Origin: Hydractinia symbiolongicarpus
Lineage: Eukaryota > Cnidaria > Hydrozoa > Anthoathecata > Hydractiniidae
Assembly (NCBI RefSeq): GCF_029227915.1
Contig: NC_079884.1
Location: 26,660,001-26,724,000 of the forward strand
Direction: 5' to 3'
Length of the DNA: 64,000 bases
This document shows positions 1 through 64,000 of the stretch, piece by piece (within the stretch, counting starts at the first letter, position 1; every line of letters starts with the position of its first letter). A model generated the notes under the pieces. That model was not told where the DNA came from and did no database searches. It saw only the letters and a list, made by a program, of their open reading frames with translations. Made by a program: the position numbers and the translations under genes.

Positions 1-2378
1 GCTGAATAAACACAGTAAAGAAAACAATGGGTTTTTTTCTAAACTAATAGTTTCATGCTCATTAAACAGATACCTAGCTAGCTATAATATTAAAAAACAA
101 TTCCAAAATTTCTTATTTTGTGTTTGCTAGAAACTTTGTTTAACTAACCAGGCCGGAGCTACCTACATTTTTTATAAACCAAATTAAAAATTGTCAAAAA
201 GCTGGCTGTATCTGTCTCGTTGTAGTTTTTGTTAGCTAGGGGTCACACTGGGTCACTCATATATATCGTAGCCTTATTCATACAGTAATCAGATATATAG
301 GTGGGAAAGTGCCCAGATGCTAAATGGGATCATAAAAATGGGATCATAAAAACTCATTTCTAATATCACTCAACTTAACAGTGGAGTTCAAACACCAACT
401 TAGCCTTAAAAATTGCTACGACTCAATTTTGCATAGGAATAATTTTAATCTGTAGCTAAAGTACAAAGTTTCGACTGTTGCAAAATATAAAATAAAATAA
501 CATACTGTGGTTAAAATAAACAAATTTAATGGAAAATAACTTTTTAAACAAATTTAGTGACTTTAACTGTTTTCGTCAAATATTTTCGGTTGCCAAATTT
601 TTCTTATGTCAATGTACCAAAATTACTATAGCTATCACAAAATTGTAAAAGTAGACCTTGCCTAAATTTATTCTTGCATTTTACCAAAATTAAGAACACA
701 GTAATACAGTGCAACATGCTATTATATATATCCCTTCCTAGCTAGTTATGTAATATTTATATACAATAATTTCTAACGAAAAGTCAAAGCCAGTCATTAT
801 ATCATTGAAGTGTGTATTTTATTTTTAGTCGATTTCATCTGTGCTCTTTTTTATATTAACTAGTTAGCTATAATTTGCAAATAAATCCTTTATTAAATGC
901 TCTTCCACGTTAATCCATGTCAAACTTGCAGATCCATATATAGCTAGCTAGCTAGCTATAACTTACTGTAAAAAACTAACTTTTTATAGCTAGCTGTAAT
1001 TTTTATTTCTTCTTGGCAAAGTGCACTGATAATGATAGAATAGTGTTTCTTTTTAACCATTACTTTATTCCTCACAACACAAAATGTATGGTCTATGTAG
1101 CTTGCAACTTCAGGAAGCTAATCCCTAAAACCAACATCAACAATATGTCTTCTCTTGCCTCTCTATAAAAGTCAATAATTTAAGTTTTCTTCGATTCCAA
1201 CATCTTACCCATGTCAATATACCACAAAGAGGGTTAGCAACAACATTTAAACGTGTTAATAAAAAAGCAAAACGTCAGTTAAAGTAAAAAATTAGTTGAA
1301 GAAACATCAGGCAGGATTTTGCATTTCTGCCTCTTTTCGCAGCACTAACCAGAAATAGTTGTGAAAAACTGACCATGAAAATTATTTGGGCTATCAAGAC
1401 AAATGAAAACAAGCCAAAAATTTGTCCCTACAAAGCGCTTCGCTAGCGCCCAGACCTGCGCGGTATGAAAGTCCGTAATGATCAGTTGTGCTATCGCCAG
1501 GGTATTTTTCCACAAAAAGTCATGAAGTTGAAAGAAATTTCTTGGGTGAAGTGGTGCATAACTTTTACCTTTTTTTTCATTTCATTTTACTGTCTTAACA
1601 AGTAAATATAAGATGCTTTGTTACTTCTTTACTGGTATAAGTCAGGGAAAATTATTTGAGCTGAAAAAACGTAGGAAAGATAAGTGGGAAATTTTGCACC
1701 TTGTGTTTGCAAGTTGAGGCGAAATAATTTAAGTAAGAACAAATACCTTAAAATGGTATTAAGTAAGAACGAATACCTTAAAAATGTATTAATTGGATTT
1801 CAACAAGACAGGCAACACGAAACATCCGTTAAAAAAAGAAACTACTTGTAAACAACAACCCAGCCATGAGTAAGTAAATGAAAGTAGAAATAGAAGTTTT
1901 ACAAACAATAATAGTTCTCGAGACATTTCTTGTTCTAAAAGCTAAGGTGATCAAACAAACTTTGATTTTAATTGGCCCACTAGCTCAACTTGCAAGCAAA
2001 CACATAAATTTGATCCTTTCAAGTAGGTAGTCAACAAACAACAAGTAAACAACAGGTGAGTCTTTAAAATACGAAAATTAAGCAACATTAAATTTTACCG
2101 AGAATCTCTCGTTGTTGAACGCGATTCCTGGCCACCTGCCGCTTCCATGATCGAGTTTGGCACTACTAAAATGGTTTATATGGGCATACATTTCGATATC
2201 ATAAAATCGTTCGCGGTGACCCAATTATTTGTTGTCGAGAAAATCCAACATATAATCCAACAGGGTCTGTTTGTTCTCACATAGGAATATAGAAATAGAA
2301 ATTTTCATCCTAGTTCTCACGTATTATACGATGCCATCGTTAAATAAAGTTATTCACATTTTCTATGCATTTTTTCAG
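1..2378. other. AT-rich non-coding DNA
   Basis: I see no convincing coding exon, tRNA or rRNA here. The stretch is AT-rich and contains runs of TAGC words, for example four consecutive copies near 941-957. A more GC-rich patch lies near 1433-1500 without a recognisable fold. It could be intron of the plus-strand gene whose last exon may start at 2379. Confidence 0.5.
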
Positions 2379-2610
2379 GTTACGCAAATCTACTTATGCA
2401 AGACTTCAAACTTTTTCCACGGATAGTAACGACCCTTCTTCGTTAAGTGTTTTGTTGACAAGAATGTTACGCCGTGATCCGATTTACCCGATTTTGACGA
2501 AGGATCACCTTCAAGCTATTGATAGACGGTTACACAAAACGTTAGATGTTTTGAAAACTTGCTTTCAAAAGAAAGAAATCAATCATGTTTTATATGATGA
2601 AAATTTTTAA
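2379..2610 (+). CDS. Candidate 3'-terminal exon, unknown protein
   Basis: An open frame begins right after a good splice acceptor (T-run then CAG, ending at 2378) and runs 76 codons to a TAA. The peptide is of mixed, coding-like composition: basic and hydrophobic, with a segment reading LLTRMLRRDPIYPIL and a helical-looking C-terminus ending LYDENF. I do not recognise the family. Upstream exons would lie further left, in this window or beyond it, and I could not find them. The stop codon is only 37 bases from the stop of the opposing candidate exon at 2648-2881, so the two would be tail-to-tail genes with overlapping 3' UTRs. It may be a real last exon or a relic of a repeat. Confidence 0.4.
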
Positions 2611-2647
2611 ATTTTTTTAAAAGTGAGTTTATTTATTAAATATATGT

Positions 2648-2881
2648 TTATACCCAGTACTTCAGCAAATCGTATGGGATGCCTTCTTCTTGTGTATACA
2701 ATGCCATTTGTCCATTGTAATGACTGATACGATTGAACGGTAACGCAGATTTTCCAGTGGCCCTTAAATAACTTTGAAAATCTTGCCGCATCTTGCTTAG
2801 GTATTGTGCACTTTTACTTGCTAAGGGTTCAATTACACGACAAAACACATACGCTAATTCGAATGCCTTTAATTCGAGTAT
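2648..2881 (-). CDS. Candidate 3'-terminal exon, unknown protein
   Basis: On the minus strand an acceptor (GCAG, bases 2882-2885) is followed by 77 open codons that start ILELKAFELAYVF and end GIPYDLLKYWV before TAA. The composition is balanced rather than low-complexity, and the frame is closed just upstream of the acceptor, as expected for an exon. I do not recognise the protein. Any upstream exons should lie between here and the end of the TOP3B coding region at 3931. A short open stretch with a GT donor around 3005-3095 minus is possible, but its phase does not join cleanly. Treat this as an unconfirmed gene fragment. Confidence 0.35.
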   Translation of the reverse strand: MLELKAFELAYVFCRVIEPLASKSAQYLSKMRQDFQSYLRATGKSALPFNRISHYNGQMALYTQEEGIPYDLLKYWV

Positions 2882-3930
2882 CTGCTATTTCGAACAAATT
2901 TCTTGATACTTGCTTTATTTATAAAACTCTTTTTTTTACTTTTTTACTTTTACCTTGTTTATATGAAGACAGCGAATTTTCTATTTATATATTACCTTTG
3001 CTAAAAGTCATACCTGGTCGTGTATTTAAATTTGTTGGGATTGCCTTGCTTACAACCTCATTCCTAGAGTATGTTGCCTTTACAAATTCTTGTCACCAGA
3101 GCTGTTTGGGATAAAAGTCGAAATTACTTTCGAGATAAACATGGAGACAAAATTGGTCCAATCATTAGGTTGATTTAAAGTTTGAAAGTAGTCCTAAATA
3201 TTCAGTGATTGTGCAACTAGGGAAAAGCTCGATAATATGCTTACCATATGATGTCATTTTTTTAGTAAGCCTGAGCTGTATAAGCTTATAAAGGAAAGAA
3301 ATATATACCAAAGTTTTTAAATAAAGAAAATTAACTAGCCTTAGACAATATGCAAGGCAATTGTTTGCGAATTATCGCAAACTCACTTTTTTCGAATCCT
3401 GGTTTGTTGCAACAATACCTATTTTTAAAATGCGAACATAAGAAATAAAATCCGACGTGGTTATGGTTTATCAACAGAGATCCCAGTGGAAACAATTGTT
3501 CCAATAATTTTGTGGTAAATTAATAAACTTTGTTCCTTTTGACCTGAAATTTTTATTCTCCATTTTGAAAATATAAAAGAATAGACACTGTAATATGATG
3601 GGAAATCAAGCCTTATTTTTTTAACTGGATCAAGGTCTTTTCTTGTAATACATTTTACACTGTCATAAAACCTACTTTACTTACTGGCACATCAATTTAA
3701 AATGTAGCCCTGATTGAAAATATTTGTTGCTGTTGGATTTTTGTTGCTTAATATCGCCATTATAAATTCGAAAATACACCGGTAGACGAAAAATAGAATT
3801 TTTGTTTTACTGAAATCACAAAAAATCAGAATCACGGCGAAACGGATGTAAACGGAGAAGTGTAACAAAATAAAAATTAACACAAGGTATATATTTAAAA
3901 ATTTAGAAATAAATAAATCCAATTCATGAA
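2882..3930. other. Spacer downstream of TOP3B
   Basis: AT-rich sequence between the unknown minus-strand exon and the TOP3B stop codon. It should contain the TOP3B 3' UTR. I see no confident gene. Confidence 0.5.
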
Positions 3931-6900
3931 TTAGAAATTTAAAAAATCTGCTAAATTATGAGTAGTTTTGGGTCTGGAATAACTTTCATCATCATCTCGA
4001 CTCCCACCACGCCCCCTGCCCCGACGCCCTCTTCCACCACCACCTCTTCCGCCTCTTTCGCCACCACCTTTTTCGCCACTTCCACGTCCACCACCACGAC
4101 GGGTCGCGCCCCTACTGCCTGTTCCACCACGACCACCCCGGCTTGCACCACGACCGCGACCGCGTCCTCTATTACCAAATGGGCGATTGGTGTTATCACT
4201 CAAACTAATGTTTTTTACCATCGGAACAAACGCGCTATCACACATTGGACATCCTTTTATTTTCGTTCTACCATCAGGGAGAGGAGTCTTTTCCTGAAAT
4301 GTGAAATGTACTTATAGTAACTTTAAAAACGCAAGCTTATGTGAAAATTTAAAAAAAAACATGGGTTTGTTTAGTATACCTTTGGAAAAGTGACGTCTAT
4401 TAATGCACCTTGGCATTGATCACACTCCTCCGTGGAGATCAGTATCTTCAAAGCATTTTTACAGACAGTCCAGCACGAAGAGCATCTAGACATATAAAAA
4501 CAATTTTACCGCAATATTTGATGCATGCTTTGCAATATCATCTAAAAAATTTAAAAGAACGACAGCTTACTTATTGCATGACATGCGCCATTTTGGAGCT
4601 GTAAACGGTTCTAAAACGATCACCCCGCTCTCACAGAAAGGACAGTCAGCGACTGTTAGCTGTTTGGATGAATGCTTACATGTGGGATGAGTGCATTGAT
4701 TGCATCCACTCTTGTTGCTCATGTCTTTGAACGGTGGAGTAGTGTAACAGTTTGGACATAAAGGATAACTCTAAATAAAACGACAAGATGAAAGCGACGA
4801 ACATAGATACAAAAATATACGACTGAGAATCTTCCACAACTTCAAAATATTTTTTTAAGTATTATCACTTACGAATATCTTGAGAGTGCTTATACAACTC
4901 GAACGCAATCAACGTCTCTGACTTAAAAAATCTTTCCTTTTTTTCCCCCTGTATACTTATATAAGTTTCAGACAAATTTAATGCGTCACAAATGCATTTC
5001 GAGAAGAGTTTTGCGTGTATTGTTTTTTTTGCAAAATTGGCCAAACTTTGCGCAAATTAAAACGCACATAAATTAACGTGTTCAGCTATTTGCTGGGGTT
5101 ACACTGTTACCTTTGAATTTCCGTCTTTTGACCATAACAACAGTTCGAATTCATCCAGGGGACATTTCAACTCCTAAAAAAATTAATTAACTCATTTATT
5201 AAAGCAAGCAGGCAAGTAAGTAGGAAAGTTAGCCGATCAGCAAGAAAGCTAGCAAGCACGACTAACCTGAAACAACTTGACAAAACCATCTTGAGGTAAG
5301 TTATAAGTTTCTTCACACGTGCTACAATGAAGGCGATATGGTCTCGCGTCGATATACTTCATGTAGCGTCGACATTTTCCGCATCTTGTCATCGGTTTGC
5401 CAGTTTCAGACAACTTTGTGAAGGAACACTCAAACAACTGGTCCATGTTGTCGATGTGTTTCATAAAGTAATCAAACTTGCGTTCAAAGATATCGATGGA
5501 ATGTCTTAACACGGCTCTGTAGTCAGCTTTCCCATTTGCAATCAGATTCAACTGCTTTTCTACTGCAGCACGCATGGTAGGTAGGACAAGCTGCGGATCA
5601 ATCTGGTATATGATAAAAGAAATGAATTAAAGAATAGGAAGAAAAAGAGGATAGCTACATATTTAAAATTTCATAATTTTAGAATTTTGAAGAATTTAGG
5701 TCTCGGGATCATGTTTTACGAGAAAACGCTAAATAACGTATAACAACTAAAAACAACTTTTTAGCCAAATTTATCCATTAGCGTCAATTAGAACAATAAC
5801 GGTAGGCTATTTAGGAGATTTCAGGAGGTGTGGCCATTCTGACAAGAATTAAAACGTGACGAGGACAGGAATGTCACATGCATTCATTACCTTTTTGTAA
5901 CCATGAACTAACACAATACCAAGGGGAGTGGGTACTAATCTTCTTCCAGATTCTATCGTGACGTAATTTCTCTGACAAATATTGTTTATGTGTACCGGGA
6001 TACTAGCATCCGTGCCAATACCATGCTTCTCCATTAACGTAATCAGTTCGGCTTCAGTGAGGTAGTCTGGTGGCGATGTTTGTTTTTCAACCAATTTTGT
6101 CTACACACAACAAATATTATTCTTACAATAGTGACCATGAACTTAGTGTTTAACATTCAAGAAAGAGTGACCAGGAATTTAGTGTTTGAACATTCAAGAA
6201 AAAGTGACCATGAATTTAGTGTTTGAACATTCAAGAAAAAGTGACCATGCCCTTATTTTTTAAATATTTTTAAAATCATGCACTTAATGTTTGAACATTC
6301 AAGAAAAAGTGACCATTCATAAACAGTTTCCTAATTTACGTTGACAGTAGGTAACTGTGGACACAAATATCGATATTATAAGGCTTAGGCAAAATTAATG
6401 AAGCATAACTATGCAGGAGACAGTTTGCAAAGACGCTACCTTCGCGCAAATATAACTAGGTGAAAAGCGTGAAAAAATCCGTTAGCGCGTCCTCACAATG
6501 AAATGATCCACGTCGCAGTCAACAAGGTCGCGAAATTCGGGACAAATGGTCTTGCTGACGTCAGCAACAATTAGCATGTTTCAAGAGAATAGATTTAACC
6601 AAAAATGCTGTAAACTTTGTCCAGAAACAACCAATGTGATTACTTGTGGCAGCGACATTCGAAATTAGCCGTCTTGTTTTATTACATTTTCTCCATGATT
6701 GTTAAGATTAAAACTTGATTTGTTAAGATTTGTTAAGATTATGCTAAACGTTATCATATGATTAAACTTTCAAAAACGAGTGTCACAGTTTTAACCCTAT
6801 TCATGCCCTTCTGACCCTGAATCTTTCCTTAGCTAAATCTTATCATTTTGGAAACGAAAATTACAAGCAGTTGGAATACCACGCCCATTTTTACAAGCTC

Positions 6901-9900
6901 TATCTAATATTTCTAATTTTTTGATATATTAGTTATTTTTTTTATTAAAGTTATTCGAGGTTTGCACGCTAGTCTTAGACTTCTTTCTTTGAGTTTAAAG
7001 ACAGAGTGTCAAAACGTTTACAATTCAGTTTAGTTTATCATTATATGTATAGTTGCTGCAATGATGCATATTGTGGCAATATTGTAGACGTTTGTCCACA
7101 TTCACGTGATCATGGTGGATTGTTACGACCAAAAGTTCGTCGAAATTTAATATGGATTTGTCGTAAAAGAAATTGTAAATGTCTTTCAAACCAAATGCAC
7201 AAAATAAACATCAACATCTCATTAAAAATGCATATCCATTTTTTTCGGACTTTTGACCAATTAGCGGCTCAATAAGTTAATAGATTTTAAATGCCGACAG
7301 TAACTATTGAAGTCATGATCTTTGATTGGCATGTGACATACAACATTTGAACCATGTTTCTGACTTACAATCCATCCAGTCACAGTAACAAAAATCAAAC
7401 GCGGCTTACCTCTTGTATTTCACAAGTTTGATTTTCTGATAAGTGAGGCAAGCTTTCTCCTTGTGGTATTGCCTGCCATGGCATAACAGCAGTAAAACCT
7501 GGTTTTGTAACCGTCTTCCCTTCACAGGTAAATTTTTCTCCATTGATAAGAAAAGTTATTACTTTTTGTTTGTATACACAATCAGGACTAACCTAGGAAG
7601 AAATAAAACATGTAAACTCGCAACAATTAGAACTGAAACAATAAGACTCAATGGTTGTAAAAACAGCAAACAAGTAAAAAGACGAACATACAGTTCCAAT
7701 GAAATGTTGTACAATATATTCATACACACGCCACGCATCTCCACTAAGTTCAGAATAAGATGCCGCCTTCATTGGCGTGATTGGAGGATGGTCACCCGCG
7801 TCAGCGCCTTTACGTGGTTTGGTGTACCCTGTCTTCAGTAAATCCCGCACATGTTCGCCCCAACTGGAGCTAGATGACTGCTGTCGTAAAGGTGCTGTGA
7901 TGTCAAAATTCTCAGGATAGTGTGTCGTCTCTGTTCTTGGGTAGCTGATATAACCCTGTGAAAGGATAAATCAGATTTAAAAACAAAACAAAGCACTCCT
8001 ACAACACTCAAACAGATATGTTGAAAGCTAAAAGATTTCACTTTCCTTATAATTTACTCACCTGAATGTACAACTTTTCCGCAAAATGCATAGTTTGCTG
8101 TGGACCAATTCCGAGCGCAGACGAGGCGACACGAAGTAGTTCAACTGTATTTAATGCCTGAGGTCTTTGCTTCGTTTTTTCTTTCTCTTTAATTGACACA
8201 ACTTTTGCATTTTTTTCTGCTTTCACAAGACTTAAGAAGACATTGGCTATTTCTTTATCAAATACTCTCACACGGTCCCAATCAACTTGAAATCCTGGCT
8301 TAATCTAAACAAATAGAACAAGAATAGCTGAGAGAAACAACATGCCATGCAGAAGACAGCTTTAGTATGCATTGAGCGAAGATTTGGAAATGTTTGGCTT
8401 GTGTAGAATTAGGGTTGTGACTCCAATGGGTGCCTTTGTGAGTGCTACCTTGTCTCACTGAGCTTTAACAATTTAAGATTAAACAAAATTCTTTGAGGCG
8501 ATCGGTATAATCATGAAATCAGCATTTACATAGCGTGAAGCAGCTAATGTGAAAGATACTTACTGTAATCTGCAGTTTCCAATATGTTTCTGGTTTGAAA
8601 GTTTGAATTTGATCATGTCTGTCAACACAAAATCCGAGAGTTGGTGTTTGACATGGACCAAAAGAGATGAGTGAACTGTCAAGATTTCCATATTTCCCCT
8701 AAAAACACAAAATGTATATTATTGAGTTTTTTCAAGTATTTTTTGTTGAAATGACAAAATGAAAATTTTCCAGCAGAGTCTTGAAAACAAAAGCAACAAA
8801 TGAACAATTTAAGATGTTTTTAATGCGTTGGCCACTCAATTGGTTAGTAGTTCAAATAAAACCCAGAGTCTGACGCAATTTAAAAAAATAGAGACCAGTG
8901 TTTCTACAAGATCTCCTCTATGTCATCTACTGATTTTCTCTGCGCTTTGCCATCTATAAAGATACTAATGTTTTTATGGGTCAAGTTTATCTGTTCTCAC
9001 AGCGACATCATGCTGTGAGTAAAGAAAATTGACGCCAAGAAAAACATAGCGGAAACGGCTCTGCGACAAAACATTTCTGACAGACACAAAAAAATTTAGC
9101 AAGAACGGCGATCTAAAGAATTTATAAGAAAAGTCTTCCGTAAGAAAAGTCTTCCATGAGTTTTTTCAGTGTTTTCATTTTTTCTGAGTTCCCCAGATGT
9201 CTTCTGCAAAACAAAGCAATACTGTTCAGGTTATTCAAGTCCTACCGCAGAATTTAAAAATTGAATATCGTTTATAACAAAAAAAGCAAAACAAATGTTA
9301 ACAAATTTGTGCAGGGTGAACCTTTTCAAACATCAATCATCGTGACTTGTATTGTGGACATGTCATCAATGTGTCATCAAACTATATTAAAAGGCATACA
9401 CCTTACCTGAAAAAATCGTGTTTGAAATCTTGTAAAAGCGCAACCAATACGAAGATCAAGTTCTTGTCTAGCATCAACTGATAATGCTTCGTTTTTGTTT
9501 GGTTCACCAAGATTCTGCATAGCTTTCTTGATGTCTTTATCAGTAATCGCTGAGAAATGCGCTCTGTATACAGCCTGGATAATGTGGAAAACACATTATA
9601 AGTATGCCTGGAAAAAATGTGTAACTTAGCTGAGGTTTAGTGTATCTTTCCCTGAGAGAAGTTTGGGCCTTCTCAGTATTTAAATAGGAGAGACAGTCAG
9701 GAAGGAAATAATAAGAATTCAAAGATGCGCGACATCGTGACAAATCAAAAAGATTTGAACTCTATAGCACAGTATTATATCACTAATTAAGTATCGCAGC
9801 ATGAAGATTGTTAAACTTTACTAGCAGAGAAAGGAAGTAAATAATCTGGAATCGTCGATAAACTTTAAGAAAAAAACACGGTTAGCAACTGTTTTGATAT

Positions 9901-10337
9901 GTGCATTTGATGAGTACGTAGTACAAATTATTTAAATTTATGCCAAAAGCAAAATACTTATATACAAAAGGACGTTGACACTTTTGTACTGAAATTAAAA
10001 GCGTTGAATTTCCCATTACTAAATAATTCATTTTGCTTACTTTACCTGTTCGTTGTAAGCTTTTGATTTCATTACTGGCTTAACACAGTCAATAACCTAA
10101 AAACAAATTATTTGATATGCATGGACGTCATAAATTTAAAAAGAAAATGATGCACAACTAAAGTAAGTAAATACCTCGAAACATATGTTCTCCCCTTCTT
10201 TATCACAATCAAGCCACAGTACCAAGTAATCTATCCCTTTACCCTGTTAAAAAAATCAAAAAATATAGCAACAACAGCAACAATAACAACAACAACAACA
10301 ACAACAGCAACAACAACAAATGTATCAACAACACCCC

Positions 10338-10380
<43 letters not shown>

Positions 10381-13300
10381 GCAACAACAACAACAACAGC
10401 AACAACAACAATAACAACAACAACAACAACAAATGTATCAACAACAACAACAACAACAGCAACAACAACAACAACAACGACGAAAACGACCACGACGAAG
10501 ACTGCGACAACAACAAATAAACAATTACATTCAACAAAACTATTTGGTAGTTAGTACATCATAAGTAGAAACACGCATTCTTAACGCTTTATTTAATTCC
10601 ATCATTTATGTATATATTCAACTCATGGTCATTTTAACCTAGAAGCGACTTTAAAATTGATTAAATGAACAAAATGTCAAGCTATGGGTAACTTGAACTG
10701 TGAGGTTAAAATAGTACGTAATGTGAAAGTATAGACTTTCCCTATGTTGTCTAAAGACAGTCTTAAGAGACTACAGAATAACTCGAGGTAACAAATGTTG
10801 CAGTTCTGGAAGGTTTTAGCTATCGTAAAAATTTTTAATATTTATCAAGGAACAGAACATAGTCCCATGCAAAATTTATGTTATACCATGTTCCTTTTAT
10901 ATTAAAAAACAGTTTTGTTATTATTATCAAATGATGTATAACAGCCCTTTAAAAACGGTTTAATTAAAAAACAAATGTCATCATTCCTGTCATCATAAAA
11001 TTCGCGAATTTTCATTCTCGCAAAGATACACCCAAACAAAAAACTAAAATGAAATCATATTGCAATCGGTCAATGAAATAACAAAAAAGGTGGGCAGAAT
11101 ATTGAAAGGACACATTTAACAAGAAATACGACGTGAATCGCAATGATAATAAATACTACTTAATAAAAAGTCGAGTTTAATTAAAAGAATTTAGTAAATT
11201 TTTCAAGGGAATTTTGTTGTTAAAATTTAGTATATACATACCTTGTATAATTTGATGTTATTAGGATACTGTATCAATATACACAATTTTTTTGACAAAA
11301 ACTATCGATATTTGGCTTTACCTAGTCGTGTTTTTTATTTCACATGTTTAGCATGAAATTCTTCCCATTTTCTTATAATTTAAGCCTTTTTTATACTTTG
11401 TAATATGTACATTACGAATATTTACAATGTAATGTCTAAATATACACTCTTTCAGCCGGCCAGTCTGACATTTTTCTCTTTGACTTCTTCCATTGCTGAA
11501 TCACTGATCATAGAAGAGAAAAGCACAAGAGTCGGATAGCTACACACTGTAAAATACCTTTTACAGCCTTTCCAAAAATAGTACTAATTAATTCTGTTAA
11601 AAAATTAGCCTTAAAAAATGTTCCCCATGTTTTTTGTGTTTTTAAGGAAAAAAAAGAATATCAGTATAATTTTCACTTTTTCCATGCTCCATGTTTTTGT
11701 TTTGTTTTTCAACCAACCTAATTGGGATTTTCAAGTCAGTCAGCGATATATGAAATATGGCGAAATTTATTTCTCGGTTGTCTAAAATTTGCTTACCTAG
11801 TTACCCACAAAAGTAATGACGTCAGATATTTCTAGCCGTTTCAAAGACATTAGGAAGAATAGGCAAATCCACTTTCCCAGTGGATCAGAAAGTGGAAAAA
11901 TTTTTGTGCCATGTTGTTTTGTGATATGTGAGAATGTTTTTATTACATAAAAACATATATGTATTTTTTTTTGTTAGTTCTCCTTTGAAAAGCTTTTCAA
12001 AATTTACTGAATATTTCTGGTTACAAAATGATTTGTTTTAAGTTTCAAATTATTAGCCACCTTCGAAAATCATGCGATTACATGTGATACCCAAAGCGTA
12101 GGCCTTTTAGCTTTTTTGAAAAAGACGTCGAAATGGAAGAATGCGTTGCAATGCTCTCGACGTTTTCGAAATTAAGCTTGAATATGTTTTTGATGTTTTT
12201 AAACTTTAATATCTTTTGTTATAGCTAACTTGGTTGATGTGTGAAAGTAACAATTTCACATTAATAATTAAGATCTTCTATAATTAATGATCTAAGGATT
12301 GTTTTGCTTACTTGATTGTGTTATCTTTTTGTTTATATTTTCATGAAAAGCCAAGCTTCACTTATTTTTTTTTTAATGTTTAAAGCCTTGAGTTCTTATA
12401 TACTTTGTTCTTATAAAAGAACTGCGTACACGATTCCCAAATGGTACAATATGCATCATTAATAATGATCTAACGTAAGCAACCTCAAGTCGGCTTTTCC
12501 ACTAGGCCAAATAAAAATGCGCGGAGCAGTGGAGCTATTTTTTCAAACAATGTCCCCCTCGTTTTTTTATCGAACTGGATTGTTGACAGTCAATAAGAGA
12601 GAGAGTACAATGGCAGAGGGAGTGTGACAGTTACATAATCAAAACAATGAATTTTAAATTTTATTGCATACAACAAATGTTGAAAAATGCTTTTTGATGT
12701 AGATAAGCTATAGCTGCAACCCTGAAAAAATTTTTTGAAATCTCTCTACTGTTTCCTCCCCATTCCCCAAAGTCAATCTCTACTCCAGGTTTCTGTTAGC
12801 ATAAGCCAAACATATTCAAATGAAATTCACAATATTTTTTCCCGCAATTATAGCTTAGCTGGCTACTCGCTGTCTTGCCTGATAGTAATGCCGGTTGGCT
12901 ATCTAGAAAGCTTTATCTTTTTGAAATGATCAGAGAAATATGAAGTTTCAATAAGCGTTAGTAAACTGTATATAAAGTTTCAACTCTAAATTTACTAGGA
13001 AACAATAAAAATATGTATTGACATCATTACAAAAACGTAGCTAGCTTTTAGGTTTAGCTAGCCAACATATACCAAAAGATACTACCACTAACAATACCCT
13101 ACTTAAAAATAGGTAAATTGTTTTGTGAAACTGCTAGGTAAAAGCTGTAATAGCCAACATTTTGTTCATACATTCCTTAAACTGGCATGTAAACAAGTAG
13201 CATCCCGAAATTTGCTCATAATTAATCCCTTCTTGTGTTATTCTGCATTTTTCCATGCATATTTCGCGGAACCAAGTGGATTTGGAAATATGTTTATTGT

Positions 13301-16300
13301 TTATAAAATACCGTGCTCAATAAGAATGCATTGTAATATTATATTTATAAATAGATTTATTTAATTTTTAATAAGAACATTCGATAGAAATTTTTGTTTT
13401 CAGATGCTGGGCATTATTTGAACACGAATCTTGCAAAAACGTAGTAACGTTGAATTTTCTCAACAAGAAGAAAGATACAAACACCAAAACAGTAGCAAAG
13501 ATGATGTACTTGTGGGGAGTCTTAGCGGTGCTTTGTTGTATTGTGTGCCTTGCAAGTGGAGATATAATGCGATTGGATGCTTGTAGCAAGTTTTATGCTG
13601 CCTTTGATGTTGTTTACGATAATTCCTTGCTGACAAAGACTGTATTCTCATTGGTTGAAAATATCGTTCTTAATCGATGTTTGATCATATGCGTGCAATA
13701 TCCAAAATGTAAATCATTCAGCTACATGTTTTCTCATTCACAATGCAGAATACATCATTCCACCAGAGCTGATATTGGAACTTCTCTACAAAAGATCGTT
13801 GGATGGACACATTATGAAACAAGGGAAAATGAACCAAATGTAAGTAAAATTATTGCGGTCTACATTTAATTTAATTTTGTTATTGTTGTTGTTGTTATTC
13901 ATGTGGACAATTCTTCCAAGCAAACGATGAGGAGGTGAAACGGGTTGGGAAATCCCTATTTTTAGCTAAGTAATTATTTTGACATTTGATTTCCATTGAT
14001 CGGCTTTTCGCCTATTTTTTAGTGACCGACAAAAAGTACTAAAGCAGGCACAAGCAAGTCCATGTTAGCAAAGACACACTAGGTAGCGACAGGTTCGAAA
14101 ACAAAAGCAGAAGCTTTTTGGTTTAGTTAATCCATCAGCAGGCCACCAACACGGATAAAAAGTAATTAGCAGGATCAGGATTCCTGCTAAATGGCAAAAG
14201 CTTATTAAATATTTAGCCGCTCCATGCGAGAAGAAAAATAGAGTATACGTGTTGAAAAGAATCAATAAAATGTCGCGAAGCAGTTAAACATTCGAAAATA
14301 CTCTAGTGCGTTGTAATATTTTTTAACAGTTTCTAGATCATGTTTTTAAAGTATGTCTTCCTTTCTGTTTCTTGATTTTCTTTAACGCCTGTGCAGCCTT
14401 TTGCTTGCTGTTATTGGTCGCCACGAAACACAGAAAACAGGTATATATAAAGTCAAAATAAAAAACTAGATACAAGGACAAAACGCAAAGGAGATTAAAT
14501 TTATTTAATTAATGACAAATAAGCAGTGGATGTTTTGCAACACAAACTTTAGCTGCTCAAAAAGTAAAAGCCATGTTTGCGTATAGTATTCTTTAACATT
14601 TGAACATATCCACGTTTGTTTTGCAAAAAAATAAAAAAATCACTTGCAATACTCTTTTTCAACTCTTGTTAAATCATATCCACACACTTACTTCAGTCCG
14701 TCTATGAAGTATGTAGCGAATTTTCTGACGTGAATAAAATTGTGTTTACTTTATATAAGTTCTTCTAAAAATATTATATTAAAGTGAAATATATCCTTAG
14801 ATAATACATTTTTATTTTATTTTTTCGTTTGTCCATTTATAAAAGAAAATCAAGATAATTCTGAAGTGTATTTTGCAGAATGTATTTATTTCAATTTAGT
14901 TGGGTCGACTTTGTGAAGTGAGAAAACCATGTAAATATGGAAGATGTGTGGATACATGTGATGAGAAAGGATATAAATGTGAATGCAAAGGTATTTTTAT
15001 CTATCTTCTAACTTGGTTAGTATTCTAAGAAAGGTTAATACTTTAAAGTTAACGCAATACATTTGAATGATATTTACGCTATTCTATCAAGTGGCTGGAT
15101 TTGCATTGTTTTAGTCAAGTTTAAATGTTTTTTTGATGACGTCATCGGCCAAAACAAAGATTTTGTAACAATACGTCACTTTTAACCAATTAAAAGCGTG
15201 CAAATAGACGTCATTCGAGAAAAAATTTAGGTTGCACTTTCTGACAAACCCTCTGCATTTTTCGAATACTGCTAAAATTAAATGTTCTTTTAAATATCTA
15301 TGTTATCTACAAAAGGATGTATTACATCAGCTATAAGGAAATACCGAGAATGAGAAGTAACAATCCGAAGTGAAAAATACACCCTTAAATTCGTGCTTTG
15401 ATAACTTCCCTCGACAAATATTTTATCGCTATAAGCGTAGTCAAATTGGAGATCTTCAACCATTTACTTTTTAAAAAAAACATGACCTTATTTAAAAGTA
15501 TGTTGTAACTGCAGTCATCGCGCCATGTATAGATAAAATAGAGAGGACTTATCTTTCAACCCATTATACTAAAAAAAAATACTCTACAAAAAAAATTGTT
15601 CCCTTGCCCTGTTGAATTTGACACTGGTATTCAAATATTGTGAAATATCTAAATAATTGAGTGTTTACAACTTGTTTTAAAAAGTTAAACTTTTAACTTC
15701 GGAATAAGAAACAAGAGAACAAACATTTAAACATGATAAACAATTCTCCAGGTCATAATGTCACGTGGTACAACGTTCGGTTGAGGAAAAACACGCACAG
15801 TCAGACTCTCACATAAAAAGCTTTGATTAAACAAGAACTACAAGTATCTGAATTTAAAGATAATTAACTCCTATATATACGGAGGTGTGGCACTCGAGGG
15901 CTAAAATATGCTGATATCAGCAGCAAAAAACTGAAAACCATAAGGCAGAACCACATTTTTTCAAAATTACCCAGGGTTCCTTAACGTTGTCCGTCATATT
16001 GGCCAGCGCTGAAACTTGTTTCTTAGGTCATCCCTTTACCCACACAACATCCTTTCTCTACATACGATACTTCGAATCCTCCACTGAAGATTAGGGACAC
16101 CCAATCAAAAAACAAGAATTTGAGGTACCCCACAATGAGAAGTAAAGAACAAAAACGCCTTTCTGATGTCTGATGATGAAAGATGGCGGCATCTGGATAA
16201 TATTTATTTTGTGATTTTAAGCTACCTAGCTAGTACCATGCCATGTACCATGTTTTAAACAATGACGTGATAAAGTACAAGAGCTAAATATATTATTTTT

Positions 16301-19200
16301 ATGTAGCTAGCTACACAAAAGATTTTTCAAGGCATTCTGTCATTTTAAATAAAGATAGCTAGCTAGCTATTTGGACCTTCCATAACAGTGAACAGTCAAG
16401 ACTTGAGTATATAGCTAGTTAGGTATGTAAGGCATTGCATGTTGGTTAAATATGTTGTCGCAACAAACAGAAAACTGTAATTCATAAATAAATTTCTGAA
16501 ATGTTCAGGTTTCTTTTATCGAATGGGAACCTATTTTTCATAAATAAATTTTAACCTAACGGTTTCTTTTATGAAATAACAAAATTTGGGAGAGTAGTGA
16601 TAGCCAGAAGTAATATTCGCGTGGAGCGGGAAAACCTAAAGTCTTTGTCCAGGTTAAGACTCAGTAAAGGGTAAACTGTGTCACACGGAATAATGTGTAA
16701 TGTGTTACAAATCAAGTGGAGCGCTTATTGCATTAAAGATACAGTATATTTTTCATAAACCAACATTCACAGGACTTATGATGAAGCCTATTGGTACTTC
16801 TGCAAAGCAAATACAGTTTAGCATTTTTCATTTTGCATAATAGGTTCCTGGGGATATTCAAAAATTAATTGTGAGTGGCACTAGGCTGAGCGATTAGTGC
16901 AAGTAAACGTGTTGCAGATCCAGGTGGACAAAAAAATAACTTCTCACCACTTTGTATTTATACGGCATAAAATTTAGATTATGTATTTGGCACTGTGCCT
17001 TAGAAGCACATCCCACTTTTTCTGAGCTGGATAAGGAATTTGGTCCTAAACCTAGGACACATTTTATGTTTAAATTATTTTTAATCCTGAGAATCACTTT
17101 TAATGTTTTCTGTACACATAGCTTGTCATAATTGATATGCTGTCAAAAACAGTTTATCAGCGTCTCCAAAAATGGATAAATTCAGCAACTCAGAAACTAT
17201 GATAGTAGTAAAAAAAATTTTTGGGTTTATTTCATCAAACTGGTCTAAAAACATTTAGTACTAAGTTTCAAGTCATTATTTCAATTTTTACTGAAGTAAT
17301 AGGACTTTTACTTAGTATAGTTTTAGCATAGTTTTTCATACCACTGACACCAAAATGGCTGCAGGGACTAATCGGTTTGAAATTAATTTATAATATTTTA
17401 AAAAGTTGTTGCATAGCTTATGTATATGACATCAAGATAAGGATTAAAAAGTTACTGTGGGACATGGGTTTTAAACCTTAAAAATTTCCAGCGAGAAATT
17501 TGAAAACTAATAAATGACAAAATCGCAAAAGTTTATCTTAAAAATTTTAATTTTTGTTAATGTGAAAGTAATTTACATGAAAAGATTTCTGATGTTTGTT
17601 GTGAAGAAATCTTCCATATTACCCATATGGGATAACTTGATGAACAATGAATTTTCCTGCAGGTGTTCTCAAATATGTGTTTAATATAATTTTAAAAACT
17701 GTGATGTAATTTTCCTTTTAAGTTTTGACTTTTAACCCAGCCAAAAAGCTCAGCCTTGTCCTTTCATACTTAGTCTAGCTAGCCAGGGCCAAAAAGTTTA
17801 ATATTCAAACTTGACCTATTTTACTAAGTATTAAGTAATAAAGGCTAGGATAATCCTAAATCTAGCTATAGGGTAGCTAAGCTACCTGTAGGAACAATAT
17901 CAAACAACGTCGAGGCTGTTATCCTTTGTAAACAAACCCAGTGGTATTTTGTAATAAGTACCAAATTTTATGTGTGCATTTATTGGACTAATGAGTGTAA
18001 CCAAAGCGCCCTGTACGTAAATCCTAAAAATTTATGTCATTGGCTCACTATTTACGACTGACACGTAACAAAGACACCGTACTTTGCTATTTTCCGTAAC
18101 CTACACCGAGATTTGGGTGTGATATATATCAGAATTAATTGTCTTTAAGTAAAGCTAAATTAGCAAAAACTCACCTAAAACTACATAATATGACAGGTTT
18201 AAAGTTGAAAAACAAAGATTCTAAGAAAAATTCAGCCCCTATTTATGTTTAGGGGACTGGGTGAACGGCGTGTTTTCCCTTCAATTATAATGGCTACTAT
18301 GAAAAATACGAGCCAGTAATTGGTTTAAACCGTAAGAACATTTTAGACAAAATAATAGATTTTCCTCGCTTTATCCTCTACTTCTCCATTTATTTTTATA
18401 TTTTTTATTTAAAAATTTTTAAAGCAATATTACGAAATAAGATTTTAAAATAATGAAGAAACAGGAGACCATTTTATAATTTTTAGTTAACAAAGAAGAA
18501 CTTCTGTTACTTAGGAGATATGTTACTTAGGTGATATGTTGGGCAGTAAAGAGGGTGTTGGAAGAAGTGTTACTTGCAGGATAGGTTCTGCTTGGAAAAA
18601 GTTCAGAGAGTTGCTTCCTTTGTTGACTAGCAGAGTCTTGTCAATTGAGTTAAAAGGTAGGATGTATGAGGCCTGTGTAAGAAGTGTTATGTTGTACGGT
18701 AGTGAGACATGGGCAGTGAAGCAGGAAGATCTTGACCATTTAGAAAGGAATGATATGAGAATGGTTAGGTGGATGTGTAACGCCAGTCTGAGAGACAGAA
18801 AGAGTTCACATGAGCTAAGAAGCAGGCTAAGTATCCGTAGAATTAAAGATGTTATCCAGATAAGAAGATTGAATTGGCTGGGGCACTTGAAAAGAATAGA
18901 GGAGGATAATTGGGTAGGACAGTGTAGAGACTTGATAGTTCCTATGGCAAAGCTCAGAGCCAGAGCGAGAAAGACTTGGCAGGAGGTTATAGACAGACTT
19001 GATACAAAGGAAGTTGAGTTGAGGAATGATGGTGATGGTAATGGTGATGGTGATGGTGATGGTGATGGTGATGGTGATGGTGATGGTGATGGTGATGGTG
19101 ATGGTGATGGTGATGGTGATGGTGATGGTGATGGTGATGGTGATGGTGATGGTGATGGTGATGGTGATGGTGATGGTGATGGTGATGGTGATGGTGATGG

Positions 19201-19277
<77 letters not shown>

Positions 19278-22200
19278 AGACACACGAGTGAGTCAGAGAA
19301 AATCTCTCAAATAATTCCTCAGAACTAACATCAACTAAATAAGGACAAAACTAGCGTGGTCACGTCCTATCCTCTTAAATAGTAAAACATTTCAAAAGTA
19401 TTTACGAATAATAATCACATGAGTAAGGAACAATAAAAGCAATATCAAAACAGAAGGCGCGGTCGATATCTAGACCACAAAAAAATCGTGTGCGACATAG
19501 CGCCATTTTCCCACTTCAACTATTCTGATTTTCGGTTGGTGGGAAAAGTCATAGTGGGTCTCCTGGCGAGAGCATTTAGGACGTTTCATAACCTTTTGTC
19601 TTATGCAAAAACGCATTCAAAAAATGCCTACAATTATTTGTTAAGTGCTTAATTATATTTTCATTTTTCTATATGACGTAGTAAGTCACAAGCTTCAAAT
19701 AACCTGATATATACAGGTTTTTGTTTACATTTTAGGTAGTGCTAAATTATTTACGATTAAGTATTTGTAGTGTTTTATGCATCTTTTGTGAAGTTTTATG
19801 TTTGAAACTTCTGGATTTCGTCAGTTATTTTCTATTCAAAATTTTTTGCGTAATTAACGAAAATGAAATTTAAAGGGCCATAACGGCGTGTAAAATTACA
19901 TCTTATAACTACAAATGTTATGTGATATGCTCACAGAAGTTTGATTTGAGAAAAAGTCAGCAATGCGATTTAATTCCGAATTATGCTTGGATTTTCAAGA
20001 TATTACAAAAAGTTATATTGTTGTTCAACACAAACAAGAATAAAAGAGTTTCTACCAAATTTTATTTCTCCGGTCCGTGGAATACACCACTAAGCAGACT
20101 GTGAAAATTTTGGTTTGGACTCGACAGAAAAGTGAAAATCACATTGATTTTAAAGTAAAAATTCTACCAAAAAAAAATATTTCCTGCATAATCCAAGATT
20201 GCTGCATTTCAGATAAAAATTTCAGATAAATTTGGAAAAAAAGGACTTAAAAAGCGCGCAGATCAACGAAATATTATTTATTTCACATCGTAACACAGAT
20301 TAATGTATCACACTCTGTTTTCTCTAAAGTTATTGATTTGACATGGCACTTCTACATGTGTTGCCTTGTGTTTAAGAAACGACTTGGTCAATACTGGAGA
20401 ATATCAAGGTGGAACTATAAACACATATAAAATTAAAGAGAAAAGTTGACCTCCTTCACTTACACACAAATACGAAAAAAGTGTGATACCTTTTTATATA
20501 CCGCCAGGTATATAATCAAAATAATCTATTTTAAGATTCTCACCTAGTAGAAAGCCTAACTTAGAGAAAGCAGAAAATAACTCTTCTTTCATTTCATAAA
20601 ATTTCACTCGTGATCACACGATGACCTTTTTTTCTTGTTTGGCGCTTCTTCTACAGTGCAAATTATATCGTAATGGCACTGTGCGGAGTGCAATTATTCT
20701 AGAATCTTAACTGCACTCTTTAAGGAGCGCCGATAATTTAAATATTTATTTTCTTGCGTTTTATGATAAGTGAAAAAAAGATATCTTTGCGATGAATTGA
20801 ACTAATTATAAATCGGGTAGTAAAAAAATCTAAACATTGAAATTGACATGCTGTGCTACTCTTACAAAAATAGTTCATTGTGTGATTAGCTCGTAATGGA
20901 ACGTTTACTCGTGCAATTAGAAATAATTGAACTCGTAATTTTTTGGCTTTTTAAATTTATCCTTGTCCTAACGGACTCGGATTAAAAGCAAATACTCGTT
21001 CGGATATTTCCTAATTGCACTCGTAAACGTGCGATTACATATACTAACACTTCTTTCATTTCATGAAATTTTACAACAAACTCTTATATTCCATATTTGA
21101 ATTAATTTTTTTCTTTAGACCAATGGGTTTTATTGGAACGTAATGTTTGTTTTGGGGCACGTATGAACGAATTTGCAACATTTAAAGTACTAAATAGTGC
21201 ATTGTTGGCTGGTGTAAAATTGGTGCATGTGGGTGGACCTGGTGTGACATGTATGCAAGGAGCGATACCGTCAAACTGGGGATGTGACCGTGGTGAATAT
21301 ATTCGCATTGTCATTACAGATCATCAAAATAATACTATTTTTCCATCCACGCAATATTACAAGAATGACGGCTACTTTTCTGTACCAGGATACAACGCCA
21401 ACTCTCCCTACTTGATTTTTGATGAAGGTAATCACACTGTTCAGATGGGAGAAGAACTCAGGCTGCATTATTCCGAGACCTTGTATGGTCCGAATCCCAA
21501 TAATAATGGTGGTGAATCCTGCGCTGATATTTACGTCAAACTTTGTGACATGCAATAACGGATTTATTCTTCTTTAGTAATACAAGGTATTTACGGTAAA
21601 TCTTCTAATGTCTTTGCACGTTTAAACACATCTCATTAAACAAAACTAATCGACACTGCTCTTTTTTATTCATTAAAAATCATTTTGAATAATAAATTTA
21701 ATTGTTTTTCAAACCATGTTTCTATGTTTTTGTAAAAGCCTTTGATGGAAGACAATTTTTAAAATGCGTAAAGAACTCGTTTTAATTGATTTATGCTTGC
21801 TCTTTCAAGCCTTTTTTTCAGAATTCACATTTAAATATTGAAGGTTTTCAACGTAATCACTTAATAAGATGTAAATATTATTGTTGGTGTTGTAATTGTT
21901 GGTGTTGTGTAGTCAGGTTGATGTTGAAACCTTCTATCACGTAGATTTTACACCTTGCAAGCTGTTTTGAGTAAGGTTTTAAGAACTTTTCTGGAAACTG
22001 TTTTTTTTGCATTTTCAGTTTAATTTTTTTGGTAGAAGGGCAGGATTCAATATACTGAAATATTTGCTCATGTCTTCAAAATTTAAATGAGGTTTGTCAA
22101 AATTATTCCGATATTTGAAAACGAATTATTTGACAGAGCAATTTTTTGCGTGTGGATGGCAATGATCATAATCAGGTCTTTTGAACTTACTGGAATTAAA

Positions 22201-24980
22201 AAAAAATTAAAAATCCGCCTTTTATTTGACTAATCGGTAGCCCGTGGAAAAATCCACGAGCTCACCCGTTTTTTTTATATCGCATTGCGTGTGTCTCGCT
22301 ACTTGCAGTACCATTTTGCGTGACGGACAGACGCATACGGGTATTATAATATAGACTAAGGGCCTTTTTATATGAGAACCGGGAAACTCGCCTATCGAGT
22401 TTCCCGGTAGAACGGGGTAATATCAACTCGGGTTTAAATGTAAATTTGTCATTTTCCGTCCCGGGTTTATATGAAGAAAAATTAGCGGAAATTGAAAGTG
22501 GCGGGGTGAGTATATAAACAAATATGGTTTCCATCAACAGAAAAAAGAAGATAGCGATACTGTTTATGCTTGAAACAACTTTGTTATCACTATTAGTTAT
22601 TTTTTAATTTTTTTAAAATTACCATCATTTCAGACCAATTTAAATATTATTTATTTAAATATATTATGGGGCTATTATTTATCTCCCACACACTTGAAAC
22701 AGGATAAAAAGTTAATTTTAGATCATTCTCAATTATAATTTCAGTGAAACCTGGTGTTTTCAGCATGTTTCATGGTTTTGTTGTCTTTTTATTACAAATA
22801 CGCTATAATACAAAAACAAATATATCCATTGATTTGCATAAATAGTGATAATTATTTGCTCTTCTAAAGCTTACATAAACTCTTTCCGTCCTTAGCCACC
22901 GGGTTTTTCTGTTTACATGGACAAATATCCATCCCGTTTGACCGGGTCACTTGCCCGGGATCTCGGTTGACCGAGTTTCCCGTTGTAGCCGGGGCGAGAC
23001 GAATATGCACCATATAAACACGATTTAAATTTTCAGCGTCTTTCCGCGAATATCCGAGATCTCAGTCATGCGGGATATCTGGACTGAGTTTCCCGGTCTC
23101 ATATAAAAAGGCCCTTACAGAAGAAATATTTTAATGCATTCCAAGAAAAGAACTTCTCTGTGATATCTACCCTTTTACGATTTATAAAATTAGAGTTGTG
23201 GAGGTCTAGGAATTTTTTTCCTTCCTTTTTTTTGCTAATTCTTTTGTAAATCTCTTTTAAATACGCTTTTGATAACAATCACCAACTCGGTAAACTGTTA
23301 TTTAATGAAAAAAAAAATTTTTACAGGGAATTTAGAAAATCACCATTTTGAGTGAGTAAATGAAAGTTTGTAATGAGGTAGTGGTTATATATAGCTTTGG
23401 AAAGGCTTTTTAAACTTAAAATATAAAATAACTGAAGCTTTGTACAACGTAATCACGAAATACACAAACCACACAAAGGTTAGTAATCGCACCTGATCTA
23501 CATAACAACAACAACAATAACGGCGACGACAACAACAACTATAACAACAACAACAACCAAAACAACAACTATAACAACAACTATAACAACAACAACAACA
23601 ACAACAACCAAAACAACAACAACAACAGCAACAACAACAACAGCAACAACAAAATCAATATAAAAGTTGAAAAACAAAGAAAGGAAAAAGACGAGCATAT
23701 TTTGATTTTAAGATTTTCAGTATGACATGTTAAAATGAATAGATATTGAAAAAAACCTATACACAACACTGCACAGGCCGGATGGTGAACAAGATAGTGT
23801 CATGTAGTACATTACACATCGGTTGAACATTCTTGGTGTGCAAAGAACATTGTATCCTACTTTATTTGTTGAATTTACAAGTCGTGATTAACTATTAGCG
23901 AGTTCACCAGTCACAACCAGGCCTGCTGTATGTAAATCTAAAGCTTGAATTATCACATACCAAAATTAAGGCATAAGTTTTACCTCTTGTTCAAGGTGTT
24001 TTGGAATATGAAGGTTTTCCATAGCCTCTTTCTTACGTGTAGCAGCATCAAACAGTTCTATCTAAAAAAAAATACCCTAAAACAGCAAAAGTGTGCCAAA
24101 CAAAATTTTTGCTAGTTAAAAATTTCCGTGGTTATCGTTTTTATCAAAAAAAAAAAGGATTAAGTAGAAATAAGAATTTTTTTTCAAGAAAATAAAATCG
24201 GAAAAGATTAAAAAAGTTCTTCTTGACTAATAGTGATAGAGTATAAAGATACCTTTCTTAATACCGAAGATTTTGCCTTCAATAATAATTTTAAATCACA
24301 CAATTCGTTTTTTTTTTTGTTTTGAAAAGATCAATAACTCAAACTTAGATCGTGTACAGAAAAGACGCTGAAACAGGAGGTTATGAAATCCAGGTGGCAG
24401 TGAGACACCAGATCACACCAGATCACACGATCCATTTACATGGAGTGTTTTCAGTCAATTAGAACAACAAACAAAGGTATATGGTGAGATTGAGTAATAA
24501 ATCAAAATTGCAATTAGGCTCGTTTCCATTCGACTGCATTTTCTAATTTTGTCGAAGTGCTCATTCGCTAACGAGAAAACTTGTGACCTTTTTTGCAGCC
24601 AAATTTCGGTAGAAAGAACAGCAGAATTTCCACATACTTACAGGTTCCACACTATCCCAGTTATTGTAATATCCTTTAAAATCAAGCGCCATGACATGTC
24701 CACAAACAGATGTCATTTTAAATCTGACTGACTCTCTTTGAAAAGTACCAGTGTATTCATGGATAGCACAAGACTGTGATGCTCCTGGAAAGAATTAAGA
24801 ATGAGCAAAAATACAAAGCGAATTGCTTTCGAATGTCCTTCCTGAAAGACAATAGCAGATCTAAAATGACATAGCATGTTGTTAAATACCTTTTCGTGTG
24901 TTGCAACTATTATTCGATAATATCTTAGCTATGGATAATGCCAGAGAAGGCTTTTCCGCAACCATCAATACAGTTTTCAT
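3931..24980 (-). CDS. TOP3B: DNA topoisomerase 3-beta, complete 16-exon gene
   Basis: Type IA topoisomerase acting on DNA and, in this subfamily, RNA; animal TOP3B works with TDRD3 in mRNPs. Coding exons read by splice sites and phase: 24980-24890, 24784-24642, 24061-23984, 10243-10175, 10096-10046, 9574-9407, 8698-8564, 8304-8062, 7955-7692, 7592-7410, 6100-5891, 5602-5267, 5173-5111, 4770-4571, 4485-4380, 4293-3931. They join in frame to about 900 codons; human TOP3B is 862. The start [14 protein letters not shown] is the family N-terminus. The TOPRIM acidic motif DCDKEGEN is near residue 115, and the catalytic tyrosine lies in [10 protein letters not shown] near 331. CxxC pairs follow in the exons at 5267-5602 and 4380-4770. 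The last exon encodes an RG/RGG-rich tail from about residue 820, which separates TOP3B from TOP3A. Intron 3 is 13.7 kb and hosts an opposite-strand gene. No breaks were seen. Confidence 0.96.
6128..6320. repeat. About 37-bp minisatellite in a TOP3B intron
   Basis: Imperfect units containing TTTGAACATTCAAGAAAAAG and GTGACCATG. Three run head to tail from about 6131, and a fourth, diverged unit follows after an AT-rich interruption (6250-6280). It sits next to exon 11 (5891-6100) in the upstream intron. Confidence 0.75.
10262..10519. repeat. (CAA)n microsatellite beside the TOP3B exon 4 acceptor
   Basis: A long, slightly interrupted CAA array (some CAG, ACG and ATA units) that begins about 20 bases upstream of the exon 4 acceptor in the gene's sense. 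In the TOP3B transcript it reads as (UUG)n just before the polypyrimidine tract of intron 3. Open frames through it (poly-Asn, poly-Leu/Val) are artefacts of the repeat. Confidence 0.9.
10520..13100. other. TOP3B intron 3, proximal part
   Basis: AT-rich intronic DNA. I see no exon or recognisable mobile element before the interspersed repeat at about 13125. Confidence 0.5.
13125..13335 (+). repeat. Interspersed repeat copy 1, upstream of the nested gene
   Basis: Its sequence is similar to 58750-58965 in the opposite orientation. Shared blocks include CAACATTTTGTT, TGGCATGTAAACAA, AAATTTGCTCATAA, TTATTCTGCATTTT and ATATTTCGCGGAA. Both copies give a similar spurious peptide (KSCxSQHF...LACKQ), which reflects nucleotide similarity rather than a gene. 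It lies 170-380 bp upstream of the ATG at 13501, so it may supply promoter sequence. A TATAAAAT-like string is near 13300. Confidence 0.65.
13501..21558 (+). CDS. Secreted PAN/apple-EGF protein nested in TOP3B intron
   Basis: Three coding exons, 13501-13839, 14900-14990 and 21119-21558, join in phase to 289 residues. All junctions are GT-AG: donors gtaagt and gtattt, acceptors tttag and ctttag. I chose the ATG at 13501 because it starts directly before a signal peptide ([16 protein letters not shown]). Exon 1 then encodes a PAN/apple-like module with paired cysteines ([14 protein letters not shown]). Exon 2 is one EGF module with six cysteines ending YKCECKG. Exon 3 is a cysteine-containing C-terminal domain of about 145 residues that I cannot name; it has blocks [14 protein letters not shown] and [15 protein letters not shown]. 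The product is probably extracellular or matrix-bound. The whole gene lies inside TOP3B intron 3 on the opposite strand, and its own second intron contains an RTE fragment and a foldback element. Confidence 0.8.
14991..18495. other. Intron 2 of the nested gene, first part
   Basis: AT-rich DNA with several TAGCTAGC runs (about 16220-16375). I recognise no exon or mobile element. Open frames are short and of biased composition. Confidence 0.5.
18497..19276 (+). mobile_element. 5'-truncated RTE-like LINE 3' end with microsatellite tail
   Basis: The frame from 18536 encodes the C-terminal part of a non-LTR retrotransposon polyprotein. Typical blocks are [20 protein letters not shown], a downstream [20 protein letters not shown] and [13 protein letters not shown]. 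These fit the region after the reverse transcriptase in RTE/BovB-like elements. The 5' part is missing. A 16-bp tandem duplication (505-520 and 521-536 of the 18-kb block, i.e. 18505-18536) shifts the frame just upstream of the first methionine. The 3' end runs straight into about 29 GGTGAT units (19029-19202) and then about 25 GAT units to 19276, the simple-repeat tail expected of RTE elements. The open frame therefore reads into Gly-Asp and then poly-Asp, which is not functional protein. It is in the sense orientation of the nested gene. Confidence 0.85.
19029..19276. repeat. (GGTGAT)n(GAT)n tail
   Basis: Near-perfect hexamer array followed by a perfect trimer array. It is the tail of the RTE fragment and not an independent gene; the antisense frame gives poly-His. 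Confidence 0.95.
19285..20630. other. Intron 2 of the nested gene, second part
   Basis: AT-rich DNA. I see no exon. A stop-free stretch near 19922-20104 has no recognisable similarity. Confidence 0.5.
20638..20736. repeat. Small foldback (GGCGCTTCTT ... AAGGAGCGCC)
   Basis: Imperfect inverted repeats of roughly 25 bp, GGCGCTTCTTCTACAGTGCA at the left and its diverged complement at the right, enclose about 50 bp. It could be a solo MITE relic. Confidence 0.5.
20886..21045. repeat. Foldback/MITE-like inverted repeat
   Basis: Left arm CGTAATGGAACGTTTACTCG with GTGCAATTA following. The right arm contains the diverged reverse complement (TAATTGCACTCGTAAACGTG, then CGATTACA). It lies about 75 bp upstream of the last exon of the nested gene. 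Confidence 0.55.
22230..22355 (-). mobile_element. Mini-Helitron, copy 1
   Basis: Read on the minus strand it starts TCTATATTATAATACCCG and ends with a GTGGA/TCCAC hairpin about 10 nt before a terminal TTAG followed by T. It matches the copy at 40979-41112 over its whole length, including the CGTCTGTCCGTCACGCAAA block. The 3' end has TTAG instead of the canonical CTAG, and the 5' flank is G rather than A, so this copy has drifted. Confidence 0.65.
22359..23115. mobile_element. 757-bp TA-flanked MITE
   Basis: Terminal inverted repeats of about 30 bp: AGGGCCTTTTTATATGAG at the left, continuing to CCGGGAAACTC with one extra base, and its complement ending GGCCCT at 23115. Both ends are flanked by TA (22357-22358, 23116-23117). 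The interior is rich in CCCGG-type words and has no coding capacity. The TA duplication suggests mobilisation by a Tc1/mariner-type transposase (inference). It abuts the mini-Helitron, with one base between the Helitron end and the TA. Confidence 0.75.
23502..23650. repeat. (CAA)n-type microsatellite near the start of TOP3B intron 3
   Basis: Impure CAA repeats with ATA and CGA interruptions. In TOP3B sense the repeat is TTG-rich and begins about 335 bp after the exon 3 donor at 23984. It has the same orientation as the longer array at the other end of the intron. Confidence 0.85.
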
Positions 24981-25174
24981 TGTCTAAAATATTTATATTA
25001 TCTAAATAAAGCATAGTGTAGAATGTAATTAATGAATGATAGCAACATCTCAACAAAGGTTCTTTGATTATTAGGAAAAAAATATAATGCAGAATAACCA
25101 TAAATTGATGTTTTTCTTATGCAATATAAAATGTATATTTTAGTCAAGCGGTACTTAATTTAATTAAAGGAGAT

Positions 25175-25477
25175 TTGTCATTGGATAAATCAAAAAAAGT
25201 TTTGTCATTGGATAAATCAAAAAAAAGTTTTGTCATTGGATAAATCAAAAAAAAGTTTTGTCATTGGATAAATCAAAAAAAAGTTTTGTCATTGGATAAA
25301 TCAAAAAAAAAGTTTTGTCATTGGATAAATCAAAAAAAGTTTTGTCATTGGATAAACCAAAAAAAAGTTTTGTCATTGGATAAATCAAAAACAAGTTTTG
25401 TCATTGGTTAAATCAAAAAAAAGTTTTGTCATTGGTTAAATCAAAAACAGTTTTGTCATTGGATAAATCAAATCAAA
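25175..25477. repeat. 11-copy 27-28-bp minisatellite upstream of TOP3B
   Basis: Tandem units built on GTTTTGTCATTGGATAAATC followed by an A-run. I count eleven CATTGG cores between 25178 and 25460, with single-base variants (GGTTAAATC, GATAAACC). Read in TOP3B's direction each unit contains CCAATGA, a CCAAT-box-like word. The array lies about 200-500 bp upstream of the TOP3B start codon. There are no unique spacers, so it is not CRISPR-like. Confidence 0.9.
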
Positions 25478-25479
25478 TT

Positions 25480-26109
25480 TGTCAATTCAACACAACATGA
25501 AATTTTCTGCACCAAAATATCTAAATTGATCATCATCATCATTTGCATCAAAATTAACAGTGTTTTTCTGTCTAGGAAGGCAAGTCCAACAGAAACTTAA
25601 AATGGCTGATTTTTACTAAACAAATTATTCCTTTTTCTAACCAATATCAGTAAAAAAAAAAGATAAAAAAATAAAATCAAATATTTATTTTATCCAGGAG
25701 GTTCTGTTTTTGCTAATTCCTGCCTTTTTATTAGCCAGATCAGATTTTTTATCATCTGTGAACAACCTTTTTCTTGCATATGGCTATCGGAAAATATAGA
25801 AAGAGACTCTTTTCTCATTTTCTTGATTCATTCGTTCTCATAAAAATACATGAATTCCTAATATTTGATAAATCTTGTATAGTTTGATATCAAGTTACTT
25901 CTAGCACAACCTCTTATTTATAAACAGAAAAATACATAAAATCCTTCCTAATAAACCACTAGGAATAATCAGTGGATAATTATAGTAAGTGGATAAGTAT
26001 AATATATTTGTAATATTTAAGGTCAAAATCTTCTTTATCCATCAATTATCTTTAAAATGATACATCGTTAAAATTAATACTATACAAAAATAAAAACAAC
26101 ACTAACTTA
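25480..26109. other. Spacer between TOP3B and the acyltransferase gene
   Basis: AT-rich DNA that should contain TOP3B promoter sequence and the 3' UTR of the acyltransferase gene. A short ATC run is at about 25530-25545. I see no other feature. Confidence 0.5.
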
Positions 26110-27748
26110 TCATAAATCCTTTACATATCTCATACAGTTTTCTAATGTTTCATCTTTCTGCCAACCACCAGCGTATTCTACAATATACTTCACATACTTA
26201 AACACATGTTCAGCCCTCTTGGTGTTCTCCACACCTTGTCGATGAATCATAGAAAGGTTGAACTTATTTGTGGAATAAATCATTAATTCCATAACATCCC
26301 AATTTTTTATCCATAACCCTCCAACGCAGTGAATGGACTCAATAGCAAACTCTCCAAAATCAATACAACCTGGAAATCTAAAGATAAAAAAATATAGTGA
26401 AATAAGAAGCAAACTATGTTCAGATTCTATAAGTTGGTGCTAAAATTTAAGTCCTAAATTCAACTTTTATTCACACACTAGATAATGGCATCTACAACTT
26501 AGAATTGTATGGAATATTATAACCAGTGTATTTTAACTTCTTGTTTTATTTAACAAACATTCCATGACAATGAAACAAATTAATTCAATCTCAAATACTG
26601 AATGCAAGAATGCAAGAAAAAAAAATTAAAAACATGCTTTATGAAACAACATCTTACCTTCTCATGTTAGACACACAAAATTGTTGTGACACTCCAAACT
26701 TCTCCATTGCAGTTTTCTTTTCTTCTGAATTACAAACATTCTCATTACATGCAAAATCAAACAAATGAAACTTATGATTGTCACTCATTTTTTCCAACAA
26801 AGTCTCTCTGATTTGTCTAGCCAACTCCCAAAATGTTGTAACTTTTTTAATAGAGCAGCAAAGTAGAAATTGTGTCACTGATAGATTACAGCAATTACTA
26901 GCAGTATTATTGGATACTCTATCCCTAAGATTAATAGGTATGTTAACACTCACATTCAGCTGTTCAGCAGAGACGGCTTTAGCTCCAAATATGTTGCCAC
27001 CAAACCCGAAAAACATGGAAGCAGTAAGCGCTGCTCCTACAGAAACTTTGTAATAACGACATGCTTTCAGGAAATTTGCATACACATTATTAGTACTTGT
27101 GTAATACAAAGCTTCAGTCACATTGATTTCTTCAAATGGTAGGGAACAATTTAAAGACTTGTAAACACCTCTTGTGTAAGTCTCATAATTTTCTTTCAAC
27201 TTCTCATGTGTATCAGTCAATCCTGATAAAGCCATGTCATCAACAGATGGTGGGGGTGAAAAAGGTGTGGTATCGAGTTCTTCACCTTCACACAGTTGCT
27301 TGTACGCTTTCAAAATATCATGAACTATAGTCATCCCATTAGTACCATCTGCAGCATAATGCATGTAAACAGGAATTAAGTAAGCTGATACATTTGATTG
27401 CTTGATAAAAAAAACTTTTAATGCAGAATAAAATTCACACTTCAACGGTTCACGAAGAAGTGAACTAGAATATCTCAAACAAATATCTTTCCAATTATAT
27501 TCATCTGGTAAAACTTCAAAAACATCTTCGATCTTTTCCAATGGAACAAACTTCCAGTTTCCATCATCAATTTTTTTTACGCCAGCATTGAAATTAGGCT
27601 GGACAGTAATAAAGTGATACACAGCCTTTTTCAGCAAGTCAGTGTTGATTGATGACTTTGTAGACAGTAGTGTTGGTACAACAACATTGCAGATTGCAGG
27701 TGGAGCAATTTTTCTTTCTAACCTACACAAATATCTTTTTTGACTCAT
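26110..27748 (-). CDS. HxxxDG acyltransferase (condensation / alcohol-acetyltransferase superfamily)
   Basis: Two coding exons, 27748-26658 and 26377-26110, join in phase (AG|A) to 452 residues. The enzyme class transfers acyl groups from CoA or carrier thioesters to an alcohol or amine; the substrate cannot be read here. The catalytic motif HYAADG (His130, Asp134, Gly135) is followed by a TNGMTIVHDIL helix typical of the family's first lobe. A second-lobe block NVSVNIPINLRDR lies near residue 270, and CIDFGE near 367 resembles the structural DFG segment. The length matches the two-lobed fold. An acceptor (TTTTACAG) at 27773 suggests that a 5' UTR intron precedes the ATG. No signal peptide is evident. 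Relatives are bacterial PapA/NRPS condensation domains and fungal alcohol acetyltransferases; an animal version of this kind is less often described. Confidence 0.75.
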
Positions 27749-28163
27749 TTTACGAAGCAGGGTAATTCAAATCTGTAAAAAAAAAGTTATTCGCTTGTAT
27801 GTTATTTTTTACTTCGTTAAAGCACCGTATGATTTTATAACCATATAAATTGTTTTTACAACACATTTATAACAAGCATAAATACTTCTTATAGGTATAT
27901 CAAGGCTTGTCATGCTGGAAGCGAAACAAATTATATAGCATACTTCTTAGACACCTAGTAAGCAACACCTCAGTCAGGTTGACCACAGATTTAAAACTTG
28001 ACAAGTTTAAAGATTTTAGGAAAATTTAGGAGTTATTTGGGTCATATTTTTAGAAACACTAAACAAATGTAATTTTGCTAAAATTTTAAGAGGAACTGAA
28101 ATTTAATAATAATCAAACCTTTCCTTTTTTAAATGTCAATTAGGCTGCTTAATTCAAATTGCA

Positions 28164-28215
28164 TATAATTCATCAATATAATTCATCAATATAATTCATC
28201 AATATAATTCATCAG
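28164..28215. repeat. 14-bp tandem repeat
   Basis: About four copies of ATAATTCATCAAT-type units in a row. Confidence 0.8.
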
Positions 28216-29610
28216 TCATGTTGCAAGATAAACACAAGGCTCAATTTTTTGTCACATAAAACATAAAAACAGCTGTTTGAAAGAAATTTTATAAGAATTA
28301 AATATTTTAAATCAAATTTTTTTAGGGTATTTTAAGAGGGTTTTTGAGGTTATTTATGAGGGACGTGTTGCCACCATGTTTACAAAATCTTTTTACACCC
28401 AGCTTATGTTTTGGAAAAAGAATTGCTGCTACCCGAATATAAACTACATGCATAATAAATAACTTAAAGTAGTAAAAGATGAAAATAATTATACAATATT
28501 ATATTTTGTTTGTCTGAATGGCACTTAATTTTGAAAGATTAACAACTCTTAACACTTAAGTTATAAAAATAAAAAGAAATTAAAAACTTGTATGTAGTTT
28601 CAAACATTACGTTCATAATTAGAGGTGCAAAAATAACGAACAATAGAATTCTTTTAGGAATATCTTTGCATACATATATAGAAAAAATATAATCATATTT
28701 TTACAAAAATTTCTCTTAACCAGGTAATACTAACATAACTTGATAAATATTAACATACTTACATTTAAAATATATTATATTCATATATTTAGAAATGTAA
28801 TTTTACAGACCAGTGGTACTATCAGCAACACTTAAAGTAAAGAGGATCATTCGTAACAACAGAACACTCGTTGAAAAGCATTATAGAGTTAAAAATGGGC
28901 GTGGGAACATCTCCTCTATAGACAAGAAATCTGTTTCTTAGAAACAATGTAATAAATATGCAGACGATTTTATATACTACATTAAATAATCGTAATTTTT
29001 ATTCCTCTCCTGTAAAATCAAAAATTAAGGACAAATGGTGAGTTATGCCCACAGGGTCTTTTGGTATATGGTATATAAAAAAATCATCAGTTAATTTAGC
29101 AAATCCATGCGTTGGTAAATTTAAATTTATATTCCATTGTCTGGTTTCATTACACATACAACTGTTTTCCAGGATATTAAAGTAGTAGACTTGTACACCA
29201 ACACTGTTTACATTTTACTACATAAGATGTACAAGCCAACTTTGAAGTACTAAAAACAGAAAAATTGAAATGGTCAACATGAATAACTGTTTTTTAAATC
29301 ATTTTTGTAATTGAAAAAAAAATTCATTCAATACACATCTACCTGTATCACATCAATGACAACCTTGCAATGTTTTTTTTAATGCTATACATACTTCTCT
29401 CTGGTGCGTAATAAATTTATTGCATAAACAAAAGAAAGTTTGTATTTAGAGTTGCTGGTTGTGTACAAGATTAGAATAGACACACACAAGAATACTGCAC
29501 ATGAATTTTAGACCAATGTGTTGTGAAAACAGATTTTTTATGTTTGGTTTACAGTAAAAGATAAAAATGATAATGAATGCAAATTTTGCCATGCTGCAAA
29601 CAGAAAAATA

Positions 29611-29640
29611 CATTGGAAGAGAGATTTCTCTCTTCCAATG
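29611..29640. repeat. Perfect hairpin, 14-bp arms
   Basis: CATTGGAAGAGAGA, two-base centre TT, then the exact reverse complement. It would form a cruciform or RNA hairpin. Its function is unknown. Confidence 0.85.
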
Positions 29641-30156
29641 GTTGTTCCAATGGCTCAGGGGTAATCGTCTATGAAGTATCAAATTAAACAGTACAGCCAG
29701 ACATAACATAAACAAACAGACATTACATAACTTGCACATGAATTATACCTCAGAAAGGATAAGAATGTTAGAGAATTCCATTCAGATTTGAAAGAAATTA
29801 AGCACAATGATTCAAAGCTCAAAACAGCAATACTATGCTATTTGTTTAGCAGGTAATTATCTAATGTCAAAAATGTAAAATTAAATTGCTTAAAATTGTT
29901 GTTTATTTACAGTATTCAGAAATTACATCTACATTTTAAAAGAGTTATGATTTACATCAATCAGACTACTCATGCAAACATGGACTAAATGTTTTCTCCC
30001 AGTTCTAAAGTTGAGCTACTTCTTTTTTTTAACTTATATAAAAAAGGTGTTTGCCAATTGATGACATCCAATTTAGCTTTTAAGTAACTGAAATGAATTC
30101 ATGAATCTCTACAGATTTATCTGAAGAAGTTGTAATGGCACCAACTAACGAATTAA

Positions 30157-30218
30157 GAGATCGCTAATCACGATTCGCGATTCGCGAATCGTGATTGGTT
30201 TTACAGACTAGCGATCTC
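30157..30218. repeat. Nested palindrome
   Basis: The inner arms AATCACGATTCGCGA (30166-30180) and complement (30182-30196) are separated by one base. Outer 9-bp arms GAGATCGCT (30157-30165) and AGCGATCTC (30210-30218) are offset by 13 bases on one side. It may be the end of an unknown mobile element. Confidence 0.8.
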
Positions 30219-30827
30219 AAAATGCTCATTAAATAAACAATCGTGATCCTAAAATTATAAGTTTTTCATATTTTTACCTGAGTCTATATCATAAATATTG
30301 TTTTGATTCTCACAACAGTTTTTTTGAATGATTCAAAGTTTTATTGCATAACTTCGTCTCATCTCACTGGTTTCGAGCATGTCGTTTGATCAAATAATAA
30401 ATTATATGTTACAAAGAATGATTTTCCCATAGAACTGACGTGTTTCTATGGTTCTTTTGTTGTTGATTCTTTCTAACTATTGCGAAGTTGACAAAAATTA
30501 ACAAGGACAATAAAGCCAGTCTCAAAACAGTTCCTAAGTGTGAGAAGGAGTTCAATTGTAAATTTGAATTTGTTTTAACTGGCAACGATGTCACATACGT
30601 TGTAAAGTGTGTAAAAGATGGGAATTAAAGGGAAACTAAGGTCAAAAAAAAATGTTGTTAAAAAAAAATTAAGAACGTTGTATAACATCTAAATAAACTA
30701 TTGAAAAAAAATTAACTCTTAATTTTCATTATTTAGGCTGTTTTAGCCCATTAAAGTTCTAAGGTTTTCTGAAATTAACCGTGTACTCCATTCACGGTTC
30801 CTCGTGAACCATACAGAATTATGACGT

Positions 30828-31655
30828 ATGAGCTGCGAGACTCAAAATCACTTAGTCATGGATAGCAGCGAAGAAAGTAGTTGTGCTAGTGAACATAGCG
30901 AAGTATATAGTTCTGAAACAGATGAAAGTATTTGCAAAGGGTTTTATGATAACGAACCTGAATATACTGAAAGTCAGTTGAAAAACTTTTGTTCATCAAA
31001 AACTGCGAATGATATTTCAGACGACGACGAAGATGAGGATTTAGACTCAAGCAGGTTAGAAAACTTACATTGGTGTAAGTGTAAAAAATGTGATATACAC
31101 GAGTTAATGACTGTTAAAGAATGCAAGTGTTGTTTGGAGTTTACAACTTTACTGGGAGAAAAGCTGGAAGAGAATACATGTATTACCTTGCATAAAGATT
31201 TTAATATTCTTTGTTTAAATCGCACCGTATTAGAGACAGCAAGCATTAGACATCGCAGATATCAAAATAATTTCAAGGATATAAAATCTTTTCAAAACAA
31301 GTAAGCTTATTATTCTACCTTTCAAAACAAATATAAAATATTACTTCATATGCAAAAAAAAAATGCGTTCTTTATCTACATAAAAGTTCGTTTACTGAAT
31401 GTGAGTCAAAGAATATTTAAAAATATATATACAACATTTTGTAAGGCCTAGGTTCCACAACAACAAAACATATATTCTTTTTAGACAACTACGCTTTCAG
31501 CATACAGACAATATACGGCTTGGGTGCATTACTATGAAACACTGGGAAAAGGATGTAGAGTTGTTATACCGGCATGCGTTGTGAAAAAAATTCGTGAAAG
31601 TTTCCCAGAAAAAGATGGAAAATATACAGGATTCAAAGCTTTTGTAGATTTGTAA
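30828..31655 (+). CDS. P2X7-receptor C-terminal ('ballast') domain-like protein, probably frameshifted
   Basis: Exon 1 (30828-31300) has an acidic N-terminus, then a cysteine cluster WCKCKKC (residues 82-88) and ECKCCLEF (99-106), then CITLHKDFNILCLN. Exon 2 (31485-31655) encodes AYRQYTAWVHYYETLGKG, followed by VVIPACVVKKIRESFP and DGKYTGF before TAA. This order and these motifs are those of the zinc-binding cytoplasmic domain of the P2X7 receptor; no channel part is present. The donor GTAAGC (31301) and acceptor TTTTTAG (31484) are good. Joined there, however, the frame is one base off from the conserved exon 2 frame. That fits a one-base loss in the T-run near 31494-31497, an alternative splice, or a sequencing error. 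The gene lies inside the TTAA element. Confidence 0.75.
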
Positions 31656-32008
31656 AATCTGTAATTTAATACGGTAGTGCCATCCATGTTAATAAATTCG
31701 TAAGTTTTGTGTTTAAAAATAGTTGGAACTGCTCCACAAAGTAGCTCTTTCCGTTTCGATGGTATCCCCGTTAGACGTCCTTTTAAATCATCTTTAATGC
31801 AGTCAGGATGGAAGTGGTCTTCACATACAACTTTATTTTTCCCAAATGGAAATGTTTCTACATTAAATCCAGTACCAATATTATGCAACCATTGTGCTGC
31901 GCGAAGTTTTTCAGTTGTATTCACTGGCTTTGGGATCATGAAAAAACTTTTTTTAGCAGTTACTCTCCCAGTGGTTTGCGAACATCCATATGCCAGGCAA
32001 CTTGGCAT
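31532..32008 (-). CDS. THAP zinc-finger protein of the TTAA element
   Basis: The ATG at 32008 starts MPSCLAYGCS; I preferred it to an in-frame upstream start because THAP domains begin this way. C4, C9, C62 and H65 form the C2CH zinc site. QWLHNI, VCEDHF and AVPTIF (93-98) complete the roughly 98-residue THAP domain, a sequence-specific DNA-binding module. About 60 more codons follow to a stop at 31532. The last 124 bases are antisense to exon 2 of the P2X7-domain gene, so that tail may be partly non-functional. I see no transposase domain. It probably binds the ends of the element (inference). Confidence 0.8.
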   Translation of the reverse strand: MPSCLAYGCSQTTGRVTAKKSFFMIPKPVNTTEKLRAAQWLHNIGTGFNVETFPFGKNKVVCEDHFHPDCIKDDLKGRLTGIPSKRKELLCGAVPTIFKHKTYEFINMDGTTVLNYRFYKSTKALNPVYFPSFSGKLSRIFFTTHAGITTLHPFPSVS

Positions 32009-32390
32009 TTTGAGTAGTAAAGACAAAATGTTTAAGAAGTAAAATTCATCTTTTATGTCTTCATACATCAAATCAGGCGAACCTTATAGTATGGTTTCAC
32101 TTACTCACTCGCGGATCATACGTCATTGCTCTCCATTGTAGAGTTTTTTTATGTACTCTAACGGAGATGTAAATAATAACCTTTTTACTCTAAAATCCTC
32201 ATAAAAATACATTTTTTTTGAAAAAAAATTTAAGGTATCTTTTTTAAATAGTATAATAAACATTTTATGAAAAAAAAAAATTTTGACCTTAGTTTCCCTT
32301 TAAAAATCAAAAATATGAAGGGATTTCAGGTGATATGGATCAGCCCAGGGACACTGTAAAATAAAAAGATAGTGTTAAAGTACACTGTAA

Positions 32391-32760
32391 TTGAGCCACC
32401 TGAACACTGGCTTTCACGGTGGATTGGGAGTTCTTATCAAAGAAAATTCGCCATGGCTCCAGGTAAATCATTGCTTAAACCACTGTCTTGAATTGGCAAT
32501 CAAGGACGCCTTCAAAAACACTGCTTTTATCAAAATTGATGAACCATTGAGTGAATTATACAAGCTGTACCAGTATTTATCAAAGCACATTTAAGAGCTT
32601 AGAAGATGTGCTTGGGATGATGAAATACCAAAACCAACAAAAGCAACTGGGACTCGTCGGATTGATTATAAAATCAGAGCAATGTTCATTGTTCTGGAGA
32701 ATTATAGTGTGTATTCCAACACATTGAATCTCTTTCGCAAATAGATTCTCAAGATCACAT
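32391..32760 (+). pseudogene. hAT/KIAA1586-like transposase-derived fragment
   Basis: The first frame contains NHCLELAIKDAFKNTAFIKI and SELYKLYQYL. After an in-frame stop at 32592 the sequence continues DEIPKPTKATGTRRIDYKIR and then MFIVLENYSVYSN. These are consecutive blocks of the RNase-H-like region of hAT-type and KIAA1586/zinc-finger-862-like proteins. It has at least one stop, no start context and no terminal repeats that I can identify. It begins 88 bp after the right end of the TTAA element. Confidence 0.7.
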
Positions 32761-33853
32761 ATAACATCATTCCCACCATTTACCCTGCAAATGACTGCAC
32801 AAACAACTTAAAACATGCATGTCAACACACAGCCACTTCTTTACACCTCCTTCTTCTGAATAGGTCATCGAAAACATTATACACATACAATCAAATTAAA
32901 CCAAATAAAAATGAAATTACAACACATGCTCATTCCTACACTAATACCAGAAACCATAATGTGTGGCCAACTGTCTTTACGTAAGTCAGGTAAGTATTAC
33001 ACTACACCCGTCTCCTCTTGTGACCAACAAAAACAACAATAAAAAACACGAAACATACTCCTCACTAGTTGTTCGCATTTTGTTAAAATAAATGATATAG
33101 TTTGATAATAGTGTGATTTGTGGGTGTCCTCAAACTAAAATCCCTGGTTCTAAAAATCAAAGAAATTATACAAATTTTCTTCAATAATGTTGTTCTTTAA
33201 AAAAGTCAAATCATTTCATAGAAGAGCATTTAAATGTTTGGAAAACAGTGTTGACATACAAACAATGCACTGAGTTACAAAACGACCCTATTTGACTACG
33301 TAAGTACTGTAACTTTTGCATTAAACTCTCTGATAGAGAGTATTTTGCTTACTTGTGGTACTTCATCAGAGAGGAGATGACGTATGAGCAACAATAACAT
33401 GGAAACCATTACTTAAAACACGAATTTTACAACGAGAGAATGGGAGGAGATCACAAAAGCAGCTTCACTAAAAATGGTACATGAAAAGATGCATTTGTTG
33501 GAACCATGGCATTTGTCCAGCCTGCCTGACATAACAAACATTTTACTGTGGGATGTAGGTAACAATGGTTCAAAGACTATTTTGTTAAAGATTTATATTA
33601 AGTCTCCATTGGACATCATATATCAGGTTGTAAAGACCACTCATGTGTGATACATAAAGATGTGTATTAGATGAAAATAATTTGACAACGCTGGTGTATG
33701 ATTTTATTACTGCTTGAGATAAAAATTATAATCTTCTAAGTTTAGCAATTCTACCAATAGAAAATGTTTAAATCAACAAATCATGTGTACAAATGCAGGG
33801 TTAAAACATGAGCACCTTTTCATATTGTTTACTTTGTAAATTTACTCACACTA
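32761..33853. other. AT-rich spacer downstream of the TPR gene
   Basis: No gene recognised. It should include the 3' UTR of the TTC16-like gene on the minus strand. A short ACTCTCT/AGAGAGT hairpin is at about 33325. Confidence 0.5.
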
Positions 33854-36800
33854 CTATAAATGGCTATATGAACTTGATGCCTTTATATTTATCTTTTTTT
33901 GATGAGACTTTTTAGAATGATTAGGTGGGGAAGTTATTTTTGGACCACGACTTGAAAGATCTTGCCTTGAACGGATAACAGATTCCACAAGCTCATTAAC
34001 CTAAAAATAAGAGAGTTCTTAATTTAATTAAAGGAGAACTAACCATAGCCTATGAGGTTATATGTTTTATGTTTTTTTTGCTCTGATAATTGAGATTTTT
34101 AGGTCAAAATAACCCTATAATTTTTATAAGATTTACATTATCTTGAAAAGGAAATCTACGGAAAGAGTGCTCAATACGAAAGTACAGAGCTAACATTCAT
34201 TCGTTTATTTACAAGATAAAAATAATAATATGTACATAACTCTGAGTTTCACGCTGAGCGATCATCAGACGTACACTAACTTAAAAAACTATATCAATGC
34301 CTTATACAAAAAAATAAAATACACTGTAATTAAGTCAAGTCCGGTGGGATCGTTTTAATGTTTTTCAAGAAATACTTGTTTACATGACAACAAGTAGAAA
34401 CCAGTTCCATTCCATTTATTCAATAGTTTTAAATTAGATGTGATGATATGGTACTTCTCCGTAAGAAAAAGGTTGCATGTGTTTCCACCATTTTTATAAG
34501 GAGAGGCATGGTCGATTATTCGCCAAGAAAATATCGGTTCTATACCTTCTTTCTTCAAATGCCACACGTGTTTAGACAGTTCTGTGGAGTTTGCCTTGTT
34601 TTCGTATCTAAATGTGTGTGCATGTTGGTTGTAACGGGACTTAAATGTATTTTCCGTCAAGCCTATGTAGTTTGCATCTTCTTCGTTGCTAATTGTGGAC
34701 ACGTTGCATAGATAAATTGCATGCCTATCCTGACATTTCCTGTCTAGAGGGCATGCATCTCTTTGTCTGCAGTTGCAGGTTGCGGTGTTGTTATGAGTCA
34801 CGCTATCTGAAAGAACATTCTTGTTGTGCGTTGAAATTATGGTTGAGATGTTAGATAAGCAGGTGTAGCTTACTTTTAACGTGTTCCGGTTAAATAACTT
34901 ACGCAGCTTAAGATTCACATTATATTATGTTATTATGCCGGACAATGTAAAAGCTTTTATTTTTACAAAAAGTTAATTTTTTTATTATACATTTTATATG
35001 TTCGGAAATATTATAAAATTTACATAAATATCTTAACAAATAATAAAAAAAATTTTAGTCAATTTATATGAAAAAAGTGTAATAGTATTCTAAAACATTT
35101 ATACCTTTTTCTTCCCCTTGATAATGCTGAAGTTGAACTGTTTGTCTTCCATACATTTTTTCAAAACAACTGCTTCTTTTGGTGGCTCAGAGATACCAGG
35201 CAAAGGTTTTACCTTATTGATATGGTCTAAAGATTACATAATTAAATAAAACAAAACACATTTAATAATGAAATGAATCTAAAATAAGAACCAGAACAAA
35301 TAAGCAGATGTTTGAAAAAGAGATATACTAGCTAGATACCTGTTTCTTTCTCATCTTTACTGTTTTCTTGAATGACTAATATCAGGGCTTCGATAATAAG
35401 CATCCCAAAATCACTTTTGATTGCTTCTTTTCCAATTGTTTGAGCAGGAAATAATCTTGCAAACATAGAAAATGCTTCTTTATTTGATGCATCGAAATAT
35501 AATGCAGATATTACATCTATTTTTGCCTCATCTATTTTCTAAAAAAGGAAAGGCATGTCATTTTTATGATAAGCGCCAAACTGAAATTAGATTTACATAT
35601 TCTACATAATGCCAGTAAACGTAAGTTAAATTGGAAACAGACACAGCAAGCAGAAATGTCACACATGTCGCAAACAGCATTTTGTTGACATGTGTTGTTA
35701 CACCACAAATAAGAAATCACAAATGAAGGCATTGGAAAAATCATGCTCCTAACAAAGGGAGAAAGAATCAATTTTTTTCTAAGGACACTGACTCTTTTGA
35801 TGGTTCCTTCCAAAAAATAAATTTCAAAAGCAACAACGAAAAAAAGTCTGAACACAGATAGCACCTACTTCTTGCATATATCTTGATCTAGCACGTGATA
35901 AATAAAAAGCTGATACAGTTATATTTAATGATATTGCTAGTGAAAAATACTCTTCTGCACGGTCATATTTCCGATCTTTATACTCCATAATTCCCAAATC
36001 GTTGTATACAACTGATAAACGTAAATTTATACTCTTGTCATTTGGAGCTAATTCTTGTGCTTGTTGGTAATCCAATAGGGCAAAATGTATATTCCCAAGC
36101 TTATAGAAGCAATCTAATAAAGAAAATTTATATTATAATATTCACTGTTGACAACACAAAATATTGTGATGCAGAAAATACATATGACGGGCAACATGTG
36201 TGAAATTAAAATGATTCTCTACAATAAACAATTCGGGCAAATACATTAGCTAAATTAAAGTAATCTGAAAGGTAGATTCATGGTGTATATAATCTTGAAA
36301 ATCATAATATTTACCCCCTCTGTTGGAATATAAAGCTTTGTCTTGTTTTTCACCTTTAATTGCTTTTTTTAACAAAGCAACAGCCTCTTCATAAAACCCC
36401 TTACTAAAAAAATACAATTTCATCTAAATAAAATCTCTAAATCACTTTAAAAAAAATGGATTTGTTCCTGAGAAATTTTAAGATATTTTTAAATACACAA
36501 AATACACAGACATTAAACTTACTTGAAACAATCCACAGCAAAATCATTAAATGTCAGTAATAACTGCTTTTGAGATGCAACATAAAGTTCCACATCAGGG
36601 TCATGGTTTAATTTTTCCATTGCTAACAACAAGTCGTCTACCGCTGCACTAAAGTCAAGATTCCGGCGATGCATACCAGCTCTAATAATAAAGAAATTAT
36701 TATTAGAAGTAACAGTAATTTGTTTTAAGCAAAAGCTGTCATTTTGCCCTAAATTTATTATGGATACACACTACACAAAAAATGACACTGTCTTTAATTA

Positions 36801-39800
36801 ACAGCAAAATGATAAAGAAAACCAACTTGACCGGCTTTCAATAAGTCCCAAAGAGCATTTACATTTATGGGTTTTTTTTAGAGTTGTGTCAATTATGAAT
36901 ACTTTCCTCAAAATAATAGTTGTAAATTTAAAACTTAGTAGGCTGTTAATACCTATCTTATATTAAGAACGTTATTTTGCTTTTTGTGGGTACTTTGTAC
37001 ATTGAAAGTAACATTTTTTCGAGGTGATTCACAAAACAGTTCTTTTGAGTTTTTCGTGCTTTTAGAAAACTGTTTTTTAGGTTGCATATTCTATTATTTA
37101 GGGTGAAGGCTTGGTTGCTGAACATTTTAAATTTCAGCTTAGCAAGGTGATCAGCAATTGCTACGTTTAACCCAAACCTAAACTTCAACCCTTAGTTGCT
37201 TTAAAAAGAAGTATTCAGGGCGTCCCTGCAGTTTGAAAATGATACCACAGTTTATCATAGCCTTTTAATCAGACTTTTAATCAAACTTTAAATACCTGAG
37301 CACAAGATATTCTGTAACGGAAGGATTTATATTAATGGCATGTGATATCTTCATGATTGCTTCTTTAGGCTTGCCACACATATCAAATTTTATAGCCTAG
37401 TATAAAAAAACATGTAAACTATTCGCTAAAATATTCCATAATAAAAAAAAATAATTTACGGAATCGTTTATCATGCATTGATATTTAAAAATTATTAAAA
37501 GAATAAAAAAAAAATTATTTTAGCTGTAAATAAAATAAAATCATTTTGATTTTATTCTGAATAGTTTAGCAAAGTTTAAAGAATGGCAACGAATACAAAT
37601 AAGACAAAAAGTTGGGAAATTTAAAGTATGTTTGCCCTAAGGGGGAGGGAGAGGGTCAGGTAATAAGTTTGTGTACATCTTTGAGTGTACTTTTTGTAAA
37701 ACAAATCAATTTCTTATGTGCTTTCAGTTGATTGTTACAGCTCTGTATTGGTTAATACTGGAAAGTTGTAATTGTTTATAATGTGTAATATGTGTACAAA
37801 TGGCCATTTGATCTTTGCAATACACTATTAGCATTTTTTGAGCATGCATTGCTCCTTTTGTTAATGTATTTATATTATGCTTGCTGTCTGTATGCCAAAT
37901 ATGGTAGTGCCAAGTAGCACTTGGCAAATTCCCATAGATTTTTTTACAGGGTAACTGCTGGTTGAAAGGGAATGTAAACTTCATGTTTTTCAGAGAGGAA
38001 AAATGGTAGCCTATTGTATATGGGAGAGGAGACAAAAAAAGTGTCAATATATAATAGACTCCAGATACACCTTTGACATAAGTATTATTTATTATTTAGT
38101 ATTATTTTAAAATTTTCACTCAATTCATGAAGCATAATGCAACTTAATTAGGTAGATGCACATTTAATGAACAAACACAATTTTTGCAAAAGAAACTCAT
38201 TCCTTTAGAACAGATAGTGATAATGCGTATGGTTTGCTCATTTTTTTGCTTCATTATAAAATAGACTGTTGTTTTTCACTAGGTAATAGAAGCACTGCTA
38301 ACATAAAATAAAAAATTACGTTATGCCAAAAAAAATAAAAGTAAAAAACAACAAAATCTGCAATGACACACTTAAAAACTATTGCACATCTACCCGTTAT
38401 CACAGGCCTGGTCATGAAAATTCACACCTGCTAGCGCTGAATCACATATGTAAATTAATCAAGTTTATTGCTCACAAGCTCATAAAAATTTATTTGCATT
38501 CAAGCAAAAAATGTATGCATCTTTTTTCTGCTGTAATCTCAATTAAACTATTTTAGAAAAACGTGATTAATTAAAAAATTAAATAATATAAACTTAAATT
38601 ACAAAAAAAAACGCAATTTTATGTATCTCTGAACTAGCTACTGTATTTTCCGGTATATAACCCACGGGTTATATGTTTCCTTTTTTCAGCAGAATCTTTT
38701 GTGCATTGTTTTTCATTTATTTGTAGTAATAAAAATATTATAAAATTATGCAGAATGAAACAAAGCAGACATTGCATCAAGAAAGTATAATACACAAAAG
38801 ATTAATATAACTGCATGCGCGATCCTATACGTAGTAACCTTACTTCACCTACGTGATTTAATTTTTTTTTCACAGTAAAATTGCTTTATTGCTTGTAGTT
38901 TGCCGGGCATGAATAAAAAAGAATTTTTTGCTGAGCGAAATCTTGTGTTTCGTGCTCTGCTACTTGATTTCGTGTAAACAAACACCTTAAGTAGTACAGC
39001 TTAGAGGTAGCACTAACTTTAAAATAAACAAATAAAACTTCAGAATAATTAATTGTGAACCTACACTTGTGATATCAAACTGTCATGGTAGCAAACATAG
39101 AAAGGTTTGAGTGAGTATCACTGTGTAACTGACACTGATGCCATAATGACAGTGATGTGGAAGAATCTTTTACTGATGACAACTTTATACATTCTTGCAT
39201 TACATAGCTAGCTGTGAAAAATGTTTTGTTGGTAATGTTGATAGCTAGTTATAGAACAATTTCCAAAGCCTAGGCACACACTGGAGGTAGCTAGCTAATG
39301 TCTATGTATGTAAGTGGCTGCAAACTATCCAGTATTTTAATTGTTTTTCTTTTTGTGAAGTTCTGTAAAGTCCTGTAAAGTAGTTAACCTCAATTTCAGC
39401 TGTGCCAAAAAATGTGGAAGTTTGGATTTTGGAAAGAGAGAGGACTCACATTTTTCCAAATGTCCAATTGCATGTCAATTGGACATTTGGAAAAATGTGA
39501 GTTAAACTTTAGAAAATGTACACACAGAATTTATAGAATAAAAACTGCAACCCAGATATGCACTCACACACCGAGTACACTTGGAAATTTTCGTTCTTCT
39601 AAAAGTGTGTATCCGTGTTTGCAGCTTTTATATGATGCTTGGAGATTTTTGCTCTTTAAATAGTGGGTATCTACCTTGCAGCTTTTATATGATAACCAAG
39701 ATTTTTTTGGGAAACCATGCACCCACCCATCATGACAACTAACGTCCAATTGTGCCAGTTAATTTTTCATAGTGAATTTAGCTTTAAAACAACAAAGGTT

Positions 39801-42800
39801 TATGGGGTCATTCACAAAAAATAATGTAGCTGGCATGCTTAAAGAAAAAGAAAGGCGGAGAAGTAGTCTAAAAGCATATCAAAGTGTACAAGGGGAAGGG
39901 GATCTTCAAAGGGCTTACATATCCCAGCTTTAGAAAATTAATGCAGTGTTATAAAAGCATATCAAAGTGTACAAGGGGAAGGGGATCTTCAAAGGGCTTA
40001 CATATCCCAGCTTTAGAAAATTAATGCAGTGTTATAAAAGCATATCAAAGTGTACAAGGGGAAGGGGATCTGCAAAGGGCTTACATATCCCAGCTTTAGA
40101 AAATTAATGCAGTGTTTTTATGCATCTTGTCTGCAAAAAATGTGTTGCTTATTTCAACTTTAACACCTTACATTGTCCACTTTTCAAGTAACATTTCATA
40201 ATTTAATAATTATTAAGTCGATTTTTGGGGAGGGGTGATGTGTACACTCGGGAAAGGGGTGGGTCGAAAGCAAAGCATACAAGGGAGTATAAGGTTGAGG
40301 ATTTATAGTACGTAAGCATTTTTTGAATAGACCTATTATAGTAGTTATTGACAAATGATTTTTGTCTGTTTTACTGGCATCTGACTGATTATTCCGTATA
40401 CTATAACTTTATTTTTGGATTGCTTATGTGACCAATTATCTTTTTTTAGGGCCAAAAAAGAACAAATTTGATGGAGCTCCTAACTGGAAAAATAAAGGAC
40501 TTGTAAATGATTAAAGGAAAATTCCTTCTGGTGCGTCACGACCAGTAAACCACAAGGATTTTTGGCTTGAAGTAAAAAAATTGCCACCGTTAACATGAAC
40601 TGATGCATACAGATTTTGTTTTTGCAGATTTAGTAGTTTTTTTAGCAGACTTTATAGATAATGCCTTTAAATTTTCCAACCTATAGATTTGATTTTAAAA
40701 TGTTAAAGTTGTAGGTCCGCCATTATGGCAACCGTTTGCCTGATTTTTTATGTTGTATGATATATACTATGTAAGCCTTTTACAAAATGTTATTTATCCT
40801 AAAATATTATTTTTTGATTGGGATTTTTTAATTCCTTTTTTAATAAATATTTATTAAATATTATTTTAATTGCTTTACAAACTTAAATAGCAGAAGTATG
40901 ATCCAATTTATAGCCAGGTAGAATGTAACAAGAAATTCAGCCATATTTCACTGAATATAATAAAACTGTGCAAAATAATCTATATTATAATACCCGTATA
41001 CGTCTGTCCGTCACGCAAACTGGTAGCTTAGCTGCACAAGTAATGAGACGCACGCAATGCAGTATAAAAAGGACTGCTGAACCCGTGGATTTTTCCACAG
41101 GCTAACGACTAGTTCTTAAAAAAACTTAGTGGAAATATTTTGTTTGATACTTTCCGGATTCTTATTATTATTGACTGTTTGCTGCTCTTAAAAAGACATA
41201 CTAGAATCGAATGTGAATGTAACTTGCAGATTTGAACCTGGCATAGAAGCTTGCGTGGGTAAGCATATGCACACGTTATCAGATTAAACCCACTGCATAT
41301 CCTTTTATTGTGCACTTCATGTGTTGGTGCAACCTCGACTCCAGGGTTTCCCAATATAAAAAGAGAAAACCAGCCCTGTGATCAAGGTTGGTGTTGGGGC
41401 TAAGTATCACTTTGGAAAACGAGGGGTGCATTTGTATTAGCTTTGAAAGAGCAACTGTCATATAACAGTAACCAAGGGGCGACAAGAAGTTGCCACTATA
41501 AACTAGTATTATTTATATTGCTTGCCAGTGGTCCTATTATGAGCTCTCTCTAAAACACAATTCTGAAGATCTTTTTTTCTTTTGTGTTGAATGGAAATCT
41601 AATGTAACTTGCAGATTTGAACCTGGCATAGAAGCTTGCGTGGGTAGCATATGCACACGTTATCAGATTAAACCCACTGCATATCCTTTTATTGTGCACT
41701 TCATGTGTTGGTGCAACCTCGACTCCAGGGTTTCCCAATATAAAAAGAGAAAACCAGCCCTGTGATCAAGGTTGGTGTTGGGGCTAAGTATCACTTTGGA
41801 AAACGAGGGGTGCATTTGTATTAGCTTTGAAAGAGCAACTGTCATATAACAGTAACCAAGGGGCGACAAGAAGTTGCCACTATAAACTAGTATTATTTAT
41901 ATTGCTTGCCAGTGGTCCTATTATGAGCTCTCTCTAAAACACAATTCTGAAGATCATTTTTTCTTTTGTGTTGAATGGAAATCTAATCTATTTATATCTT
42001 TGCAATCACATTAAGCACATTGACATGACTTGCATTTGGTAATAGAGCAGTATAGCAGGTATCATTTGTTTTAAACATAAACGATAAAGATCCGTCTCGG
42101 AGATGGAGACCTGTCACGTCACATTAATTTTAATTGGGTTTTTATAGTTTTTTCGCGCACTTTTCACATGGCTTCTAATCTCCGTACGAATAGGACAAGC
42201 GTGTGGTAAAAGTGAGAATCGAAAATATCGTAGTTCTTGATTGAAATCTTAACGTAAAGAGTTTCTTCAAGCAGCAAAAAGGAAGCAAGCGCAGTAAACG
42301 ACGCAATAGTTAGTTTTCATGTTTTATTTTGTACGTGTAATAGTATGTCTATCGACACAGGCTATATTTGTATTTATTTATGTTGTGTTTATCTTTTTGT
42401 ATCTTTGTATTTTTTCTGTTTCGTATTTAAGCTATGAAACGTCATCATCATACTGTACTAGACCAACCGATGTACCGTATTTTATTCTACCGCCCCCATG
42501 TGTTCGCATAGTTGCGTCTGCTTTCTTGTGTGCCGTACGCGCACAAAACATCATTTTTAGGTGTTATTGACATGTATTTCACAACCTAGTGGCCAAGACT
42601 TCATTATTAATTCCTGTTAAAAATATTGAAAAATGTTAAAATTAAATGCATAAATGGTATTTTACTTTTTTTATCTTCGCTACTTGCAAGCAACTGGTGA
42701 CTATTAAAATGATAAAAAATAAATTAAAAATTCAATTAATAGAACACATGCAACTATCTCCTCCCCATTGTTGCAAATTATTTTATCATACAAACTGTGA

Positions 42801-45800
42801 TTGCCGAGATATAAATGGATAACAAAATTATATAAAAATTAGAAAAAATGTTCCATACATCCCTGTTACAGACAATCTGTGACATTTATTATGTTGTTTA
42901 TTATTATTTCGGCAATCGGAGACAAGGAAGTTAACGCTGAGAGAGTCGCTAGTTCAGAGACTCAGTTCTTGTGTTTGGGTTTCACAAGTTTAAACGTCCC
43001 CCACTTGTCTCCGGCATGAACAAAAATAATGACACAGAACTTAAAAACAAACTAAAAAAGCAACCACAAAATACTCTGAATTTTTTTATTAACACGATGC
43101 GGGTTATACAAAGGTGCATGTACGTAAAACTCAATGATTGAAATTTTATGCGGGTTATACGAAGGTGCGGGCTATCTGATAGCATCTGATTTGTAACTCC
43201 CTAAAAAAGCTGAGCTGCTGGTTATACGATGTGGATGTTATATACCGGAAAATACGGTACTTGAATTTTATTAACAACATTTAATTTATTAAAGTGCAGC
43301 CACAAGCAAAAACAGACCAATTAAATAGGCTTGTGAGAGAACATTATTTTCAATTCAGTCTAAGTAATATGTGCCACAAAGCCTTCAGTGTTTAGAGTTT
43401 GCTTATTAAATCGTCCCCTAACTCTTTTAATCTCTGATTCTATTGTAATTTTTGACTTTGTAATTTGTTTTGACACTCAGCATTTGCCGACATAATTGGC
43501 AATGTATTTTCAACATCTCTAAGCTCTCAATCGTAATTATTTGCTATTGGTAATTTGCATAGCTGTCTTATAAGGGAATGTATGAAGCATTTATCCATAA
43601 AAGCTAGAGGAAAAAAATTCAGTTCATATAAATTGTGAGCTTCAACTACATTATTGAAAACGGATAATAACCACTTGTATTTTCAACATCTCTAAGCTCT
43701 CAATCGTAATTATTTGCTATTGGTAATTTGCATAGCTGTCTTATAAGGGAATGTATGAAGCATTTATCCACAAAAGCTAAAGGAAAAAAATTCAGTTCAT
43801 ATAAATTGTGAGCTTCAACTACATTATTGAAAACGGATAATAACCACTTGTATGTGTGTGAAAAAATCATATTCCACTAGCGTATTTTCCGGTATATAAC
43901 CCGTGGGTTATAAGTTGATTTTTACGACTTCCGCCGTTGGTGCGGGTTATGTGATAAGTTTTATATTTTCCGTCATTTATTGTGAAATTTAAAGTTTATA
44001 CATTTAATGAAGAAAATAGTACCAACGGGATAAAATGAGTACATTAATATACTCCATGCGCGATCATATATCTACGTAATCTTACTTCAACTACGTGATT
44101 TAATTTTTTTCACACAGTGAAATTGCTTAACTTTCTATTGCTTGCCAGTGCTATATTATTACGAGCTCTCTCTCTGAAACACAATTCTGGAGATCATTTT
44201 TCTTTTGTGTTGAGTGTAATGCTAATCATTTATATCTTTGCAATCACATTGAGCACATTGAAATGATTTGCTTCTGGTAATAGAGCAATATAGCAAGTAT
44301 CATTTTTAGGTTAAACTGACAGGTATTTCACAACCTAGTGCCCAGGACTTCCTGTTAAAAATATTGAAAAATATTAAAATTAAAGTATAGATAAAAATTT
44401 TCTTTTTTATCTTCGCTACCTTCGAGCAACAGGGGTCCACTAAAAATATCAAAAATAAATGTAAAATACAATTAATAAGACACATGCAACTATCTCCTCT
44501 TCATTGCCCCCATTCATTTTATCATGCACACTGTGACTGCTTAGATATAAATAGATAACAAAATTCTATAAACATTAGAAAAGAACCTCCGTACATCGCT
44601 GTTACAGACAATCCGTGATAATTATTATGTTGTTTATTTTCATGCCAAAAAAACTTAAATATACATAAAAAACAGAGATTTTATTTTAGGTTTATAACAT
44701 GATAGAATGGTTTTTTTGTTTGTTTTTTGTTTATTTGTTGATCTTCTGCATTAGCAGAAGATCGACAAATCAAATTAATTTTAATTCATTATTATTTCGG
44801 CAATCGGAGACAAGGAAGTTGAGACTGAGAGAGTTGCTAGTTCAGACACTCGGTTCTCGTGTTTGGTGTTCACGAGTTTAAGCATCCCCCACTTGTCTCC
44901 GGCATGAAAAAAACAGAACACACGCACATTTTTATAAAATGATTAGGGTAAGTAAAAATACGCTAAATTTTTGTCTTAACACGATGCGGGTTATGCAAAG
45001 GTGCAGGTAAGTAAAACACATCGATTGAAATTTTATGTGGGTTATATGAAGGTGCGGGCTATCTGATAGCATCTAGTTTATAACTCACTAAAAAAGCTGA
45101 GCTTCGGGTTATAAGATGTGCGGGTTATATACCAGAAAATACGGTATATTCTTTTTTAGAATTGTATAACTTTATGTAAGTTGAAAGGAATACTAACTGA
45201 AAATTTAAAAACTTGAAAAAAAATAATGCAATGTTATAAATCATGTAGCACTGCATTTACCAGAAGCTATTAAAAGGATCTACATACTTTTTCTTTACAG
45301 AGTTCTGCATTTTCCTCAAGGTTCTGATGCATGGAACCTGCTTCCTTGTTTTGAGGGTCCACGGAAAGTGCTTCTTTTACGTCAAAGTAAGACAGTGTTG
45401 ACTGAAAAAATAATAAAAAAGTCATAACTACATATTGCTCCAATGCATGGTTTCCACAATGTATACAATTGCTTTTGCTGGAACTTACATCACCAGAAAA
45501 AAGGTGGAGCCGTGCTCTTAATATAAACAAATCTGGATTATTAGATTCAACCTCCAGTCTTTCATTGATTAAAGCAAGACATTCTTGATGACGTTTTAAC
45601 GAAGCAAGGCACGATATCCTAAAATACAAAGATTTATAACATGCAAGCTTATATCACTACAAAACTTTATTGCCTGGACTATGCATTAAGAGAACAGCTG
45701 AATTGCAGCCCTCACAACTCACTTTGACAATTGGCAATTGCCGAGGCAAATGCCAAGGTATTTTTTCCATTGATTAAATTTGATTCAGCAACACTTGTGG

Positions 45801-47073
45801 GATTTTAAACCAAAACACAGCAAATCAGCAAAATTTTCACTTGCACTAGGTGATAGATATTTACATTATTGCTTACTTCTGACAAGCCTTTCTTGTCGCA
45901 TAAGATTGTTAAAACGCTATTTATAACGTATTTTCTTATAGCCTTGTTTTCATTTTTTTCCTAGTCTTTTTATCCAAACGCTTGATTTTGATATGTTTTT
46001 GGCAATTCGCCCAACATTGGCAAAAATTTCCCTCTCTTAATATCAACTTTCTTATTTTTGCTTAATAACTATGGCTATCAGAGACAAGGAATCAGAGTAA
46101 CTAGTTCAGATGCTCGGTTCTCTAACTTAAAAAATATAAAGAGCTTAACCACTTAAAAAAATGAAATTAATGGCATGCGAATGACTGTTATGACATCTTT
46201 TTCCTTCTGTTTAGAAATTTGTTTGATTTGCAATAAAAACTCTAGACTCTCAAAAGACTTGTTTTGAATTTTTAATTAAATATACCTCTTCGCATGATAA
46301 TCTTTATTTTCAGGTTTCATATCTGCAGCTCTTGTAAAGCTTTCTAATGCATCCAAGTACATTTCTTCATCGTAGCAACACTGGCCTTGCAAGAAGTAGA
46401 TAGATGCAAGTTTTGTAAAGTACTCTTCACTCTCTGGTTCAAGGATGCATACTCTTTTGTAGTTTAATATAGCTGATTTATAATCACACAGTTGCAAAAA
46501 GGCATCACCACGTAACACATAGTATTTTACATTGTTTGGTTCCATCACCAATGCCTTTTGCAGGTATGGAAAGCATGATTCATAGGATCCTGTTTCATAT
46601 GATTCCAAAGCAGATTTATACCTGTCAAATGAATAAAATAAATTAACACTTTTTATGAAGATATTATATTGGTGTTTCATTACATCTCCTGAAATGAAGA
46701 GAAAAAAACATACTGAAAAATGTTTGCAACATCTAAACTAAAAAAATTTTCAAACCTACATGGACTTTGCTTTATTACTGATAATTTCCTGATACAATTT
46801 AAAAGAGTCTGCATTATACTCAATCTTTGGCGATAAACAAAATTTGTTTGCAATAGTTTGTCTGCGTTTTGCAATTTCATTGGCTGCACCAGCTTCCCCA
46901 TTGTTGGTGCTTTCTTTAAAGAAGTCAATAAATCTGGAGGCTGCTACAAAATGTTCTTGAGATTTTTCCAAGGTTGTGGAGGATGTCTTCCTACCTTTGT
47001 TTTCTGTAAGTTCAAGAGTTTCATAGTCTTGCTTTTTATATCCAGTATCAACTTTACTCAAGTCTCTTTGCAT
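33854..47073 (-). CDS. TTC16: Tetratricopeptide repeat protein, TTC16-like
   Basis: Eleven coding exons join in phase to about 651 residues: 47073-46760, 46621-46286, 45618-45489, 45401-45288, 37396-37296, 36681-36523, 36403-36315, 36113-35869, 35538-35340, 35226-35105, 34000-33854. The protein is mostly TPR helices. Clear units include SCFPYLQKALVMEPNNVKYY, SAILNYKRVCILEPESEEYF, YDRAEEYFSLAIS and KGFYEEAVALLKKAIKG. The repeat arrangement and MHRRNLDFSAAVDDLLLAM-type blocks resemble animal TTC16, a protein linked to ciliated and testis tissue; human TTC16 is longer (873). TPRs mediate protein binding. Two donors read GTAGGT (after 46760 and 35869). The 5' leader has a five-codon upstream ORF overlapping the start. 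Intron 4 (37397-45287) is full of mobile DNA. Confidence 0.8.
34355..34920 (-). mobile_element. GIY-YIG endonuclease fragment of a Penelope-like retroelement
   Basis: An uninterrupted frame of about 187 codons. A CNCRQRDACPLDRKC cysteine motif precedes a GIY-YIG nuclease with AIYLCNV, ANYIGLTE, FKSRYNQH, ELSKHVWHLK and the catalytic-type TCNLFLTEKYHI glutamate segment. This pairing (cysteine linker plus GIY-YIG) is typical of the C-terminus of Penelope-like elements; a different GIY-YIG retroelement cannot be excluded. No reverse transcriptase is adjacent, so it is 5'-truncated. It lies in the last intron of the TTC16-like gene, on the same strand. Confidence 0.75.
37397..38638. other. TTC16 intron 4, unassigned part
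   Basis: AT-rich DNA next to the inverted-repeat element. I see no exon. Confidence 0.5.
39445..39501. repeat. Perfect hairpin: 26-bp arms, 5-base loop
   Basis: The arm at 39445-39470 starts CTCACATTTTTCC and ends CCAATTG. The loop is CATGT and the arm at 39476-39501 is its exact reverse complement. It lies inside element A. It could encode a hairpin small RNA or be a replication-born palindrome. Confidence 0.95.
39871..40119. repeat. 83-bp tandem triplication
   Basis: Three nearly identical 83-bp units starting AAAGCATATCAAAGTGTACA at about 39871, 39954 and 40037. One CTTC-to-CTGC change marks the third unit. Confidence 0.95.
40979..41112 (+). mobile_element. Mini-Helitron, copy 2 (canonical ends)
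   Basis: Starts TCTATATTATAATACCCG and ends CTAG. A GTGGATTTTTCCAC hairpin ends about 12 nt before CTAG. It is inserted between A (40978) and T (41113), the Helitron target rule. At 134 bp with no coding capacity it is non-autonomous. It matches copy 1 at 22230-22355 in the opposite orientation. Confidence 0.8.
41216..41985. repeat. 385-bp tandem duplication
   Basis: Two near-identical copies, about 41216-41600 and 41601-41985, differing by one extra base (GGGTAAGCAT against GGGTAGCAT) and little else. The 3' part (GCTTGCCAGTG ... GAGCTCTCTCT) recurs in copy B near 44150. The identical minus-strand open frames in both units are artefacts. Confidence 0.95.
43503..43848. repeat. 173-bp tandem duplication between elements A and B
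   Basis: Two copies starting TGTATTTTCAACATCTCTAA at 43503 and 43676, differing at a few positions. Confidence 0.9.
43880..45144. mobile_element. TA-flanked inverted-repeat element, copy B (1.27 kb)
   Basis: Left end GCGTATTTTCCGGTATATAA and right end complementary to CCGTATTTTCTGGTATATAA, flanked by TA (43878-43879, 45145-45146). GCGGGTTAT-type subterminal motifs recur. The interior aligns with copy A, except that B lacks the 38.9-41.5 kb block and has its own insertion of about 150 bp near 44640-44790. That insertion carries a 17-bp-arm hairpin (44733-44770). No transposase. Possibly Tc1/mariner/pogo-mobilised (inference from TA). Confidence 0.8.
45625..46280. other. TTC16 intron 2
   Basis: AT-rich intron between the exons at 45489-45618 and 46286-46621. 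No feature recognised. Confidence 0.5.
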
Positions 47074-47091
47074 TATGTAATTTTATACATT

Positions 47092-48536
47092 CTAAAAAAA
47101 GTAAATTTACAAACACAGAACAGATTCCCTATCTATGTATTGTTACAGTGACTGAAAATGTTGGTAGGAAATCTTTTTATTTACCTTTTAACAGCAACTG
47201 AGAATTTTAGTATGGTAGTTTGGCCTTATTGGAAAAATTTTAACAATTTTTCGATTTTTTATTTAAATTACAAGGATTGGTGCTTGTTTTTACTATTCGT
47301 ATTTTATCTACACTAACTTCTGTTAAAAAATATGGCTGATCAGGATGCCCTTGTATTTTTCATAACATTAATACATGGTTAAAGATGTACAAGTTTGTTT
47401 TTTATTCTTTTTCTCTTCAATTTTCACAGATTATAAATGTTACTATGTTTGATTGAGCTGAGGCAGTCTAAGGTTTATAATTTGTTGTTTATTTTTGTTT
47501 TAGTGGCCCCTGGTGGAAACAATCCACTAACTATAGGTTTTTGTGATTTTCTGGGCTAGTCACTTTAAATAATATTATTATTATTATTACTATTACTATT
47601 ATTATTATTATTATTATTATTATTAAAAGACATTGCTCAATACCAATATATTTATGCACATTTGTATAAGTAAAAAATTTTTTTAACCATCTATTAGGGC
47701 ACTTCTCGGTTCCAGGGGGTGGACTGTTTTTGGAACACAATTTGTACGCTTATAGCCCTTCAGAAGATAAATATAATTTGACAAAAAAAATTCATTTTTT
47801 AATGATTTTGTCATTTTTTAAAATGCATGACTTTTCATTTTCCCAACAAAAGACCAAAAATGGAGTGAAAACAATAGAACATAACAAAAAAATGTATTAC
47901 CTACATTAGATTTATTTTTTTGGACCAACATGACAACCAAAACCAAAAAAATGTTTAAAAAACTCAGTGGGAATATATTCTCTTGAGAATAACAGAATTT
48001 TCCCTTCTTGAGATGATATCTTATCGTTCTAAGTACTTTTGTTTAGAACCTTTTTATAATTGGAAATATTTATTTCTCAAAAAGCCCAGGGAAAAATCCA
48101 ACCTGCCAGAAAAACAAAAGAAAAATGACTCAATTGTATTTTTATCACATCAGCAATGACAATTCCGTACACACAAAAAAAATTATTTTAAAAATTTGCT
48201 TTTGATTAACAGTTTTAGTGATAATGAGGTTTAAAGGGTTTTGAGTCTGAAAGTAAATTGCTTTAGATAAAAAGGGAGCTTGGAAACAGATTTTGTACAG
48301 TCATTTATTAGCACAAAGTAGGTATAGAACACACAGTCAACTAGTTAATAAATAAAAATCTTTGTTTACTCTCAAGATTTTACAACTGAACGCAACATTA
48401 GCAGTATATATATCTTATCCCAAATAAAAATTTATTTTCAAGAATAAAAAGTTACCTTACATATATCATAGGAAATATGTAAAAGTCACATTTCTGCATT
48501 GCATAAAAGTAATTTCAACACAACAGAATATCTATT
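47092..48536. other. Spacer between the TPR gene and LSM2
   Basis: AT-rich. It contains an (ATT)n microsatellite at about 47570-47625, probably TTC16 leader or promoter sequence, and the LSM2 3' UTR. An acceptor at 47092-47093 suggests that a 5' UTR intron precedes the TTC16-like start. Confidence 0.5.
47570..47625. repeat. (ATT)n microsatellite
   Basis: ATT array with ATTACT interruptions, upstream of the TTC16-like gene. Confidence 0.9.
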
Positions 48537-48848
48537 TTATTCTTTTTCTTTAGTATCTTTCTGTTTCCTCTGTTGTTCAGCTTCTTTTCGAGCAGCATCT
48601 TGTAGTAGTGATACATCTATGTCTTCTGGCGGCAACTGAACATATCTAACCACAGAACCTCTCAGAAAGCAGTTCTTTACAGATAACATATGCGGATATC
48701 TTTCAGGATCTGTTACACTTATATCTGTCAGTTTTATATTTAAGTATTGATCAACAGAATCTAGAACTCCAGAAATACTAAGGTCATTCTTTAGCTCTAC
48801 AATGACTTCTTTACCAACAAGTGATTTAAAAAACGAATAAAAAAGCAT
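48537..48848 (-). CDS. LSM2: U6 snRNA-associated Sm-like protein LSm2
   Basis: One uninterrupted coding exon of 103 codons; human LSM2 is 95 residues. It starts MLFYSFFKSLVGKEVIVELK. The Sm1 motif is followed by DQYLNIKLTDI and the Sm2-type segment NCFLRGSVVRYVQLP, with a C-terminal Arg/Lys/Gln-rich tail. LSm2 is a subunit of the LSm2-8 ring on U6 snRNA (nucleus, splicing) and of LSm1-7 (cytoplasm, mRNA decay). The ATG at 48848 was chosen because it gives the family N-terminus. A TTTCAG acceptor ends 15 bases upstream, so the leader is probably spliced. The stop codon overlaps an AATAAA word. Confidence 0.95.
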   Translation of the reverse strand: MLFYSFFKSLVGKEVIVELKNDLSISGVLDSVDQYLNIKLTDISVTDPERYPHMLSVKNCFLRGSVVRYVQLPPEDIDVSLLQDAARKEAEQQRKQKDTKEKE

Positions 48849-48864
48849 TTTGATTGTTATATAC

Positions 48865-50745
48865 TGAAACAAAGAAATATATGCATTAGACTTTTATAAA
48901 CAACCATTGCCTATTTTATTAACACATTACTTTTATATGTTATAAAACGGACATTAAGCCGAGAATGATGATGATGATGATGATAATTTTAGTTATAAGG
49001 AAGTACTGGGCAGGAAAATTCCATGAGAAAACTAACGGGTGCTGTGTATTGCACACATAAATGCAGTTTTAAAAATTCGCTTGTTTCTATAGTATGCAAT
49101 TTTTAACAGAGGAGGGTGTTACAACAAGCACTTTTTTCCTTGTATTTTGGCATCATGCACACACCTAATATTTTTCTGTTCCAAAGAAAGAATAACAATA
49201 ATTTTTCAATACAGCAAGTTTACCTGCGCTGTTTTGAAATCTATATAGCTAGCAACTTATGTTGGCATTTAATTAAATGCCAGTGGTTTCAAAACAGAAT
49301 TAATTTAACCACAAAAACTATTTTTAATGTCGCAAATAAAGTCTAATATGCTTGACATTGACTTTTCATACCGAGCATAAGGTGGATACAGTCATGAAAG
49401 TTGTTGCATGCAGTTTTCCGTTTTAATTGCAGTTTTCACGTCTTTAAACGTTTACAGAGGGCACAAATGTTATCACAAAACACAACGTAGGTAGCTACTA
49501 CACTACATGTGAATTTTTTTCTCACTTTTTTAATTTTATATTGTCTTGGCTCTAAGCTTCATTGTCATCTTTCTTGATACCTTCATAAGTTATTCACAGA
49601 TTTAGAAAATTCTAAGAGCACCATATGTTCGATGATAGCTGGATGTAACCCTACAGCTAGCAACCGCGCAATATTGCAAGTTTAAGTGAAGGGTTTCGAT
49701 ACGCACCCAACGCGTATCAACGTTGCAGTTTTTATTTTAAATTATAAATTTTTTGATGGATACGTAGCTAGCAAGGACACTTTGGTTAGGTGGAATATTC
49801 AATAAACATGACAAGGCAGAAGAGAAGGTTCGACAAACACCAACAAAAAGCACATCTCTCACACATCGCAAACCAACCGTGACTTCCGTTGCCATCATGC
49901 TTCCCGCGAAGGTACAAGTGGTTCACAATGCAAAAGTACCCCGAGGCGCAGGGGCGAAGTAACAGAATGCAAGATGCAAAAAAATTTTTTTTTATTAGAT
50001 GAAGTATATAAACTAAATATTTTTTACAATATAACACTAAATAGACGTAGACGTTATGCGTAGAAAGATAACAAAAAACATTGAAAGTTTATATTACTCA
50101 TTTTCGACCCCAGAGCTCTTACCAGATAAACCTCGAGGTTTTAATTTTAAAGAGCTTTGGGGACGAAAATGGACAGTACTATAACCATAATCTTGTTTTC
50201 TTATGACTATGCTATAACGACACCACATGAACTAAAATATTGAGTTAACAGCTCAATTTTCCGGATAATTGCTAACTAGTTTGTAATCACCACGTCGTCG
50301 TCTCACATGCTACGATAGAATAACTTCTGGAAACGCGCATATTAAAATAGCTGAGCGCACAAAACTAGATAAAATTTTGCGTGTCAGCCACGCTATAACT
50401 TCTCCCTTTGTTTTATCTCTTATTATCTGGGATCATGTCAGCTAGTCTGGATACAAAAACATTCGACTCATACAACCGTTGATGTTGAATATTAATGGTG
50501 TAAACGTCCCGTGTTCGACACCTATGATGCGTCTGTTGTAAGATCTTATTTCTCAAAAGCAAATAATAAAGACATTGTTTGGCGTTAGTAACTTGGAGCG
50601 TTGGAATTAGAGATCCTTACATCAAGGAATGCTCGTTGTCCTTTCTACAAGAAACTTCTTACACTGATATCTGCTCTTGTTTCAACGTCTGTAATTGCAG
50701 AAGGGGAAAATCATTTAGTGGTCAGGGAAATCAGGGGAGGTTTAC
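48865..50745. other. Region upstream of LSM2
   Basis: Probably holds the LSM2 leader exon and promoter, which I could not place. A short GAT run is at 48966-48986. A foldback is at 50099-50172. No other gene recognised. Confidence 0.45.
50099..50172. repeat. Foldback with CATTTTCGACCCCAGAGCTC arms
   Basis: The left arm (50099-50121) and right arm (50148-50172) are imperfect inverted repeats of about 23 bp around a 26-base centre. It looks like a small MITE. Confidence 0.7.
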
Positions 50746-50749
50746 ATCG

Positions 50750-51660
50750 TAAGGTAAATGGCTAGTTTTGGACAAATAATCTTTATATTGTGCAATAAGA
50801 CTCTTCTGCTGGTAAAAGCATTTGATCGTCTACTAAAAATACACGATCGGTTTCTTGATCTTGGAATATATATCTTTCATCGCATGAACCGCTGCTTTGC
50901 ATCCGGAGTCTTGCTCAACACACAGTTGGAGGTTGCCAGCTGCATCAATAACGTCGCGTTTGACAAGACACATTATTGCCAATAATTCGTCTTAACAACT
51001 CCCCGATACCAATAAGGCGCACATCAGGTGATTTATCCAAGGGTATGAGGCGACAAGCGGTATATTCGGTACATTCAATAGAAATGATTCTCTCACTAGT
51101 TTCTTCTATCCACAAGGTCCTAGTTATTTAGCGATAGCATTGCATGGATCTATAGAGTATGAACCACATGATTTTGACACCAATATTCCTATCCACCCAT
51201 CTGCTTCCAGATTTGATAGTCCAGCAGCATTCGTTCTCAAGGCAGCTTTTTGTATTGCATCACCCTTTAATTCATTGAATGCAATAATGTCAATCAATTC
51301 GACAGATCCTTGAAAAGAAGAACTTCATCAAATTGTTCTTTCGCTGCAGGATGTTTCTTTTTCAAAGTTCTTTCAATAGCATCCTTAATTTTCAATATGC
51401 CCTGATTTCCTCCACTTAATAGTAGCTTCAATGCAGCATTCACTTTTCCCGAAAAAATCAAACGTCTAAAGGATTTTGCTAGAGATTCTGTCGATCATTG
51501 ATTTCTACCAGCAATTGAATTTTTTGAACCGCTCTTGATTCTCTCACAAGTGTATTGAAATAACCATCTATCCATGATTGCAAACAAATATTCAAGCAAT
51601 GAGAGTGGTCTCTCGATTTTGATGATTTACTGGGTTTCTATACAAGAAGGGAAAACATGA
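50750..51660 (-). pseudogene. Decayed retrotransposon reverse-transcriptase fragment
   Basis: Minus-strand frames, interrupted by stops and shifts, show in order SFRRLIFSGKVNAALKLL, a KKKHPAA segment, IQKAALRTNAAGLSNLEADG, then CRLIPLDKSPDVRLIGIGEL, then LQLCVEQDSGCKAAVHAM. This is the N-terminal and early fingers region of a reverse transcriptase found in a repeat family common in invertebrate genomes. The class is uncertain. There are several frameshifts and stops, so it is not functional. Confidence 0.7.
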
Positions 51661-54600
51661 TGATCAGCTCTTTAATGATCACATTCCCTAGTTCGCTTAT
51701 CAGTTAAATAGCGCCTAAAAGGGGCTTTCCCATTCCTAGGACTTTGGCCTTTTTGATATGAGAGAAGACAGCGGAAAATGTTTTTACTTATAATGCAGTA
51801 ACCGATGCCAATTCAACCTCACCGCAAGGCTTTTTTCTCGGAAACAAGATTGGCACCCTGTCTTGATACTGGTCTTCTTGTGCATATCTAAAAATTAGCC
51901 AGTGGTCACTCACGCACAAGCCTTGTCCTTAGGTGTTTTTCGCCGTCTTTTATCTTATCAAAAAAGGCAAAAAAACTGGGGACGAGGGACTATGGTGACT
52001 CATGCACATCTGGCATGAAAATACATATGCCACAACACAACCTCCAGGATAACAAGCACTGTGGGGACAAGGTTGAATCTTAAGGATTCCGAAACAGCGA
52101 AGTACAGGAGGTAAAATTCTAATAGAAAGTGTGATAATATCTACTCGAAACAAATATAGGCTGCAGGTAACATCGTTCCAGAGCCACAAGACCCTGAGGA
52201 CGACAAAAAGTTAGCTAGATTTACTTAAAGGAATAGAAAAAATACAAATCTGTATCTGTTGAAGATGACTACATGAACAGTTTTTTAAATGAAAAAGAGA
52301 TCATGTACACACCTTTGTTATTACTATATTCTTATCAATGTGTTAAAAAAGAAACACATATTTTATCTTTTCGCTGTATAAATTAAACAATGAATTATCC
52401 ATTTTTAAATTTTATGAAAAAAGAAAGTAACAAAAGATTAAGTCGTTTATGTTTGGACTTTTAAAAATGCCTAAAAATAAACAACTTAAGATGGTTTAGA
52501 ATTACTAAATCGAGGCGGCAAAGTTCATTTTGGGGGAATCTAGAAAGATTGGCGGAGAAGGTTACTGTTCTTTCAGATAGCTGGTGGTGTCGGACGTTGT
52601 GTCCGAGATTGTCTTTGCCGTAAGAATAGCTACGAGTGCTGCAAGGACGGTGTGCGTGGCTTGAAAAGGTCTATAGAAGTGTCGATTTTGTGAGGGGTTG
52701 GTTGCGGCTGTCAAAGAACGTTGTGCTACAGGAGAATTATGCGAAATATAATTAGTTAAACGAAAAATAGAAGTATTTACATACAATCGGACTGTTGTAT
52801 TGTATTGTAAGTATTGTATGGTGGAAGAAGACTTTTTGTATATTGTTGTTGCTGTACTGGTTTCATTTAAGTTTTGCTAAGTCTTGCTATGAATGTAATA
52901 CAACGCACACCGTAATACAACACACCAGTATCAACACGGGCGTTTTAAAAGCTGCGCGTATCTAAGCTCCTCTGTTCCTTATCTAAGTGTCAATTCGATG
53001 TTTTTAGGAGACGTCTCAGCTTAGATTGCTAATAGAAATCGTTCTTTTCTCTGGGTTCTGCTGGCTCCCAGCCGTAATACACATCACGCGTTAGCTGCTA
53101 AAACGCTGAGGAAATACACGGGGAATGAAGAAAGGTCGAACAAGTGGTGTCGGTCCATAAACAACCGCCGGAATTCCATTCGCCCTACCTGGGATAAGTT
53201 AAAAATGCGCGACTTTGGGTAGACGGCCTTCACTGGGTGGAACGGTATCACACCCAACTTTGTGAGCGACAGTACAGCTGGCGAGCCATCCACGAAACCT
53301 CGTGTCGTGTTTGCAACCTAACTCGTCCATATAGCTGTTATTTGGCCAATTTTGTCATTATTCTAATGTTTTTTCATTCTTAAGGCAATTAGTACCCGTT
53401 TGTTATACTGAAGCTACCACATATATACTATCTTTTAACCGCTCTCACGTAACGTTTGGGGACAAACCAATTTCAGGATAGAAAACATCAAACAGTATTA
53501 TAGTCAAAACTTACAATATTATCAGGAGGTGCCATGGCTTAGATGGGGAGTCCTAGAGGATTTAATGCTCATTTTAAGCAACTCAGATCCAATTAGGGTC
53601 CGCAATCTACATACCAGACTCCCTGCAACATCTAATATGACGCACACAGTACAAGCTTAATTTGGATGTCAGCTTAATTAGGCTGTATGGTACAGTCTAA
53701 TTAGGCGTTTGTTTTACAGCTTAGTTAATATGTACAAAACTTTGATTGTCGAAAACACATATTTAACTGGATTTTAGCATCTATAGCTATATCTAACTGA
53801 ATACGTGCATATAAACATCTCCAATACATTAGTTTTTTCGTAGCACCTTGGAGATCCACTAAATTTGAAGTTTAAAAATGGTTGCTTAAATAGGCAGTAT
53901 CATGTGATGTGACATCCTAACTAGGATGCAGGTAAATAGACTAAATAGACAGGTTAAATAGACTATCGCTACGAAGAACCATTGTTACAATATACACCAT
54001 ATCTTTTTAACCCAGGATGCTGGAAATACCATTCTTTTTTTACAATGTAGTGGTCAAACTGACGATGAAAAAGCTGCAGCAGTGATTCTGCTAAAATTTA
54101 CATTTTGTCAAGAAATCAGGGAAAAAAATTTTTAACCTCCTTATTTAGATGATACCTAATTAAGTTGTACGATACAGCTTAGGAGATCTCCAAATTAAGC
54201 TATACAGCTTAATTAAGAGAATTTCCCTGACAGGCATAACATACGTAGTGTATTATGAATTCTATATAATAGTACATATAGAATACTGTTATAACCAGTA
54301 TACACAAACGTATGTACATGTTTGTGTATATACTGCTAAGAAGGCAATTCAATGAAAGCCATGATTCGGCATAGTTTTGAAATACACGATTCACAGTTTC
54401 TGCTAACCATTGTTGAAATAAATCTTTCTTTTGTTATAACGCTCTTATTGACAATTGAAAAAATAGAAGTAATTAATTTTTTTGTTAAATATTTTGAAAA
54501 TAAAAGTCACAATTACTTCACTGGCATTAATTATTTTTTTAGAAAATGAGAAATATAATGCCCATGGTCAAAGCCTTATTAAATTCACTCTGTTTACTTC

Positions 54601-56984
54601 CTTTTTTCTATACAGAAAACGAGTGAACAATTTAACCTGTGAAGAGGTGTATTTGTCTGATTGAAAATATGCTTAACCTTTGTTTCAGACATGCAGCTGC
54701 ATTTTCCCTTGCCTGATTGCATAATTCTTTGTTAGAAAATAACAAAAAATGAAATTAGTGTTATGAATGTGTCTAGGACTAGAAACTGTAATGTCACAGG
54801 TGTTTCTTTAAATTGGAATAAGATAGAAGACTAAAAGCGTTCAATGCCTATTTAGGATGAATCAATTTTTTTTACCCCAATCTTTTTAGATCAAAACCGA
54901 GCCACAAAATTGATTATTTTACCTTTGAAAATGAATCCATTCAAGCCTTAAAATCACGTTAGCGCCTTTTTGGCAAATAATTTTGAGATCCCTATTTTAT
55001 TGTAAAAACTGGAAGATATATAGATAAGAAAACATTATCCTGCACTCAAGAACAAAAAATGTTCAAATGTCTTACTGAAAAGCAAACTTACCCTTATTTT
55101 TTTTCGCCTACAGATCCACTATTAAAATTTATTCCATGATTCACACAATCATAAACGCACAGAAAAATCAACCATGGGCTTGCTGGATACATTTCATCAC
55201 CCAAAGTTTAATCAATTAGGGAGAAGGTGTTTCCAGCTACATTTCCATTGTAATGCTTTTTATAAATATATCAAAAAAGTTCCAACTATGATAAGTTGAT
55301 CAAAGTTTCTGTGCTATTCTGTATGAATTAATCTCAAATCACTTCCAGCTGTTGTGGTGGTTGGACAGCTTCTAGCGTTGCTAGCTGGCTTTATTTTATA
55401 TTTTCTTTTTTCAAACACTTAGCCTTTTCTTTATGGAGGCAGTATGAGATATACATTTAGAATGCCTAGTTTTTATGCTTTAAAATTTCTATAGTGTTGC
55501 TTCAACTATGTTCCACTATCACAATCAGCATTCTTCCCTATTGGGATTTTATAATTATTTTATGCAATAATTCCAGTGACGAAAATTTAAAACTGAAATG
55601 TAATATTAGGCGACTCCAACTTAATTAGTTGTTCTACGGGCCCAACCAACACTATTTTTCACAAAAACGAAAAAATAATATCAAGCAAAAACGTTTTAAA
55701 GAAAAATATTGAAAAAAATAACAATACATTTTCCCATCCCATCTCGTGAAAATATAATGAGCATAGAAGATAATCAATGATGTTATTTGTTCTTGGTTAA
55801 ATGTCAATCTACAATTAACAATAACAAAAATAGTTACATGGTTTAACAAAAGTTTATGTGATTTCTAACGAAAATTAGCTACTTTCGCTAAAATAGTTAT
55901 AATATATACAAGTGAAAAACATGACAGATTTTTATTGTGGTAGCACCCTCCTTCGTTATGATTATTATGTTTTAAATGACGCTAGCTAAAATGTAATACT
56001 GCAAGAGTTTTAGTCGATACCATTTAGGAAAAATAATAATAACAAGGTAGAATACGCTTGTCGCAACACCCTTCTCCTCCTCCTCCGTTATAAATTTTAA
56101 ATAAATAATATAATGCTGCAAACGACTTTAAATATTGTCAACTAAACTATAGTCTATTAAAAGATTTTACACTTAAATTTAGAGTTTCTTAAAAGTTTTT
56201 ATCAAATATTTATTAAACACCCTTTAAGTGAACAATAAACCCCCTCCACTACTCTTGTTTTGACCTGAAAGTTTTTAAAATAACTCAAATCCACTGAAAT
56301 TAATACTACAAATGTCCAGCAGTTACTTAAAATAAAATAAAAATTACTTAACATTAATGTGGTAGTAACTTATAATTCAAGATCTTAGCTTTAGAGTTTC
56401 CGGAAAAATACAATGGATACTCCGTGCACTTGAAATTATGCCAATCTTCTAAACTAGGCATAAACACTGGTAAGCATTTCCTACACTTTAGGGTTTAGTC
56501 CAAGCAAATAATTACAAACCTGAACAAATTTTATTGGAATGTCTTCTATTGATAGGTTATTTGTTTGACTAAGTTACCTTGGAATATTTTGCACCAAAAT
56601 GTATGAAAACCAACTTTATCACTCATGTACAAGGAAAATTTTAACAATCACTAAGTATTATATTACTTGTACTACTGGAAAAAATTTGAAGGATAATTTG
56701 AAGGGGGTATGTCTTGTTTACTTTTCATTACAGGGCTATCTGTCAAATCCTAACAACAGCCAAAATTTAACATTTTTCAGTATTTTTGTGCTGAATTAAA
56801 AAAAACATGAATGCAATGATTAAAAAAGGATAGAAAGTTCTAAAAGAAATGGTATGATTTTCTAGTTGTTAAGGCAATTTCCCATGTTGAAACATAACAT
56901 TTTTAAAATGAAAATCCGTATTTTAAATGGGCTATCTCTTTAATGGCAAGTTCTGTGTTTTTTAGCTTTTCTCAATATTTTTAG
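51661..56984. other. Large intergenic stretch
   Basis: No gene recognised. It contains a TAATTAG/CTAATTA palindromic cluster at about 53660-54230 (one 29-bp imperfect palindrome at 53675-53703) and an 11-bp-arm inverted repeat TATACACAAAC / GTTTGTGTATA at about 54299-54331. The last part should hold the GTF2H4 promoter and leader. Confidence 0.45.
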
Positions 56985-58358
56985 ATGACGGAAAGTTTTT
57001 CAAAGCGAAAATTAATTTGTAAAGATCTATATGGATATTTATTAACTCTTCCACCAAGTATTTTGGATGGCTTATATGACCACCCTTTTACATGTTTGGC
57101 TGTATTCAGAGGTTTACCAGAACTTGCAAAGCATTATGTTATGAGAACATTATTCACAGAGCAATCACTTCCAGACACCTTTGTTTCAGCTTGGTGTAAA
57201 ACTGATCAAATGAAACTGCACGAGTTAGCTCTGTCTCGTTTAAAGGGTTTAAAAATTTGGACAGTTGTTAATACTGGCTCTTCGTCCATTCGATACGAAA
57301 TGAATCGGTTTTTCAGACAAAACTTAAAGATTGGTTTATGTGGCGGTGATATTGTCGAAGAAGAACCACTGAAAACAGTTGAAGAGAAGCATGCTCGCGA
57401 TGTTGATTTCTTAGATAAATATTCCAAAGAAAGATGGGAGTGTGTGTTATACTACATGACAGGATCACAAATGGGTGCAAATGCCGGTGTAAGTGAAGAT
57501 GTTGCACGAGTTTTAATTAATTCTGGTTTATTAAAATTTGATGTGAAAGAACAATCAACTTCTATTACTTCTGCAGGGTTTCAGTTCTTACTGCTTGATA
57601 CATCTTCACAAGTTTGGTACTTCATGTCGCAACATTTAGACTCAAAAGAAGGTTCGGCGTTAGTTGAATGCCTTTCCTTTTTATTCCAAATCAGTTTTTC
57701 TGTCCTTGGGAAAGATTATAATGTTAAGAATTTAACTTCAGATCAGTTCAGCTTTCTGCAGTTATTACGAGAAATTGGTCTTGCCTATCAACGCAAGCGA
57801 AAGTCAAAGCGTTTCTACCCTACTAGACTGGCAATAAATCTTGGAACAGCTGTGACTGCGAATGTTAGCACTTCTCAAAGTTTAGGTTACTTGATGGTTG
57901 AGACAAATTACAGAGTTTATGCTTATACGGATTCGATATTGCAAATAGCATTGATAAGTTTATTTACAGAAATAAAATGTCGTTTTCCAGAATTCACGGT
58001 AGGAGTTTTAAGTCGCCAAAGTGTGCAACAAGCATTGTCATGTGGTATTTCAGCCAATCAAATCATAGATTTTTTAAGAACTAGAGCTCACCCACAGATG
58101 CGGAATCATACACCAGTTTTACCGCCAACTATAACTGATCAAATAAAACTATGGGAGATGGAGAGAGACCGTTTACGGTATACTGAAGGTGTTTTGTATA
58201 ATCAGTTCCTCTCACAAACCGATTTTGAAATGCTTCGAAAGTTTGCAGAAGGAAAAGGCGTGCTTTTGTGGGCAAACAATGCTAAACGATTAATGGTGGT
58301 TTCGAAGGATGGCCACGATGATGTAAAAAAGTATTGGAAAAAAAATAAACCATCTTGA
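56985..58358 (+). CDS. GTF2H4: General transcription factor IIH subunit 4 (p52 / Tfb2)
   Basis: A single uninterrupted coding exon of 457 residues; human GTF2H4 has 462. p52 belongs to the TFIIH core, where it anchors XPB and the p8 subunit, and acts in transcription initiation and nucleotide excision repair. Recognisable blocks are DHPFTCLAVFRGLPELAKHY, GSQMGANAGVSEDVARVLIN, SLGYLMVETNYRVYAYTDS, SCGISANQIIDFLRTRAHPQ and the C-terminal QIKLWEMERDRL. The N-terminal part is winged-helix, and the C-terminal part is the p8-binding fold. An acceptor (ATTTTTAG) ends at 56984, immediately before the ATG, so the leader is probably spliced and the coding region has lost or never had introns. Confidence 0.96.
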   Translation: MTESFSKRKLICKDLYGYLLTLPPSILDGLYDHPFTCLAVFRGLPELAKHYVMRTLFTEQSLPDTFVSAWCKTDQMKLHELALSRLKGLKIWTVVNTGSSSIRYEMNRFFRQNLKIGLCGGDIVEEEPLKTVEEKHARDVDFLDKYSKERWECVLYYMTGSQMGANAGVSEDVARVLINSGLLKFDVKEQSTSITSAGFQFLLLDTSSQVWYFMSQHLDSKEGSALVECLSFLFQISFSVLGKDYNVKNLTSDQFSFLQLLREIGLAYQRKRKSKRFYPTRLAINLGTAVTANVSTSQSLGYLMVETNYRVYAYTDSILQIALISLFTEIKCRFPEFTVGVLSRQSVQQALSCGISANQIIDFLRTRAHPQMRNHTPVLPPTITDQIKLWEMERDRLRYTEGVLYNQFLSQTDFEMLRKFAEGKGVLLWANNAKRLMVVSKDGHDDVKKYWKKNKPS

Positions 58359-58749
58359 AATTGCTCTTATTTAATCTTTTTTCACGATTTTATTTAGCTT
58401 TTTTTCTGTTCTGTTTTTGTATTTAGTTTTGTTACTTAAATTGCAGCAGTTTTGTAGGCAGGTAAAAAAGTTTTTTTATACAACTGACAGATATAGGGTT
58501 TTGCAAAAATGAAAAATTTGTAGAGGTATTTAAATTGTAGCAAATTATACGAAGATTATTTATTACAAAAATGACTTGTTGTGCTTTAGTTAGCATAGAT
58601 GGAAGATTATAACGCATTCTTTCATGTCCTTGAGTCATCTTTAAAAAGGTTAAGACTATCATCGCATGTTCTCAAGTTACTGTCAGTAACGTAATTGTAA
58701 GGAGGGAAGCTTATTAAGGAGAAAGATAAATTTTTTAAATCGATGTTAG
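58359..58749. other. GTF2H4 3' flank
   Basis: 3' UTR and spacer. No gene recognised. Confidence 0.5.
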
Positions 58750-58965
58750 GGGAGGTGTTTATAAATTACACCTTTTTATTCCGCGAAATACGCATGTGAA
58801 AATGCAGAATAACATAAAAACGAGTTTAGTTATGAGCAAATTTAGGAATACTGGTTGTTTACATGCAAGCTTGAAGAATGTATCAATAAAATGTTGACTT
58901 TCGCAACTTTTAATAAAATCGTAGTTAACATTTTTATAAAGAAGGCATTGGTAGTGGTGTGTCAA
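58750..58965 (-). repeat. Interspersed repeat copy 2
   Basis: On the minus strand it matches 13125-13335. Shared blocks include CAACATTTTATTGATACATT, GCATGTAAACAA, AAATTTGCTCATAA, TTATTCTGCATTTT and ATTTCGCGGAA. Confidence 0.65.
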
Positions 58966-59761
58966 AAAACGTAAAATATTGCAGGTTTTGTGTATTTTAT
59001 GATGTATTTTATGTGTTGTTTTTGCATGATTTAATGGAACAAATTTTTCCGAGAATTAAACTCACGACTTCGCGAATTTTTGAGTTTTTTGCGAAATTTT
59101 TTAATTTTTACTGTCAATTTATCAATTCCTTCATTCGCGAAATTAAATTCGCTCGAAATTCATTTTTTCAAAACCAGGTTCTTAGCAAAATTTGGAAATA
59201 TAAGTCATTGTTTTGAAGTAAATTCAACACTTTTTATACCCTACCTGTGCCATGACATCTGACGTTGTAAATGCTTATCTACACTTGTTCCTTTTTCACC
59301 GGAAGGAAAACTTTTATTCCTATTAACCTCCATATTGAATGCAATGCTTTTCACAATTTCGTACTAATGTTTATAATCGTGGTTTATTTACCGCGAAATT
59401 GCTGTTCGGGGAAATTCTAAAAAAGTTTTGGAATTCTGTCCAATCCATGAAAATTATAATTTTAATGCGCATACCCATGTTGGAAATTTTTCTTGATTAT
59501 TATTTTAAATTATATCAAGAAGTGAAGATCAGCCTTAAGTTGCATTGTTTCTGGTAGGATGGTTATTCTAGGAGATTGTAGATTGATAGTGGACTGGGTT
59601 TCTGCATATCTACATTGGACGCCAGCTTTCCTTGATGCGAAGTTGGTTTTTTTGATTGAACACCTTTCTCTTGAACATTTAAAAAACACCAAACAAAGAC
59701 GGTGTATTATGTAGAGATGCAAACACATCAAGAATAGATTGGAAGGAGGACTTCAACGAAA

Positions 59762-60540
59762 AACTGCTTCATATGCAACAAACAAATAACCAAGGACCAC
59801 TCACATCTTACAGGAAGATTGTAAGGACTGGCATACAACAACTGCAATCTATAATACGGAATACCATCATTCCTGCCGGTATTTTTCCATGTCCTGGAAG
59901 TATACGACTTACATATTTTTATAAAACATCAAATAAAAGAAATAGAAGGAGACAGCTGTTTCTTCCCAATGAATAAAATGAAATATATATCCTTCTCAAA
60001 AAAGATACCCGTCGAAAATAAAAATACACTGAACTAAGATTAATAGACAGTTTCAAATTCACGACATCATCCTAGGACAAATTATAACCAAAGAAAATTA
60101 TCAACATGCAAAAAACGCATGAAAAACGATCGCGATCATGACCTATATCTAAAATCTGACGTTCTACTACTAGCCGACGTAATTGAGAGCTTTAAAAATA
60201 TTTTCCTAAAAAACTATGAGCTTGATCCGGCATATGGTATATACAGCACCTAGTGGGACGCTCAACTTAAATCAACAGATAAAAACTGTTATCCGACATT
60301 TGTATGCTACTATATCCATTGAAAAAAAAACAGTTCGAGAAGTTGGATCAATGATATCAAACAGATACTGAAAAGCCAATAACAATAACATGAAAGAAGG
60401 TTACAATTCAGAAAGTACCATCAAAATGCCTTAAGTAACTAGATGCTGATAACCTTCATCAATGGGCTAGTATGTATGATCAGAACCTCTCCTTGGCCGG
60501 TGGTTGTTGGAATTTTGGTTTAATACACTCTCTAGATCAT
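59762..60540 (+). mobile_element. Polinton/adintovirus-like DNA polymerase B relic
   Basis: One frame from 59762 to about 60040 has a cysteine-containing start and an HSHLTGRL-type histidine segment, with two internal stops. It is followed in other frames by an exonuclease-type aspartate segment (LYLKSDVLLLADV, about 60143-60181) and a KANNNNMKEGYNSE segment (about 60373-60414). The order matches protein-primed family B polymerases of Polintons, adintoviruses and related elements. In-frame stops and frame changes show that it is an old, dead copy. No integrase, capsid genes or terminal repeats were found. Confidence 0.65.
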
Positions 60541-60929
60541 TGAAGGGCATACTGATTTTGTTTGAGGATGAAGATGATGCAGATAGAGAACACTGTTTAG
60601 GGTAATGGAAAGCTGAACGCAAACATGTTTTTAGGTGCGCAGATTAATATTAAGCGTGAAACACTTATTTTGTTAAAAATGTTTTTAAGAGATCCTTGTA
60701 AAGCGTTATTTGTGGAAGGGACGGGTTGTAGAAAAATAAGTTTTAGATTTGTTCGGTTGTGAGTTTAGGGGTCATTTTGAATATATTGTGATTTTGAGTT
60801 CTACTTTGATGTGGCATAAGACTTATTTTCAAAAGAAGTGGTTGTGGAGCGATGATGTGTATTTTTAGTAGAACTCCTGGTAACAAATTGTTTGAGGCTA
60901 TTGTTTTTTTTAGTAGGGAAGTCATGTTG

Positions 60930-61400
60930 CGAGGTTCTGTTTGTTGCAGATGACGTTATTGCTGCTGAAAGGTTTCCAGTGCTTTTTGTCTTTCATCAGT
61001 GCTGCGCTTATTGATATTTGTCTCGCCGTTCGATATGCAAAAAGAGTCAGCAGGTCCTTAGGATCGAGGTTGGAGACAACAGTTTTTGGATTTAAAATGT
61101 TTGCTGCAAAAACTCAGTATGACTCCTTTGAAGTTTTTTATTGTTGGCAGATAGGGGCTACCGTAATTTTTGTTGCCTGTGAACTTTAGTCATTGATGAC
61201 TTCATATCCAAATAAGTTTATTATTATGTCTTTGTTTCCCTCGAACTTTGGCATGTCCTTTATGCTTATGGGAAATTACATATCGTCTAACTTCAGGTCC
61301 TTAAGGTAGTTGTTTTTCTTTGTTTGGTCTTCGGGAATCCTAGAAAAGGGAGGAAAATAATGGTCTTCTGTGTTGTTTTTAGGGTAAAAATTGGCCATTT
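60930..61400 (-). pseudogene. Second polymerase-B-type relic, opposite strand
   Basis: Minus-strand frames around 61190-61400 show a DLKLDD segment, a stop, then FPISIKDMPKFEG and INLFGYEV. This resembles the region before the exonuclease domain in Polinton-type polymerases. Stops interrupt it. Its opposite orientation to 59762-60540 implies a rearranged or second insertion. Assignment is tentative. Confidence 0.4.
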
Positions 61401-64000
61401 TTTATGTGAAAAACATCAAATTTTTATTACTCTACGAAAATTTTTAATATTAAGACAGTCTTTGTTTGGGACTTTTTTCTTGCCATGATAGCTGTTACAT
61501 GTGAAATTAAATAATGCAAGGCTTTCTTAGGGAGTTAACATCCTCAAATATGTATTTTTTTGGACGGCAGATTCGCCGTATAAATATATCTGGGCACGAG
61601 CAGTTTTTTTTAGTTTGTTTATGCTTCTGAAAGTTCGCTTTGTGGAAAAGTACTATCAGTTTCTTTCTAATGACGAAACATATGATTGTAAATATTTTAA
61701 CCAATCAGAACGCAATATTCATTGTTTTAAATTTGCCATAATGTGTTATTTTTTTTCTCATGGAAATCAAAAAGTATTTCATAGAATTCGCGGCCGATTT
61801 CGCCATTCACAAGTCACTTTTGTGAAAAACACGCACAATGAAAACGAAAATCTCAATTAAACACTTATGTTGCTTATCTACAAGTGAGTTCATGCATTCC
61901 TGTCCTTCACACAGTTTCGTTTAAAAGGCTGCAATGAATGCAAAAAAATTTACTCGAGACAAACAGTTGTGAAAAATAGATGTATTTGATGAGGACATTC
62001 ACATACATGTACAAAATTTGTAGATTTTTGCGAAGCAATTGAGCTTTGCGAGCGAAGCGAGCGAAGCGAAATTGTGGAGCACGTTTGCTACGCGAAGTAT
62101 ACCAAGAGAATTATTGAGATTCTCAAAATTTCGATAGAAAAAAAATCATATAAAATCTGCTTAAGGAGATATGACTGATATTTTTTCACGAAAAGGTAGG
62201 TTATTTTTTTGTCTAATAGAACAAATAAGTTTGGACCAAGCAGCTCTTATAAATGTTAGCTAAAAATGCCAGTAAATAGGCTTTGTACCCCGCCCCCCCC
62301 GTTATTTCCCGATTTTCCGTTTGCCGGAAGCGAAAGACTGGGAAATACACTCAAGCAGTCAAAAAACGGCTATCGGCTGAATTGAATTAACGTGTATTTT
62401 ACAGACCTAACACAAATACATAGTTTATACCAAGTCCTGATAACTAGAAATTAAAAAAAGGTTGCGAAGCATTTCGCAAGTTGCAAGCAAAATTAAACTA
62501 TCCAATACTTTGTCCCTAGCGCTTCTTGTTTAATTGGCGCTAACATCTTCCGAAATACATCAAAATTGAATATCATATAAAAGAACCCTGGGGACGAGGT
62601 AGGAAAATGAACGCTCTGCGGAACAATTCGTTGCTCAAAAACAGTTTTTTTGCGAATAGACTGCGCGAGTATTTGATGTGCGTGGGATATTCTTTTTAAA
62701 ATGTGCGAGAAAATTAGATTACGCGAAACTAACAAAAACGAATAACGCGTGTTAAAATTTTGTACCGCCTTTTCCCACAGAATGGTAAAAGTAAAGAGCG
62801 CAATACAAAATTACACTTTTAGCAGTATTCCGAAAGATATGTGATACATCGAGTTGTACTACCCGCAGAAGCTGGTCCTAACGTTAACGATTTCGTAAAT
62901 GACCTCACAACAAAACAGTATTTTTTTCACGTAAAAATACCGGCAGTAGAAGCCACAGAATCTGCTGGAACGAATTTCGAAAACTTACGGGAAACAATTA
63001 AAACAAAAACAAACAAATCAAAACAGTTTTTTAACTTTATCAAGATTTATTAAATAGCTTCAAATTTGGGCAGAAAAACAATAACGGATTCGCCTTCTTT
63101 TTACCACACGCATTAGAAGATTACATCACTCACCCATTGTACACAATCTAAAAGAAAAAGAAAACATTTTCATATAGTGAAGCTTCCAGTGCCTTTAAGG
63201 GTGGCCAAGTCAATGGAATTGAAAGCACTGTTTTTCATCTTATAAATAATTAAGGCTAATTCGGAAAAGTATAAAAGAAAAAAACTAAACAATTTGGCAA
63301 CTTTACTAATTTTATACGCAAAGTTCCAACCATACCAACAGTTTCCAAATCTGACAAAATAATTTTAGAAGTGTTTATTTTTTCAGAATTTGATTGATGC
63401 AAGGCCAAGGGAAATTAAATAAGTTTATTGTCCTAGACCCAATTAAAAAACATATGCTTCTCATTATTCGTTTTTTTTTTCAACCAACATTAATGTAATC
63501 ACCCAGAGGAAATTATAATGTCTCTTGTGTGTGTTTTAGAAGCTGAGTACACAAATACACAAATATTACAAGTGCTGAACTTTGGCAATCATATTTTGCA
63601 ATCAGACCCTTTTAAAAACTATGCTGAACCATGTCAATTATTAAATTCAGCACTAATAGAAAAGCACCTTGGATAGGATTCTTTGTTGGGCGAATAAAAT
63701 GACTGACAAATGGTTTATCGTGAATGAAATAGTAAATTTTACACAAATAATTTAAAAAATAATGAACTTTGTTATGTGGGTTGTTCTCAAACACACGTGG
63801 GCGGTGGACAAAAAACTGTGATGTAATTTCTCTTGGTCTATTATTCCTGAGAATATTCTAAAATAACAGGGTGTCAATAAGCTGCAAACAGCCACATATA
63901 TAAGGGCGAGTTCAGGCAACTTTTCCAATTAAATTAGTGATTGTCTTCCAAAACCGCCCGCACTTTCCCGAACTTGCCTGGAGCATTTTCAAAATTCAAT
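61401..64000. other. Right-end intergenic DNA
   Basis: No gene recognised. A GCGAAGCGA-type short repeat is at about 62055-62080. Open frames are short and without similarity that I can name. Confidence 0.45.

Follow-up and report, generated by a model that had tools for sequence, protein, structure and literature searches.

We report a short element that very probably represents a non-autonomous Kolobok DNA transposon of the Kol0 lineage, shortened by internal deletion and lying in an animal genome. The element is 1,671 bp long and occupies positions 30629-32299 of the window (the whole 64,000-nucleotide stretch of DNA analysed here), or 30625-32303 when the two flanking TTAA copies are counted. 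It appears to be a new, otherwise unremarkable representative of a known type of animal transposon. Kolobok elements were reportedly first described by Kapitonov and Jurka in 2007. Kojima and Bao (2022, PMC9587614) describe elements of the Kol0 group as encoding, besides their transposase, a second protein, KolX, which matches the 'cytoplasmic ballast' of the P2X7 receptor. The TTAA target, the 5'-RR ends, a KolX-type gene and a THAP domain, taken together, point to membership of this group. The parts of the element, with their window coordinates, are as follows.

30625-30628: left TTAA target-site duplication, from the end-pattern scan and the pair listing
30629-30647, plus strand: left 19-bp terminal inverted repeat (5'-AG...), a perfect match to the right end
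30821-30839, plus strand: left copy of a subterminal motif (score 27.9), overlapping the first ATG at 30828; candidate promoter or transposase site
30828-31300, plus strand: KolX-type exon 1, start codon at 30828 or 30858, bearing cysteine clusters one and two; P2RX7_C below cut-off, and phmmer
31301-31484, plus strand: predicted GT-AG intron of 184 bp, from the splice-site sequence
31485-31655, plus strand: KolX-type exon 2 (AYRQYTAWVH ... IPACVVKKIR ... YTGF, stop codon included); P2RX7_C
31532-31714, minus strand: tail of the THAP frame without a recognised domain in the Pfam scan, running antisense through KolX exon 2
31715-32008, minus strand: THAP domain (C2CH, P, W, F and AVPTIF box) by Pfam, starting beside the methionine at 32008
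32108-32126, minus strand: right copy of the subterminal motif, some 100 bp upstream of the THAP start codon, an inverted match to the left copy
32281-32299, minus strand: right 19-bp terminal inverted repeat (...CT-3'), a perfect match to the left end
32300-32303: right TTAA target-site duplication, from the end-pattern scan and the pair listing

The boundaries were read directly. The perfect 19-bp inverted repeats begin with AGGGAAAC, and with TTAA included the two ends are identical, in inverted orientation, over 23 bp (30625-30647 and 32281-32303). An earlier sequence-only reading of this DNA had described both the 19-bp repeats and the TTAA on either side, and both descriptions hold. When the window was scanned with the 23-bp end pattern and three mismatches were allowed, two sites were found, both of them the element's own ends, against a mean of 0.00 over 100 dinucleotide-shuffled versions. 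Perfect inverted pairs starting with TTAA and lying 200-5000 bp apart were also listed across the window, with two at 12 bp and one at 14 bp; the only pair to survive at 14 bp or more was the element's ends, and the other 12-bp pair (42724/46275) was AT-rich. Neither the end-pattern scan nor this listing revealed a second copy within the 64-kb window, and a blastn comparison of the element with the remainder of the window gave short matches only (best E 0.025). When the flanks were joined at the empty site no long reading frame spanned the junction, which neither proves nor disproves insertion into a gene. Nanor is considered a likely domesticated KolX (PMC9587614), and it could be supposed that a host gene of this nanor-like kind and a host THAP gene came by accident to lie between matching TTAA ends. 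Set against the shuffle expectation for perfect 23-bp inverted ends, and against the way the two genes closely fill the element, the probability of this is negligible, and a chance pair of ends was rejected on the shuffles.

Kolobok-type transposases usually carry a THAP domain, and it stands at their N-terminus. In the element, the minus-strand frame with a methionine at 32008 matches the THAP profile over its full length (positions 1-87 of 87; 51.2 bits, E 2.2e-13), which upholds the earlier claim of a THAP gene, and with the KolX-type gene on the plus strand the two genes are convergent, as had also been noted. The residues C4, C9, C62 and H65 (C2CH), P26, W40 and F66 are all present, with AVPTIF at 93-98; C2CH, P/W/F and AVPTIF are the set listed for the THAP domains of Xenopus Kolobok transposases (PMC6004289). 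The best match in the PDB to the THAP part was THAP1, and it was weak (E 0.032). From its architecture, we propose that this part may be the retained N-terminus of a Kolobok transposase.

A catalytic (DDE) transposase domain was not detected by Pfam in any of the element's 14 stop-to-stop frames of at least 38 codons. At an E value of 0.1, 11 of these frames had no match, two were the KolX exons, one of which also gave a sub-threshold match to Zn_Ribbon_Topo (E 0.072), and one was the THAP frame. The DDD/E transposase with a C/DxxH signature that marks Kolobok was likewise not found in the frames of at least 38 codons that were scanned; this is expected for a non-autonomous copy, and the element has therefore been filed as a derivative and not as an autonomous member. 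The undetectable transposase core went unmentioned in the sequence-only reading, and we add it here as a correction. As no catalytic domain was found in the frames scanned, we read the element as most likely a non-autonomous copy with an internal deletion. Its whole length is less than either of two trimmed Xenopus Kolobok transposase coding sequences (2,202 and 2,421 bp in the rows cited from PMC6004289), and the tail of the THAP frame at 31532-31714 is probably the site of the internal deletion. We propose that a full-length parent would have had two genes, one for a THAP-DDE transposase and one for KolX, the latter with a zinc domain of the P2X7 ballast type. In the present copy both ends remain, as do the KolX gene, with its one predicted intron, and the THAP part for DNA binding; the catalytic part would have been lost by internal deletion. 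It could then move only with a transposase supplied in trans by a full-length relative, which would cut at the AG...CT ends and insert at TTAA.

The P2X7-type gene was confirmed in its identity and corrected in its structure, as it is split by a predicted intron at 31301-31484 and its halves are not in frame with each other under that intron. On the plus strand, the open frame from 30828 to 31301, taken from its methionine, matches positions 54-127 of the Pfam family P2RX7_C (22.4 bits, E 1.2e-4), and with one extra residue at the start it scores 17.3 bits (E 0.0045); in both forms scanned this first piece is under the family cut-off of 23.5 bits. The second piece matches positions 149-192 with 41.9 bits (E 1.3e-10), rising to 43.0 bits in a longer form. 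The first piece is assigned to the P2X7 type mainly because the joined two-piece protein matches P2X7 chains: phmmer against the PDB aligned it to residues 474-593 of P2X7 chain 9e3m_A (E 2.6e-8), and all four distinct sequences at E <= 0.01 were P2X7. The alignment pairs WCKCKKC with WCQCGSC, CIT with CIT and IPAC with LPSC (element and P2X7 respectively), which accounts for five of the seven cysteine positions; the middle CC of the element's protein (residues 101-102) was left unpaired by HMMER and fits the CC of P2X7 by eye only. The AYRQYTxWVH/IPxCVVxxIR motifs named in the earlier reading are present in exon 2, as AYRQYTAWVH and IPACVVKKIR. Rump et al. (2020, PMC7016195) give three clusters for the domain, PxWCxCx2C, LCCRx3GxCITTS/T and (L/I/V)PSC(C/S)x3IR. 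The element's protein fits the first except for P, shows the second cluster's CC and CIT at a wider spacing, and reads IPACVVKKIR at the third, where A replaces S and V takes the place of C/S. A second protein similar to the P2X7 ballast, as in Kol0, is present, as judged by comparison with P2X7 itself.

The intron is predicted to begin with the donor GTAAGC at 31301 and to end at 31484 with the acceptor TTTTTAG. With these sites exons 1 and 2 are out of frame, and an alternative acceptor ending at 31500 likewise fails to bring them into one frame. The mismatch may reflect either a broken copy, an assembly error or the use of other splice sites; we infer that KolX in this element was already broken.

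TTAA duplications had been attributed in the earlier reading to both Kolobok and piggyBac elements. According to Kojima and Bao (2022, PMC9587614), Kolobok elements combine TTAA duplications with 5'-RR/YY-3' ends, unlike piggyBac, and since the termini here are 5'-AG...CT-3', and so of the RR/YY type, the Kolobok half of that attribution is the one favoured. Another explanation for the data is a piggyBac-type element with a KolX-like gene, as reported for a few piggyBac families. Such elements share with ours the TTAA target and a KolX-like C-terminal part, and they differ from it in end type and, as described in PMC9587614, in lacking most of the seven cysteines, five of which were paired here by HMMER, the other two being present by eye only. 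A THAP domain is, furthermore, expected in Kolobok transposases (PMC6004289), and neither a piggyBac transposase (Pfam, frames of at least 38 codons) nor piggyBac-type ends were found in the element. We consider a piggyBac identity very unlikely and disfavour it on the end type and the cysteines.

Among known systems, Kol0 (type Kolobok-1_XT, with KolX) shares with the element the TTAA duplication, the 5'-RR/YY-3' ends and a KolX-type gene. The element departs from Kol0 in being only 1.7 kb long, in the DDD/E domain not being found and in its KolX exons being out of frame under the predicted intron. The Xenopus Kolobok paper gives THAP, DDE and H2CH as the usual transposase motifs, so that THAP is usually carried, as it is here, and places AG ends at TTAA (PMC6004289). 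Xenopus Kolobok (XKol) and the T2-MITEs resemble the element in their TTAA target, their AG- or AGG-type ends and a THAP domain with AVPTIF, whereas the 10 full-length XKol copies listed in that source are 6.8-13.9 kb long with whole transposases, and the T2-MITEs are presented as a MITE family, in contrast to an element that retains two gene pieces (PMC6004289).

A subterminal 19-bp motif containing TGACGTA is repeated in inverted orientation within the element; no pair in 300 shuffles reached its score, the largest being 26.0. Its copies coincide with, or shortly precede, the starts of the two genes, and together with the compact convergent layout, the open THAP frame and the conserved cysteines they would suit a complete, selected two-gene element, in which a THAP protein free of catalysis acts as a repressor or end-binding partner, KolX is in use and the transposase comes in trans. 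This is unlikely in our view, as the one obvious intron leaves the two KolX exons in different frames, the tail of the THAP frame has no recognised domain and runs antisense through KolX, and a single copy gives no evidence of selection. It is likewise quite unlikely that this is a stable transposase-free Kolobok derivative whose THAP-only protein and KolX were selected to help or restrain a transposase supplied in trans. An internally deleted Kol0 copy is the preferred reading. The subterminal ATGACGTATGA motif was also considered as a second signature of the element and was dropped, as its 11-mer core recurs outside the element at 33377; no second similar element was visible around that position in the blastn comparison with the rest of the window. 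Further along, at 34028-34048, a single sequence, TTAAAGGAGAACTAACCATAG, resembles the element's end and has no partner in the window at three mismatches. This could be a chance likeness, or it could mark one end of a further Kolobok or MITE.

The significance of the element lies in the P2X7 receptor. KolX was matched by Kojima and Bao (2022, PMC9587614) to residues 476-595 of human P2X7, a fold with seven conserved cysteines, and these authors trace P2X7 to the fusion of a P2X4-like gene with KolX and see in nanor a second case in which KolX was probably domesticated. Earlier, the domain had been shown in several groups of animals by Rump et al. (2020, PMC7016195), who put forward its capture by a P2X4-like gene. 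The sequence-only reading had suggested that TTAA transposons may carry the P2X7-type domain and that P2X7 may have gained its tail by this route, which is supported here by one more element; a transposon origin of the tail was already published in 2022 (PMC9587614) and is not new. What the element adds is further support at the level of individual bases for that published origin, in that a single 1.7-kb copy shows perfect ends, a P2X7-type gene and an adjoining Kolobok-type THAP domain. The zinc-coordinating domain is common to the P2X7 ballast, the ZCD/nanor proteins and the element's gene. In the element, unlike P2X7, it is not fused to a channel, and it is split by the predicted intron, whereas P2X7 encodes its C-terminal domain in exon 13 (PMC7016195). 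If the predicted intron is real, either the donor KolX had no intron or the intron was lost later.

Other collections were also searched, although viral, phage and contig collections are poor places to look for animal elements and negative results there mean little. The 19-bp end had no match in viral_contigs and one in genome_contigs, in an archaeal MAG (L001), which is attributed to chance given the length of 19 bp. A less stringent form of the end pattern matched four stretches in viral_contigs, and the end-like sequence at 34028 matched none there. In the same collection 185 stretches matched KolX exon-1 patterns and six matched THAP patterns, none of which encodes a relative, and the KolX motif pattern had no match. 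KolX exon 1 had no match among phages, and NCBIfam returned nothing for KolX exon 1 or THAP.

Other genes in the window include pieces of TOP3B, a Tfb2/GTF2H4 gene, a PAN domain and TPR exons, and it is because these fit an animal that the genome was taken to be one. Tfb2/GTF2H4 lies at 56985-58358 on the plus strand in one uninterrupted 457-codon frame (Tfb2 E 4.6e-120), and TOP3B is in separate pieces. Near the element's right end, a frame at 32391-32594 has a weak DUF659-like match below cut-off (E 0.026) and is possibly an old hAT remnant. An open frame at 34355-34924 on the minus strand has no Pfam match; it looks like the GIY-YIG end of a Penelope-like element. The plus-strand frame at 18515-19279 runs into a long GGTGAT-type simple repeat, with a sub-threshold Pfam match to TrAA12 in the repeat only, and resembles the tail of a non-LTR retrotransposon. 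A single 370-codon open frame at 26654-27766 on the minus strand has a borderline match to alcohol acetyltransferase (AATase; 22.7 bits, cut-off 22). Finally, large direct repeats occupy 41204-45146, with 300 bp at 100% identity in copies 384 bp apart and several copies at 82-91% spaced by roughly 1.7-2.2 kb; a tandem duplication of recent date may lie here beside older ones.
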